In this document: positions 1 to 41,181 of the stretch, piece by piece
Numbering within the stretch: the first letter of the stretch is position 1
Layout of the letters: each line of letters opens with the position of its first letter
Virus record (IMG/VR): IMGVR_UViG_3300018080_000299
Span: 1 to 41,181 of that record
Direction: 5' to 3' (one strand)
Source of the DNA: a virus
Length of the DNA stretch: 41,181 nucleotides
Notes under the pieces: generated by a model
Databases searched by the model: none
Told to the model about the DNA's origin: nothing
Seen by the model: only the letters and a program-made list of their open reading frames with translations
Position numbers and translations under genes: made by a program

Positions 1-237
1 ATGTCTTTGAATGAAGTTAAGAAAGGGTATCCAAGTCGATCTCGTTTAGAAAAAATGAAGGAAATGTTTAAAACTAACGAAAAAGAAATCAGGCACATGT
101 TTTGTCCAGAGCCTGATTTTACTAATAAAAAGGAAACTGCCGAGAGGGTCAGGGTTGTCGGTTGTAGAAAATCCGGATCTCCGATTGTGAAACGGATGAG
201 CGATGGGAAAATATTCGGAGGAGAACATGAATGTTGA
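1..237 (+). CDS. Hypothetical protein, possibly 5' partial
   Basis: A 78-residue, Lys/Arg-rich soluble protein whose ATG is the first base of the window. Its ribosome binding site cannot be seen and the true start may lie further upstream. The sequence has two cysteines and no membrane segment, and I recognise no family. It overlaps the next gene by 11 bases, which suggests translational coupling at the left end of the accessory operon. Confidence 0.55.
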   Translation: MSLNEVKKGYPSRSRLEKMKEMFKTNEKEIRHMFCPEPDFTNKKETAERVRVVGCRKSGSPIVKRMSDGKIFGGEHEC

Positions 238-952
238 GACGCCGGTTTATTTGAAGGATTGTGCGGATATTGATTTTGTCATAGAGCATGTGGGCGCGAT
301 ATATAAAGCTCATAGTGTTCGGGTGATGATGGAGAAGAGTTTTGCTCAGTGTGGGGTTCGTTGCAAGGCAAATGTGGTGGCTGGAAATACTAAGTGCATT
401 CCGATGAAGAACCGGGATGGGATTGTGTTTGTGACTGAAATTATTAACACGGAAGAGATGGACAGGAATTGTGAATTGATAAGGACCTGTCAGATGAGTC
501 GAGATATATTGCCGGAAAATCTTTTGAACCGAATTGCTTCCAGGAAGCTTATGCCGGAGTATGAGCAGGGCGTTGTTGTTGCCGGCAGCTCGCGGCAGTT
601 GGAGAGCTGGTGGAAAGAAGTTTGTGTGCGGCTCGGTAATATTGCGAAGAGGACGAGCGTGAACCAGGTGGTGGTGGGAGATGTGGTTTTCAGGTTGATG
701 AGTGCGAGTCTTCCCCCGGAGTATTTCAAAGGATTGAGATACAGGCTGGAGAATATTGTGTTGTTCCCCCCGATTATTGAGACCGAGACCAGCATGAGTA
801 TATATAAACAACTGTGGTTTATCTATGAACTGAAGCAGAGGGGTGTTTTTACTCATGATCAGCGTGTTGAGCGGTATGGCGATTTTCGGGTTGCGAGGAA
901 GTATTACCTGGCAGATGGAAATATACGCCGGCGAAAATATTTACTCGGGTAA
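227..952 (+). CDS. Hypothetical protein, 241 aa
   Basis: Unrecognised soluble protein. An in-frame ATG exists at 203, but the start at 227 is preferred because GGAGGAG at 217-223 lies a few bases before it, whereas nothing resembling a ribosome binding site precedes 203. The protein is mixed alpha/beta in appearance, has four cysteines in its first 90 residues, and ends in a basic stretch rich in Arg, Lys and Tyr. It overlaps the preceding ORF by 11 bases. No catalytic motif was found. Its position among small accessory genes suggests a phage-specific, non-structural role, but no function can be assigned. Confidence 0.7.
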   Translation: MNVETPVYLKDCADIDFVIEHVGAIYKAHSVRVMMEKSFAQCGVRCKANVVAGNTKCIPMKNRDGIVFVTEIINTEEMDRNCELIRTCQMSRDILPENLLNRIASRKLMPEYEQGVVVAGSSRQLESWWKEVCVRLGNIAKRTSVNQVVVGDVVFRLMSASLPPEYFKGLRYRLENIVLFPPIIETETSMSIYKQLWFIYELKQRGVFTHDQRVERYGDFRVARKYYLADGNIRRRKYLLG

Positions 953-975
953 ATTCCAGAGAGGTATAATGTGCA

Positions 976-1242
976 ATGAACGGGTGTTTTGATGTAGAGA
1001 GAGCAAAGATGATTTATGAACACAGGGGCAGTTTGAAGCGTATACCTGTAAATACGATGTGGTTAAGGTTTGAGGCTGTGGAATTGCAAATGAAGTCGGA
1101 TTTAGAGCGTGCGGAGCGTATGGCGAAAAGAGAGATGGTAAAATGGGAGAGATATTTCGCTGAAGTGATTACAGATGAATACAAGTATTTGGGGTATGTG
1201 ATTTATAATAACAACAAAGATATAGAGAAAGAGTTATGGTGA
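976..1242 (+). CDS. Hypothetical protein, 88 aa
   Basis: Small, charged, mostly helical protein of unknown function, with Arg/Glu/Met-rich sequence around residues 35-60. GAGAGG lies about 13 bases upstream, a long spacing. TATAAT at 964-969 sits in the short gap before the gene and could be a promoter -10 element, but no good -35 at the usual distance was found. No family was recognised. Confidence 0.55.
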   Translation: MNGCFDVERAKMIYEHRGSLKRIPVNTMWLRFEAVELQMKSDLERAERMAKREMVKWERYFAEVITDEYKYLGYVIYNNNKDIEKELW

Positions 1243-1249
1243 AATAAAT

Positions 1250-1657
1250 ATGATCCAAGCAAAAACCACAAAGTACTTGAACCTGTTGCTTGACTGTGGT
1301 CGCCTTCAGATATTTATGAACCGGGGAATGCCATATATTTGCAGCTGTTGCCATACTGTGTTAACTGAATGGGAAACAAAGGAACTAAAAAAAAGGCTCG
1401 GTCAGATATTTTCTCGAAAGAAATTCCCTCCGTTTTTGAGATACGAATCAAAAATAGATTGCGAGGAACACCCCGAAGCTTGCAACGGATACGGAGCAGT
1501 TGGACTGTTTTCAGTAGAATGGGAAAACTACGATTCCATCCCCTTGGTTCTTGAAGTTACTGGAAAGCCAGGCTTGCCGTATCGCCACAAAGGTTTGTTC
1601 TTTAAAAGATATGAGGCGAAAATATTATACAAGTTTTTACAGGAATCTGAATTATGA
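1250..1657 (+). CDS. Hypothetical protein with CxCC motif, 135 aa
   Basis: Unknown soluble protein. The N-terminal third contains a Cys-Ser-Cys-Cys-His cluster (residues about 31-35), with two further cysteines near residues 71 and 79, so metal binding is possible but the spacing matches no finger I know. No clear ribosome binding site precedes it. The start is only seven bases after the previous stop, so it may be translated by coupling. It is followed directly by the ASCH-type gene. Confidence 0.55.
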   Translation: MIQAKTTKYLNLLLDCGRLQIFMNRGMPYICSCCHTVLTEWETKELKKRLGQIFSRKKFPPFLRYESKIDCEEHPEACNGYGAVGLFSVEWENYDSIPLVLEVTGKPGLPYRHKGLFFKRYEAKILYKFLQESEL

Positions 1658-1668
1658 AAGGATTTAAC

Positions 1669-2361
1669 ATGAAAGAGCGACCCATATTATTTTCTGCAGC
1701 GATGGTGAAGGCGATCCTGGAAGGACGGAAGACGCAGACAAGGCGGGTGATAAAGAAGCTGCTCGGGAAAGGTGTGATAACAGAATTTGGTAAATCAGAT
1801 ATCCTCGTCTATGACTGGCAGTTTAGAGACAAGCGTGGTCAGTGGAATGACATTACACACACAAAACTTCTGAAGATGTGCCCCTACGGTAAGGTTGGAG
1901 ATCGTTTGTGGGTGCGGGAGACGTTTCAGCCGTTGTGAAAAGAACCCGACTGGGATACCCCGAAAGACTATAGAACCGGAGAGGGTTATAAGATAAGTTA
2001 TCCGGCCACCGATGGAATACAGGAATTTTACGACTTTGAAGACAACCTTCAGACAACGTGCAAACCTTCTATTCACATGCCGCGGTGGGCCAGCAGGATC
2101 AATTTGGAGATAACGGATGTGCGGGTGGAGCGGGTGAAGGATATAACGGAATTGGATGCCAGGTCTGAAGGGGTTCAACTAAATTCACTTAAATCAATGT
2201 GGTGTGGATCCGCACATAAAACGCTTGGAACTCCAAAACAATTTTCCTGTGCTATACATGCATTCAAAGACTTATGGAATTCAATAAATGGAACTCGCGT
2301 TTACGGCTGGGACGTGAATCCGTGGGTGTGGGTAGTAGAATTCAAGAGAGTTGAGGATTGA
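1669..2361 (+). pseudogene. ASCH-type phage protein interrupted by in-frame TGA
   Basis: The N-terminal half begins with a Met-Lys-Glu-Arg-Pro-Ile-Leu-Phe-Ser motif, then Arg-Lys-Thr-Gln-Thr-Arg-Arg, and ends at Gly-Asp-Arg-Leu-Trp-Val-Arg-Glu-Thr-Phe. This is characteristic of the ASCH-domain proteins common in phages. TGA at 1936-1938 stops it, but the same frame stays open for the next 141 codons. That part carries the family's C-terminal half (Pro-Ser-Ile-His-Met-Pro-Arg-Trp-Ala-Ser-Arg, then Ile-Thr-Asp-Val-Arg-Val-Glu-Arg). Without the stop the protein would be about 230 residues, a normal length. The start at 1669 is chosen because AAAGGA lies six bases upstream; an alternative ATG is at 1654. 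ASCH domains bind RNA or modified nucleosides. Either this gene is decaying or the UGA is read through. A single TGG to TGA transition would explain it. Confidence 0.75.
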
Positions 2362-2979
2362 ATGATGAAGAATTGTGAGAGTAAAAATGGGAATGTGTTG
2401 TTTTTTCTTGTGTTGTTTTTTATTATGATACCGCTGGTGTTTTTGATTGGCATGGAGATTCGAGACAACGCTTTTGTTGAAGATCGCGGCGATGTAGTTG
2501 AGGAGATAAATCAAGAAGTGAGCGGTGTTGCCGAGAAAGTTGATGAAGAAGTTTTGTTTCTTATTGAATCACTTGTGAGCTCTATTGTGGCTGTGCATGG
2601 GGAGATGTATGTTGACGAGGAGATGACGTGCAGGTGGGCTGTGCCGCCAGGCCGAGCTGGAACTGTGATTACAGTTGATGAATATGAGCTGATGGCTTTT
2701 TTCAGGCGCCGGTATGCAGAAGGAGTATCCTGTTACGAGATAAATAAAAAGCTGCTGAATATGGTTGACAAAACGAATCCTTTTAATCAGCAGCTGCATC
2801 CTGAGATCCGGGAAGGCGAAGTGTGGTTGACAAATGATTCGGGTCATCAGTTTCTGAGTACGTTTAAGACGAAAAGAACAGGTCGGCTGGCATATGATGT
2901 AGGGGGAGAGGTTGTGGATGGCCTGCGGCCAGTTTTTGTCAGCCGTGAAGAGTATGAGAGGATGGTGTTGAATGACTGA
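2362..2979 (+). CDS. Membrane-anchored hypothetical protein, 205 aa
   Basis: After about ten polar residues there is one strongly hydrophobic stretch (about residues 12-31, Phe/Leu/Val-rich), best read as a signal anchor. A Glu-rich, probably coiled segment follows (residues 35-65), then a soluble domain. This suggests an N-in, C-out protein with the bulk outside the cytoplasm. It starts immediately after the ASCH frame closes and overlaps the next gene by eight bases. No family was recognised. A superinfection or host-surface role is possible but is pure inference. Confidence 0.65.
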   Translation: MMKNCESKNGNVLFFLVLFFIMIPLVFLIGMEIRDNAFVEDRGDVVEEINQEVSGVAEKVDEEVLFLIESLVSSIVAVHGEMYVDEEMTCRWAVPPGRAGTVITVDEYELMAFFRRRYAEGVSCYEINKKLLNMVDKTNPFNQQLHPEIREGEVWLTNDSGHQFLSTFKTKRTGRLAYDVGGEVVDGLRPVFVSREEYERMVLND

Positions 2980-3178
2980 TGGTCTTCTTTGTTATCTTTG
3001 TAGAACGTGTGGATCGTGGACAGGGGATAAATGTAAGAAAAACATTCGTCATGTTCCGTGCTATTGTAGTGAATATGGTTTTGATTTTGGAATAATTCAA
3101 CCGTTTGATTTTCAATTCATTGAGACTGTAGATATTGATCATGCGGGAAAAATTATACATGGAGGGTATATAGCATGA
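2972..3178 (+). CDS. Small Cys-rich hypothetical protein, 68 aa
   Basis: The first half has six cysteines, including Cys-x2-Cys-x2-Cys spacing near residues 7-13 and a Cys-x-Cys pair near residues 30-32. This suggests a small zinc-binding module. The second half is hydrophobic/acidic without a membrane helix. It overlaps the preceding gene by eight bases and the next by four (ATGA), so it lies inside a coupled operon. Function unknown. Confidence 0.55.
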   Translation: MTDGLLCYLCRTCGSWTGDKCKKNIRHVPCYCSEYGFDFGIIQPFDFQFIETVDIDHAGKIIHGGYIA

Positions 3179-3381
3179 CTGAAACAGCAACTGTGGAGTC
3201 GGCGAAAAAATTTTTTAAGGAATTTCCGACAAGGCTGGAATTTGATAACTGGCGGAGGAGGGAAGAAAGAAAGCTTTATTCTTCTAAATATAAGCTTTGC
3301 TGGAAACGGATAAGCCGCAATGGCTGGCGGCCGGTGATGTTTCTGGTGTGGAAAAAAGAAAAGGGAGAGGGGGAAAAATAA
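3175..3381 (+). CDS. Small basic hypothetical protein, 68 aa
   Basis: A Lys/Arg- and Trp-rich protein with four tryptophans in 68 residues, possibly nucleic-acid binding by composition only. ATGA overlap with the preceding stop shows coupling. It is the last gene before a roughly 170-base stretch that carries the tRNA-like element at 3435-3536. No family was recognised. Confidence 0.55.
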   Translation: MTETATVESAKKFFKEFPTRLEFDNWRRREERKLYSSKYKLCWKRISRNGWRPVMFLVWKKEKGEGEK

Positions 3382-3434
3382 TTAATAATTAAAAATTTAT
3401 TTGAAATGTAGCAGGTTTTAGATGTGCACTGGCA

Positions 3435-3536
3435 AGCGGTGCGGTCCAGGCGGGAATCTGGATGGTGAAGACCAAAAGGCCGGACACCATGATGGCGGGT
3501 GCTACCCTCAATCCGGTTCGAATCCGGACACCGCTT
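3435..3536 (+). ncRNA. tRNA-like element (type II-like, aberrant anticodon arm)
   Basis: Bases 3435-3441 (AGCGGTG) pair fully with 3529-3535 (CACCGCT), like a tRNA acceptor stem. A perfect five-pair T-arm follows the tRNA pattern: TCCGG 3512-3516, loop TTCGAAT, CCGGA 3524-3528. A short variable-arm hairpin (GGGT/ACCC, 3497-3507) lies just before it. A D-arm can be drawn (GTCC 3444-3447 with GGAT 3460-3463, and a loop containing the AGnnGGnA pattern). The anticodon arm is wrong: only GGTG/CACC (3464-3467 with 3485-3488) pair, closing a 17-base loop with no convincing anticodon. The total of 102 bases is long for a tRNA. It may be a decayed tRNA, an intron-bearing tRNA or a tRNA mimic. No CCA is encoded. 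Confidence 0.5.
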
Positions 3537-3552
3537 TTGGAGGAAAATAATT

Positions 3553-3747
3553 ATGAGTAGAATTGAATGGTGTGATAAGACGATTAACCCGGTGGTTGGT
3601 TGTAGTAAGATTTCTCCTGGATGTGAGAATTGTTATGCAGAGAAGATGGCGAGGCGGCTTGTTGTGAACCCGAATACCAAGGATCGGTATGCGGGAGTCG
3701 TTGATAAAAACGGATGGACAGGGAAGTTGAATTTTGTGCTGTGTTAG
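3553..3747 (+). pseudogene. Truncated Gp37/Gp68 (DUF5131) gene, remnant copy
   Basis: A 64-residue N-terminal fragment of the phage Gp37/Gp68 family. It has the family's Ile-Glu-Trp opening, the Asn-Pro-Val-x-Gly-Cys motif and the three-cysteine signature Cys17-x6-Cys24-x2-Cys27, and reaches a Trp-Thr-Gly-Lys-Leu stretch before TAG at 3745. Family members are about 250-300 residues, so roughly three quarters are missing, and the bases after the stop do not continue the family in any frame I read. The start at 3553 has GGAGG at 3539-3543. An intact paralogue lies at 4072-4968. A short peptide could still be made. Confidence 0.75.
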
Positions 3748-3775
3748 TCTATAAGAAAAAGGAGGTGTGAAGGTT

Positions 3776-4042
3776 ATGTGTCAATGTGGAGATAATACAA
3801 GAGATTGGATGCATAGCCATGATGATATTTCAACTCATTTTGGTTCTTCGAAACATTGTGCTGGCAAGCTGTTGAGTATTGAAATTGCTCTGGCCCGGCT
3901 GGAAGAGAAGGTGGATAAGTTGTCGAAATTTAAAATCACTGCTCCGGCATTTGTTCTGCTTCCGACTAATGAAGAGGTAAGAATGTATGGAGGGTTCGCA
4001 ACTTCAGGTTCGAATCCTGATCACCGCTTTTATAAAAAGTAA
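3776..4042 (+). CDS. Hypothetical protein whose 3' end runs through a tRNA-like sequence
   Basis: An 88-residue ORF with an N-terminal Cys/His-rich segment and a heptad-like Leu/Glu helix around residues 40-60. ATG 3776 is ten bases after GGAGG (3761-3765). GTG 3767 in the same frame is too close to it. The last 17 codons are the translation of the tRNA-like 3' end at 3991-4030 and give a peptide typical of tRNA sequence read as protein. The original C-terminus was probably replaced by that sequence. No family was recognised. Confidence 0.45.
   Translation: MCQCGDNTRDWMHSHDDISTHFGSSKHCAGKLLSIEIALARLEEKVDKLSKFKITAPAFVLLPTNEEVRMYGGFATSGSNPDHRFYKK
3991..4030 (+). other. tRNA 3'-half-like sequence (T-arm and acceptor strand)
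   Basis: A perfect T-arm is present: TCAGG 4004-4008, loop TTCGAAT, CCTGA 4016-4020. It is followed by a TCACCGC acceptor-like strand and TTTT, and preceded by a three-pair variable-arm-like hairpin (GTT CGC AAC, 3994-4002). No matching 5' acceptor strand lies within 100 bases upstream, so this is at most the 3' half of a tRNA. It ends in the same CACCGCTTTT as the element at 3435-3536, and like that element it lies just upstream of a DUF5131 gene. Confidence 0.55.
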
Positions 4043-4071
4043 TTATGGAAACAGTAATAGAACGGAGAATA

Positions 4072-4968
4072 ATGAGCGATAACACCAACATTGAATGGAC
4101 CGATGCAACACTATCGCCGATGACAGGGTGCACACCGGCATCTACCGGCTGTCTGAATTGCTGCGCTAAAAACATGTGTAACAGGTTCGGCGAGAAGTGG
4201 GGACGAAAGAACGGACGCGATTTTTCCAAGATAGAATTCGATGTAAAAAAGCTTGAGAGGTTCGAGCGGATACGGCACAGGAAACCGAAGAGGGTATTTC
4301 TGAACCTGATGTCAGACACGTTTCACGAAGAAGCGCGGACGGAGTGGATGGACCGGCTCCTGTCCACGATCAGCGTAAAGAAGATGCACACCTTTATTAT
4401 TCTTACAAAAAGGGCCGATCGGATGGCAGACTATTTTAATGCCATTGTAAACAACAATGAAAGGTATGCCGGAAAGCTTGTTCGCAGGTTCACTAGAAAC
4501 ACACCTTATTACGATGCTATTTATGGAAACCTGATACGTTTGAGACAGGGCAAGCCTATCCCGAATCTGTGGTTGCTTGTAACTGCCGAAAACCAGAAAC
4601 AGTATGACAGGCGCGTGCCGGAGCTGCTTTCGATTTCGGCTGCTGTGCATGGCGTGAGTGTTGAGCCGATGTTGGAAGAAATCGACACAGACATATATCT
4701 TAAATATTCTAATTTTGGATGTGGCGGAGCAGAGCCAATCGAGAATTGCGAAGTCTGCGGGCATCTTTTAAAACAAAAAATTGACTGGATAATATGCGGT
4801 GCTGAAACGGGGCCGGGAGCGAGGCCCATGAATCCTGATTGGGCGCGTAGTCTTCGTGACCAGGCGGTAGAAGCGGGTATTCCGTTCTTCTTTAAAAAGA
4901 TGTCAAACGGTGAGAAGATACCACCTGATTTGATGATAAGGCAATTCCCGAAAGGAGACGCGGAATGA
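4072..4968 (+). CDS. Phage Gp37/Gp68 family protein (DUF5131), 298 aa
   Basis: Full-length member of the phage Gp37/Gp68 family. The N-terminus carries Asn-Ile-Glu-Trp-Thr-Asp, then the three-cysteine signature Cys20-x6-Cys27-x2-Cys30 with a further Cys31. Later motifs are Phe-Leu-Asn-Leu-Met-Ser-Asp-Thr-Phe (about residue 80), Leu-Thr-Lys-Arg-Ala-Asp-Arg, Gly-Val-Ser-Val-Glu-Pro-Met, and Ile-Ile-Cys-Gly-Ala-Glu-Thr-Gly-Pro-Gly-Ala-Arg-Pro-Met near the C-terminus. The family has been suggested to resemble radical-SAM TIM-barrel enzymes because of the cysteine cluster. Its substrate is not established. Start 4072 is supported by GGAG four bases upstream; an in-frame ATG at 4045 has none. ATGA overlap links it to the next small gene. 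Confidence 0.85.
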   Translation: MSDNTNIEWTDATLSPMTGCTPASTGCLNCCAKNMCNRFGEKWGRKNGRDFSKIEFDVKKLERFERIRHRKPKRVFLNLMSDTFHEEARTEWMDRLLSTISVKKMHTFIILTKRADRMADYFNAIVNNNERYAGKLVRRFTRNTPYYDAIYGNLIRLRQGKPIPNLWLLVTAENQKQYDRRVPELLSISAAVHGVSVEPMLEEIDTDIYLKYSNFGCGGAEPIENCEVCGHLLKQKIDWIICGAETGPGARPMNPDWARSLRDQAVEAGIPFFFKKMSNGEKIPPDLMIRQFPKGDAE

Positions 4969-5069
4969 TTGACTGTGAATCCTATATTTATTTATGGGTA
5001 TTTCTAACAGGCATTGTAATGCTACTTATTGGATTCAATGTTGGCAGGTGGTTTGAAAGTCGATGGTGA
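4965..5069 (+). CDS. 34-aa single-pass membrane protein
   Basis: A tiny gene with an ATGA overlap on the DUF5131 stop and AAAGGAG about eight bases upstream. The product has a short acidic N-terminus, one hydrophobic helix (about residues 8-27) and a basic/aromatic tail ending Glu-Ser-Arg-Trp. The frame stays open after its TGA through a Lys/Glu helix to another TGA at 5184-5186. The 34 residues may therefore be the first part of a 73-residue membrane protein broken by a nonsense codon. Confidence 0.55.
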   Translation: MIDCESYIYLWVFLTGIVMLLIGFNVGRWFESRW

Positions 5070-5111
5070 AAATCTAATATAGATAGTTTTAAAGATGGGT
5101 CAAACTATTCG

Positions 5112-5186
5112 ATGATTAAGCTTACAGAGGAAAACAAAGCCTTGAAACGCGCAATGAGACATGACGGTCGAAAAAAAGGTGGGTGA
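5112..5186 (+). CDS. Possible 24-aa peptide or C-terminal half of the preceding membrane protein
   Basis: This lies in the same frame as the 34-residue membrane protein and is separated from it by TGA 5067 and 14 sense codons. It begins Met-Ile-Lys-Leu-Thr-Glu-Glu-Asn-Lys and is helical and charged, like the cytoplasmic tail of a small phage membrane protein. There is no clear ribosome binding site of its own, which favours it being the broken-off end of the upstream gene. Confidence 0.3.
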   Translation: MIKLTEENKALKRAMRHDGRKKGG

Positions 5187-5192
5187 GTAGGG

Positions 5193-5369
5193 GTGGGGGT
5201 ACCAATATGCTTTGGTAATTGGACTATTAAAGATGATTGTGCGGTTTGCAGATATTCATCTCAATGCGAACAAGCTTTATCTGAACTCGAACAAGATGTT
5301 TACGATGATGATATTTGCAGCGGATGCGACGAGTGTGAAGACTGTGATAGAATTGACTGCATTGCTTAA
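5193..5369 (+). CDS. 58-aa Cys-rich, acidic protein
   Basis: Starting from GTG 5193, the product has an Ile-Cys-Phe-Gly opening and Asp-Asp-Cys-x2-Cys-x5-Cys, then a C-terminal run of five cysteines spaced Cys-x2-Cys-x2-Cys-x2-Cys-x4-Cys. It is strongly acidic. The Cys-Phe-Gly...Cys-x2-Cys-x5-Cys pattern recurs in short phage and archaeal zinc-binding peptides. A different frame across the same bases is open longer, but its product is hydrophobic and nondescript. The spacing of cysteines argues that this frame is the coding one. The start codon is uncertain. Confidence 0.5.
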   Translation: MGVPICFGNWTIKDDCAVCRYSSQCEQALSELEQDVYDDDICSGCDECEDCDRIDCIA

Positions 5370-5385
5370 AAAAAGGAGCCAACCG

Positions 5386-5601
5386 ATGCACAATGAAACA
5401 AGAATAGGAATTATATCATTTGTCTTGGGCGTTATGCTAACACTGTTTTTCACAGCATACACGATCCATAAAATAGAACAGCATTACATGGGAATTGCTA
5501 ACAAATATATAGATCTGTATTCAGAATGCAAAAAAGAAAAGCTGGCATGTAGAGTGAGTATGCTTGAGTGCCAGGTCGAACTTAAAAAGGTTGGTGAGTA
5601 G
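5386..5601 (+). CDS. Small membrane protein with C-terminal helix (Rz1/spanin-like shape), 71 aa
   Basis: ATG 5386 follows AAGGAG at good spacing. The product has one hydrophobic helix (about residues 7-26), then a charged, probably coiled helix containing Tyr-Ser-Glu-Cys-Lys-Lys and two more cysteines. The shape resembles i-spanins or small accessory membrane proteins, but the location far from the lysis genes argues against a spanin role. Function unknown. Confidence 0.6.
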   Translation: MHNETRIGIISFVLGVMLTLFFTAYTIHKIEQHYMGIANKYIDLYSECKKEKLACRVSMLECQVELKKVGE

Positions 5602-5637
5602 GGTGGACCACATAAAACAAAAAGGAGATGAATTTTA

Positions 5638-6333
5638 ATGAAGGCGAATGGTTGTAGAAAAAAAATTGTGCCAGATTGTGTCGGAGATGCAGGAGTATAT
5701 AAAGGCAATGGTTTTGAATTTGGAAAAACAAAGACTCCGGAAAGTGTGGAAAGAATATTAGAAAATATGGGGGAAAGCGGCATGGCTGAAGAAAACAAAT
5801 ATATTGATGTTGCTTTGGAAGCAGCCACGATGGTTAAAGAAAAGAACGAGGCGTATGGCGCTGCGTTTGGGAAGAGCGGCAGGGTGCTGGAGTTGTTGTA
5901 TCCAGATGGGATCCCGGTGGAAGGGTATGGGGGGATGTTGACTATTGTGAGGATAGTTGACAAGTTGTTCAGGATTGCTACGGACAATGATGCGCTTGGC
6001 GAGGATCCGATGCGAGATATCCTGGGCTATGCACTCCTGGGTGTAGTGAATACGGAGCGGGTGGAATTTTGCGGAGTAAATGGAGAGAGAGTGTTATTCC
6101 GTGGGAAAGTTGGAGAGAAACGAAAGCCAGCAGTAGAAGGAGTTCTTGAAAGTGATAAAGAATTGATGGGCAGCTTGATTGCTGTGGTAGAAGAAGTTGA
6201 AAAAGTTATAGATAGCCAGGAAGGCTATTTGCCGGATGTGATGCCGCCGCGAGTTGATCTTACAGGCCTGAAGAGTGCAATGGAGTATGTTGGGGTTAAG
6301 TTAAAAAAGTATGCTGCCGGGAAAAAAACATGA
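5638..6333 (+). CDS. DUF1599/Nmad1-like protein, 231 aa
   Basis: The central domain (about residues 58-140) has Lys-Glu-Lys-Asn-Glu-Ala-Tyr-Gly, then Arg-Ile-Val-Asp-Lys-Leu-Phe-Arg and Glu-Asp-Pro-Met-Arg-Asp-Ile-Leu-Gly-Tyr-Ala-Leu-Leu. This pattern fits the nucleotide modification associated domain 1 (DUF1599) and the related MazG-like all-alpha fold. These proteins are linked to metabolism of modified nucleotides in phages, and the exact reaction is not established. The flanks are unlike the family: about 55 low-complexity N-terminal residues and a helical C-terminal extension. GGAG lies ten bases upstream of the start. An internal ATG at 5782 would give the conserved part alone. Confidence 0.65.
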   Translation: MKANGCRKKIVPDCVGDAGVYKGNGFEFGKTKTPESVERILENMGESGMAEENKYIDVALEAATMVKEKNEAYGAAFGKSGRVLELLYPDGIPVEGYGGMLTIVRIVDKLFRIATDNDALGEDPMRDILGYALLGVVNTERVEFCGVNGERVLFRGKVGEKRKPAVEGVLESDKELMGSLIAVVEEVEKVIDSQEGYLPDVMPPRVDLTGLKSAMEYVGVKLKKYAAGKKT

Positions 6334-6457
6334 ATATATTCCAGTCTCCGAAAAAGATGTTACAGGCGGATTTGCTGCCGATGCGGCGGAACTCGTTTTT
6401 TACACTGACGGCGGGAGTGTTGTGCGGATTTATTATCAGATGGGCATTCTGGAGTGA
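6311..6457 (+). CDS. 48-aa hypothetical protein overlapping the Nmad1-like gene
   Basis: A short frame whose product is a balanced soluble protein (Glu-Tyr-Ile-Pro-Val-Ser-Glu-Lys-Asp-Val, then Val-Arg-Ile-Tyr-Tyr-Gln). It overlaps the end of the upstream gene by 23 bases. The competing frame from ATG 6330 would code an odd hydrophobic N-terminus over the same bases. I prefer this one because the downstream gene has its own good start at 6471. The ribosome binding site is weak. Confidence 0.45.
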   Translation: MLPGKKHEYIPVSEKDVTGGFAADAAELVFYTDGGSVVRIYYQMGILE

Positions 6458-6470
6458 ACTGGAGGTACTT

Positions 6471-6848
6471 GTGGAAACGAAAAAGAAAGCCGAATTTAAA
6501 ATTGACGGACAAAAGCTGGTGGACTGGATTGATGAAAACATAGTATTGGATTCATGCGGCGGCAAATTCAGGCTGCTGGATGGTCAGCGGAAGTATATAA
6601 CAGGCGGAAAGCCGTGGAAGTATTTTGGGGCCCCACGGAGCGGTTTGAGCACGGCGCAACTGGCGGGTGGAATCGCGTCAGCGGCATGTGGGGAATACGC
6701 GAGAATAGTTGAGCCCACATGGATATCCAGGGAGTGGTTGGACCGCCGATGCCGGGAACTGCTGGATTGTAACCAGATCTGGTATGTGTGTGAAGATGGT
6801 GCTTACCGGTTTGCGAGTGGCGGGAGATTGGAAATTATCAAGGGGTAA
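6471..6848 (+). CDS. Hypothetical protein with degenerate Walker A-like motif, 125 aa
   Basis: GTG 6471 is five bases after GGAGG (6461-6465), a much better start than ATG 6330 in the same frame. Residues 53-61 read Gly-Ala-Pro-Arg-Ser-Gly-Leu-Ser-Thr, a P-loop pattern with the essential lysine replaced by leucine. Near the C-terminus is Gly-Ala-Tyr-Arg-Phe-Ala-Ser-Gly-Gly-Arg-Leu-Glu-Ile, which resembles the Phe-x2-Gly-Ser-x-Ile segment of terminase ATPases. The protein is far too short to be a working terminase. It could be an inactive terminase-type ATPase fragment or an unrelated protein. The terminase genes lie about 0.9 kb downstream. Confidence 0.6.
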   Translation: METKKKAEFKIDGQKLVDWIDENIVLDSCGGKFRLLDGQRKYITGGKPWKYFGAPRSGLSTAQLAGGIASAACGEYARIVEPTWISREWLDRRCRELLDCNQIWYVCEDGAYRFASGGRLEIIKG

Positions 6849-6853
6849 AGACC

Positions 6854-7264
6854 ATGGATAAATATTGCAGCAAGTGCGGAGCCGAAATGATGTTTGTGCC
6901 TGATAAAGGGATGGTGTGTGTTCATTGTGCGCAGAAGGCTCCAGGCGGCGGATTGAATGCGGTTTTTTCAGGGAATAGCTGGGAAGTAAATTCTTTGAGC
7001 AATGATTTGATAAGTTGCCTTGTGGGTTTTTTTAACAGGGAAGTGATAGAGAAGGAGAGGCCTTACACGGAGATGGCCCTGGTGGTTCCGCTCATACGCG
7101 CTGCTGTGATATACCATATTCATGCGCGAAAAGAAAATGGATGCTTCAAGAATTTTGAGTTTCTGGAAAACATATTGCGAGAAGAATTTGACAGATTTAA
7201 TTTTATACCCGATGTTATGATAAAATTTGAAAACGAGAAAGGCGATATTGATGGAGAAGATTAA
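6854..7264 (+). CDS. Zinc-ribbon-containing hypothetical protein, 136 aa
   Basis: The N-terminus carries Cys5-x2-Cys8 and, fifteen residues later, Cys22-x2-Cys (Val-Cys-Val-His-Cys), a classic zinc ribbon. The remaining ~100 residues are a helical domain of no recognised family, with Glu-Arg-Pro-Tyr-Thr-Glu and an acidic end. It overlaps the next gene by 14 bases. Its role could be nucleic-acid or protein binding, inferred only from the ribbon. Confidence 0.65.
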   Translation: MDKYCSKCGAEMMFVPDKGMVCVHCAQKAPGGGLNAVFSGNSWEVNSLSNDLISCLVGFFNREVIEKERPYTEMALVVPLIRAAVIYHIHARKENGCFKNFEFLENILREEFDRFNFIPDVMIKFENEKGDIDGED

Positions 7265-7442
7265 CAAGAAGAACAGGGATAAGATAATTGAGCAACTACA
7301 GAAAGATATGGCTTCTGTTAAAGAAATCATTCCAAGAATGATAGAAGGAATGACAATTCTATATTCCGAGAAAAAGCTGCGTGATGCGTGCCCGGAAGAC
7401 AAAAAGATTGAAAACCTGATTGAGAGTGCAATAAAATTTTAG
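7251..7442 (+). CDS. Small helical hypothetical protein, 63 aa
   Basis: ATG 7251 overlaps the end of the zinc-ribbon gene, with AAAGG about ten bases upstream. The product is Lys/Glu/Ile-rich and probably a single long helix or coiled coil. No family was recognised. It sits directly before the small HTH regulator. Confidence 0.55.
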   Translation: MEKINKKNRDKIIEQLQKDMASVKEIIPRMIEGMTILYSEKKLRDACPEDKKIENLIESAIKF

Positions 7443-7451
7443 GAGAACTGA

Positions 7452-7679
7452 ATGAAAAACAATTTGAAAAAGTTTGGTGAGGCGTTGAAGGCGGCGAGAG
7501 ACAAAACGGGTATCACGCAGGTGGAACTGGCGGCTGAGCTCGGGTGTAACCATAGCTTTGTTACACTGATGGAAAAAGGCAAAAGGGCGCCAGGCACAGA
7601 GGTGGCGTTGAAGATAGAAAGATCTCTTAAACTGCCATGCACAAAAGAAACAAGAGAATTCTGTTTTCCTGTTGACTGA
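7452..7679 (+). CDS. XRE/Cro-CI family transcriptional regulator, 75 aa
   Basis: A single-domain helix-turn-helix protein. Residues 8-60 fit the lambda-repressor-like fold: Phe-Gly-Glu-Ala-Leu-Lys-Ala-Ala-Arg, then Thr-Gly-Ile-Thr-Gln-Val-Glu-Leu-Ala (helix 2), Asn-His-Ser-Phe-Val-Thr-Leu-Met-Glu-Lys-Gly (recognition helix) and Ala-Leu-Lys-Ile-Glu. GGAG lies seven bases before the ATG. There is no C-terminal dimerisation or RecA-responsive domain, so it resembles Cro more than CI. Two copies of a palindromic operator begin 12 and 42 bases after its stop, and two more lie further into the late region, so it is the best candidate regulator for them. The gene itself contains an inverted repeat of the same half-site at 7544-7566. 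Confidence 0.85.
   Translation: MKNNLKKFGEALKAARDKTGITQVELAAELGCNHSFVTLMEKGKRAPGTEVALKIERSLKLPCTKETREFCFPVD
7544..7566 (+). repeat. Inverted repeat GTGTAAC-N9-GTTACAC inside the regulator gene
   Basis: Perfect 7-base arms identical to the operator half-sites downstream, but with a 9-base spacer instead of the usual short one. It lies in codons of the recognition-helix region, so coding constraint may explain it. If bound, it would be an intragenic autoregulatory site. Confidence 0.3.
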
Positions 7680-7700
7680 TTGGATATAAAAGTGTAACCT
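7672..7700 (+). promoter_or_regulatory. Putative late promoter with operator over the -10
   Basis: TTGACT at 7672-7677 is a near-consensus -35. At 17-base spacing the -10 would be TAACCT (7695-7700), a poor match lying inside the first operator palindrome. The same geometry, -35 start to operator start 19 bases, recurs before the portal gene at 9811. That supports a regulated promoter despite the weak -10. Confidence 0.5.
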
Positions 7701-7708
7701 GTTACACA
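7691..7708 (+). promoter_or_regulatory. Operator site 1
   Basis: The sequence AGTGTAA-CCTG-TTACACA has one mismatch to the repeated palindrome TGTGTAA-N4-TTACACA. The inner GTGTAAC-CT-GTTACAC is a perfect 16-base palindrome. Its centre is 30 bases from that of site 2, about three helical turns, so two dimers could sit on one face of the DNA. Confidence 0.7.
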
Positions 7709-7720
7709 AGGTCATAATAT

Positions 7721-7738
7721 TGTGTAAGGGGTTACACA
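7721..7738 (+). promoter_or_regulatory. Operator site 2
   Basis: TGTGTAA-GGGG-TTACACA is a perfect copy of the repeated palindrome. It overlaps the AAGGGG ribosome binding sequence of the small terminase gene and ends two bases before its GTG, so a bound protein could also hinder translation initiation through RNA structure. Confidence 0.7.
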
Positions 7739-7739
7739 G

Positions 7740-8327
7740 GTGGAAGAAGAAAAGGAAAAACGTGGCCGGCCTCCCAAGGTGTCCGCGAAGATGGATCCTC
7801 CTACCCTCCCGGATAAATTGTCCGTGGAGGGTTTGCAGTTATTGTTTCCGGAACTGGATATAGATGAAGTGGCCGCTATTGAGATCAGGGAACTGGTCGA
7901 GATGGTGATAGGCGGAGATAGTTTCATGGCGAATAAGGAATTGGATGATGTGTTTTTCAGGAAGGCGATGTTGTTTAAGAAGTGGGACAAAGTGGCGCAG
8001 ACATTTATGGCGCTTCGAAGATTTGATATACACAATATGACGGAATCACTTGTGCAACAGAGTATAGAGTTGTTAAATGCCGGCCAACTGGCAAAGCTGA
8101 AGCCCAATCAGCTGGTGGGCGCGGTGGAGAAGCTTTCAAAGGCGAATACGATTGACAAAACAAATAACGATGTTAATTTGACGTTTGTGCTTGGAGGAGC
8201 AGGCAAGCCGGAATTTGATGCAATGAGGCAGGAGGCAATAGTATTGTTCCAGAATAATCCGAAGCTGCTGGATGAGCTGGTGCCGCCCAAACCAGAGGAA
8301 GAAGTGATGGATATTGAGCCGGACTGA
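7740..8327 (+). CDS. Putative terminase small subunit, 195 aa
   Basis: The gene directly precedes the large terminase gene and overlaps it by 14 bases, the usual place of the small subunit that recognises phage DNA for packaging. The N-terminus has a basic Lys-Arg-Gly-Arg-Pro-Pro-Lys AT-hook-like stretch (residues 7-13). The middle is helical, with an Ala/Leu-rich region around residues 100-150, and the acidic C-terminus could contact the large subunit. I do not recognise a named small-terminase family, so the call rests on position, size and composition. The GTG start follows AAGGGG and lies right after operator site 2. Confidence 0.65.
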   Translation: MEEEKEKRGRPPKVSAKMDPPTLPDKLSVEGLQLLFPELDIDEVAAIEIRELVEMVIGGDSFMANKELDDVFFRKAMLFKKWDKVAQTFMALRRFDIHNMTESLVQQSIELLNAGQLAKLKPNQLVGAVEKLSKANTIDKTNNDVNLTFVLGGAGKPEFDAMRQEAIVLFQNNPKLLDELVPPKPEEEVMDIEPD

Positions 8328-9789
8328 CGCCGAAATAGAAGAAATAGCGAACAATCTTACAGAAGAGCAGCTTATTGCTGTATATAAGTTGAGCGGCCAG
8401 ATGGAAAAAATAGCTGAGAGTGATCCGCTGGCGTTGTATACCCCTAATGAAATCCAGGATAAATTCCATAGATCAGATGCGATAATAAAGTTCATGTTCG
8501 GCGGCAACATGAGCGGAAAATCTTATGCGTGCTGCAAGGAGACGGCGTGCCATGCGCTGGAGTATGATCCGAGCGGTACTACACCGGACAGGTATTACGG
8601 GAAACATCCGCTGCACAAGAATGAGCCGAAGATAATCTGGTTTTGTTCTGTGAAGCTGCAGAAAGCGAAAGCGATGTGGGAGCAGACATTGAGGCCGATG
8701 TTCCCAAAGGGCTCGATTCGAAGATACGATAATTACAATGACCGTGTTTATTTGATGAACGGCAATATTATCCAGTTAATGAGTTACGAGAGTGATATCC
8801 GAATGTGGCAGTCTGATCCTGTGGATGCTATCTGCCTGGATGAACAGCCGCCGCATTTGCATTTCAAAGAAGCGAGATCGAGGGTGAACAGGAAGAGCGG
8901 AGTGATATTTTGTGCGATGACACCGCTTTATGCGCACAGCGCCTGGACATTCCGGGAGATCTGGCAGAAGGCTGACAGCAGTGAGGATATCGAGTACTGG
9001 CTGATGGACCTGGACCATAATATTCACCTTACTGAAGGGCAGAAGAACGCGCAGAAGAGAGCGTTTACTGGAACCGAGGAAGAGGATTCGAGGTTACACG
9101 GCCGGTTTACGATATTGAAGGGAATAATTCATCCTTTGTTTGATGATGAAAAGCATATAGTAAAACCGTTTGTTATTCCAAAGCGGTGGAAAGAAGAATA
9201 TTCTTTTTCCAGAGTAATTGATATGCACCCGAGGAACCCCAATGTATGTATGTGGTTTATGTACAGGGTGGCTGGAAATGCGGAAATGTGGCTGATAGAG
9301 GAGTTTGACCTGGCGGGTGGAGACGTGCGCGGGTTTGCAAATGGCGTGCACAGGATGACAAAGATGATAGATGTACCGATATCCGTGAACATAATTGATA
9401 CACCTGATGCGGAGATGAGCCAGGTAAAGGAGAATAATTTGAGGGCGGACCTGGCGAAGTATGGGATAGCCGGGCCGAAGGGCCAGCGGAGTCATGGGGC
9501 CGGTGTGCAGAGGTTTAATGAATATTTGAGATTTAAAAAGTTTAAAGTTTTTTCGCATTGCAAGAAAAGTATTGAGTCGATCAAGTACCATATGTGGGAT
9601 AATTACAAGTTGATGCAGCAGGATACCAGGGATCCGAAGGAGACCTGGATTCACAAAGATGATCACTGGGTGAGGAACTGTCATTTTCAGGCAATGTTTA
9701 TGCCGCCCCTTAATATGGATCGTGTGGCAGTGGATACGGCTGATAATCCTCAGCAATACATGCATTATCACGGATATAAGGCAGGATAG
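8314..9789 (+). CDS. terL: Terminase large subunit, 491 aa
   Basis: DNA-packaging motor ATPase and nuclease that docks on the portal. Walker A is Gly-Gly-Asn-Met-Ser-Gly-Lys-Ser (residues 63-70). Walker B is Ile-Cys-Leu-Asp-Glu with catalytic Glu177, followed by Gln-Pro-Pro. The C-terminal half carries an RNase H-like nuclease start (Val-Ile-Asp-Met-His-Pro-Arg-Asn-Pro) and a later Ile-Ile-Asp-Thr-Pro-Asp stretch that could supply a second acidic residue. Length fits the family (450-550). The start is a TTG at 8314 inside the small subunit gene; ATG 8401 would still leave both ATPase motifs intact. Confidence 0.9.
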   Translation: MSRTDAEIEEIANNLTEEQLIAVYKLSGQMEKIAESDPLALYTPNEIQDKFHRSDAIIKFMFGGNMSGKSYACCKETACHALEYDPSGTTPDRYYGKHPLHKNEPKIIWFCSVKLQKAKAMWEQTLRPMFPKGSIRRYDNYNDRVYLMNGNIIQLMSYESDIRMWQSDPVDAICLDEQPPHLHFKEARSRVNRKSGVIFCAMTPLYAHSAWTFREIWQKADSSEDIEYWLMDLDHNIHLTEGQKNAQKRAFTGTEEEDSRLHGRFTILKGIIHPLFDDEKHIVKPFVIPKRWKEEYSFSRVIDMHPRNPNVCMWFMYRVAGNAEMWLIEEFDLAGGDVRGFANGVHRMTKMIDVPISVNIIDTPDAEMSQVKENNLRADLAKYGIAGPKGQRSHGAGVQRFNEYLRFKKFKVFSHCKKSIESIKYHMWDNYKLMQQDTRDPKETWIHKDDHWVRNCHFQAMFMPPLNMDRVAVDTADNPQQYMHYHGYKAG

Positions 9790-9810
9790 AGTATGATTTT
9801 CTGGTGATAC

Positions 9811-9839
9811 TTGACATAAGTGTGATAACTGTGTAATGT
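9811..9839 (+). promoter_or_regulatory. Putative promoter before portal gene
   Basis: TTGACA (9811-9816) is a consensus -35. A -10 at 17 bases would be TAATGT (9834-9839); TGTAAT at 9832-9837 is a better match but with only 15 bases spacing. Either overlaps operator site 3. It lies in the roughly 100-base gap after the large terminase gene. Confidence 0.5.
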
Positions 9840-9847
9840 GTTACACA
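9830..9847 (+). promoter_or_regulatory. Operator site 3
   Basis: TGTGTAA-TGTG-TTACACA is a perfect palindrome copy. The symmetry extends to ten-base arms at 9827-9850. A further GTTACAC half-site with TTTGT/ACAAA symmetry lies at 9856-9868. It is placed over the promoter before the portal gene, about 40 bases upstream of its ATG. Confidence 0.7.
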
Positions 9848-9886
9848 GTTGAGGTTTTGTTACACAAACCTGTATATCGAGGAAAA

Positions 9887-11746
9887 ATGGCCAGGAAAAA
9901 GATAGGTTCCAAGAGAAAACCGGGAGTACATCCAACATTAACAGGATTGACGGATTTTCTTGATGTTTTTAACGACAAGATGAAAGATGAAGTTGTCCAG
10001 AAGTTTATTGAATATTTTTATCGGAGCAGGAATTTCAGGACGACCTGGCATGATGACTGGATAACATATTACCAGCAATACAGATCTTATTCCCCGTTTT
10101 ACAAGAGCTTACCGAACTGGAAGAGCCAGATATATGTCCCGAAGTCGTTTGAAATAATCGAGACGATACTGCCGAGGATGATGGGTGCGTTTTTTGATAC
10201 ACATCCGGTGATGGCTGCTGTGGCGGAGAAGCAGGAATATGCTGGATTGAGCGCTAATGTGGAAGAGTTGTTTGATACCAGGGCATGGCAGATGGATTTA
10301 TTTTTCAAGCAATATACGACATTTAAAGAAATGCTGATATATGGTACTGCATTCCAGAAAGTGGAATACAGGAACACGCAGGAATACCAGGGACCGATGA
10401 TAGTGCCGAAGGATATATTTGATATATATCCGGCGCCGTATGGAATTGATATGGTGGATACCCGGTATATCATAGAGCGAAGCATGCGGCATATATACGA
10501 ACTGGAATACATGAAAGACCAGGGGCTTATCAAGAGCCTGGACGGAATAACCAAGGATGGCGGGAGCAGGTATTTTTCGCATTTCGACCGGCTTCGGTCG
10601 ATAGGCTATGGAGATAATTCATCCAGTGGGACAGAGGGATATCATGAATGCCTGGAGTACTGGGGTGAATACCAGCACGAGGAGACAGATGAGATATTTG
10701 ACGTAAGGGCAATGATAGTGGACAGGCAGCATCTTGTATTTATGAGTGAGAACCCGTATTTGTTTGCTGATGAGAACGATGAGTTTTTTTACGGGTTGAA
10801 GCCTTATATAAAGTACCAGGATGTCCCGGTGCCTCATGAGTTTTACGGGATAGGTGAATGTGAAGTTATGCAGGATTTGCAGAGAGAAGTGAATGACACG
10901 AAAAACGCGATAGGAGATGCGTTGCAGTTTGCGGTGAGCCCGTCATTTACAATTCAAACCGGAACAATTGATCCACGTAATAAAGACAAGTTTGTAGTGG
11001 CTCCGGGAAAGATGAATGAAGTGCAGATACCAGATGGAATAAAGCCATTTGAGTCGTCGTTGCAGTGGATGGCCGGATATGATTTTATGGACAGGTCGAA
11101 GCAGGAAGCGAGAGACGCAACGGGGATCCAGCATACGCTATCCGGTAATGAAGGGAACATAAGAAAAACGGCCAGTGAGACAATATTGCTGCGTGACGAG
11201 AGCATGCAGAGAATAAAGATGAAGAATATGTTGAGTGCGAGAAATATGAGCGCGGCGGCAATAATGGTCGTGGCGATGGATATACAGTTTACAGATGAAA
11301 AGATCCCGGTAATGAAATTCGGGATGAAGGGCGCTTCAGAATACGGGCAGATTTCGCCGGCAGATTTAAAATGGCGTGGAAAATTCACCATAGAGCCGAG
11401 TGCGTTATTCGGGTCGAAAGCGATAAAGGCGCAGTATCGCATGCAATTCCTTGATCTCGTGTCGAAGAATGAGGCGCTTGGAAAAATGGTGAACATGCAT
11501 GAGCTGTTGAGAAGACTGGCGGAGTCGATGGATATTGATCCAAATAACCTTATAGAAGAAATGAGCCAGGCGCGGCGGGAGCCGCAGTTGACAATGATAA
11601 AGGGAGGAGCGGGCCAGTTTGGAAGGCCGGCTACATCGTTGCCGCCGCCGGCGGAAGCTGAAATGGCGGCAATAGCTGAGGCGTCTCCGGGTCCTGTTGG
11701 CGGCGAAAGAGATATTATGAATCGGTTAAATGTACAAGTAGCTTGA
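9887..11746 (+). CDS. Portal (head-tail connector) protein, 619 aa
   Basis: Ring-forming protein at the capsid vertex through which DNA is packaged. Position after the large terminase, length and sequence style fit podovirus-type portals. There is an Arg/Tyr-rich helical N-terminus with Tyr-Arg-Ser-Tyr-Ser-Pro, Lys-Ser-Phe-Glu-Ile-Ile-Glu-Thr-Ile-Leu-Pro-Arg (about residues 85-100), and a central Gln-Arg-Glu-Val-Asn-Asp-Thr-Lys-Asn-Ala segment typical of the portal crown/stem region. Near the C-terminus is a Pro/Ala/Gly-rich linker. ATG 9887 has GAGG a few bases upstream. The same frame is open back to 9836, but that extension crosses the operator half-site and has no ribosome binding site. 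Its expression seems to depend on the operator-bearing promoter just upstream. Confidence 0.85.
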   Translation: MARKKIGSKRKPGVHPTLTGLTDFLDVFNDKMKDEVVQKFIEYFYRSRNFRTTWHDDWITYYQQYRSYSPFYKSLPNWKSQIYVPKSFEIIETILPRMMGAFFDTHPVMAAVAEKQEYAGLSANVEELFDTRAWQMDLFFKQYTTFKEMLIYGTAFQKVEYRNTQEYQGPMIVPKDIFDIYPAPYGIDMVDTRYIIERSMRHIYELEYMKDQGLIKSLDGITKDGGSRYFSHFDRLRSIGYGDNSSSGTEGYHECLEYWGEYQHEETDEIFDVRAMIVDRQHLVFMSENPYLFADENDEFFYGLKPYIKYQDVPVPHEFYGIGECEVMQDLQREVNDTKNAIGDALQFAVSPSFTIQTGTIDPRNKDKFVVAPGKMNEVQIPDGIKPFESSLQWMAGYDFMDRSKQEARDATGIQHTLSGNEGNIRKTASETILLRDESMQRIKMKNMLSARNMSAAAIMVVAMDIQFTDEKIPVMKFGMKGASEYGQISPADLKWRGKFTIEPSALFGSKAIKAQYRMQFLDLVSKNEALGKMVNMHELLRRLAESMDIDPNNLIEEMSQARREPQLTMIKGGAGQFGRPATSLPPPAEAEMAAIAEASPGPVGGERDIMNRLNVQVA

Positions 11747-11773
11747 CAAAAGTTATACAATGAGTAGTATAGT
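11743..11773 (+). promoter_or_regulatory. Putative promoter after portal gene
   Basis: TTGACA (11743-11748) overlaps the portal stop codon. TAGTAT at 11765-11770 (16-base spacer) or TATAGT at 11768-11773 (19-base spacer) could serve as the -10. A GTTATAC sequence in the spacer and the operator just downstream of the -10 suggest regulation. Confidence 0.5.
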
Positions 11774-11790
11774 GGGTAAATAGTTACACA
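11773..11790 (+). promoter_or_regulatory. Operator site 4
   Basis: TGGGTAA-ATAG-TTACACA has one mismatch to the palindrome seen at sites 2 and 3. It lies immediately downstream of the putative -10 and 11 bases before the next ATG, where bound protein would block initiation or elongation. Confidence 0.6.
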
Positions 11791-11801
11791 AAGGGGATAA
11801 A

Positions 11802-12152
11802 ATGAGTAAGTCGTTACTTGAAAAGGCCAAAAAAAGAGTCAAAGCCGGACCAAAGCCCAGGGAAGAAGAAGGCAAAAAGGAAGCAGGCGGAAAGAAAACA
11901 GTGAAGTTTTCTGAATATATAACCGGAATAAAGACATTGAAAGATGCGAAGAGCCTGATAGGGCGGATGGCAAAAAGTATTCCGGGTGAGAAGCTGGAGA
12001 AGATGGTTCAGGATCTTGTGCCCGATGATGCAGAAGAAAATAAAGAGGAGCAGGATGGACAGGAAGAGGAGATGAGTCCCGAGCAGGTGGCGGAGGCTTT
12101 GAAAAAGCAAACCGATGAAATCATGGAATCCTGGGGAGGGTTAAAAGGTTGA
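11802..12152 (+). CDS. Hypothetical structural-region protein, 116 aa
   Basis: The N-terminal third is strongly basic (Lys/Arg/Pro/Gly-rich) and the C-terminal half strongly acidic (Glu/Asp/Gln-rich), ending in a Trp-Gly-Gly. AAGGGG precedes the ATG. It lies between portal and scaffold, where podoviruses often keep small head-assembly or portal-associated proteins. No family was recognised. Confidence 0.6.
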   Translation: MSKSLLEKAKKRVKAGPKPREEEGKKEAGGKKTVKFSEYITGIKTLKDAKSLIGRMAKSIPGEKLEKMVQDLVPDDAEENKEEQDGQEEEMSPEQVAEALKKQTDEIMESWGGLKG

Positions 12153-12487
12153 GCGGCAAAGAAGATCTGCTTAAGCAGCTTGACGACCTGCGGGTAGAGA
12201 AGTCGTTTATATCTCGTGAAAGCGGAACGGTAGCTTTTTACCAGGGAGAAATGTTTCAGAAGTTTCTGGATGAAATGAAAACAAGGGTTGGGGTTTTGGA
12301 GTCGAAGGCATTTGCGGAAGCTAAAAAAACGGATCAGCCGGCGCTTATAACAGGAGAGTTGATGGGAATCAGGTCGGTGATGGGCTTGATGGAAAAACTT
12401 ATAAGCGGATCTGAACACAGAGATAAAGAAATAGATATTGAAATGCAGGAAATTGAAAGTAAATTAGTGTTGTATGATCAAACATAG
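12149..12487 (+). CDS. Hypothetical helical protein, 112 aa
   Basis: A TTG start overlaps the previous stop, with GGAGGG upstream. The product is Glu/Lys/Leu/Met-rich with a likely coiled coil in the last 40 residues. It lies between portal and scaffold, so a head-assembly role is probable but inferred only from position. Confidence 0.6.
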   Translation: MSGKEDLLKQLDDLRVEKSFISRESGTVAFYQGEMFQKFLDEMKTRVGVLESKAFAEAKKTDQPALITGELMGIRSVMGLMEKLISGSEHRDKEIDIEMQEIESKLVLYDQT

Positions 12488-12498
12488 GGGGTATCTGG

Positions 12499-13455
12499 AT
12501 GCCGGACGAAGAAGAATTCACAACACCTGGAGAAGATTCCGAAGACGAAGGGGAACACTCGGCGGATACCGACTCCCCAGGCGAACTGGAAAACACTGAA
12601 CCCGGTGATGGTGAACCTGGAGAAGATGAGGCTGCCGGAAGTGATGAAGAAGCCGAGAGTGAGGAAGTGGATCTCACTGATGGAATGACTCAGCTGGCAG
12701 AGCTTGGTTATGACAATCTCGAAGATGCAGTGAAAGCGTTGAAGGAAGGCGAAGTGCTGAAGAAGAGGTACGCAGACGCTGAAAAGAAAATTACTGAACA
12801 GGGCCAGAGCAATTCCGGCCTGGCGGAGCAGTTCGGTGAAATGCAGGAGAAGATTAATTCCCTGTTGAAAGGCCAGAAACCGGAAGAAGCGGAAGAAGAA
12901 GACGGTGATGAAGAATTTGAGTCATTGCTTGAGAATCCGCGGGCTTACATGGACAAGCGTTTGAAACCTGTTTTTGAAGAGATGAAGGCGATGGCTGCCA
13001 AGATAAATACGTATGAAAAAACGGAAGCCCTTGCTGAAGTCTCGAACAAGGCGGTTGATACGGCGATGGATTCGCTGGAAGAGAAATATTCTGAGCGCCT
13101 TACTCCTGAAGTGCGGGAGGCTTTAAACAAGGTGCTGGATACACCCCAGTACAGTTCTGCGTTTGAAGCAATTGGTGTCGATAATTTTTCTGATTACACG
13201 CCGGAGCAGATTTCGGAATTTTATTTCAGTATCTTTGAAAGAGCGCTTGGCAAAGTTGTGCTGGATGGAATAGGTGAAGAGATTGAAAAAGCAGTAGCCA
13301 GGACAGAAGCCAGGGTGCAGAAACGATATATTCAGAGAAAACCTATGGATGGACCCCCAGATGCAAGGAAAGTAAATCTAAAGCGAAGCGGCAGCGGATA
13401 TGATCCGGAGAAAGAGATGAGTGACATCCTGAGTGCGGATATAAGGAACCGCTGA
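12499..13455 (+). CDS. Scaffolding protein, 318 aa
   Basis: Internal chaperone for procapsid assembly. The first ~55 residues are almost wholly Glu/Asp/Gly/Ser/Pro. A Lys/Glu/Gln helical rod follows (about residues 65-150). The C-terminal part ends in an Arg/Lys-rich tail (Arg-Ile-Gln-Arg-Lys type) that could bind the capsid protein. It sits immediately before the major capsid gene, as in T7- and P22-like phages. Start 12499 follows GGGGGT. No protease motif was seen, so it is not an obvious fused prohead protease. Confidence 0.8.
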   Translation: MPDEEEFTTPGEDSEDEGEHSADTDSPGELENTEPGDGEPGEDEAAGSDEEAESEEVDLTDGMTQLAELGYDNLEDAVKALKEGEVLKKRYADAEKKITEQGQSNSGLAEQFGEMQEKINSLLKGQKPEEAEEEDGDEEFESLLENPRAYMDKRLKPVFEEMKAMAAKINTYEKTEALAEVSNKAVDTAMDSLEEKYSERLTPEVREALNKVLDTPQYSSAFEAIGVDNFSDYTPEQISEFYFSIFERALGKVVLDGIGEEIEKAVARTEARVQKRYIQRKPMDGPPDARKVNLKRSGSGYDPEKEMSDILSADIRNR

Positions 13456-13484
13456 CAGCTCGTAAGAAGTGAGAGGTAATTGAT

Positions 13485-14759
13485 ATGGAAACACAGACTG
13501 GACAGAGAACAGTATCGAGTGTAAATTCGGGAATACTGCCGCTGAATTTTTCCAGCAAGGTATTTAATCCGGAAGTAGATAAAGGCCGCGGGCCGGATTT
13601 TGAAACCGTGCTTTTCCGGCTGTTGTACAAGCTTGGAGAGGGACTGGGCAAAGAAACCAAGACCCGTAAATTCCAGGTAGCAGACGATGAATTCGAGCAG
13701 AGGCAGACGAGTATCCTGGCGATAGCCACGCCCACGGCCACGGTATTTACCGTGCCGACAGATATCGGGCTTATACTGCGCCCCGGATTCCTGTTGAAAA
13801 ACCTGAAAACAGCGGAAGTGTATTACATCCTTGGAGTGATCGGTGACACGATCACAGTGACCAGGGACTGGGGCACGTTCCTTGGCGGAGCGGCTGCAAC
13901 CACGGCAAACGGTGATAATCTCGCAATACTGGGCGAAGCGGCAGCAGAAGGAGGCGCCAGCGGCGAAGCTATTTCGAACCAGGTGGATATTTCCTATAAC
14001 TTTACATCGTTTATCCGGACACCGTTTGACGTTTCGGATCACGACTATCATGGTGAAACGGAAATCGGAAACGACTGGGACCGGATCAGCAAGAGAGCAA
14101 TGATCCAGCACAGGATCCAGATTGAATACCAGCTGTGGCACAGCTACAGGAATGCTACTACTCATCCGACAACGGGTAAGCCGTTACACACAACCGGTGG
14201 AGTCCTGCAGCATATCCAGGGTAATATCCACGACCTTTCGGCGAATACCGGGGGCGTGCTGACAGAGCGCGAGATGGATGCTGCGATGGAGATGTTTTTC
14301 CAGAACGGCAGTAATGAAAAGTGGGGCTGGACCGGAACCCACTTCCTTTCCGGCCTGTCAAGTTTTGCTAAAAACAAGATGCGATTCCATGACAGGAAGA
14401 GCAAGGAATACGGAATGAACATTACCGTATATGAGCATGGCGGAAACAAGATGTATATAGTCGAGCACAAAAAGGTGTTCACTGGTTACGGGGCCACCAG
14501 CGGCTACACGGGCGGAACCCTTGCCAGCCAGCTCGTGGTAATGGACATGAACTGCTGGGGCCTGCGCCATTTCAAAGGCATGGGCACGAAGCTGCACAAG
14601 AATATCCAGCAGAATGATGTGTCCGGAAGAAAAGACGAATGGAGAACAACGATAGGTGTGGAAGGCAGGCCCGGGATTGATAATCCCCGGAATGTGACGA
14701 CCGCCCCCGACCAGTTCCTGAGCCCGAACGGAAAGCTTATCGGGTTTGATACTTATTGA
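13485..14759 (+). CDS. Major capsid protein, 424 aa
   Basis: Main shell protein, called from its place after the scaffold, its length and its character. The Gly/Ala/Thr-rich sequence has an N-terminal Asn-Ser-Gly-Ile-Leu-Pro-Leu-Asn-Phe-Ser-Ser stretch. A beta-rich region follows with Asp-Thr-Ile-Thr-Val-Thr-Arg-Asp-Trp-Gly-Thr (about residues 125-135) and then a helix resembling the long spine helix of the HK97 fold. The style resembles the SU10/DUF5309-type capsid proteins, which I cannot confirm without a profile search. GAGAGG lies about ten bases upstream. A hairpin at 14770-14795 follows the stop. Confidence 0.85.
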   Translation: METQTGQRTVSSVNSGILPLNFSSKVFNPEVDKGRGPDFETVLFRLLYKLGEGLGKETKTRKFQVADDEFEQRQTSILAIATPTATVFTVPTDIGLILRPGFLLKNLKTAEVYYILGVIGDTITVTRDWGTFLGGAAATTANGDNLAILGEAAAEGGASGEAISNQVDISYNFTSFIRTPFDVSDHDYHGETEIGNDWDRISKRAMIQHRIQIEYQLWHSYRNATTHPTTGKPLHTTGGVLQHIQGNIHDLSANTGGVLTEREMDAAMEMFFQNGSNEKWGWTGTHFLSGLSSFAKNKMRFHDRKSKEYGMNITVYEHGGNKMYIVEHKKVFTGYGATSGYTGGTLASQLVVMDMNCWGLRHFKGMGTKLHKNIQQNDVSGRKDEWRTTIGVEGRPGIDNPRNVTTAPDQFLSPNGKLIGFDTY

Positions 14760-14769
14760 GTAACCTTTA

Positions 14770-14800
14770 GAGTCCGGTGCGAGTGCGCCGGGCTCTTGTA
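14770..14800 (+). terminator. Hairpin after the major capsid gene
   Basis: Eleven base pairs (left arm 14770-14780, loop GAGT, right arm 14785-14795) are followed by only TTG, so the U-tract is poor. A partial terminator or an RNA-stabilising 3' hairpin that keeps capsid mRNA more abundant than downstream mRNA is plausible. Such an element after the capsid gene is common in podoviruses. Confidence 0.55.
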
Positions 14801-14817
14801 AATAACTGGAGGAATAC

Positions 14818-15339
14818 ATGGGAAGACGTAAAAAGAGAGATATTTTTAAAACTGCGTATGCGAATCACCGGCTTACATACAAAGTGGCATGTTCGGAAGA
14901 AGAACTGCGTGCGAACCCGAGGGTTAAGAACGCGCCGCATACAGAAGATGGAATCCGGTTTGTTTCCAGGCCTGCAAAAGATCTGTTTCCGGAAGACATG
15001 CCGCGTGAAAGAGGGATGAAGGGTAGTTTTTTCTGTTCCGAGCATATGCCGGAATGTGCGAATATGTCTCCGACTGAAAAGGACGCAGTGGATGAATGGT
15101 TCAGGGAATATGCAAAAAGATGTTCCGGCTATCCGTTAAAACTCCATGACGTTGGTATGGAAGAGCAGCTTATCACCTATGACCAGATTGACAGCATTGT
15201 CAAGGAAGAGCTGGGTGCCAGGAGTGACAAGCTGGTGAAGGCAGAAGTTGAAAAGCGGGTAGGCACAGAGCTGGATGCCAGGGTGGAAGCGGAAGTGCAG
15301 AAGCGCCTGGATGCCTTAAAAGAGGCTGGAGGGGAATAG
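14818..15339 (+). CDS. Hypothetical protein with C-terminal coiled coil, 173 aa
   Basis: A basic N-terminus (Gly-Arg-Arg-Lys-Lys-Arg) and a middle section with two Cys-rich points (Phe-Phe-Cys-Ser-Glu-His near residue 70) precede a long Glu/Lys/Val/Ala helix (about residues 120-170) with heptad spacing. Ribosome binding site GGAGG precedes the ATG. It lies downstream of the capsid gene among probable decoration and head-completion genes. No family was recognised. Confidence 0.6.
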   Translation: MGRRKKRDIFKTAYANHRLTYKVACSEEELRANPRVKNAPHTEDGIRFVSRPAKDLFPEDMPRERGMKGSFFCSEHMPECANMSPTEKDAVDEWFREYAKRCSGYPLKLHDVGMEEQLITYDQIDSIVKEELGARSDKLVKAEVEKRVGTELDARVEAEVQKRLDALKEAGGE

Positions 15340-15341
15340 CT

Positions 15342-15788
15342 ATGAAGAAAACGTTGAAAAAGATTAAAACAATATTACTGCTGGCGGCGGTGGTGTTTTA
15401 CCTGCTGCTGGCGCTTCTGGTGAGGGAACCGATGCCGGCGCATGCGGCCACAACGATTATATGGGATGGCTCGTGGACGCGTGCGGTGGGGGATTTTAAG
15501 GCATTGTCTGTGGCGGATGCCGATTTGATAAACAGCGCCACGCAGGCGATAACGAGCAGGCTTACTACGGTTTCGGCGTGTTTCGGGCAGATACATACTG
15601 TATCTGCATCGACGCCTACGGCTAATCTCGTGCTGTGCTCGGTGCCGGATCAGACGGTTGCAGCTAACAGGGGAAAAGTGGTGGTGAGCGCTCACCGGGC
15701 AACGGATACGCTGGTGGCAAGTACCTGGGGTGATGCGACCGGAACTACCGAGGCATTTATATTTATCTTCGGCAACAGTCCTTATTGA
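15342..15788 (+). CDS. Hypothetical virion-region protein with Sec-type signal peptide, 148 aa
   Basis: The N-terminus is a textbook signal peptide: a Lys-rich start, a Leu/Val/Ala hydrophobic core (about residues 11-27), and a Pro-Met-Pro-Ala-His-Ala end with likely cleavage after residue 35. The mature part is a Thr/Ala/Val-rich, beta-looking domain with two cysteines, like a small surface or decoration protein. GGGG precedes the ATG. A signal peptide is unusual for a head or tail component. It might instead act in the envelope, or the hydrophobic stretch may be an anchor. Confidence 0.65.
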   Translation: MKKTLKKIKTILLLAAVVFYLLLALLVREPMPAHAATTIIWDGSWTRAVGDFKALSVADADLINSATQAITSRLTTVSACFGQIHTVSASTPTANLVLCSVPDQTVAANRGKVVVSAHRATDTLVASTWGDATGTTEAFIFIFGNSPY

Positions 15789-15829
15789 CGGAATGCGTGA
15801 AGTAAAAAGCTAAATACTGGAGAGATTTT

Positions 15830-16189
15830 ATGATAAAAATAATGAGGAAGATGGCAGCAGTCCAGGGTATCAGCGGTCTTATGATGGGTATCCTGGAGGT
15901 GGATGGAGCGGAAGTTCTGATGACGGAGCTTCGGGGCGCTGTTGATATGGAAGTTCTCCCGGAAGGAACAGTCGATGAAAAGGGAGAAATATCAGTAGTA
16001 GAGCCACTGAAGGGAATAGCCGGAAGCGGCGGCCTTATGATAGGCCGTGTGGATGTTTTCGGTGTGAAAGTGCTGGTGAGTGAACTGAGGGGATCCCTGG
16101 ACACGGAAGTGCTGCCGGCGAAGAAGAAACCTGTGGTGAAGAAAGCGCCGGCGAAGAAGAAAAAAGCCAAGAAGAAGAGCAAGAAGTAA
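15830..16189 (+). CDS. Two-repeat protein with histone-like Lys/Ala tail, 119 aa
   Basis: Residues 16-44 and 68-96 are two copies of one motif (Gly-Leu-Met-x-Gly...Val-Leu...Glu-Leu-Arg-Gly...Asp-x-Glu-Val-Leu-Pro), roughly half identical, linked by an acidic spacer. The last 23 residues are nearly all Lys, Ala, Pro and Val, resembling bacterial histone H1-like tails. The tail would bind DNA or an acidic partner, while the repeats could form a small beta domain. GGAG lies upstream of ATG 15830; ATG 15842 is an alternative. No family was recognised. A minor capsid or DNA-condensing role is inferred from location. Confidence 0.6.
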   Translation: MIKIMRKMAAVQGISGLMMGILEVDGAEVLMTELRGAVDMEVLPEGTVDEKGEISVVEPLKGIAGSGGLMIGRVDVFGVKVLVSELRGSLDTEVLPAKKKPVVKKAPAKKKKAKKKSKK

Positions 16190-16217
16190 GTAAATACAAT
16201 TCTGGAGGTATGGAAAA

Positions 16218-16508
16218 ATGGCAGATGTACCGAATATTAATAACACATTGAGGCAGCTCGTGGGTGATGAAATGAAGCTTGTAACGATCACGGCGGAACT
16301 CACGAATGCTACAAAGAAGACAATTCCGACAGGACTGTCAGTTGTTGAAGCCACCTGGACGCAGGAACGGATAGTTGCATCCGGAACGGCGGCAGATACA
16401 ATAATTGCAGTCCCGAGTGCAACGGCAGGTGCAATAGACGTAACGGCAGTCGGGGCCACCGGGACAACGACTGCTGAGTGTTTCGCATTGGGAAGCGGAA
16501 AAACGTAA
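16218..16508 (+). CDS. Hypothetical decoration-type protein, 96 aa
   Basis: A Thr/Ala/Val/Gly-rich small protein with the look of a beta-sandwich (alternating hydrophobic and Thr residues from residue 20 onward). GGAGG precedes the ATG. It is one of several short Thr/Ala-rich proteins between capsid and fibre genes and could decorate the head. No family was recognised. Confidence 0.6.
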   Translation: MADVPNINNTLRQLVGDEMKLVTITAELTNATKKTIPTGLSVVEATWTQERIVASGTAADTIIAVPSATAGAIDVTAVGATGTTTAECFALGSGKT

Positions 16509-16532
16509 TAGCCCGAGAGGGGTTTAAAGGTT

Positions 16533-16937
16533 ATGAGCGGATCTAACAACCAGGGACTTGCTTATCCGTATACCGGCAGCATGATAGTGAATGCTGGAGC
16601 AAGGAAAAGCATAAAGTGTTACGGAGCCACCCCGAGTCCGGCAGTGCTGGGAAAGGGAGCGCCCAATGCACTTATGAGGAGATTGAGTGTCAGGGTGACG
16701 GCTGATCCTGTATATCTTGGAGAAGTACGGTTTAAGAGCTTCCAGGATCGAACTACACCGGCCATTGCAGACCAGGCTTCAGCTACAGACGACCTGATAA
16801 ACGCGAATGAATCGTGGTATACGATTGAAGGTCAGCCGGTAGTGCAGATCCAGTTTTTCAATGATGGGACATTGCCGGTGACAATATTGTTTACAGGAGC
16901 AAGTGACATGGATGTTTCCGGTACGACATTAGCATAA
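16533..16937 (+). CDS. Hypothetical structural protein, 134 aa
   Basis: A beta-rich soluble protein with a Tyr-Pro-Tyr-Thr-Gly-Ser-Met-Ile start, a basic stretch (Leu-Met-Arg-Arg-Leu-Ser-Val-Arg-Val) in the middle, and Thr-Ile-Leu-Phe-Thr-Gly-Ala-Ser-Asp near the end. The layout resembles small head or tail accessory proteins. It ends ten bases before the fibre gene. No family was recognised. Confidence 0.6.
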   Translation: MSGSNNQGLAYPYTGSMIVNAGARKSIKCYGATPSPAVLGKGAPNALMRRLSVRVTADPVYLGEVRFKSFQDRTTPAIADQASATDDLINANESWYTIEGQPVVQIQFFNDGTLPVTILFTGASDMDVSGTTLA

Positions 16938-16947
16938 GGGGCAGCGT

Positions 16948-19900
16948 ATGAAAACGCGACTGGGTTTAATCGTGGCGAACATATTGATGTTCGCCATTTC
17001 TTTTTTTATTGTGAGCGGTATGGCGGTGGCGCAACATTCGGGGGGCGGACACAGCAGAATGGGAGTGCATACCCATAAGCGCGCGGACCATGTCGGGGCC
17101 GTGGTGACGGACCAGAATATAACGACGTATGCGAGTTCAACATTTGCGAGCCCGACAGTATTGCTGGAACACAGTACCGGTAATATATATGCAAGCGGTT
17201 CCCTGAATATATCCGGCGGTGTTGTTGCAACCGGGAGTGTTACAATAGGCGGAGATGTATTTGTGGCCGGCGGAGTTTACGCGTCTGGACCGATGGAAGT
17301 CGACGGGTATGCATCCTTTACGTATTACATAGCATCCAATGAAACGGTGATAAGCGCCGGACATGATCTTACCGTGGATAACGGCACGTTCGATAATGAT
17401 GTGCTTATTTCCGGAACGCTCGGAGTTACAGGCGATATTACGTCAACCGGTACGCTTAAATTCGGACATGCAGGAACAAGTTCTATAACAGGAGCCGGGG
17501 TTGCAGAATTTGCATCTGTGACGGTAAACAGCAATCTTGATATGACAGGCGGAAAGATTGTTGATGTTGGAACTCCTGTTGATGGTGGTGATGCTACCAA
17601 CAAAACTTATGTTGATACTGCTGTTGCAGCAGGCGGCGGAACACTTCAAGCAGTTATGGATAATGGAAATATAACAACCAGAGGTTATTTTTCTACCAAT
17701 ACTACTTACGGAATATGGGCCAGCGGATCAATATGGTCCTGGAGCAGTATAACCGGCAACAACTTTGTGGCCGATCCAACTAATGCCATAGCAGTTAATA
17801 TATCAGCAACAAGTACTTATGTTGGTATAGATGTAGATCATGGGTTGGGAGTAGCGTCTGCTGTAGATGTGGCCCAGGCCGGATCGGGGTACGGAATTTA
17901 TGTTGAGAGTACAGCTTTGTCAAGTTCTGCCGGTATTGATTCTAATTATAATGGAGATTCTGCAGCTATTTCTGCAACTGTTCAGAATGGCGGCGGAGAG
18001 GGTACGGTTATTGCGCTTACTAATTCAGATGTCGACAGCACGAGTGATGCTGCACTAATAAGAAATTTCGGACTTGGAAACAGTTTGTACATTAATAACA
18101 TTCCTGGCGGTACTGATTTTATTGATGCACAATCCGGATTGCTACCAGCGCACAGATTTAAGGTAGCTGGAGATGGTGATATATTTACTTCAGGAGATAT
18201 ATGGGCAACCGGCACGTCAGATGTGGGTACTTCTGTTTCAGATATAGCTATAGTTGGAAGTGATGCCAGCTCTCTTACAGCCCTGGGCGGAAGTGTTTAC
18301 GACACGACAAATTACAATAATTTTGAATATATTTCAGTTAATACTGGTGGTGGAACAAAAGTAATAAACGGATTTAATTCTGACACCTCACCTTCTACTA
18401 TCAAGTTTCACAAATACCGAAGCGGTGCAAGCGCTAACGGCGCAGATATTGCTGCAATGACTTTCAATCTTTCTGATACAAATGACACGGATCAGGAATT
18501 TGGCCGTATTACGGTTGAAGCTGAAGATGAAGCAAACGGTGACGGTAAAATGACGCTGTACACAACTGCCGGGCATTCTTCTTCTGCTGCAATGGAATTT
18601 GACGGAGATGAAGGAGAAATCAATATACTAAAAACGATTGATTCTACACATGACATAAGAACATCCGCGGGCTTTCTTGCAACAGGAAGCGTGACAGCAA
18701 ACAGTTTTATCGCCGATCCTACAACAGCTATAGCATTAAATATTTCAGCTACGAGTACCTATGCTGTTGTTGATATAGAACACGGTGTAGGCACTGGCAT
18801 GGCGGTGGATATATCTCATGTAGGAACAGGAAAAGCATTAAGTGTATTTCATAATAATTCATCTTATGGTGGAGAAGGAATAAGTAATTATTATGCCGGG
18901 ACAGATGATGCTTTCTGGTCTTTGATTCCTAATGCAAAAGGAGAGGGAATCGCCGGAAGATTTACTAACAGCGATACGGACTCCACTAATATTACAGTTC
19001 TTTTGGAAAATGTGGGATTTGGAGATACGTTAGATATGTTGAACACAACTCCCGCGGCAAATTACATAGACCTTCATGATACTTTAACACACTTTCTATA
19101 TGTGCAAGGTGACGGGGATATTCTGACAAAAGGAGATATTTGGGCTACTGGTGCATTGACTGTTAATAACATAGTGGCTGATCCAACTACAGCAATAGCT
19201 GTAAATGTATCTGCGACTGATACATACGATACAGTTGAAATAGATCACGGAAACGGAAGCGGTGACGCTCTTGACGTAGAATATCTTGGGAGCGGTTCTG
19301 CTGCAAGAATTACTGTCAGCAACGGCGGCGGAGAGGGAACTGCTTTAAGTTTGTTTAACACGGATTCAGACAGTAATACCAATACGATGCTGATAACAAA
19401 TTCGAGTATCGGAGATTCTATATCCATTGCAACTTTGAGTGATGCAGGAGACATATTAACAGCTAATAATTTGGGTTCGCACCGGGCAACTTTGCAGGGA
19501 GACGGAGATTTACTTATTGCAGGAGATTACTGGGCGAGTAAATCTCTTTATATCGGAGACGATGCATCTATAGCTAATACTGTGAACATTGGAGACGGAA
19601 ACACAATTGGCGCGGGTTCAGATGATACCGTAGTAATAGGCACAGATAATACAATCACTGCAAATTCTCTGAATACTTTTGTTATGGGTCAGGGCAATAC
19701 TACAATCGTTGCGGGTTCTTCGCTGGCGGTTATGGGATTCCAGAATTATTCATCTAAAAACTCAGGTGGAATATGGGGAACCTGGCTTGAGCTTGACGAT
19801 GTGAATACTTTCCTTATTGGACGTGGAGCAGGATCGGGAGGAAACAGATGTAAATCTTCCGGAACATATAAATGGGAGTTTTGCGGCCAGAGTACGAGTC

Positions 19901-20448
19901 CCGAGTTTTCTATTGATGAGGGTGGTAATGTGAATGCTTCAGGTTCAGTTTATATAGGAGTAGATTCCACTCTCAATGGTGATGTTTTGTATGAAGGCGT
20001 TGGTTCAGGAATTGCTTATGGTGAAGTATGGGCTTTAGATAATGCAACAGCAACTACTATATCAGTACAGAATACATGGTATCAGTTTACGGAATTCGGA
20101 ACAGCAACAGCCGTTTCGAATCTTACAACTCCTTCTACTGCGAGTGATTCAGTAACTGTTACGAACGATGGAGTGTATTTTGTGTCTATATCTGCTTCAT
20201 TCAGCGGCGGAAATTCGACTGCTTATGAACTCCAGGTGTTTTGTAATAATGGCGCAACATCACATAAAAACATTCATACTGAAAGAATGCTGGGCGCGGG
20301 CGGTGATGTCGGCTCTGTGTCTATGTCTGGAATACTTTCATTGTCTGCATCAGACGAAATAGAGCTATGGATTAGAAACATAGACAACACCAATAATGCA
20401 ACAATAAGAGATGCTACCTTAACTGTATATCAAATTGGTGGTAATTAA
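16948..20448 (+). CDS. Large tail fibre/spike protein with signal-like N-terminus, 1166 aa
   Basis: Probable receptor-binding fibre. An N-terminal hydrophobic stretch ends in Ala-Val-Ala-Gln (about residue 28), like a cleavable signal, and a His/Gly-rich segment follows. The body is Gly/Ser/Thr/Asp repeats of the kind found in beta-helical fibres, with a Gly-Asp-Ala-Thr-Asn-Lys-Thr-Tyr-Val-Asp fibre motif (about residue 213). Three degenerate copies of an Ala-Asp-Pro-Thr-x-Ala-Ile-Ala unit begin near residues 274, 587 and 741. The last ~125 residues resemble a C1q/TNF-like jelly roll, a common trimeric head. From about 17560 onward the codons are more AT-rich than in neighbouring genes, suggesting a recently acquired fibre body. 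Confidence 0.75.
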   Translation: MKTRLGLIVANILMFAISFFIVSGMAVAQHSGGGHSRMGVHTHKRADHVGAVVTDQNITTYASSTFASPTVLLEHSTGNIYASGSLNISGGVVATGSVTIGGDVFVAGGVYASGPMEVDGYASFTYYIASNETVISAGHDLTVDNGTFDNDVLISGTLGVTGDITSTGTLKFGHAGTSSITGAGVAEFASVTVNSNLDMTGGKIVDVGTPVDGGDATNKTYVDTAVAAGGGTLQAVMDNGNITTRGYFSTNTTYGIWASGSIWSWSSITGNNFVADPTNAIAVNISATSTYVGIDVDHGLGVASAVDVAQAGSGYGIYVESTALSSSAGIDSNYNGDSAAISATVQNGGGEGTVIALTNSDVDSTSDAALIRNFGLGNSLYINNIPGGTDFIDAQSGLLPAHRFKVAGDGDIFTSGDIWATGTSDVGTSVSDIAIVGSDASSLTALGGSVYDTTNYNNFEYISVNTGGGTKVINGFNSDTSPSTIKFHKYRSGASANGADIAAMTFNLSDTNDTDQEFGRITVEAEDEANGDGKMTLYTTAGHSSSAAMEFDGDEGEINILKTIDSTHDIRTSAGFLATGSVTANSFIADPTTAIALNISATSTYAVVDIEHGVGTGMAVDISHVGTGKALSVFHNNSSYGGEGISNYYAGTDDAFWSLIPNAKGEGIAGRFTNSDTDSTNITVLLENVGFGDTLDMLNTTPAANYIDLHDTLTHFLYVQGDGDILTKGDIWATGALTVNNIVADPTTAIAVNVSATDTYDTVEIDHGNGSGDALDVEYLGSGSAARITVSNGGGEGTALSLFNTDSDSNTNTMLITNSSIGDSISIATLSDAGDILTANNLGSHRATLQGDGDLLIAGDYWASKSLYIGDDASIANTVNIGDGNTIGAGSDDTVVIGTDNTITANSLNTFVMGQGNTTIVAGSSLAVMGFQNYSSKNSGGIWGTWLELDDVNTFLIGRGAGSGGNRCKSSGTYKWEFCGQSTSPEFSIDEGGNVNASGSVYIGVDSTLNGDVLYEGVGSGIAYGEVWALDNATATTISVQNTWYQFTEFGTATAVSNLTTPSTASDSVTVTNDGVYFVSISASFSGGNSTAYELQVFCNNGATSHKNIHTERMLGAGGDVGSVSMSGILSLSASDEIELWIRNIDNTNNATIRDATLTVYQIGGN

Positions 20449-20461
20449 AGGAGGAACTATT

Positions 20462-20695
20462 ATGGCGGATTTTAACCCGGATACAAAAGCGCCGACCGCC
20501 GGAATTAATTTTGCAAAACATGCTATTCTACCAGCCGGCACCAGAATCAGAATTGTTATTGATGATGAAATTGGTGATCCAGCTCTGGATAAAACTATTC
20601 CGACAACAGTAACTATTGACGGATCCGTGTATGACGTGACAGGCAGTGAAACGTCATTGATCCTGACCGGAATGCTTAATATTACGCCGCAGTAA
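20462..20695 (+). CDS. Hypothetical small structural protein, 77 aa
   Basis: A Thr/Ile/Asp-rich, probably beta-stranded protein. The start at 20462 follows AAAGGAGG; an in-frame upstream start at 20435 lies inside the fibre gene and is rejected. It sits between the fibre and the tail adaptor, so a connector or chaperone role is possible. No family was recognised. Confidence 0.6.
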   Translation: MADFNPDTKAPTAGINFAKHAILPAGTRIRIVIDDEIGDPALDKTIPTTVTIDGSVYDVTGSETSLILTGMLNITPQ

Positions 20696-20704
20696 GGAGA
20701 TGTA

Positions 20705-21541
20705 ATGGCCCGATCTTTAACCACACTGATAACAGACATACAGAGAAGGGCGTTTGATCCTCTGGGGAGAAGGTTTACTACTGCGGATGTTATTTCGTTT
20801 TTGAATTATGTGCAGGACGAGATACAGCAGGAACTTGGATTTCAGAAAAAGCGTGCAACGCTGGATCTAACTGGGGATTTTGCATTTACTAAAAATGAAC
20901 TGAATTACTATGATCTCCCGGATGATTTCATGTATCTTGATTTTGATGAAGGAATCATGGTTGATGGAATTCGGTATCATGGAACAAGTGATGCAGAAAT
21001 TGATATGTTCCAGGAAAAGGCTGTGGCAGGCCCCGAGCTGGAAAATGATTATAATGACGACATAATAACTGTCGATGATTATATGGATGAATCGCAGACG
21101 GGGATGTTGAAATATTATTCTATCGACTGGAAAGACCAGGCGCGGGTAACTGCCGGCAAAAGCGGGTACCTGCTTTACATAATACCCAATGTGAACACCG
21201 GGCAGGTGGTGACGTATACATACATGATGTTGCCGGACCAGTTTGTTGCCGGGGGAGCCCAGGTATCATTGCTGGTGAGAAACTGTGAAGAAGTGCTGGT
21301 GTATGGAGGGTTGGAGAGGTGTGCGGAGCAGGCATTGTTCGGCGGAATTATAACGCAGAATGTGTATGATACATTTAAGGCGTTGTATGACAGGAAGATG
21401 CTGGATTGTATTAAATTCTATATGAATATGAAGACCCCGGATAAGGACCAGTTCGCGAAGACGGCGAAGCAGGTATATAATTCGAACAATTCAATGAGTA
21501 GTGATTCCCGGCGGGTTATCGGATATTCCGAAGGGTATTAA
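20705..21541 (+). CDS. Head-tail adaptor / tubular tail protein A-like, 278 aa
   Basis: Probable first ring of the short tail, contacting the portal. The N-terminus has the helical Thr-Leu-Ile-Thr-Asp-Ile-Gln-Arg-Arg-Ala...Phe-Leu-Asn-Tyr-Val-Gln-Asp-Glu-Ile pattern seen in gp11/gp4-type adaptors. Next come Tyr-Asp-Leu-Pro-Asp-Asp-Phe-Met-Tyr-Leu (residues ~73-82) and a C-terminal helix with Glu-Arg-Cys-Ala-Glu-Gln-Ala-Leu. Its place directly before the nozzle gene is the T7 gp11-gp12 order. AAGGAG precedes the start. Confidence 0.75.
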   Translation: MARSLTTLITDIQRRAFDPLGRRFTTADVISFLNYVQDEIQQELGFQKKRATLDLTGDFAFTKNELNYYDLPDDFMYLDFDEGIMVDGIRYHGTSDAEIDMFQEKAVAGPELENDYNDDIITVDDYMDESQTGMLKYYSIDWKDQARVTAGKSGYLLYIIPNVNTGQVVTYTYMMLPDQFVAGGAQVSLLVRNCEEVLVYGGLERCAEQALFGGIITQNVYDTFKALYDRKMLDCIKFYMNMKTPDKDQFAKTAKQVYNSNNSMSSDSRRVIGYSEGY

Positions 21542-21547
21542 AATGAT

Positions 21548-23494
21548 ATGGCAACCGAGCGAAATATTACAAGGAATAAATTTTATGGCCTGAATTTAAG
21601 GGCCAAGCGATATTGCAATGACCTCATAAAATTCTTCGAAGCTACAACAGCAAATAATGTACGGGTTGATCCGGATAACGGAATATTCGTGCGCAAGGGC
21701 CGCGAGGTGCAGGGGACACTGGCAGAGATCGGGCATGGTGTTGACTGGTTTGTCGACCAGAATAACCAGGAGCATCTTCTGCTGCATGCCGGAACGAAGA
21801 TATATGATGACGGAGATGTTGCCGGCAGCGCCGCTGTTTCGCTGACTGGATTGACGGATGGGTTGCAGTCGGTAAATGATGTGTTTTTAGGGTTTTTCTG
21901 GTTTGCAAATGGAGTCGACCAGAACAGGAAATTTGACGGCAGCAACTGGACGAGGTTCGGGATCCCGGCTCCGGCAGCAGGCCCGGCGCTGGCAGACGGC
22001 GGTGCGGGAGCGCTTACCGGAACCTATGATTACATATACGTGTATTATTCCAGTAACGCTGCAATTGGATATGGAGCGGAATCACGCGCGAGTGACAGAA
22101 GCCGATTGACGGTGACGGCGAAGCAGATAGATGTGAGCGTGGCGGCAGATCCGACAGGAGAGGCGGATTTTATAAGAGTGTACAGGAGATCGAGCAATGC
22201 GCTGGATTACCAGGCTGTGCCGCTTAATGCAGGATCGTATGAGCTGCCGAATGCGAATGCTACATATACGGACAACAATACTGATGCGGCTGTGCTGCTG
22301 GCCGGCCAGGCGGGAAGATACCTGAACGAAGGTGAGCCGCTGGATGATGATTTGAATCCTGTTAATCTTGCCGGGGTGATAGAATGGAAAGATCACCTGT
22401 GGGGCTGGAAGGGTTCTTTTTTATACCATACGGTGAAGGGCAGACCGGGAGACTGGTGGAATTCAGAGAGTGTGGAAAAGCCGTATCTTATGGATCCGAG
22501 AAATAACCAGGATATAGTGGGCGCCGGCTACATGGAGAACACCCTGGTGTTCTTCACGAAAGAAAAGATGTTTTTAGTCGTGGGTGACTCTGATCCGTAT
22601 ACTGTCATAGATAAGGAATGGAGCATAGGATGCATAGCCGCCAAGACAATAAAGTCGTGTGAGGGATACCTGATGTGGCTTTCGATAGATGGAGTGAGGA
22701 TGTTTGACGGAATAAATAAGCCGCGGCTGGTATCCAGGATGATAAACCAGGATGCTGAGGGATATGGAAGGGGTCTGCTGGACAACAGTGATTTTGATTT
22801 GACGCAGGCGTCCGCTGTGTATCTTGGCTGGAAAGAGCAATACTGGATTTCGTTGAGGGAAAATTCGAGTTCGTATAATAAAATAACGTGGGTATTTGAT
22901 TTCAGGGTGGCAGACACGTTTGATGAAGAACTGGATGATTTTGTGTTGTCGCCGTGGTTGCCTTATGATTTCGGTTATGCCAATGCGGTGTCGATAGATA
23001 ACAACAGGGTGGTCAGTGTATCGGGGGTTGACGGAAATTACAGGCTGGAAGACTTTGGCGACAAGGACGATGGTGTTGATATAGCTAATGCTTATTATGA
23101 TTCGAGGATGACGGCCTGCGGAGATTTCGGGAAAGATAAGAGAATGGATTTGTTTTCCGCATATGGAGAAGGATCCGGTGGGCCGATAGTATTTACGACC
23201 AAAGTGGATATTCTTGGTTATGGTCCGTATAACTGGCCGGTTACTCTTACGTGCACGAGTGATGTGTGGGGAGCCGACCCGCCGGCTGCGGTAACAGACG
23301 AGTGGGGGTCTGATCCCGGAGACACGGATTATCCTGATGATTTCTGGGTAGGTGCAGGAGACTGTTATGCACACCAGAATTATCCTATGGAGGCATGTGG
23401 AGCCAGGATAGGTTTCAGGGTTGATATGGATAAGGATGCGGCATTTTTTGGATTCACGATGAGGTATTTCATGATAGAGAGGGATCAGGCATGA
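21548..23494 (+). CDS. Tail nozzle / stabilisation protein, 648 aa
   Basis: Large beta-rich protein right after the adaptor gene, matching the T7 gp12 / P22 gp10 position, which extends the tail and gates DNA exit. Blocks such as Gly-Val-Asp-Trp-Phe-Val-Asp, Trp-Phe-Ala-Asn-Gly-Val-Asp, Ile-Glu-Trp-Lys-Asp-His-Leu-Trp-Gly-Trp and Trp-Leu-Ser-Ile-Asp-Gly-Val-Arg-Met-Phe-Asp-Gly suggest a beta-propeller. Its last codons overlap the start of the next gene by four bases. The upstream ribosome binding site is distant from ATG 21548, so coupling with the adaptor gene is likely. Confidence 0.75.
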   Translation: MATERNITRNKFYGLNLRAKRYCNDLIKFFEATTANNVRVDPDNGIFVRKGREVQGTLAEIGHGVDWFVDQNNQEHLLLHAGTKIYDDGDVAGSAAVSLTGLTDGLQSVNDVFLGFFWFANGVDQNRKFDGSNWTRFGIPAPAAGPALADGGAGALTGTYDYIYVYYSSNAAIGYGAESRASDRSRLTVTAKQIDVSVAADPTGEADFIRVYRRSSNALDYQAVPLNAGSYELPNANATYTDNNTDAAVLLAGQAGRYLNEGEPLDDDLNPVNLAGVIEWKDHLWGWKGSFLYHTVKGRPGDWWNSESVEKPYLMDPRNNQDIVGAGYMENTLVFFTKEKMFLVVGDSDPYTVIDKEWSIGCIAAKTIKSCEGYLMWLSIDGVRMFDGINKPRLVSRMINQDAEGYGRGLLDNSDFDLTQASAVYLGWKEQYWISLRENSSSYNKITWVFDFRVADTFDEELDDFVLSPWLPYDFGYANAVSIDNNRVVSVSGVDGNYRLEDFGDKDDGVDIANAYYDSRMTACGDFGKDKRMDLFSAYGEGSGGPIVFTTKVDILGYGPYNWPVTLTCTSDVWGADPPAAVTDEWGSDPGDTDYPDDFWVGAGDCYAHQNYPMEACGARIGFRVDMDKDAAFFGFTMRYFMIERDQA

Positions 23495-24501
23495 TAGATA
23501 AAAAGACAAAGGTGATACCGGTGGTGGTGTCGTTGCTGATATTCTGCGCTGTATATGGAGTCGGAGGAGTATTAAACATCCCTAATAACCCGGTGCCGGG
23601 AGATCCGAGATCGCCGAGCCAGGTGCGGGAGAACAATACTGCGATCGAGAATACCGTTAATGGAAATATTGATTCGTTCAATATTGAGGACGGAACAATA
23701 ATGGATGTGGATGTTGCTGCGGCCGCAGGGATAGTTGACACGAAATTGGGGTGCAGTGGCGACTGGAGGCTGTTGAGTGATTGTGATTCGGTAATAGGAA
23801 ATGCGGATGCACAGCACAGTCACAGCGGAATGAGCGCAACAAGCACGGTACAGGCGACCCGTGTGGCGATAATAGATGCGGGGGGATATTATTCTTCATC
23901 CACGGTAGAGGGCGCGTTGCAGGAACTGGGGGCGGATGTGGCGCAAAACGCCGCGGATATAGTAACGCTGCAGGGGCAGGTGTCTACGAGCACAACGGTA
24001 ATTACGTATGGAGTTGTTTATGACCGTGCTGCGCAGGCAACGGGAACGCTGGGTGCCTGGTGGGTGAATGAGGCTGCGCATGCTTTGCCGTCCGGAGCAG
24101 GAGAAGTGGTGGGATTGAGAAGTTATGCCGGCTCGGCTGTTAACTGTGCATTGATATACGGAGTTGCTTATGACATGGGGAGTACGGCAACGGCAACGAT
24201 GTATATAGACCGGGTGAGTGGAAATGGAACATTTCACTGGATGTTTTTTGACGGGATAAAGACATTTACCATAGCCGGAGACGCGAATGCCGAGTGTGAC
24301 GGGCCGACAAGCACAGGCGCGAATGGCGGCGTTGTATCGAGTGACGGACTGTGTGTGCTTCAGAAGCAGGTGACGGCAGGCACGGGAAAAATATTCGAGA
24401 TAATGACAAATTGTACCGGCGGCCAGATGAACATGGGTTTTTTCACCACGTTTTTCAGAAGCTCTAACGTGACTAATGTCAGGCCGTACTGGAGATATTG
24501 A
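23491..24501 (+). CDS. Tail fibre-like protein with N-terminal signal anchor, 336 aa
   Basis: Residues 1-7 are Lys-rich and residues 8-26 hydrophobic, like a signal peptide or anchor. The middle has a Ser-Thr-Val-Glu-Gly-Ala-Leu-Gln-Glu-Leu-Gly motif and a coiled-coil-like stretch (Gln-Asn-Ala-Ala-Asp-Ile-Val-Thr-Leu-Gln), as found where phage fibres trimerise. The C-terminal ~170 residues form a Cys-containing, Gly/Thr-rich domain that may bind receptor. A second fibre or tail-tip protein is likely. It shares the odd signal-like N-terminus with the products at 15342 and 16948. Confidence 0.6.
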   Translation: MIDKKTKVIPVVVSLLIFCAVYGVGGVLNIPNNPVPGDPRSPSQVRENNTAIENTVNGNIDSFNIEDGTIMDVDVAAAAGIVDTKLGCSGDWRLLSDCDSVIGNADAQHSHSGMSATSTVQATRVAIIDAGGYYSSSTVEGALQELGADVAQNAADIVTLQGQVSTSTTVITYGVVYDRAAQATGTLGAWWVNEAAHALPSGAGEVVGLRSYAGSAVNCALIYGVAYDMGSTATATMYIDRVSGNGTFHWMFFDGIKTFTIAGDANAECDGPTSTGANGGVVSSDGLCVLQKQVTAGTGKIFEIMTNCTGGQMNMGFFTTFFRSSNVTNVRPYWRY

Positions 24502-24899
24502 TGGAAGTACAGAACCCGGCACAGAATCCGCTGAGACAAAGAACCTGGAACAGCCAAGAGTCGTTTGCGCAGTTGCAGAGAGATTTGAAGCTGCATATTG
24601 AGAGCGCCGGGCATGAAATAGTGACCGGGTATCATAGCTATAATTATGATGATTTTGCGCTTGAGAGAACAAAAACCGTTTGGAAAGATGCAGCGGGGAC
24701 GGTGCCGAGATACAGGCTGTTTTCTAAATATGAAACAGTGATAAACGGAAACCTGGTATACCAGGTGGCTGGTTTTTACAGGGATGACGGAACGTTGAGA
24801 TATGAATTGAAATATACAGACTATTTGTATGAGACTGGCGGCGGCGGAAGAATATTGAGTTATAAGGTGGAAGAGAAATTTTATGAAAAACCTGCTTGA
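24501..24899 (+). CDS. Hypothetical protein, 132 aa
   Basis: ATG 24501 overlaps the previous stop and has GGAG seven bases upstream. The product is Tyr/Arg-rich and mixed alpha/beta, with a Gly-Gly-Gly-Gly loop near the end. It overlaps the next gene by 17 bases. Position between tail and ejection genes suggests a tail-assembly role. No family was recognised. Confidence 0.6.
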   Translation: MEVQNPAQNPLRQRTWNSQESFAQLQRDLKLHIESAGHEIVTGYHSYNYDDFALERTKTVWKDAAGTVPRYRLFSKYETVINGNLVYQVAGFYRDDGTLRYELKYTDYLYETGGGGRILSYKVEEKFYEKPA

Positions 24900-25194
24900 A
24901 GCCGAGAGGGATGACTGGAGAAATATAAGAAAAGGTTTTGAGGTGTCGCAGGAAGAAGGAGAGAGGCGGCAGGCCGGGAAAACAGACAGGTGCGGGTTGT
25001 GCCCGAAGTATGCGGAGTTCAAGGGAGAAATACTGTTCTGCAGGCGATGTCCTTTTGTGTTGTTGTTCAGAAGAAGCTGTAAACATTTTCGGGATCTTGC
25101 GGGAGTGAAAACGGGGGAAAAGAATATAAAAAATGCGCGGATGGCTGAGATGTTTCTGGAATATATGATAGAGAGGATTGAATCAGATGAGTGA
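24883..25194 (+). CDS. Cys-rich, Zn-binding-like protein, 103 aa
   Basis: Cys37-x2-Cys40 and Cys53-x2-Cys56 form a likely zinc site, with an additional Cys66-Lys-His. The rest is highly charged helix. Small zinc-finger-like proteins are uncommon inside a structural cluster. It could be an assembly factor or a regulator carried in the late operon. GGAAGAG precedes the start. It overlaps both neighbours. Confidence 0.6.
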   Translation: MKNLLEAERDDWRNIRKGFEVSQEEGERRQAGKTDRCGLCPKYAEFKGEILFCRRCPFVLLFRRSCKHFRDLAGVKTGEKNIKNARMAEMFLEYMIERIESDE

Positions 25195-26341
25195 TATTAC
25201 TGAACCGATAACAAAAAATACAGTGGACAAATGGATAGCTCCGGAACACAAGGGGTTGGGCCTTGTGGAGAATGTGATAGAAGACAAGGTACTGAAGCCT
25301 GAAGATGCCTGGATAAGGGATATAGCCGATGCTGTGGCGCTGGCGGGAGCGGGCGGTCTGGGCGGTGTTATAGGTGGAGACATAGGGAATTTCCTGCAGT
25401 CTGATCTCGGGCAGATAGCTACATCGATGTTCAGTAAAACCGGAGGCGGCGGAGCGTTTGATAACTTCCTGAAGGGGATAGGTATAACCGGCGGAACGAA
25501 AGACATGCTGGAGGACGTGCTGACATATATGGCGCTGGCTGAGGCTGGAGAGTTGCTGGCAGAAGACGCGATCAACCTGGCGAACGAGTATGAAGCTAAA
25601 GAGAGGGCGGCAATTGATGCGTTGAGCGCGGCGGCGGCGAAGTACTCTGATCCTGAAATGCTGGTGAAGGCGCAGGCGGAAGCGGTTGAGAACACGAGAG
25701 CTGTGTATGGCAGGAAAGCGGATGAGCTGGAGGCTGATCTGTATGCCAGAGGGCTGGGACGCCGGCAGGTGGGACCGATGGCGGAACTGAGTTCTGCGGC
25801 TGCGCGGGCGGAGCTGGAGGCAATGAGAGATACCGAGCTGGGGTTTACCGACCAGGGGCTTCGGGCGCAATCGTATGCGCTGGGACCGTTGAGCGCGGCC
25901 AGTGAAAGGTACAGCCAGGCAGCGGCGGAAGAGAAAATGATACCGTTTGAAATGTATAAAAGCGCGTTGGAGGGCCGGCGGGAGAGTCCGGAAGAAAAAT
26001 ACCTTGATGCGCAGCTGGCACAGCTGAAGGGTGTTTCCGGCGCCGGAGCGGGTGGTACAGGAGCCATTCCTTTTGATATTGATATGGATGTGCTGGGACT
26101 GGGTTTGTCGGGAGCGGCGGCTACAGACAAACAAAAAGTGGCGGCGCCGGGCGTGATGCCGCAAACCGGGCTGGATATTGCGCTGGGTCTTGGAACAATG
26201 AACCCGTCTAATACCGGCGGTAACTTAAAATCTGATGTAAGCGGAAGCCAGTGGAGTCTTAATGCAGGAAGCAGCCAGTTGCCGAATATAGGATTGAAGC
26301 GAAGTACTCCGAAGTTTAAAGTTAAGCGGGGAGGTATTTGA
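25187..26341 (+). CDS. Putative internal virion (ejection) protein, 384 aa
   Basis: An early Gly/Ala-rich hydrophobic stretch (Ala-Leu-Ala-Gly-Ala-Gly-Gly-Leu-Gly-Gly-Val-Ile-Gly-Gly, about residues 45-60) is followed by long Ala/Glu helices (residues ~120-250) and a Gly/Pro-rich tail. This is the style of podovirus ejection proteins that leave the head and form a channel through the envelope. It lies after the tail genes and before two further large internal-type proteins, as in T7 gp14-15-16. ATG 25187 is preferred over an upstream TTG at 25178. Confidence 0.6.
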   Translation: MSDITEPITKNTVDKWIAPEHKGLGLVENVIEDKVLKPEDAWIRDIADAVALAGAGGLGGVIGGDIGNFLQSDLGQIATSMFSKTGGGGAFDNFLKGIGITGGTKDMLEDVLTYMALAEAGELLAEDAINLANEYEAKERAAIDALSAAAAKYSDPEMLVKAQAEAVENTRAVYGRKADELEADLYARGLGRRQVGPMAELSSAAARAELEAMRDTELGFTDQGLRAQSYALGPLSAASERYSQAAAEEKMIPFEMYKSALEGRRESPEEKYLDAQLAQLKGVSGAGAGGTGAIPFDIDMDVLGLGLSGAAATDKQKVAAPGVMPQTGLDIALGLGTMNPSNTGGNLKSDVSGSQWSLNAGSSQLPNIGLKRSTPKFKVKRGGI

Positions 26342-26342
26342 A

Positions 26343-27581
26343 ATGGCATTGAAAGATACTTTACGGGATGCGATGCAGGGCGGAACTGGAGTGCAGGACC
26401 TGCGTAATAAAATGCGGACAATGAACATGCAGGAAAAGCGCAATGTATTGATGGAGAGGCGCAGAGACCTTGCGACAAAAAAAGCGGATGTTGCCGAGGC
26501 TGCCAGGTTGAAACTGCTGGGAGTGCAGACAAAAGGCGCTGAACTCGATTTAGCGGAAAGTGAAAGGGAAGCGGAGAGAAGGAGGGCGCTGGGAGAGGCA
26601 TACACTCCCGAGATGGAAGCGGCGGACCTGGCTAAAAACAGAGAGTATGAACAGATGAAGAACAGCCCGGAATGGCTTAAAGAGCAGCGAGAACAGCTGA
26701 AGGCCGGATGGGCGCGTGAGGAAGTTATGCAGGGTCGAGAAGATGAGGCGTACCAGTACGGACTGGAAACCCGTATGAGTCCCGAGCAGGTGGAGCAGGG
26801 CAGGAAGTTGAACCAGGATATTCTTCGCGCCCAGCTGGCGGCGTTGAGGAAAAGCGCTAACTGGACAAAGGCTGATGACGCCATGCTGAATACGACGTTA
26901 AGGCTTGGATTGAATGATGCGAGGCGGAAGTGGGCGCTGAGCAAGGGATTTGATCCGGAGGCGCTGGCGCAGCCTGATATACTTACAGGAATGGGAGGAC
27001 CGGGTGTGCCTGAAGTGATAGATGAGGGTATGACGGCAGGTATAGCAGGTCCAGAATTGACACAGACCCCGGAACTGGACGAGGTGATTGATTACAATGA
27101 AAGGGCGCTGGAGCAATACGAGGGTATATTTAATAATCCGGAGATTCCGTATAAAGAGAAAGAGCCGTACCTGCCGAAGATGCTTGAGCTGAAGTCAAAA
27201 ATAGCGGAGCTGAAAGTAGCCAGGAAGCCGGCGGTACAGAACCTGAAGCAGGAAGCAAATAACCTGATGTTCAAAATAGAGAGCGCCCAGCTGCTGGGAA
27301 CAGAGGCAGATTATGAAGAGCTGGCCGTTGAAAAGCAGAGGATAGTATCTACGTTGCTGGCGGTGGGAGCGGACGACCAGGCGCGGGATGTGAGTAAAGC
27401 GCTTGACAGCGCCTTGAAGGATCTGCGTAAAGAGATAATCAAGGGCGAGAAGGATCGGCTTGATATTCCAGGATATAATGAAGGTGGCGGGAATATGAGT
27501 ATGGAGGGCTGGAGAAAAGCGGGAGAACAGGCAGGAGGCGGCACGGTTGAAGAGCCGTTGCCGGGGATAAAACTGCAATGA
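26343..27581 (+). CDS. Putative internal virion protein, helical, 412 aa
   Basis: An almost wholly helical, Glu/Lys/Arg/Ala/Leu-rich protein with long coiled-coil-like segments (residues ~25-160 and ~250-370), no cysteine and no membrane helix. It starts one base after the preceding stop and overlaps the giant downstream gene by four bases. Size and position match the T7 gp15 class of ejection proteins. No enzymatic motif was seen. Confidence 0.6.
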   Translation: MALKDTLRDAMQGGTGVQDLRNKMRTMNMQEKRNVLMERRRDLATKKADVAEAARLKLLGVQTKGAELDLAESEREAERRRALGEAYTPEMEAADLAKNREYEQMKNSPEWLKEQREQLKAGWAREEVMQGREDEAYQYGLETRMSPEQVEQGRKLNQDILRAQLAALRKSANWTKADDAMLNTTLRLGLNDARRKWALSKGFDPEALAQPDILTGMGGPGVPEVIDEGMTAGIAGPELTQTPELDEVIDYNERALEQYEGIFNNPEIPYKEKEPYLPKMLELKSKIAELKVARKPAVQNLKQEANNLMFKIESAQLLGTEADYEELAVEKQRIVSTLLAVGADDQARDVSKALDSALKDLRKEIIKGEKDRLDIPGYNEGGGNMSMEGWRKAGEQAGGGTVEEPLPGIKLQ

Positions 27582-30500
27582 TAATATCTGTACCCGGACC
27601 AGGCGGTAAGACTGCGCAGATAGATATGGCGCAGTATACGACTGCGCATGGAGACTGGATAAGGAAAAACGGAACCGGGCCATTCCAGTTGAAGACAATC
27701 GGCGGGCAGGTGGCAACAGTTGATCCTGCGATGTGGACGGACCGGCATGCCGGCTGGGTGATGAAGAATGTAAGTAAGGATCATTACCATCCGCGGGATG
27801 TGGAGGCGCCTTTGTTTAAAGGAGGATTCAGCGAGAGAGTACACGAGCTGTTTAATCCCGGAGAGAGGGCAAAAGGAACTGTGGGTACCCTGGCGAAGAC
27901 TCCTGCAAGGACAGGGCTGGGAATGATTGAGGCAGTGGCCAAGACGCTGAAGCTCGGGGGCCACCTGGTTTCTAATATTTTTCCGGCTGAGATGGAGGCC
28001 AGGGAGCAGAGCAGGATAATAAAGGACCTGGCTGAGATGGACGAGTGGTACGGTAAAAGATTCAAGGAGCTGGGCGGACGAGATATTTATTCAGGAATAG
28101 GAGCGTTTATACCTGATGCAATACTGATAGCGCTGAGCATGGGAACAAGCGGTCCGCTTGTTACAGCGTTATCCAAGTCCGGACAGAAGGCAATGGCGAA
28201 GCAGACGGCGAAGATGGTGGCCAGGGGGATTGAAGATAAGGCAGTGAAGAAGTGGGTGGTGGAAAACCTGGCGGAGAGGGCAACGCTGGGGCAGATAGAG
28301 AAGACGGCAGGGCAGGCTGTCTTGAAAGAAATACCTGAGGCCGTGGCTAAAAAGACAATGTTTGCGCAGAAGGCGGCCGGAGCGGCGGAGATGGCAGCAA
28401 AAGAATTCGGGGCCGGAACAGTGTATGGAACAATAAAAAGCGGCGGGGACCTGAAGGAAGCTTTGAAAGAGGGACTGACTTTTGCCGCGTTCACACCATT
28501 TGGAATAGGAAGCAAGATGCTAAAGTTGAGAAAGGCTCAGCGCGGAGGATTGCCGGGCCTGACAGCGTGGACGGATACGAAGCTGGCGCCGAGCGCCGGG
28601 AAGACAGTGAGGGACTGGGTGAAGACTGGCGCGATTGATGAGGAGCAGGCGCTTGGCTGGTACCTGACGTGGCGGGCGGGGCCGCGGAAAGCCGGAGCTA
28701 CACTTGAAGATTATATGGCGAACACTATATGGAAGAGCGGGGAGTACCAGGGGCCGCAAACTGCCGGATTAACCGAGGCTATGACGGCGCGGGGTCATCG
28801 TCCAATAGTTGACAGAACGGCGGAGCTGGGAGAAACGGCAGTGCGTGAAGGCGAGAGTTTAAGGCCGGTAGTAGAGCCTGGAATGACAGGAATAAAAGGT
28901 GCGGTACCTGAGACAACAATTCCTGCTACTTTTCGTGATGCGCCGGGACTCAGCAGGGCTGAGATGGCTGAGTTCGAGGGGACAATGGGTGGAATGATGC
29001 CGGAGCTGTTCCAGGGAAAAGTGCCGCGGGGATCCACGAAGTTTATGGATGACGGGACGAGTGTTGTTACGCTGTTTCGCGAGGCTGATTTCAGCACATT
29101 CGTGCACGAGGCGGCACATATATGGAGAAGGAATCTTCCAGAAAAGCTATTGCAGAAGATAGAGAAAGAACTGAATGTAGTTGACGGCCAGTGGACGCGG
29201 GAGGCAGAAGAAGCGTTTGCGCTCAGGTTCGAGACATACATAGGGAACGGGGTGGCGGAGCCGGGATTGAAACTGCCGTTCGAGCATTATGCTAACTGGA
29301 TGAAGAAAGTGTATGGAAGTTCGAGGGGGACGCCTATAGATGATGTTATTAATCCGGAATTGCAGGATATATTTACAGAAATGCTTGCGAGGAAGCCTGG
29401 CGGGGTGGTTAAAGGAGTGCGGGCGGCTGCGGACACGGCGAAAGCTGGAGAGGCGGGAGAAGGAGCGTTTCCAGGGCGGGTGAGTGAAGAGGGGTTGCTG
29501 CAACCGGCAAAAGAATTGTTCCAGGATGGCGGGCAGAGACGGAGTTATTCCCCCCCGGAACCATTTGGCGTGAAATTAGAAAAAGCCGCAACAGCGGCGA
29601 AACAGACGGGGCAGGCGTTGAAGCCGTGGCTCGTGCAGCCTGTTGGAAAAACGAAAGAGGTGTGGCCGCAGATAGCCGAGTTTGTAGGACATAAGCTTTT
29701 TGACGATCTGCAGGTGATAAAGAAATATTCTGCGGATGCATATGATGCGGCTGTGCGTAATCTTGGAGCGAAGGGAAAAGCCTTCAGAATGGGGGCAAAC
29801 AACCTCAAATGGGCGTTCAGGCCGATAGAGGGAATGGAAGAAACCGTAAAATGGCGCGGGATTGATGCTTATGTGCCGGAGATAGTGAGTGATGTGGCGG
29901 CGGCCAGGCGGGCGATGGAGCTGGCAAAGCAGAGAAGGAACCCCGGAAAGTTTTATACTTCAGGAGAGGCCGGGGGAATTTTAAGAGACTTTGAAAAAAT
30001 GAGAGGAACCGAGCTTGGGGCGGCTGTTGACCGCTCGATAGAGAATATGTACAAAGTGAATGACCGCCTGCTTAAATACTGGGTTGAAAAAGATGTTTTG
30101 AGCGAAGAGATTTACCAGAAAATAAAGAACAGCAACGAGTTTTACATGCCGTTTCACAGGGTTTTCAACAAGGAAGAGATCAAGCGCCTTAAGGCGGAAG
30201 GGAAACATGTGCAGGCCAACAGCCTGAAAAAGTTGAAGGGGAGCGACCGGCAGATAAATGATGTGATAGAGAATATGGCTGCAAATTATATGACAATGAT
30301 ACCGGCGGCGGACAGGCATGCTCTGGTAGCACAGATAGTGGATGCTATTCCTGAGACAATGAAGAAAAATACCCAGCTGGTGAAGAGTCCGCTGGCGTTC
30401 AAGGTTGGCAGGGGAGTGGATGAAGATGGAGTATTGAAAGAATTTAAGGAATTTTTTGTACCGAAGATTAAAGCGAACCCCAACGAGGTCTCGTTTATGA

Positions 30501-32263
30501 GAAATGGTGTGTGGGAAAGCTGGGAGCTGGCGGATAATTACCTGATAGATGCTATTAATAAAACATATCACCCCGGGGCGGTGGTAAAGATTCTCAGTAA
30601 ATTCAAGAATGTTAAGACTGCCGGCGTGACGCTTAATCCGGTATTTATGACGCGAAACGCGGTGCGTGACTTTACCACGAGAATAATGAATGACGGCAGT
30701 ATTGTGAGAAATCCGGCGGAAGCCGGGTGGGCGGCGACTGCCGGAGATGCGGCGATGTTTATGCCTAGAGTGGTGAAGAAGATGTTTTATGAGTTCCCGC
30801 TGGCGAGCATGGAAGTGATAGCTGGAACAACAAAAAATGAAAAGCTGAAGCAGGCGATACAAAAGACGTATGACTTTACCGGAAAAGAATATAAAGCCGG
30901 GGAGATGTACCAGGCGCTGGAGCTTGGCGGAGCGATGGGATCCGAGTTTCATGCGATGAAGCCGGGTGATATGCGGAAACTGATAATGGAGAGCGCTGGA
31001 ATAGACACGCCGATGATCGAGGCGCTTACGGACGTGAAGACGCTGGGTAAGCCGATTGAGTACATGACGAACCTTTCCAGGCTGATAGAGCAGACACCGA
31101 GAATGGAAGCGGCCCAGCGGATGTTTGAGAAGACTGGTGACATAAACAAGGCGGTGAGGGAATTCCGGCGCATAACAGCAGATTTTGCGCTGCGCGGGAC
31201 GGTGAGCAAAGGAACAGCAGGCCAGATATCCCCATTTTTCAGCGCCCAGTTTGCGGGCATGAAGAGCGAGTGGGATGCTATTAAGAAGAACCCGGTGGGC
31301 TGGGCGATTAAGGCTACCGAGCTGCTGGCGGTTCCGACTATTGCGCTGTGGATAAAGAATCAAGATGAAGACTGGTACCGGAAAATGGACAACAGCCGGA
31401 AGAACATGTACTGGTGGCTGGCGCCGAATATCCGGATTCCAAAGGGGTACGGTCTTGCTGCTATGAGCGCGAATGTAATAGAGAGAGGGCTGGACAGAAA
31501 TTTTACCGACAATGAAGAACTGGTTGAAGGCCTGAGGGAAGCGTTGAAGCTGAGCGCTCCTGGATTGCCGAGTCCGCCGCTGTTTAATGCGATACTGGCG
31601 AGTAAGACGGGTCGGGATCCGTTCTTTAATTCGATGATAGAGCCGATGTTTTCTGAAGGAGTGCCTAAATATTTGCGGGAGAAGCCGAGCACGAGTGAGA
31701 CGGCGAAGTATCTTGCGCAGCCGTTTAAGGGAGAGAAGGGGTTGAGCCCGGCGCAGATTGATTACCTGGTGAGTGAGTTCGGGGGCGGGCTGGGAAGGCT
31801 GGGAGTGAAGGGTATTGATGCACTGGCAGGACGGGGTAAGGGGCAGGTGAAGGCGGCGGTGGGCCCGGAAGCGATACCCGGAATACAGGCGTTTTTCGAC
31901 AAGGATGCGAGAACGAGTACAAACAGTGGAGAGATTTCCAGGTTTTACAAGCATTTTAACAGGGCCAAGATGAGTGAAGGCGAGGCCGTGAAGCTGGACG
32001 AGCAGCAAAAGTTTGAGGCGTTGCAGAAAATGCTGGCCGGCAAGCGGGGCGCACAGGCCAGAATATATGATTCGATGAAGCCATATTACAGGAAAATAAA
32101 GGAATTAAATGATATTTATAAAGAGATAAAGAAGCCGGGAACGGTGGAGTTCCAGGGCGAAAAGCTGACACCCGAGATGAAACGCGAGTTGCTGGATATG
32201 ATAGCGGTGCAAATGAATGTGGTTGCTAAAGCCGGCAATGAAAAGTATAATCAGAGAAGGTGA
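27578..32263 (+). CDS. Giant internal virion protein with HExxH metallopeptidase motif and LPD38-like region, 1561 aa
   Basis: The longest gene in the window, probably injected with the DNA. Residues 510-514 read His-Glu-Ala-Ala-His inside Thr-Phe-Val-His-Glu-Ala-Ala-His-Ile-Trp, a zincin metallopeptidase signature. About 40 residues later, Glu-Glu-Ala-Phe-Ala-Leu-Arg-Phe-Glu offers candidates for the third zinc ligand. From about residue 1000 the sequence (Asn-Pro-Val-Phe-Met-Thr-Arg-Asn-Ala-Val-Arg-Asp, later Ser-Pro-Phe-Phe-Ser-Ala-Gln-Phe-Ala-Gly-Met-Lys-Ser) resembles the large polyvalent-protein domain LPD38 of phages and mobile elements. Three Ala/Gly-rich helices near residues 165-300 could insert in membranes. 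It is coupled to the upstream gene by ATGA. Confidence 0.7.
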   Translation: MIISVPGPGGKTAQIDMAQYTTAHGDWIRKNGTGPFQLKTIGGQVATVDPAMWTDRHAGWVMKNVSKDHYHPRDVEAPLFKGGFSERVHELFNPGERAKGTVGTLAKTPARTGLGMIEAVAKTLKLGGHLVSNIFPAEMEAREQSRIIKDLAEMDEWYGKRFKELGGRDIYSGIGAFIPDAILIALSMGTSGPLVTALSKSGQKAMAKQTAKMVARGIEDKAVKKWVVENLAERATLGQIEKTAGQAVLKEIPEAVAKKTMFAQKAAGAAEMAAKEFGAGTVYGTIKSGGDLKEALKEGLTFAAFTPFGIGSKMLKLRKAQRGGLPGLTAWTDTKLAPSAGKTVRDWVKTGAIDEEQALGWYLTWRAGPRKAGATLEDYMANTIWKSGEYQGPQTAGLTEAMTARGHRPIVDRTAELGETAVREGESLRPVVEPGMTGIKGAVPETTIPATFRDAPGLSRAEMAEFEGTMGGMMPELFQGKVPRGSTKFMDDGTSVVTLFREADFSTFVHEAAHIWRRNLPEKLLQKIEKELNVVDGQWTREAEEAFALRFETYIGNGVAEPGLKLPFEHYANWMKKVYGSSRGTPIDDVINPELQDIFTEMLARKPGGVVKGVRAAADTAKAGEAGEGAFPGRVSEEGLLQPAKELFQDGGQRRSYSPPEPFGVKLEKAATAAKQTGQALKPWLVQPVGKTKEVWPQIAEFVGHKLFDDLQVIKKYSADAYDAAVRNLGAKGKAFRMGANNLKWAFRPIEGMEETVKWRGIDAYVPEIVSDVAAARRAMELAKQRRNPGKFYTSGEAGGILRDFEKMRGTELGAAVDRSIENMYKVNDRLLKYWVEKDVLSEEIYQKIKNSNEFYMPFHRVFNKEEIKRLKAEGKHVQANSLKKLKGSDRQINDVIENMAANYMTMIPAADRHALVAQIVDAIPETMKKNTQLVKSPLAFKVGRGVDEDGVLKEFKEFFVPKIKANPNEVSFMRNGVWESWELADNYLIDAINKTYHPGAVVKILSKFKNVKTAGVTLNPVFMTRNAVRDFTTRIMNDGSIVRNPAEAGWAATAGDAAMFMPRVVKKMFYEFPLASMEVIAGTTKNEKLKQAIQKTYDFTGKEYKAGEMYQALELGGAMGSEFHAMKPGDMRKLIMESAGIDTPMIEALTDVKTLGKPIEYMTNLSRLIEQTPRMEAAQRMFEKTGDINKAVREFRRITADFALRGTVSKGTAGQISPFFSAQFAGMKSEWDAIKKNPVGWAIKATELLAVPTIALWIKNQDEDWYRKMDNSRKNMYWWLAPNIRIPKGYGLAAMSANVIERGLDRNFTDNEELVEGLREALKLSAPGLPSPPLFNAILASKTGRDPFFNSMIEPMFSEGVPKYLREKPSTSETAKYLAQPFKGEKGLSPAQIDYLVSEFGGGLGRLGVKGIDALAGRGKGQVKAAVGPEAIPGIQAFFDKDARTSTNSGEISRFYKHFNRAKMSEGEAVKLDEQQKFEALQKMLAGKRGAQARIYDSMKPYYRKIKELNDIYKEIKKPGTVEFQGEKLTPEMKRELLDMIAVQMNVVAKAGNEKYNQRR

Positions 32264-32271
32264 GGTGTGAC

Positions 32272-32505
32272 ATGGGCGGTGATTATGAACAGGGGCAAAA
32301 GAACGGTGAGATAAAAGCGACCACGAATATGGTTTATGAATCCGTGAGAGAGTTGAAACAGGATTTAAAGGAATTCAGTGAAAAAAACGACAAGAGTCAT
32401 GAAAAGCTGCATATAAGAATTGATATAATATGGAAGTTTCTTGCCGGAACAAGCGGTCTTGGCGGGGTGGCGGCGATTATATTTATTCTGATAAAGGCGT
32501 TGTGA
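32272..32505 (+). CDS. XhlA/holin-like small membrane protein, 77 aa
   Basis: A soluble, coiled-coil-like N-terminal part (residues 10-50, Lys/Glu/Leu/His) is followed by one C-terminal membrane helix (about residues 55-75). This topology matches haemolysin XhlA and some phage holins or accessory lysis proteins. It directly precedes the endolysin gene, forming a lysis cassette with a second holin candidate after it. ATG 32272 follows AGGTGAGG. Confidence 0.65.
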   Translation: MGGDYEQGQKNGEIKATTNMVYESVRELKQDLKEFSEKNDKSHEKLHIRIDIIWKFLAGTSGLGGVAAIIFILIKAL

Positions 32506-32524
32506 TAACAGAGAGGTGCGGCAG

Positions 32525-32953
32525 ATGTATAAAATAAGCGGAACGCAGATAGTGTCGAAAGCGGCGGAGCTGGTGAATATTCCGTATGAATATGGTGGGA
32601 AGGACCTGGAGGAGATAGATTGCAGCGGTTTTGTGTATATGGTGTTGAAACGGCTGCAGGTGGAGCTGCTGGAGACTATACACTATACGAATGCGCAGGA
32701 TTTTTATGATTTGTGTGTGCTGACCGGAGCGGTTTTGACTGTGGAGCAGGCGCGGAGGATTCCTGGAGCGTTGATGTTTGTGAAGCGTGGTGCGACAATG
32801 AAACATGTGGGAATAAGCGCCGGGAACAACGACACGTATGAAGCACATGACGAGGGATGCGGCTGCGGCAGGTTCCAGGGGAGAGCCGGCTGGAACGCAG
32901 GGGGAATAATAATGGTGGATAAAATACATTATTACGGGAGGAATCTGCAATGA
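32525..32953 (+). CDS. NlpC/P60-type endolysin, 142 aa
   Basis: Peptidoglycan hydrolase of the cysteine-peptidase NlpC/P60 class. Catalytic Cys33 sits in Ile-Asp-Cys-Ser-Gly-Phe-Val, His94 in Lys-His-Val-Gly-Ile-Ser, and the third residue is probably His108 in Tyr-Glu-Ala-His. The N-terminal Ile-Pro-Tyr-x-Tyr-Gly-Gly-Lys motif is also typical. There is no signal peptide or cell-wall-binding domain, so it needs a holin to reach the wall. ATG 32525 is ten bases after AGAGG; GTG 32516 is too close. It overlaps the next holin candidate by four bases. Confidence 0.85.
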   Translation: MYKISGTQIVSKAAELVNIPYEYGGKDLEEIDCSGFVYMVLKRLQVELLETIHYTNAQDFYDLCVLTGAVLTVEQARRIPGALMFVKRGATMKHVGISAGNNDTYEAHDEGCGCGRFQGRAGWNAGGIIMVDKIHYYGRNLQ

Positions 32954-33183
32954 AAATTACCGGTAACAGGACAATTCTGAGCGTGGTGGGCGGAGTGGTG
33001 GGAATAGTTACATTTGTGGCTGCAAGAGAGGGGCTGGACCTTACTCCCGAGATGCAGGCGCAGCTGAAAGAATATCTGGTGAGTTTTGTGGGGCTCTGTT
33101 ATTTTATAGCTCAGGGATTTCAGGCGGCAAAAGGAAAACGCATCGAGGCGAAGCTGGACAAAGCAGGGAAGGGCGGTGAATGA
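32950..33183 (+). CDS. Holin candidate, two membrane helices, 77 aa
   Basis: Two hydrophobic segments (about residues 9-25 and 43-57) separated by a charged loop, with a Lys-rich C-terminal tail, fit a class II holin. ATGA overlap with the endolysin gene. Together with the XhlA-like gene this gives two possible holin-type proteins around one endolysin. Confidence 0.7.
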   Translation: MKITGNRTILSVVGGVVGIVTFVAAREGLDLTPEMQAQLKEYLVSFVGLCYFIAQGFQAAKGKRIEAKLDKAGKGGE

Positions 33184-33184
33184 C

Positions 33185-33409
33185 ATGCCGGGGAATTTAC
33201 ACGCGAGAGAGCGTGACTGGGCTGCTGAGGATGATGCGCGGACGCTGATGAATGCGGACGTGATAAAGAAGGATCCGAAGCGTTTGAAGGCGGCAAGCGC
33301 GATGGCGAAGAAGATGGAAGAGAAGAAGATTCAAGAGGCTGTGGGGATGAAGAAGGTGGCTGATATGAAGCCCGGTAAAAACAAGAATGCCGGCAAGAAG
33401 AAGGACTGA
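33185..33409 (+). CDS. Small Lys/Ala-rich protein, 74 aa
   Basis: A very basic helical protein (Lys/Ala/Met-rich second half ending in Lys-Lys-Lys-Asp) without membrane segments. ATG 33185 is used here; GTG 33176 in the same frame is possible. It could bind nucleic acid or membrane lipid. A 16-codon ORF (33416-33466) with ATGA linkage to the next gene follows and may only serve coupling. Confidence 0.55.
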   Translation: MPGNLHARERDWAAEDDARTLMNADVIKKDPKRLKAASAMAKKMEEKKIQEAVGMKKVADMKPGKNKNAGKKKD

Positions 33410-33462
33410 AAAAATATGACTGCAGAAGAGTGTGAGATGCAGGATATCCTGGAGGCTAAATT

Positions 33463-33762
33463 ATGAGCTGGGTGACAAGCTGGTGGAGGAAGGGAAAGAA
33501 GTTGTATTCTGACCTGGAGATAAAGGAAAGGATAAACGGTGAGCTGAAAAAAGCGGTGAGTGGAGTGGATGCTGAGACTTTTAAAAAGCGTCTGGTGAAG
33601 GCTGTTTTTCAGGGAGAAAAACAGATAGTGGTGAATGTGGGCGGGGAGCATTGGAAGCTGACCCCGGACGTGTTCATGGAGATGCTTGATGACTGCCTGA
33701 CGGTGGTTAAATATAATAAGCTGCAGGAGAAGTTTATTGAAGATATAGACCACGTATTTTGA
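33463..33762 (+). CDS. Hypothetical protein, 99 aa, last late gene
   Basis: A helical soluble protein with an N-terminal Trp-Trp-Arg-Lys-Gly-Lys-Lys and several Lys/Glu segments. GGAGG precedes the ATG. It is the final gene before the strong terminator at 33851. No family was recognised. Confidence 0.6.
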   Translation: MSWVTSWWRKGKKLYSDLEIKERINGELKKAVSGVDAETFKKRLVKAVFQGEKQIVVNVGGEHWKLTPDVFMEMLDDCLTVVKYNKLQEKFIEDIDHVF

Positions 33763-33850
33763 ATGAAAAATGAGTGGTTTTGAGAGCGGCGACCGGGGGA
33801 TTGCTGTTTTTTGGTGTTTGGGTTTATAAGGCTGTGCGGATATATTTATG

Positions 33851-33883
33851 AAGAGGGCTATTTTTGATGGCTCTCTTTTTTTT
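33851..33883 (+). terminator. Rho-independent terminator of the late operon
   Basis: A nine-pair stem (33853-33861 with 33867-33875, two outer A-T pairs added) closes a TTTTG loop and is followed directly by a run of eight T. This is a classic intrinsic terminator and ends plus-strand late transcription 90 bases after the last late gene. The bases between 33763 and 33850 contain only an unsupported 19-codon ORF. Confidence 0.85.
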
Positions 33884-33945
33884 GTTGGTATGGTAGGAGA
33901 ATTTTTATTGCCTATACCTGACTATACTTTATTTATGAAGTGGGG

Positions 33946-33974
33946 TTGACTAAATTGTGATAATGGTTTATTGT
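33946..33974 (+). promoter_or_regulatory. Putative sigma70-type promoter for the early/replication operon
   Basis: TTGACT (33946-33951), a 17-base spacer and TATTGT (33969-33974) lie about 65 bases before the first gene of the operon and just after the late terminator. The surrounding DNA is AT-rich. TATACT near 33922 might be the -10 of a second promoter, but lacks a good -35. Confidence 0.6.
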
Positions 33975-34039
33975 GGATTTTATGAAATACAAAACTTTGC
34001 GGCACGAATACCCACGAAAAGATAAAAAGGAAGTGTAAT

Positions 34040-34180
34040 ATGCCGAAAGAATGGTCTTATGAATTGTTGTGCAGTGATTGTGATGTAATTGCAATAATAA
34101 CTATTGAGCCTGACCTGGCCCTGACGAAGTTGGAAGAAGCTGTGATGTGGGCGAATGCGGGCATTGCGAGGAACGAATGA
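34040..34180 (+). CDS. 46-aa hypothetical protein, first gene of replication operon
   Basis: AAGGAAG lies six bases before the ATG. The product is acidic with a Cys-x2-Cys pair (Leu-Leu-Cys-Ser-Asp-Cys-Asp, residues ~10-15) and an Ala/Leu helix. Leading position behind the promoter suggests an early-expressed peptide, function unknown. Confidence 0.55.
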   Translation: MPKEWSYELLCSDCDVIAIITIEPDLALTKLEEAVMWANAGIARNE

Positions 34181-34208
34181 GCTCCGGCAGTCAGTGATAA
34201 AGTAAATT

Positions 34209-34241
34209 ATTCCGGGTGGGGGTTTTTCTCTCACCCGGAAT
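34209..34241 (+). other. Ten-pair hairpin with T-rich loop
   Basis: ATTCCGGGTG and CACCCGGAAT form a perfect ten-pair stem around a 13-base GGGGTTTTTCTCT loop. There is no T-run after it, so it is a poor intrinsic terminator. It lies in the leader of the HTH gene at 34270 and could act in attenuation, RNA stability, or as a binding site. Confidence 0.5.
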
Positions 34242-34269
34242 TTGATAGAAAAAGATGGAGGTTTGAGAG

Positions 34270-34473
34270 ATGGAAGGAATTGATTTGAAAATTGAGCGGG
34301 TGAGGAGTGGTGTGAAGGCGAAGGACCTGGCGGCGGTGCTGGGTGTGAGCGCGGCCAGGGTGTACCAGGTGGAGCAGTGTGGTTGTGTGGGCCTGGAATG
34401 GAGTGAACGGTATGTGGCCGGCCTGCGGGAGCTGGTGGCGAAACGGAATGTTGTTGATGATTTGGAGGTTTGA
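34270..34473 (+). CDS. Small HTH (XRE-like) DNA-binding protein, 67 aa
   Basis: Residues ~5-45 give a helix-turn-helix: Lys-Ala-Lys-Asp-Leu-Ala-Ala-Val-Leu-Gly-Val-Ser-Ala-Ala-Arg-Val-Tyr-Gln-Val-Glu. GGAGG precedes the ATG. It overlaps the PP-loop gene start by one base. It could regulate this operon, possibly with the Cro-like protein at 7452 as the late regulator, but its target is unknown. Confidence 0.65.
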   Translation: MEGIDLKIERVRSGVKAKDLAAVLGVSAARVYQVEQCGCVGLEWSERYVAGLRELVAKRNVVDDLEV

Positions 34474-35261
34474 TGGTGGGCTCGGAACTTGAACTGGGGT
34501 GCAAAAGCAGTCTGCAAACTGTTGTTGATGAAGGGCAAGAGTTCCTGCATGAATATTTTCCGAGGGAGCAGGGGTTCTGGCGGTTTGCATTCAGTGGTGG
34601 AAAAGACTCCCTCGCCACGAAAGAGATGTTGGATATGAGTGGGTTGCCGTATATTTCACATTATGCATGTACAACAATAGATCCCCCTGAAATATATAAG
34701 TTTATAAAAACCTATCATCCAGAAGTGGAATGGAAAATGCCTGTAAAGGGTGGGTTTTATAAGCGTATGCGTGAAAAGATGATGATACCTACTGCCATGT
34801 GCAGGTGGTGCTGTGATGATTTGAAAAAATTTGCGTGTAAGAACGAAATATTTATTACAGGTGTTCGGAGATCTGAGTCTAAAAATAGAGAAAAGCAGGG
34901 AAGTGTTATAAAGAGGGAATTTCGCCCGATTTTTAAATTTACGGATGAGCATATATGGGATTTTATACATGGGAACGGAATAATGTATCCGGAATTATAT
35001 GATCAGGGATTTGATAGAATTGGTTGTGTGGTGTGTCCTTTGATATGCGGTAGTGACCGCGGGACTATTGCAAAGGTGGCAAGACATAAAGAGAGGTGGC
35101 CGAAGCATTGGAGGGCTTTTTACAGGGCTTACAAATATGTATTCGAGAAACTTGATAGCCCAACAATGTGTTTTGAAGAGTCGTACCGGAATTGGGAATT
35201 GCGGAAGAGTTTTTTGGGGATCCCTGATGATAAAAATACTTGCATAGATTTTAAATATTGA
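34473..35261 (+). CDS. PAPS reductase-like PP-loop protein, 262 aa
   Basis: Adenylating PP-loop enzyme of the PAPS reductase/DndC-type family. The P-loop is Ser-Gly-Gly-Lys-Asp-Ser (residues 41-46). Other motifs are Thr-Thr-Ile-Asp-Pro-Pro-Glu, Met-Cys-Arg-Trp-Cys-Cys and Gly-Val-Arg-Arg-Ser-Glu-Ser. A second Cys pair follows in Gly-Cys-Val-Val-Cys-Pro-Leu. The Cys spacing could hold an Fe-S cluster, as in relatives that activate sulfur. Members reduce sulfate esters or help install sulfur in DNA or tRNA; which applies here is not established. ATG 34473 follows GGAGG by six bases. Confidence 0.8.
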   Translation: MVGSELELGCKSSLQTVVDEGQEFLHEYFPREQGFWRFAFSGGKDSLATKEMLDMSGLPYISHYACTTIDPPEIYKFIKTYHPEVEWKMPVKGGFYKRMREKMMIPTAMCRWCCDDLKKFACKNEIFITGVRRSESKNREKQGSVIKREFRPIFKFTDEHIWDFIHGNGIMYPELYDQGFDRIGCVVCPLICGSDRGTIAKVARHKERWPKHWRAFYRAYKYVFEKLDSPTMCFEESYRNWELRKSFLGIPDDKNTCIDFKY

Positions 35262-35268
35262 TGACGGC

Positions 35269-35298
35269 TCGGAACCCGAGTTGAAAAAAAATTTGGAG
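35269..35298 (+). repeat. Intergenic repeat copy A (hairpin, A-tract, RBS)
   Basis: The unit reads TCGGAACCCGAG then TTG, an A-tract, TTT and GGAG; with the preceding C its first part can form a five-pair CTCGG/CCGAG hairpin. It is nearly identical to copy B at 35858-35887. It lies between the PP-loop gene and the next small gene and supplies that gene's ribosome binding site. Confidence 0.65.
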
Positions 35299-35305
35299 TC
35301 GGCTT

Positions 35306-35476
35306 TTGAAGGATTTGATTAAACAGATGGAGAATGAGTTGGCTTGGCTGGAACGGGAGTCAGTTGATCCAAGAAATAGTGTAGATATGAGAAAGAAGAG
35401 ACGTGGTGAGGCTAGAGTGGTGTTGAGGCGAATAAGAACGCTGAAGCGGCTGATGAAAAAAAATTTGGAGGTGTGA
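35306..35476 (+). CDS. Small basic helical protein, 56 aa
   Basis: A TTG start seven bases after the GGAG of the intergenic repeat. The product is a single helix rich in Arg, Lys, Glu and Leu (Arg-Lys-Lys-Arg-Arg-Gly-Glu-Ala-Arg), possibly nucleic-acid binding. It is followed at three bases by the Zn-finger-like gene. Function unknown. Confidence 0.5.
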   Translation: MKDLIKQMENELAWLERESVDPRNSVDMRKKRRGEARVVLRRIRTLKRLMKKNLEV

Positions 35477-35479
35477 GGT

Positions 35480-35857
35480 ATGGAATGTTTATGTGATGCT
35501 GGTTGTTATGGTGAGGGAGAGATGGCTGAATTTTCCAGGAAGGAAAGCAGGAAGGCCAGGAAAGAGCATATTTGCGATGAATGCATGGGGAAAATTTCTC
35601 CAGGTGAAGAGTATGTAATAATTACTGGCCGGTGGGAAGGTGAGTTTGATTCTTACAAGTTCTGCCGGGGCTGTGATAATATCCGGAGCTCCTGCGGTTG
35701 CAAGCCTGTGCTGGGGAGTCTGTGGGATGATATTGTGATACCTTATCATGAAGAGAATCATTTTGGTAAGGGTGATGGTGTAAGCGAAATGGACGTTCTG
35801 AAATGGATGTGTCGTGATTTGTGGGAATACAGGGAAAAAACCGGGCTTTATTTTTAG
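35480..35857 (+). CDS. Cys-rich Zn-binding phage protein, 125 aa
   Basis: The core Lys-Ala-Arg-Lys-Glu-His-Ile-Cys-Asp-Glu-Cys, then Ile-Ser-Pro-Gly-Glu-Glu-Tyr, then Phe-Cys-Arg-Gly-Cys is a recurrent phage motif for a two-Cys-pair zinc site. Additional cysteines lie at the N-terminus. Partner unknown. GGAGG upstream. Confidence 0.65.
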   Translation: MECLCDAGCYGEGEMAEFSRKESRKARKEHICDECMGKISPGEEYVIITGRWEGEFDSYKFCRGCDNIRSSCGCKPVLGSLWDDIVIPYHEENHFGKGDGVSEMDVLKWMCRDLWEYREKTGLYF

Positions 35858-35887
35858 TCGGAACCCGAGTTGAAAAAAATTTTGGAG
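35858..35887 (+). repeat. Intergenic repeat copy B (hairpin, A-tract, RBS)
   Basis: TCGGAACCCGAG, TTG, a seven-A tract, TTTT and GGAG; it differs from copy A by one A/T exchange at the tract end. It begins at the stop codon of the Zn-binding gene and provides the ribosome binding site for the gene at 35896. A weaker, partly related sequence occurs near 34480. Confidence 0.65.
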
Positions 35888-35895
35888 GTGCGATT

Positions 35896-36168
35896 GTGAA
35901 TAAAAAACCGATATTATCAATAAACCCGAATGGAGACGTGGATTATCCTGATGCGGTGTTTGTTGAATTCGGGAGTGTGTCACTTATGCTTCGAGAGTCG
36001 GAAAATGGTGTGAATATTGATATTTCCCAGGATATCGGAGAAAGCTGCTCGTCAATTGTAAATGTGGATGTGACTGACATGCCAGACCATGAGATTGAAT
36101 GCATGGTGGACAGGAATATCGTTCGGGTTGTCAACGATATCGGGGAAGTTTTGCAGGAGTCGGAATAA
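35896..36168 (+). CDS. Hypothetical acidic protein, 90 aa
   Basis: GTG 35896 is seven bases after GGAGG. Upstream codons of this frame overlap the previous gene and the intergenic repeat and are not used. The product is acidic and mixed alpha/beta, with Asp-Ile-Ser-Gln-Asp-Ile-Gly-Glu in the middle. No family was recognised. The 92 bases after it hold a T-tract and a short GGGT/ACCC-type pairing but no clear terminator. Confidence 0.55.
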   Translation: MNKKPILSINPNGDVDYPDAVFVEFGSVSLMLRESENGVNIDISQDIGESCSSIVNVDVTDMPDHEIECMVDRNIVRVVNDIGEVLQESE

Positions 36169-36260
36169 CCCAATAATTTTTTTTTGTGCGGGTTTCGAGG
36201 GGGAATTGCCGGTCGCAAACTGCCGTTGGGGTACAAATGGTTTCCGGGAAAAGTTAATTC

Positions 36261-37004
36261 ATGGTTGAAAAAAAGGGATATATCAAGCTGTGGAGGCGGA
36301 TGCTGAGCAATCCGGGCTTTAATGGCTTGAGCGCGGAGCAGAAGTGGGTGTTTGTGACGATGCTGATGATGGCGGAGTACAGGGAGCACGATGTTCCGGC
36401 TGGAAGGGGCCTGAAGAGGGTGAAACCGGGCGAGTTTTATGCCAGTTTGAAGGCGATTGCGGACGAGGCCGGGGTGGGTGTTCAGGTGGTGAGAACATGC
36501 CTTAAAAAGCTGTCAAAAAAGCCAACAGATTATTTAACAGATGAAGTAACAGATTACAATGTGAGAAAAATCACTGTTAAAATCTGGAAATCTATGCATG
36601 ACGGCGGTGTGGTAACAGATGAAGTAACAGATAGTCCAACAGATATACCTTTTATTAATAAGAATATAAAAGAAGCTTATATAATTATCTTTAATAAATG
36701 GCGAGAACAGAAGAACCTGAAGCGGTGCGATGGTGCAACAGAAGGGTTGGAAAAAGCGATTGAGAAACGGCTGACGAATGGTTATGCGGCGGCGGCGATG
36801 GCGCGGGCGATTGGGAACTATGCGGCGGTGCTGGCGAATGATGGGCAGTATTTCAGCCATAGCTGGACCCTCGAGGAGTTTTTGGGGAAGGAAAACGGGT
36901 TGCCGGTGTTTATGGATGAGGCGGCTCCGCATGACAACTGGAAAAAACTGAAAACGGGGAAGGGCGGGGAGCCGAAGTACGGTTTTCCGGACCTTAATAA
37001 ATAA
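36261..37004 (+). CDS. Replisome organizer / helicase loader-like protein, 247 aa
   Basis: The N-terminus (Gly-Tyr-Ile-Lys-Leu-Trp-Arg-Arg-Met-Leu-Ser-Asn-Pro, then Ala-Glu-Gln-Lys-Trp-Val-Phe-Val-Thr-Met-Leu) and a winged-helix-like segment around residues 50-85 (Ser-Leu-Lys-Ala-Ile-Ala-Asp-Glu-Ala-Gly-Val-Gly) match phage replisome organizer proteins. These bind the origin and load the helicase. The C-terminal part is helical, with a DnaD-like Trp-Thr-Leu-Glu-Glu-Phe-Leu. The next gene is the replicative helicase, which starts in the last bases of this gene. No strong ribosome binding site precedes it. Confidence 0.7.
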   Translation: MVEKKGYIKLWRRMLSNPGFNGLSAEQKWVFVTMLMMAEYREHDVPAGRGLKRVKPGEFYASLKAIADEAGVGVQVVRTCLKKLSKKPTDYLTDEVTDYNVRKITVKIWKSMHDGGVVTDEVTDSPTDIPFINKNIKEAYIIIFNKWREQKNLKRCDGATEGLEKAIEKRLTNGYAAAAMARAIGNYAAVLANDGQYFSHSWTLEEFLGKENGLPVFMDEAAPHDNWKKLKTGKGGEPKYGFPDLNK

Positions 37005-38362
37005 TGGCAGATGGTTTGAGGGTTCCACCGCAGGATCTTATTATGGAGATGACGGTGCTGGGTTCGCTGATGATTGATGGCGAGCGGGTGCGTGAAGTGT
37101 GTGATTTATTGACGCCGGGGATGTTTTACAATGTGAAGCATGCCAGGGTGTACGAGGTGATTCTGGAGTTGTCCGGGCAGGAGATGCCGGTTGATATTGA
37201 GACGGTGAGCAGCAGGCTGGTTGAACTGGGAGAGCTGGAGCGGGTGGGCGGGAATGCGGCGCTGGCTACGATGGTGGAGGGAACGCCGACTCCTAAGAAT
37301 GTGAAGTTTTACGCCAGGCGTGTGCAGGAGATGGCGTTGAAGCGGCTGGTTATTGAGGGCGCTAACGAGATGGTGGAGGGGGCGTACGGGGAGGGGAAGA
37401 AGCGGGGGATGACGGCGGATGAGCTGGTGGTGCTGGTGAATGAGAAGGTGGAGGCTATTACCCACGAGGGGCAGAGGGGGCGGATGTTCCTGGAGCCTCC
37501 GAAGGATATTAAGACACTGGTGAATGATTATTTGCAGACGCTGGATGAGGTGATGGATAGCGGGCGGACGCCGGGTGTGAGTACCGGGTTTCCGGAGCTT
37601 GACAAATATATGTTCGGGTACAGGCCGGGAAAGTTGATTGTGGTGGGGGCCAGGGCTAAACAGGGGAAAACGAGTTTTGCAGTGAGCAGCGGTGACAGTG
37701 TGGTGAGGGAAGGGCATTATGTGCTGATGGTGACGTATGAAATGCTGGAGGATGAGATTATTGCGCGGGTGGTGAGCCAGCGGGCGTGTATAGACGGTTT
37801 GAAGATTGCCGGGTTTACTATGAATGCGGCTGAGCTGGACAGGCATGCGGAGGCGTGCCGGGAGGTGGAGGGCTCGAAGTGGATTATAAGGCGCGGGACT
37901 GAGCGGACGTTGCCGGAGCTGAAGACGATTGTGACGCGGGAGATGACGTATAATCCGGAGATTAAGCTGGTGATTGTTGATTATTTGGGGTTGTTGAGTT
38001 CGCACGAGGAGTTCAGCAACAGGAGTGAGTTTCTGGGGCGCGTGACATCTTTTTTGAAACAGTTTGCCGCTAATTATGGGGTTTGTGTGTTGTTGCTGAG
38101 TCAGTTGAACAGGGGGAGTGAGGCTGTGACGCCGAGGGCGCCGAGGCTGAGTGACCTGCGGGAAAGCGGGAATATCGAGCAGGATGCGGATGCGGTGATT
38201 ATGATTTACCGGCCTGGTGAGCTGGATGATACTTATACGAAGGAGTATACGAGGATTATGCTGGTGGGGAACCGGAACGGGCCTACCAGGGATATTGACG
38301 GAACGTTCCGGCGGAAATATACGCAGTTTGTGGAAGGATATGAAAGCGGGGAGTGGGAATGA
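37004..38362 (+). CDS. dnaB: Replicative DnaB-type helicase, 452 aa
   Basis: Hexameric 5'-3' helicase at the phage fork. Residues ~10-110 resemble the DnaB N-terminal primase-interacting domain (Ala-Arg-Val-Tyr-Glu-Val-Ile, Val-Glu-Leu-Gly-Glu-Leu-Glu-Arg-Val-Gly-Gly). The RecA-like domain has Walker A Gly-Ala-Arg-Ala-Lys-Gln-Gly-Lys-Thr-Ser (215-224), Val-Ile-Val-Asp-Tyr-Leu-Gly-Leu (Walker B), and Leu-Leu-Ser-Gln-Leu-Asn-Arg with a downstream Leu-Ser-Asp-Leu-Arg-Glu-Ser-Gly. Length matches bacterial DnaB (about 450-470). It overlaps the organizer gene by one base. Confidence 0.9.
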   Translation: MADGLRVPPQDLIMEMTVLGSLMIDGERVREVCDLLTPGMFYNVKHARVYEVILELSGQEMPVDIETVSSRLVELGELERVGGNAALATMVEGTPTPKNVKFYARRVQEMALKRLVIEGANEMVEGAYGEGKKRGMTADELVVLVNEKVEAITHEGQRGRMFLEPPKDIKTLVNDYLQTLDEVMDSGRTPGVSTGFPELDKYMFGYRPGKLIVVGARAKQGKTSFAVSSGDSVVREGHYVLMVTYEMLEDEIIARVVSQRACIDGLKIAGFTMNAAELDRHAEACREVEGSKWIIRRGTERTLPELKTIVTREMTYNPEIKLVIVDYLGLLSSHEEFSNRSEFLGRVTSFLKQFAANYGVCVLLLSQLNRGSEAVTPRAPRLSDLRESGNIEQDADAVIMIYRPGELDDTYTKEYTRIMLVGNRNGPTRDIDGTFRRKYTQFVEGYESGEWE

Positions 38363-39072
38363 ATAAAGAACAGGTGGTTGAAAAGGTAAAGAAGTTGATG
38401 GCGCTGGCTGAAAGTGATAATGAGCACGAGGCTGCGCTTGCAGCCGCTCGGGTGCGTACTATTATGGCGAAGTATCATTTGTCGAAGGTGGATATTAGAA
38501 CAGATGATGACAAGATTGTGGATATGGAAGAGGTTGATATGAAGGGGAGGAAACAGCTCAGGGTCTGGGAGAGAGGTTTGTTTTCGATTGTTTCTGATGA
38601 GTGTGCGGTGTTGTTGTTTGACAGGCGGGTGAATGGGCGGGATGCGTTTTTTGTGGGGGGAAGGGAAAGTGATGTTGAGGTGTTTATGTATATGTTGGAT
38701 TATTTGTGGTCAACGTGTCTGCGGCTCACTGATAAGTATATAAAATCCATGAAGAAGGTGTGGTATTACAGGTGTGCCACGCAGGAAGAGAAGTTGAGGG
38801 TGAGGGCATCATATTCGTATGGTCTGATGGTGTCGATATACAGGACATTCCAGGAGCAGAAGGAATGTGAGGGTGAAGAGGGGTTGGTGCTTGTGAAGCC
38901 GGTAGATGAAGTATATGAAAAGCTTGATGAACGTGGGATTGAGGTTTATGAAAAAAAGCAGAGCAAACCTAAGTATATAGATCCCTTGTCTTATGATGAT
39001 GGTGTGAGGGATGGAAAAGAAGTGCAGATGCGGAAGGGTGTGAAGGAAAGTGAAGGTACTGGTGGCATTTGA
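38359..39072 (+). CDS. DUF2786-containing protein, 237 aa
   Basis: The N-terminal ~45 residues match DUF2786: Val-Lys-Lys-Leu-Met-Ala-Leu-Ala-Glu-Ser-Asp-Asn-Glu-His-Glu-Ala-Ala-Leu-Ala-Ala-Ala-Arg. A longer helical/beta domain typical of the phage version follows (Tyr-x-Tyr-Gly-Leu...Arg). The function of this family is unknown. ATG 38359 lies a few bases after GGGGAG. It overlaps the helicase gene by four bases and the methyltransferase-like gene by 23. Confidence 0.75.
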   Translation: MNKEQVVEKVKKLMALAESDNEHEAALAAARVRTIMAKYHLSKVDIRTDDDKIVDMEEVDMKGRKQLRVWERGLFSIVSDECAVLLFDRRVNGRDAFFVGGRESDVEVFMYMLDYLWSTCLRLTDKYIKSMKKVWYYRCATQEEKLRVRASYSYGLMVSIYRTFQEQKECEGEEGLVLVKPVDEVYEKLDERGIEVYEKKQSKPKYIDPLSYDDGVRDGKEVQMRKGVKESEGTGGI

Positions 39073-39670
39073 ATACAGTGGGACGGTGCGTGATGCTTTT
39101 GCTGCTCGGGGTCATGAGGCGTGGAGTTGTGATATCCTAGAGACTGAGCAGGCCGCAGGTTTTCATATTCAGGATGATGTTTTCAATCATATTGATGATG
39201 GGTGGGATATGATGATAGCCCATCCTCCGTGTACTGATATAGCGATATCCGGAGCAAAGTGGTTTGAGCTAAAGAGAAAAGACGGGCGGCAGAAGGCAGG
39301 GATAGATATGTTTATGAGGGTGGCGTCTGCAAACATAAACAAGATTTGCATAGAGAATCCCGTGAATATTATGAGTACTGAGTGGAGGCCGCCAGACCAG
39401 ATAATTCAGCCGTATTATTTTGGAGATGAAGCACAGAAAACGACATGGCTGTGGCTTAAAAACCTGCCGAAATTGATTCATGTGGAAAAAGATGATTTGT
39501 TTAATTGTTCTACCCATGTGGGTAAAGGTGAGTTTGTAACCACAAAGAGCGGGAAGAAGCTGCCGAAATGGTATTCTAATGCTCATGGAAAAGGTGGTGT
39601 CTCGCGGGGCGGGGTGAGGGCGAAGACTTTCCCGGGAATTGCTCGGGCAATGGCTGAACAGTGGGGTTGA
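39050..39670 (+). CDS. C5-cytosine methyltransferase-like protein, 206 aa
   Basis: SAM-dependent enzyme of the C5-cytosine type. The N-terminal Phe-Glu-Tyr-Ser-Gly...Gly-His-Glu-Ala-Trp-Ser-Cys-Asp-Ile is a divergent motif I. Cys61 follows Pro59-Pro60 (motif IV), and Glu102-Asn103-Pro104 fits motif VI. At 206 residues it is shorter than typical enzymes (300-400), and no target-recognition domain is obvious. It may therefore be a minimal methylase or a relative acting on nucleotides. The GTG start follows GAAGGA. It is the last gene of the operon. Confidence 0.65.
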   Translation: MKVLVAFEYSGTVRDAFAARGHEAWSCDILETEQAAGFHIQDDVFNHIDDGWDMMIAHPPCTDIAISGAKWFELKRKDGRQKAGIDMFMRVASANINKICIENPVNIMSTEWRPPDQIIQPYYFGDEAQKTTWLWLKNLPKLIHVEKDDLFNCSTHVGKGEFVTTKSGKKLPKWYSNAHGKGGVSRGGVRAKTFPGIARAMAEQWG

Positions 39671-39694
39671 CGGGATTTTAATTGTGTATATAAT
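39667..39694 (+). promoter_or_regulatory. Strong putative sigma70 promoter for a short transcript
   Basis: TTGACG (39667-39672), a 16-base spacer and a perfect TATAAT (39689-39694) overlap the end of the methyltransferase-like gene. It is the best promoter match in the window, and no ORF starts within 200 bases downstream. Confidence 0.7.
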
Positions 39695-39699
39695 AGTGG

Positions 39700-39815
39700 T
39701 TGCATAGTCGTTTTCCGTTTTATACTCCTTTTCCGGGAAACGACAATCCTCCTTTTTTGGGTTTTGACGAGTTGTACGGAACCCCCGATTTGACCGGTCG
39801 GGGGTTTTCTGTTTT
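39700..39815 (+). ncRNA. Candidate small RNA 1
   Basis: About 115 bases between a strong promoter and an intrinsic terminator, without a supported ORF. It contains a ten-pair stem (39707-39716 with 39735-39744, one G-U pair) around an 18-base pyrimidine-rich loop, a T-rich single-stranded stretch, and the terminator hairpin. The shape fits a phage small regulatory RNA. Alternatives are an untranslated leader or a structured 3' end of the upstream operon. Confidence 0.5.
39780..39812 (+). terminator. Intrinsic terminator after candidate small RNA 1
   Basis: AACCCCCGA (39780-39788) and TCGGGGGTT (39798-39806) form nine pairs around a nine-base loop and are followed by TTCTGTTTTC. Downstream, 39813-40100 (about 290 bases) shows no convincing gene. 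Two short frames there (37 and 34 codons, e.g. 39964-40068) have poorly placed ribosome binding sites and are not annotated. Confidence 0.7.
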
Positions 39816-40115
39816 CGGTGTTGGTGGCCGCTCTGCTGTGGCCGCGTGCCGTGAGGGCGCTGCGTTTGGGGAGCTGGCAGCTCTTCGGGTGGTATTTTGT
39901 GTGGAAGGATGGGGCGGGGCGTGAAAGTGCGTGAGAAGGGCGCGGCGCAGCTGTTCGGGAGGGATGATGGATTTTTTGGTGCTGGTGTGGAGGCTGCGGG
40001 CGTGGCGGGCGGAAATGGGTGAATTGAGAGGAGCGGGTGAAAACTCTTTTTGGGGGACTATTTTTTAAAATAAAAAAAATGGGTAATTTGTGGGGGAATG
40101 GAGGTTGACAGGGGG

Positions 40116-40145
40116 TTGACTGGCGGAAGGTGGTTGTTTTAGAAT
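40116..40145 (+). promoter_or_regulatory. Putative promoter for a second short transcript
   Basis: TTGACT (40116-40121), an 18-base spacer and TAGAAT (40140-40145). A second TTGACA lies 11 bases upstream at 40105. Any transcript would run into the terminator at 40207, about 60 bases on, and towards the convergent recombinase gene. Confidence 0.5.
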
Positions 40146-40151
40146 TGGGTC

Positions 40152-40240
40152 TGAGTTGAAGTAAAGTACATTATAGCGGCCAGGACCGATACTGCGGCAT
40201 CCTGGCGAACCCCCGGTTGTCGAGCCGGGGGTTCTTCTGT
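40152..40240 (+). ncRNA. Candidate small RNA 2 (or recombination site)
   Basis: Roughly 90 bases with a hairpin GCCAGGA/TCCTGGC (40179-40185 with 40200-40206) whose loop carries an inner CCG/CGG pairing. A strong terminator follows immediately. Its layout (promoter, hairpin, terminator) repeats that of candidate RNA 1. Alternatively, the imperfect palindrome at 40179-40206 next to the serine recombinase could be its recombination site. Confidence 0.45.
40207..40240 (+). terminator. Intrinsic terminator after candidate small RNA 2
   Basis: GAACCCCCGG and CCGGGGGTTC (40207-40216 with 40225-40234) form ten pairs around an eight-base loop. TTCTGTTT follows on the plus strand, so termination is plus-directed; on the minus strand no T-run follows. 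It closely resembles the terminator at 39780-39812, as if one derived from the other. Confidence 0.7.
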
Positions 40241-40259
40241 TTGGGCAGTTCTTCGGGGG

Positions 40260-41048
40260 TTATGTTGTGGTGGCTGGTTTGAGTTTGCGGGTGTGGCCGT
40301 TGCGGGTGATGAGGTTTTTGGAGTGGTTGGAGGTGATGGCGTTTTTGACTGTCTGGGGATGCCAGGGTTTTCCGGAGCGGGTGGGGCGGGAGAGGTCTTC
40401 TCCGCGCCACGGCTGGGATCCGTTGAGGATGTGGGCTATTTTCTTGTATCCAAGGTTTTTCTTGCGGAGTCGGCGTATGAGGCGCATGACTTCCTGTTCG
40501 TGCGGCACGGGCACCAGGACCTTGTTTCCTCGATGTCCTGTGGTGGTGTAGCCGTATGCTGCGCGTCCGGATGTGGGGCCGGTGGCGGATTTGAACTTGC
40601 GATCCTTTCCGGCTTTCATGCGTGCGGTGGATAGGTTTTTCTCGAACTCTCCGAAGGCGGCGAGGATGGAGCGCATGAGTTTGGCTGTGGGTTCGTCCAG
40701 GTTGCCGGTGTCCTGGCGGGTGAATACGAGGGTGCCGCCGGCTTCTTTTATGATGTGCTCGGCGATGAGGGCGGTCATGAGGTCGCGTGAGAAGCGGTCC
40801 ATTTCCGTGACGACTACGACAGAGGCGGCGCCGGAGGAGATGGCGTTAAGGGTGTCCAGGAATGCTGGCCGCTCTGCTATGGGGAGGGCGCCCCGGACGG
40901 CGGGATCCGAAAAGATATCCACGAGGTGGAGGTTGTGTGCGGCGCAGTGAGCGCGGATGTTGTCGGCCTGGTAAAGGAGCGATTGGCCTTTGACCTGGGA
41001 TGCTCCTGAAACGCGCGTGTATCCGATGGCTCGGGGTTTTTCTGGCAT
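40260..41048 (-). CDS. Serine recombinase (resolvase/invertase family), 262 aa
   Basis: DNA recombinase using a serine nucleophile. Ser14 sits in Gly-Tyr-Thr-Arg-Val-Ser-Gly. Met-Asp-Arg-Phe-Ser-Arg-Asp is the conserved arginine motif. Ile-Leu-Ala-Ala-Phe-Gly-Glu-Phe-Glu-Lys leads into the long E helix. After it comes a shortened recombinase domain (Ala-Tyr-Gly-Tyr-Thr...Leu-Gly-Tyr-Lys-Lys-Ile-Ala...Trp-His-Pro-Gln-Thr-Val). At 262 residues it lacks the zinc ribbon and coiled coil of large serine integrases (450 or more), so it could be a resolvase/invertase or a minimal integrase. GAGGAG lies about eight bases before its ATG. It is the only complete minus-strand gene, and the local DNA is GC-richer than the phage core. 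Confidence 0.85.
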   Translation of the reverse strand: MPEKPRAIGYTRVSGASQVKGQSLLYQADNIRAHCAAHNLHLVDIFSDPAVRGALPIAERPAFLDTLNAISSGAASVVVVTEMDRFSRDLMTALIAEHIIKEAGGTLVFTRQDTGNLDEPTAKLMRSILAAFGEFEKNLSTARMKAGKDRKFKSATGPTSGRAAYGYTTTGHRGNKVLVPVPHEQEVMRLIRRLRKKNLGYKKIAHILNGSQPWRGEDLSRPTRSGKPWHPQTVKNAITSNHSKNLITRNGHTRKLKPATTT

Positions 41049-41068
41049 GGTTGGCAGCTCCTCGGGTG

Positions 41069-41181
41069 TTATGGTGTGATGCCGCAGCCTTTGGCGCCCT
41101 GCTTGTGCGCCAGGCAGTCGGGTTGCCGCGGGCAGGCAGTGCAGAGAACCGCCACTGGGGGCGGTTTCTGCTTTGTGGAAT
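41069..41181 (-). CDS. 3' end of a small Cys-rich ORF running off the window (partial)
   Basis: On the minus strand an open frame enters from the right edge and stops at TAA 41069-41071, 20 bases before the recombinase ATG. Its last ~26 residues contain Cys-x2-Cys-Pro-x4-Cys and a final Gly-Cys-Gly, a zinc-binding-like pattern. A GTG at 41151-41153 could be the start of a 28-residue peptide, or the gene begins beyond the window. It probably shares an operon with the recombinase. Confidence 0.45.
   Translation of the reverse strand, partial: STKQKPPPVAVLCTACPRQPDCLAHKQGAKGCGITP
41141..41175 (+). other. Strong hairpin at the right edge
   Basis: GCAGA-G-AACCGCC (41141-41153) pairs with GGCGGTT-TCTGC (41160-41171), twelve pairs with one bulged G, followed by TTTGTGG. 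It resembles a plus-strand intrinsic terminator but has a weak T-run, and it overlaps the partial minus-strand ORF. Its role is unclear. Confidence 0.4.

Follow-up and report, generated by a model that had tools for sequence, protein, structure and literature searches.

A repeated 18-base palindrome, probably an operator of the adjacent XRE-family protein, before the packaging and head genes of a phage

The window analyzed here is a virus record of 41,181 bases, classed as linear. A profile search of the window showed that a large terminase, an SU10-type portal, an SU10-type capsid protein (2e-23), and a DnaB helicase are all encoded. A small serine recombinase, which hints at temperance, lies at the right end on the minus strand. 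The terminase and portal are about 20 to 27% identical to those of named phages, the large terminase being 25% identical to a spring phage terminase. Searches with the terminase, portal, DnaB, and XRE peptides found no relatives in 2.9 million viral contigs, from which near-identical records may have been left out, the recognition-helix pattern of the XRE protein had 0 matches in viral contigs, and a terminase alignment of five sequences was too diverged to serve as a query. As far as the viral collections searched show, this tailed phage appears to be isolated, with no close relative in them to scan for the palindrome described below or to compare for covariation of recognition helix and operator. 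The features of interest are the following.

7452 to 7679, plus strand: xre, a 75-residue HTH_3/XRE protein (Pfam HTH_3, 1.2e-10), with an AGGAG ribosome site before the ATG
7672 to 7677, plus strand: TTGACT, putative -35 of promoter P1, 19 bases before O1, overlapping the last xre codons
7691 to 7708, no strand: candidate operator O1, AGTGTAACCTGTTACACA, one mismatch, lying over the putative P1 -10
7692 to 7738, plus strand: possible RNA hairpin of O1 RNA with O2 RNA in read-through transcripts (folding prediction)
7721 to 7738, no strand: candidate operator O2, TGTGTAAGGGGTTACACA, perfect, 30 bp from O1, centre to centre
7740 to 8327, plus strand: presumed small terminase subunit, GTG start, directly before TerL, assigned by position only
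8314 to 9789, plus strand: large terminase subunit (Terminase_6N, 9.4e-5; phrog_10250, 3.4e-6)
9811 to 9816, plus strand: TTGACA, putative -35 of P2, 19 bases before O3
9830 to 9847, no strand: candidate operator O3, TGTGTAATGTGTTACACA, perfect, its symmetry extending to 9827-9850
9887 to 11746, plus strand: portal protein, SU10 type, behind O3 (SU10_portal, 1.5e-17; phrog_332, 2.8e-29)
11743 to 11748, plus strand: TTGACA, putative -35 of P3, 30 bases before O4, overlapping the portal stop codon
11773 to 11790, no strand: candidate operator O4, TGGGTAAATAGTTACACA, one mismatch, downstream of the P3 -10
11802 to 12152, plus strand: 116-residue protein, function unassigned, the gene behind O4, with no convincing Pfam or PHROG family

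The product of 7740 to 8327 likewise matched no family in Pfam or PHROG searches. The 75-residue protein belongs to PF01381 (HTH_3), scoring 41.7 bits against a curated cut-off of 23 (E=1.2e-10), and also falls among the PHROG transcriptional regulators. Among solved structures, its nearest relative is an entry named DBP48, followed by small regulators that include C.BclI, CylR2, and C.AhdI. It consists of the HTH domain only, with neither a CI-type C-terminal oligomerization/cleavage domain nor a ligand domain. A protein this short could not house a cleavage domain, so it may fairly be called Cro-like or C-like but not CI-like; the Cro-like label first given to it can stand. A single-sequence structure model was set aside (pLDDT 48).

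Autoregulation is usual for Cro and C proteins. No match to the palindrome with up to 4 mismatches was found in the xre leader, and this missing operator at its own promoter counts against the XRE protein as the repressor. A search of 680 genomes from two guessed host phyla gave weak XRE homologues (E no better than 5e-8) with different recognition helices, and the surroundings that were read, to about 1.5 kb, contained no operator; as far as such comparisons go, these operator-free homologues would also count against it. A split palindrome, GTGTAAC-N9-GTTACAC, is present within xre at 7544-7566, over the recognition-helix codons. Its N9 gap does not suit the same dimer.

The original prediction was of an 18-base operator, TGTGTAA-N4-TTACACA, repeated in intergenic gaps beside -35 boxes and just downstream of the XRE gene. 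A pattern scan bore this out: there are perfect copies at 7721 and 9830 and single-mismatch copies at 7691 and 11773, each of the four in a coding gap, and 11 bases separate the stop codon of xre from O1. Scanning the whole window with up to 3 mismatches gave 5 matches, compared with a mean of 1.15 in shuffled sequences (n=100), none of which reached 5. The fifth match, at 14173 with two mismatches, is inside the capsid gene and is the only one in coding DNA. All five sites share the right half, GTTACACA, without change; every mismatch falls in the left half. A test that did not choose the pattern beforehand pointed the same way, the largest family of perfect 7-bp-arm palindromes (up to 1 mismatch) having 4 members in the window versus no more than 2 in any of 100 dinucleotide shuffles.

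Coding gaps make up 6.0% of bases and 4.9% of 18-mer starts, and the chance of all four sites being placed there at random is about 6e-6. One might still invoke chance or a composition artefact, given that a single perfect 18-mer is common in a large viral collection, where nearly all the matches listed are unrelated. However, a single record of 41 kb has four copies where none would be expected, every one of them in a gap and with 0/100 shuffles comparable; this makes the explanation hardly credible, and we reject it. The sites had been described as running through the late region; they do extend from 7.7 to 11.8 kb (about 4 kb), but beyond 11790 only the two-mismatch copy at 14173 is found. 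This is what would be expected for a Cro-like protein, dyad sites that recur in near-identical form at phage promoters, with the promoters here being predictions.

Promoter-like matches in general were at chance level in our search, 26 versus 27.2 expected. A TTGAC is found 10 to 35 bases upstream of a random position with p 0.036; all three of the gaps containing palindromes have one (about 4.6e-5). The claim that each site adjoins a -35 box thus holds for the three gaps but not for the site at 7721, the second of a pair, which has no -35 of its own. The distance from -35 start to operator start is indeed 19 bases at two promoters (7672 to 7691 and 9811 to 9830). For P3, a -10 candidate, TAGTAT, follows with a spacer of 16, and O4 comes after it. 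At the 17-base spacing, P1 and P2 have TAACCT and TAATGT, which match at just 3/6 positions each and are under the operator. These weak -10 boxes count against repression by the XRE protein. A gap sequence at 33946 shares 16/21 bases with P2 and starts with TTGAC but lacks the palindrome, and therefore the palindrome appears to be added to certain promoters rather than being part of a general promoter motif.

Poor -10 boxes at P1 and P2, together with the twin site and the presence of C.BclI and C.AhdI among the closest solved relatives, are what would be expected if the XRE protein were an activator, or both activator and repressor, of weak promoters, in the manner of restriction-system C proteins. 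We consider this very unlikely. The sites overlap or follow the -10 rather than lying upstream of the -35, a position that blocks polymerase, and P3, with its better -10, still carries a site. Operators over the -10-to-start region instead fit repression.

Is the phage's own protein the one that binds? The palindrome also occurs as tandem copies in bacterial genomes, upstream of a LacI-family gene in one case (L142) and beside NtrC-type activators in others (L134, L136). Because unrelated families border the same palindrome, the sequence does not by itself identify its binder. One can envision that a host regulator (LacI, NtrC, CRP/FNR, or Rex-like) binds the phage sites, tying late transcription to the state of the host, with the adjacency of xre accidental. 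In its length and N4 centre, the palindrome resembles sites for Rex and FNR; however, neither its half-site nor its spacing agrees with the consensus for CRP, FNR, or Rex, the TTGAC boxes look like sigma-70 and not sigma-54 elements, and it is the phage's own HTH gene that ends 11 bases before the first site. We regard a host regulator as a doubtful, if still arguable, explanation.

Scans of viral contigs for the perfect operator returned, among the matches listed, mostly unrelated sequences. Among them, only one (L066) shares a distant portal homologue and two perfect sites. No HTH_3 gene was detectable in its 21.9-kb fragment, and this counts against an XRE repressor. HTH_3 genes were present in 12/50 operator-bearing viral records; where one was a close neighbour of the operator (G002, G003, and G028), its protein differed from the 75-residue XRE protein, and the xre gene of G028 seems to have another operator. 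Scans for tandem operators found other systems, or LacI/NtrC-type regulators in the flanks. A scan for TTGAC with the operator gave 30 matches, near a rough chance estimate, with no convincing relative and at most a weak terminase match (E=0.002).

The twin sites before the small terminase gene raise the question of RNA. O1 and O2 are simultaneously direct and inverted repeats of each other, and O2 ends one base ahead of the predicted start codon. The GGGG at its centre, nine bases before the GTG, is the likely Shine-Dalgarno sequence of the gene. The 131-nt region 7660-7790 has a predicted fold of -39.7 kcal/mol (z -3.34), and 0/200 shuffles were as stable. In the predicted read-through RNA, the GGGG is about 99% paired save for one base, while in RNA with a 5′ end at about 7707-7710, as expected from P1, all four G's are predicted to be unpaired (about 0.99), the site becoming open at a 5′ end of about 7705-7710; this comparison uses predicted positions for both the start codon and the beginning of P1 RNA. 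The repeats might then act mainly in RNA, controlling translation or processing of late messages, with the read-through RNA hiding the terminase ribosome site. Such control is found in T4 at genes e, soc, 49, and I-TevI, the ribosome site being hidden depending on where the RNA starts (PMC3014915). As with T4 gene e, read-through RNA would hide the site here and locally started RNA would not; unlike in gene e, the pairing arms would be the two putative DNA operators, and the effect is predicted for the terminase gene only.

Adjacent copies of a palindrome unavoidably pair, so the fold may be a by-product. Hiding of the ribosome site is not predicted at the portal, where it is exposed, or at 11802, and therefore an RNA function is not the general purpose of the repeats. 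At 11773, the mismatch removes the hairpin (-0.5 kcal/mol) and leaves one half site perfect, favoring recognition of DNA. An Rfam search found nothing. We reject the hairpin as the sole explanation and consider it unlikely that the repeats act mainly in RNA. A two-layer lock on the late genes, in which an HTH protein bound at the operators is combined with the same twin operators acting as an RNA clamp on the terminase ribosome site, is a tentative idea with a small chance of being right. Under such a lock, small terminase would be made only from RNA starting inside O1, and one sequence would be both DNA operator and RNA gate.

In our view, the palindrome is an operator, and it is reasonably probable, though well short of assured, that a dimer of the XRE protein binds it, represses P1 to P3, and keeps the packaging and head genes off. 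It is the adjacency of xre and the dyad form of the site from which we infer the binder. The XRE protein would place one recognition helix on each TGTGTAA half and leave the four bases between them free, much as repressors of the 434 and P22 type do. Bound in this way, it would cover the -10-to-start region of three host-polymerase promoters and exclude polymerase; these promoters precede the presumed small terminase gene (P1), the portal gene (P2), and the gene after portal (P3). The genes behind the sites are thus probably switched off by it, and we imagine that they would remain so until the protein disappears, is diluted, or is titrated away. P1, with its twin site O1-O2, would be under the tightest control. 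Such sites had been proposed to control head-gene dosage directly. Gap-restricted operators do stand before these genes, but control of dosage is just one possible purpose; the repression might equally well serve to silence these genes in lysogeny or to time their expression.

Small HTH repressors acting on dyads of at most 18 bp with uncontacted centres are classical, as in 434 and P22. Work on these two repressors is among the references listed in PMC3317979. Like the 434, P22 C2, and lambda-type repressors and Cro, the system here has a small HTH_3-type protein and a dyad whose outer halves are conserved and whose centre varies; its sites overlap promoters, and neighbouring sites are paired. 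Unlike them, it has no divergent immunity region with a cI/cro pair, and its operators are before terminase, portal, and the next gene, with none at the repressor's own promoter. In phiC31, near-identical palindromic operators are also dispersed in intergenic gaps, as here; these differ in serving early promoters, and the repressor is much larger. C1 of phage P1 is, similarly, a much larger protein than 75 residues.

The premise that phage repressors act at an immunity region proved too narrow. In P1, 22 operators for C1 are scattered over the genome (PMC8546580), and the repressors of L5-type phages bind at many places across the genome (PMC6550527). As in P1, a single phage repressor would serve dispersed operators here, although those of C1 are asymmetric 17-bp sites and these are four palindromes in 4 kb. 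Mycobacteriophage L5 and its Cluster A relatives also have multiple repressor sites beyond the main immunity promoter (PMC6550527, PMC9283540). Their stoperators, however, are asymmetric, directional, and mostly off promoters; here, the sites are symmetric dyads next to TTGAC boxes, even if the right half is better conserved. Dispersed operators for one phage repressor are thus already known, and control of this kind is sensible rather than unprecedented. Symmetric operators at head-gene promoters with a 75-residue protein are a variation on known dispersed and dyad repressors.

If repression by the XRE protein is correct, the phage would provide a compact parts list (a 75-residue protein, an 18-bp operator, and three promoters) that could be rebuilt in a reporter strain. 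It would also offer a clear setting in which to ask if a single sequence can be DNA operator and RNA gate at once, and a two-layer lock of DNA and RNA would raise the interest further if shown. For the phage itself, it would mean that packaging and head genes are under the control of a tiny dedicated repressor, rather than of a late activator or antiterminator.

Within the gene for the proposed repressor, a 75-aa HTH_3/XRE protein, two perfect half-sites face each other at 7544-7566 (GTGTAAC-N9-GTTACAC), overlying the recognition-helix codons (GCNHSFVTL); their spacing exceeds that of the operators (TGTGTAA-N4-TTACACA) by 7 bp. The interior of the capsid gene holds an operator match with two mismatches (CGGGTAAGCCGTTACACA, 14173-14190), and the left-half change in this match, GGGTAA, is common to it and the operator at 11773.

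The palindrome was also seen in other viral records. L039 and L059, which are related and have similar 388-aa recombinases, both carry it twice, 118 bp apart, as one perfect and one single-mismatch copy. The pair precedes an XRE gene by about 1 kb, and the product of this gene has a different recognition helix. In L066, a distant 21.9-kb viral fragment with a portal gene, perfect copies at 4721 and 8389 each immediately precede a gene start; no HTH_3 gene was detectable in this fragment. Tandem sites like the palindrome were found in Geobacteraceae and deltaproteobacterial genomes (L134, 2662-2724; L136, 2534-2587), adjoining genes for NtrC-type activators, and these are candidate enhancer sites.

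The right part of the window encodes a second small HTH-like protein, directly ahead of a PAPS-reductase-like gene:

34270-34473, 67-aa HTH-like protein (HTH_31, 1.7e-4, under the cut-off)

No palindrome was found at this gene. Near-identical copies of a 30-base repeat, TCGGAACCCGAGTTGAAAAAAAATTTGGAG, flank small genes at 35269-35298 and 35858-35887. A promoter-like stretch, AGTGGGGTTGAC, occurs twice, within gaps or at a gap edge (33939-33961 and 39660-39682). Judged by eye, the second copy (TTGACG-16-TATAAT) is predicted to be a strong host-type promoter, directed rightward into a long gap:

39671-40259, 589-base gap preceding the minus-strand serine recombinase gene

Two strong GC hairpins lie in this gap (39780-39806 and 40207-40234), and 27-base direct repeats were noted with it at 39875, 40243 and 41052. 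With its hairpins and repeats, the gap is possibly an attachment or control region.
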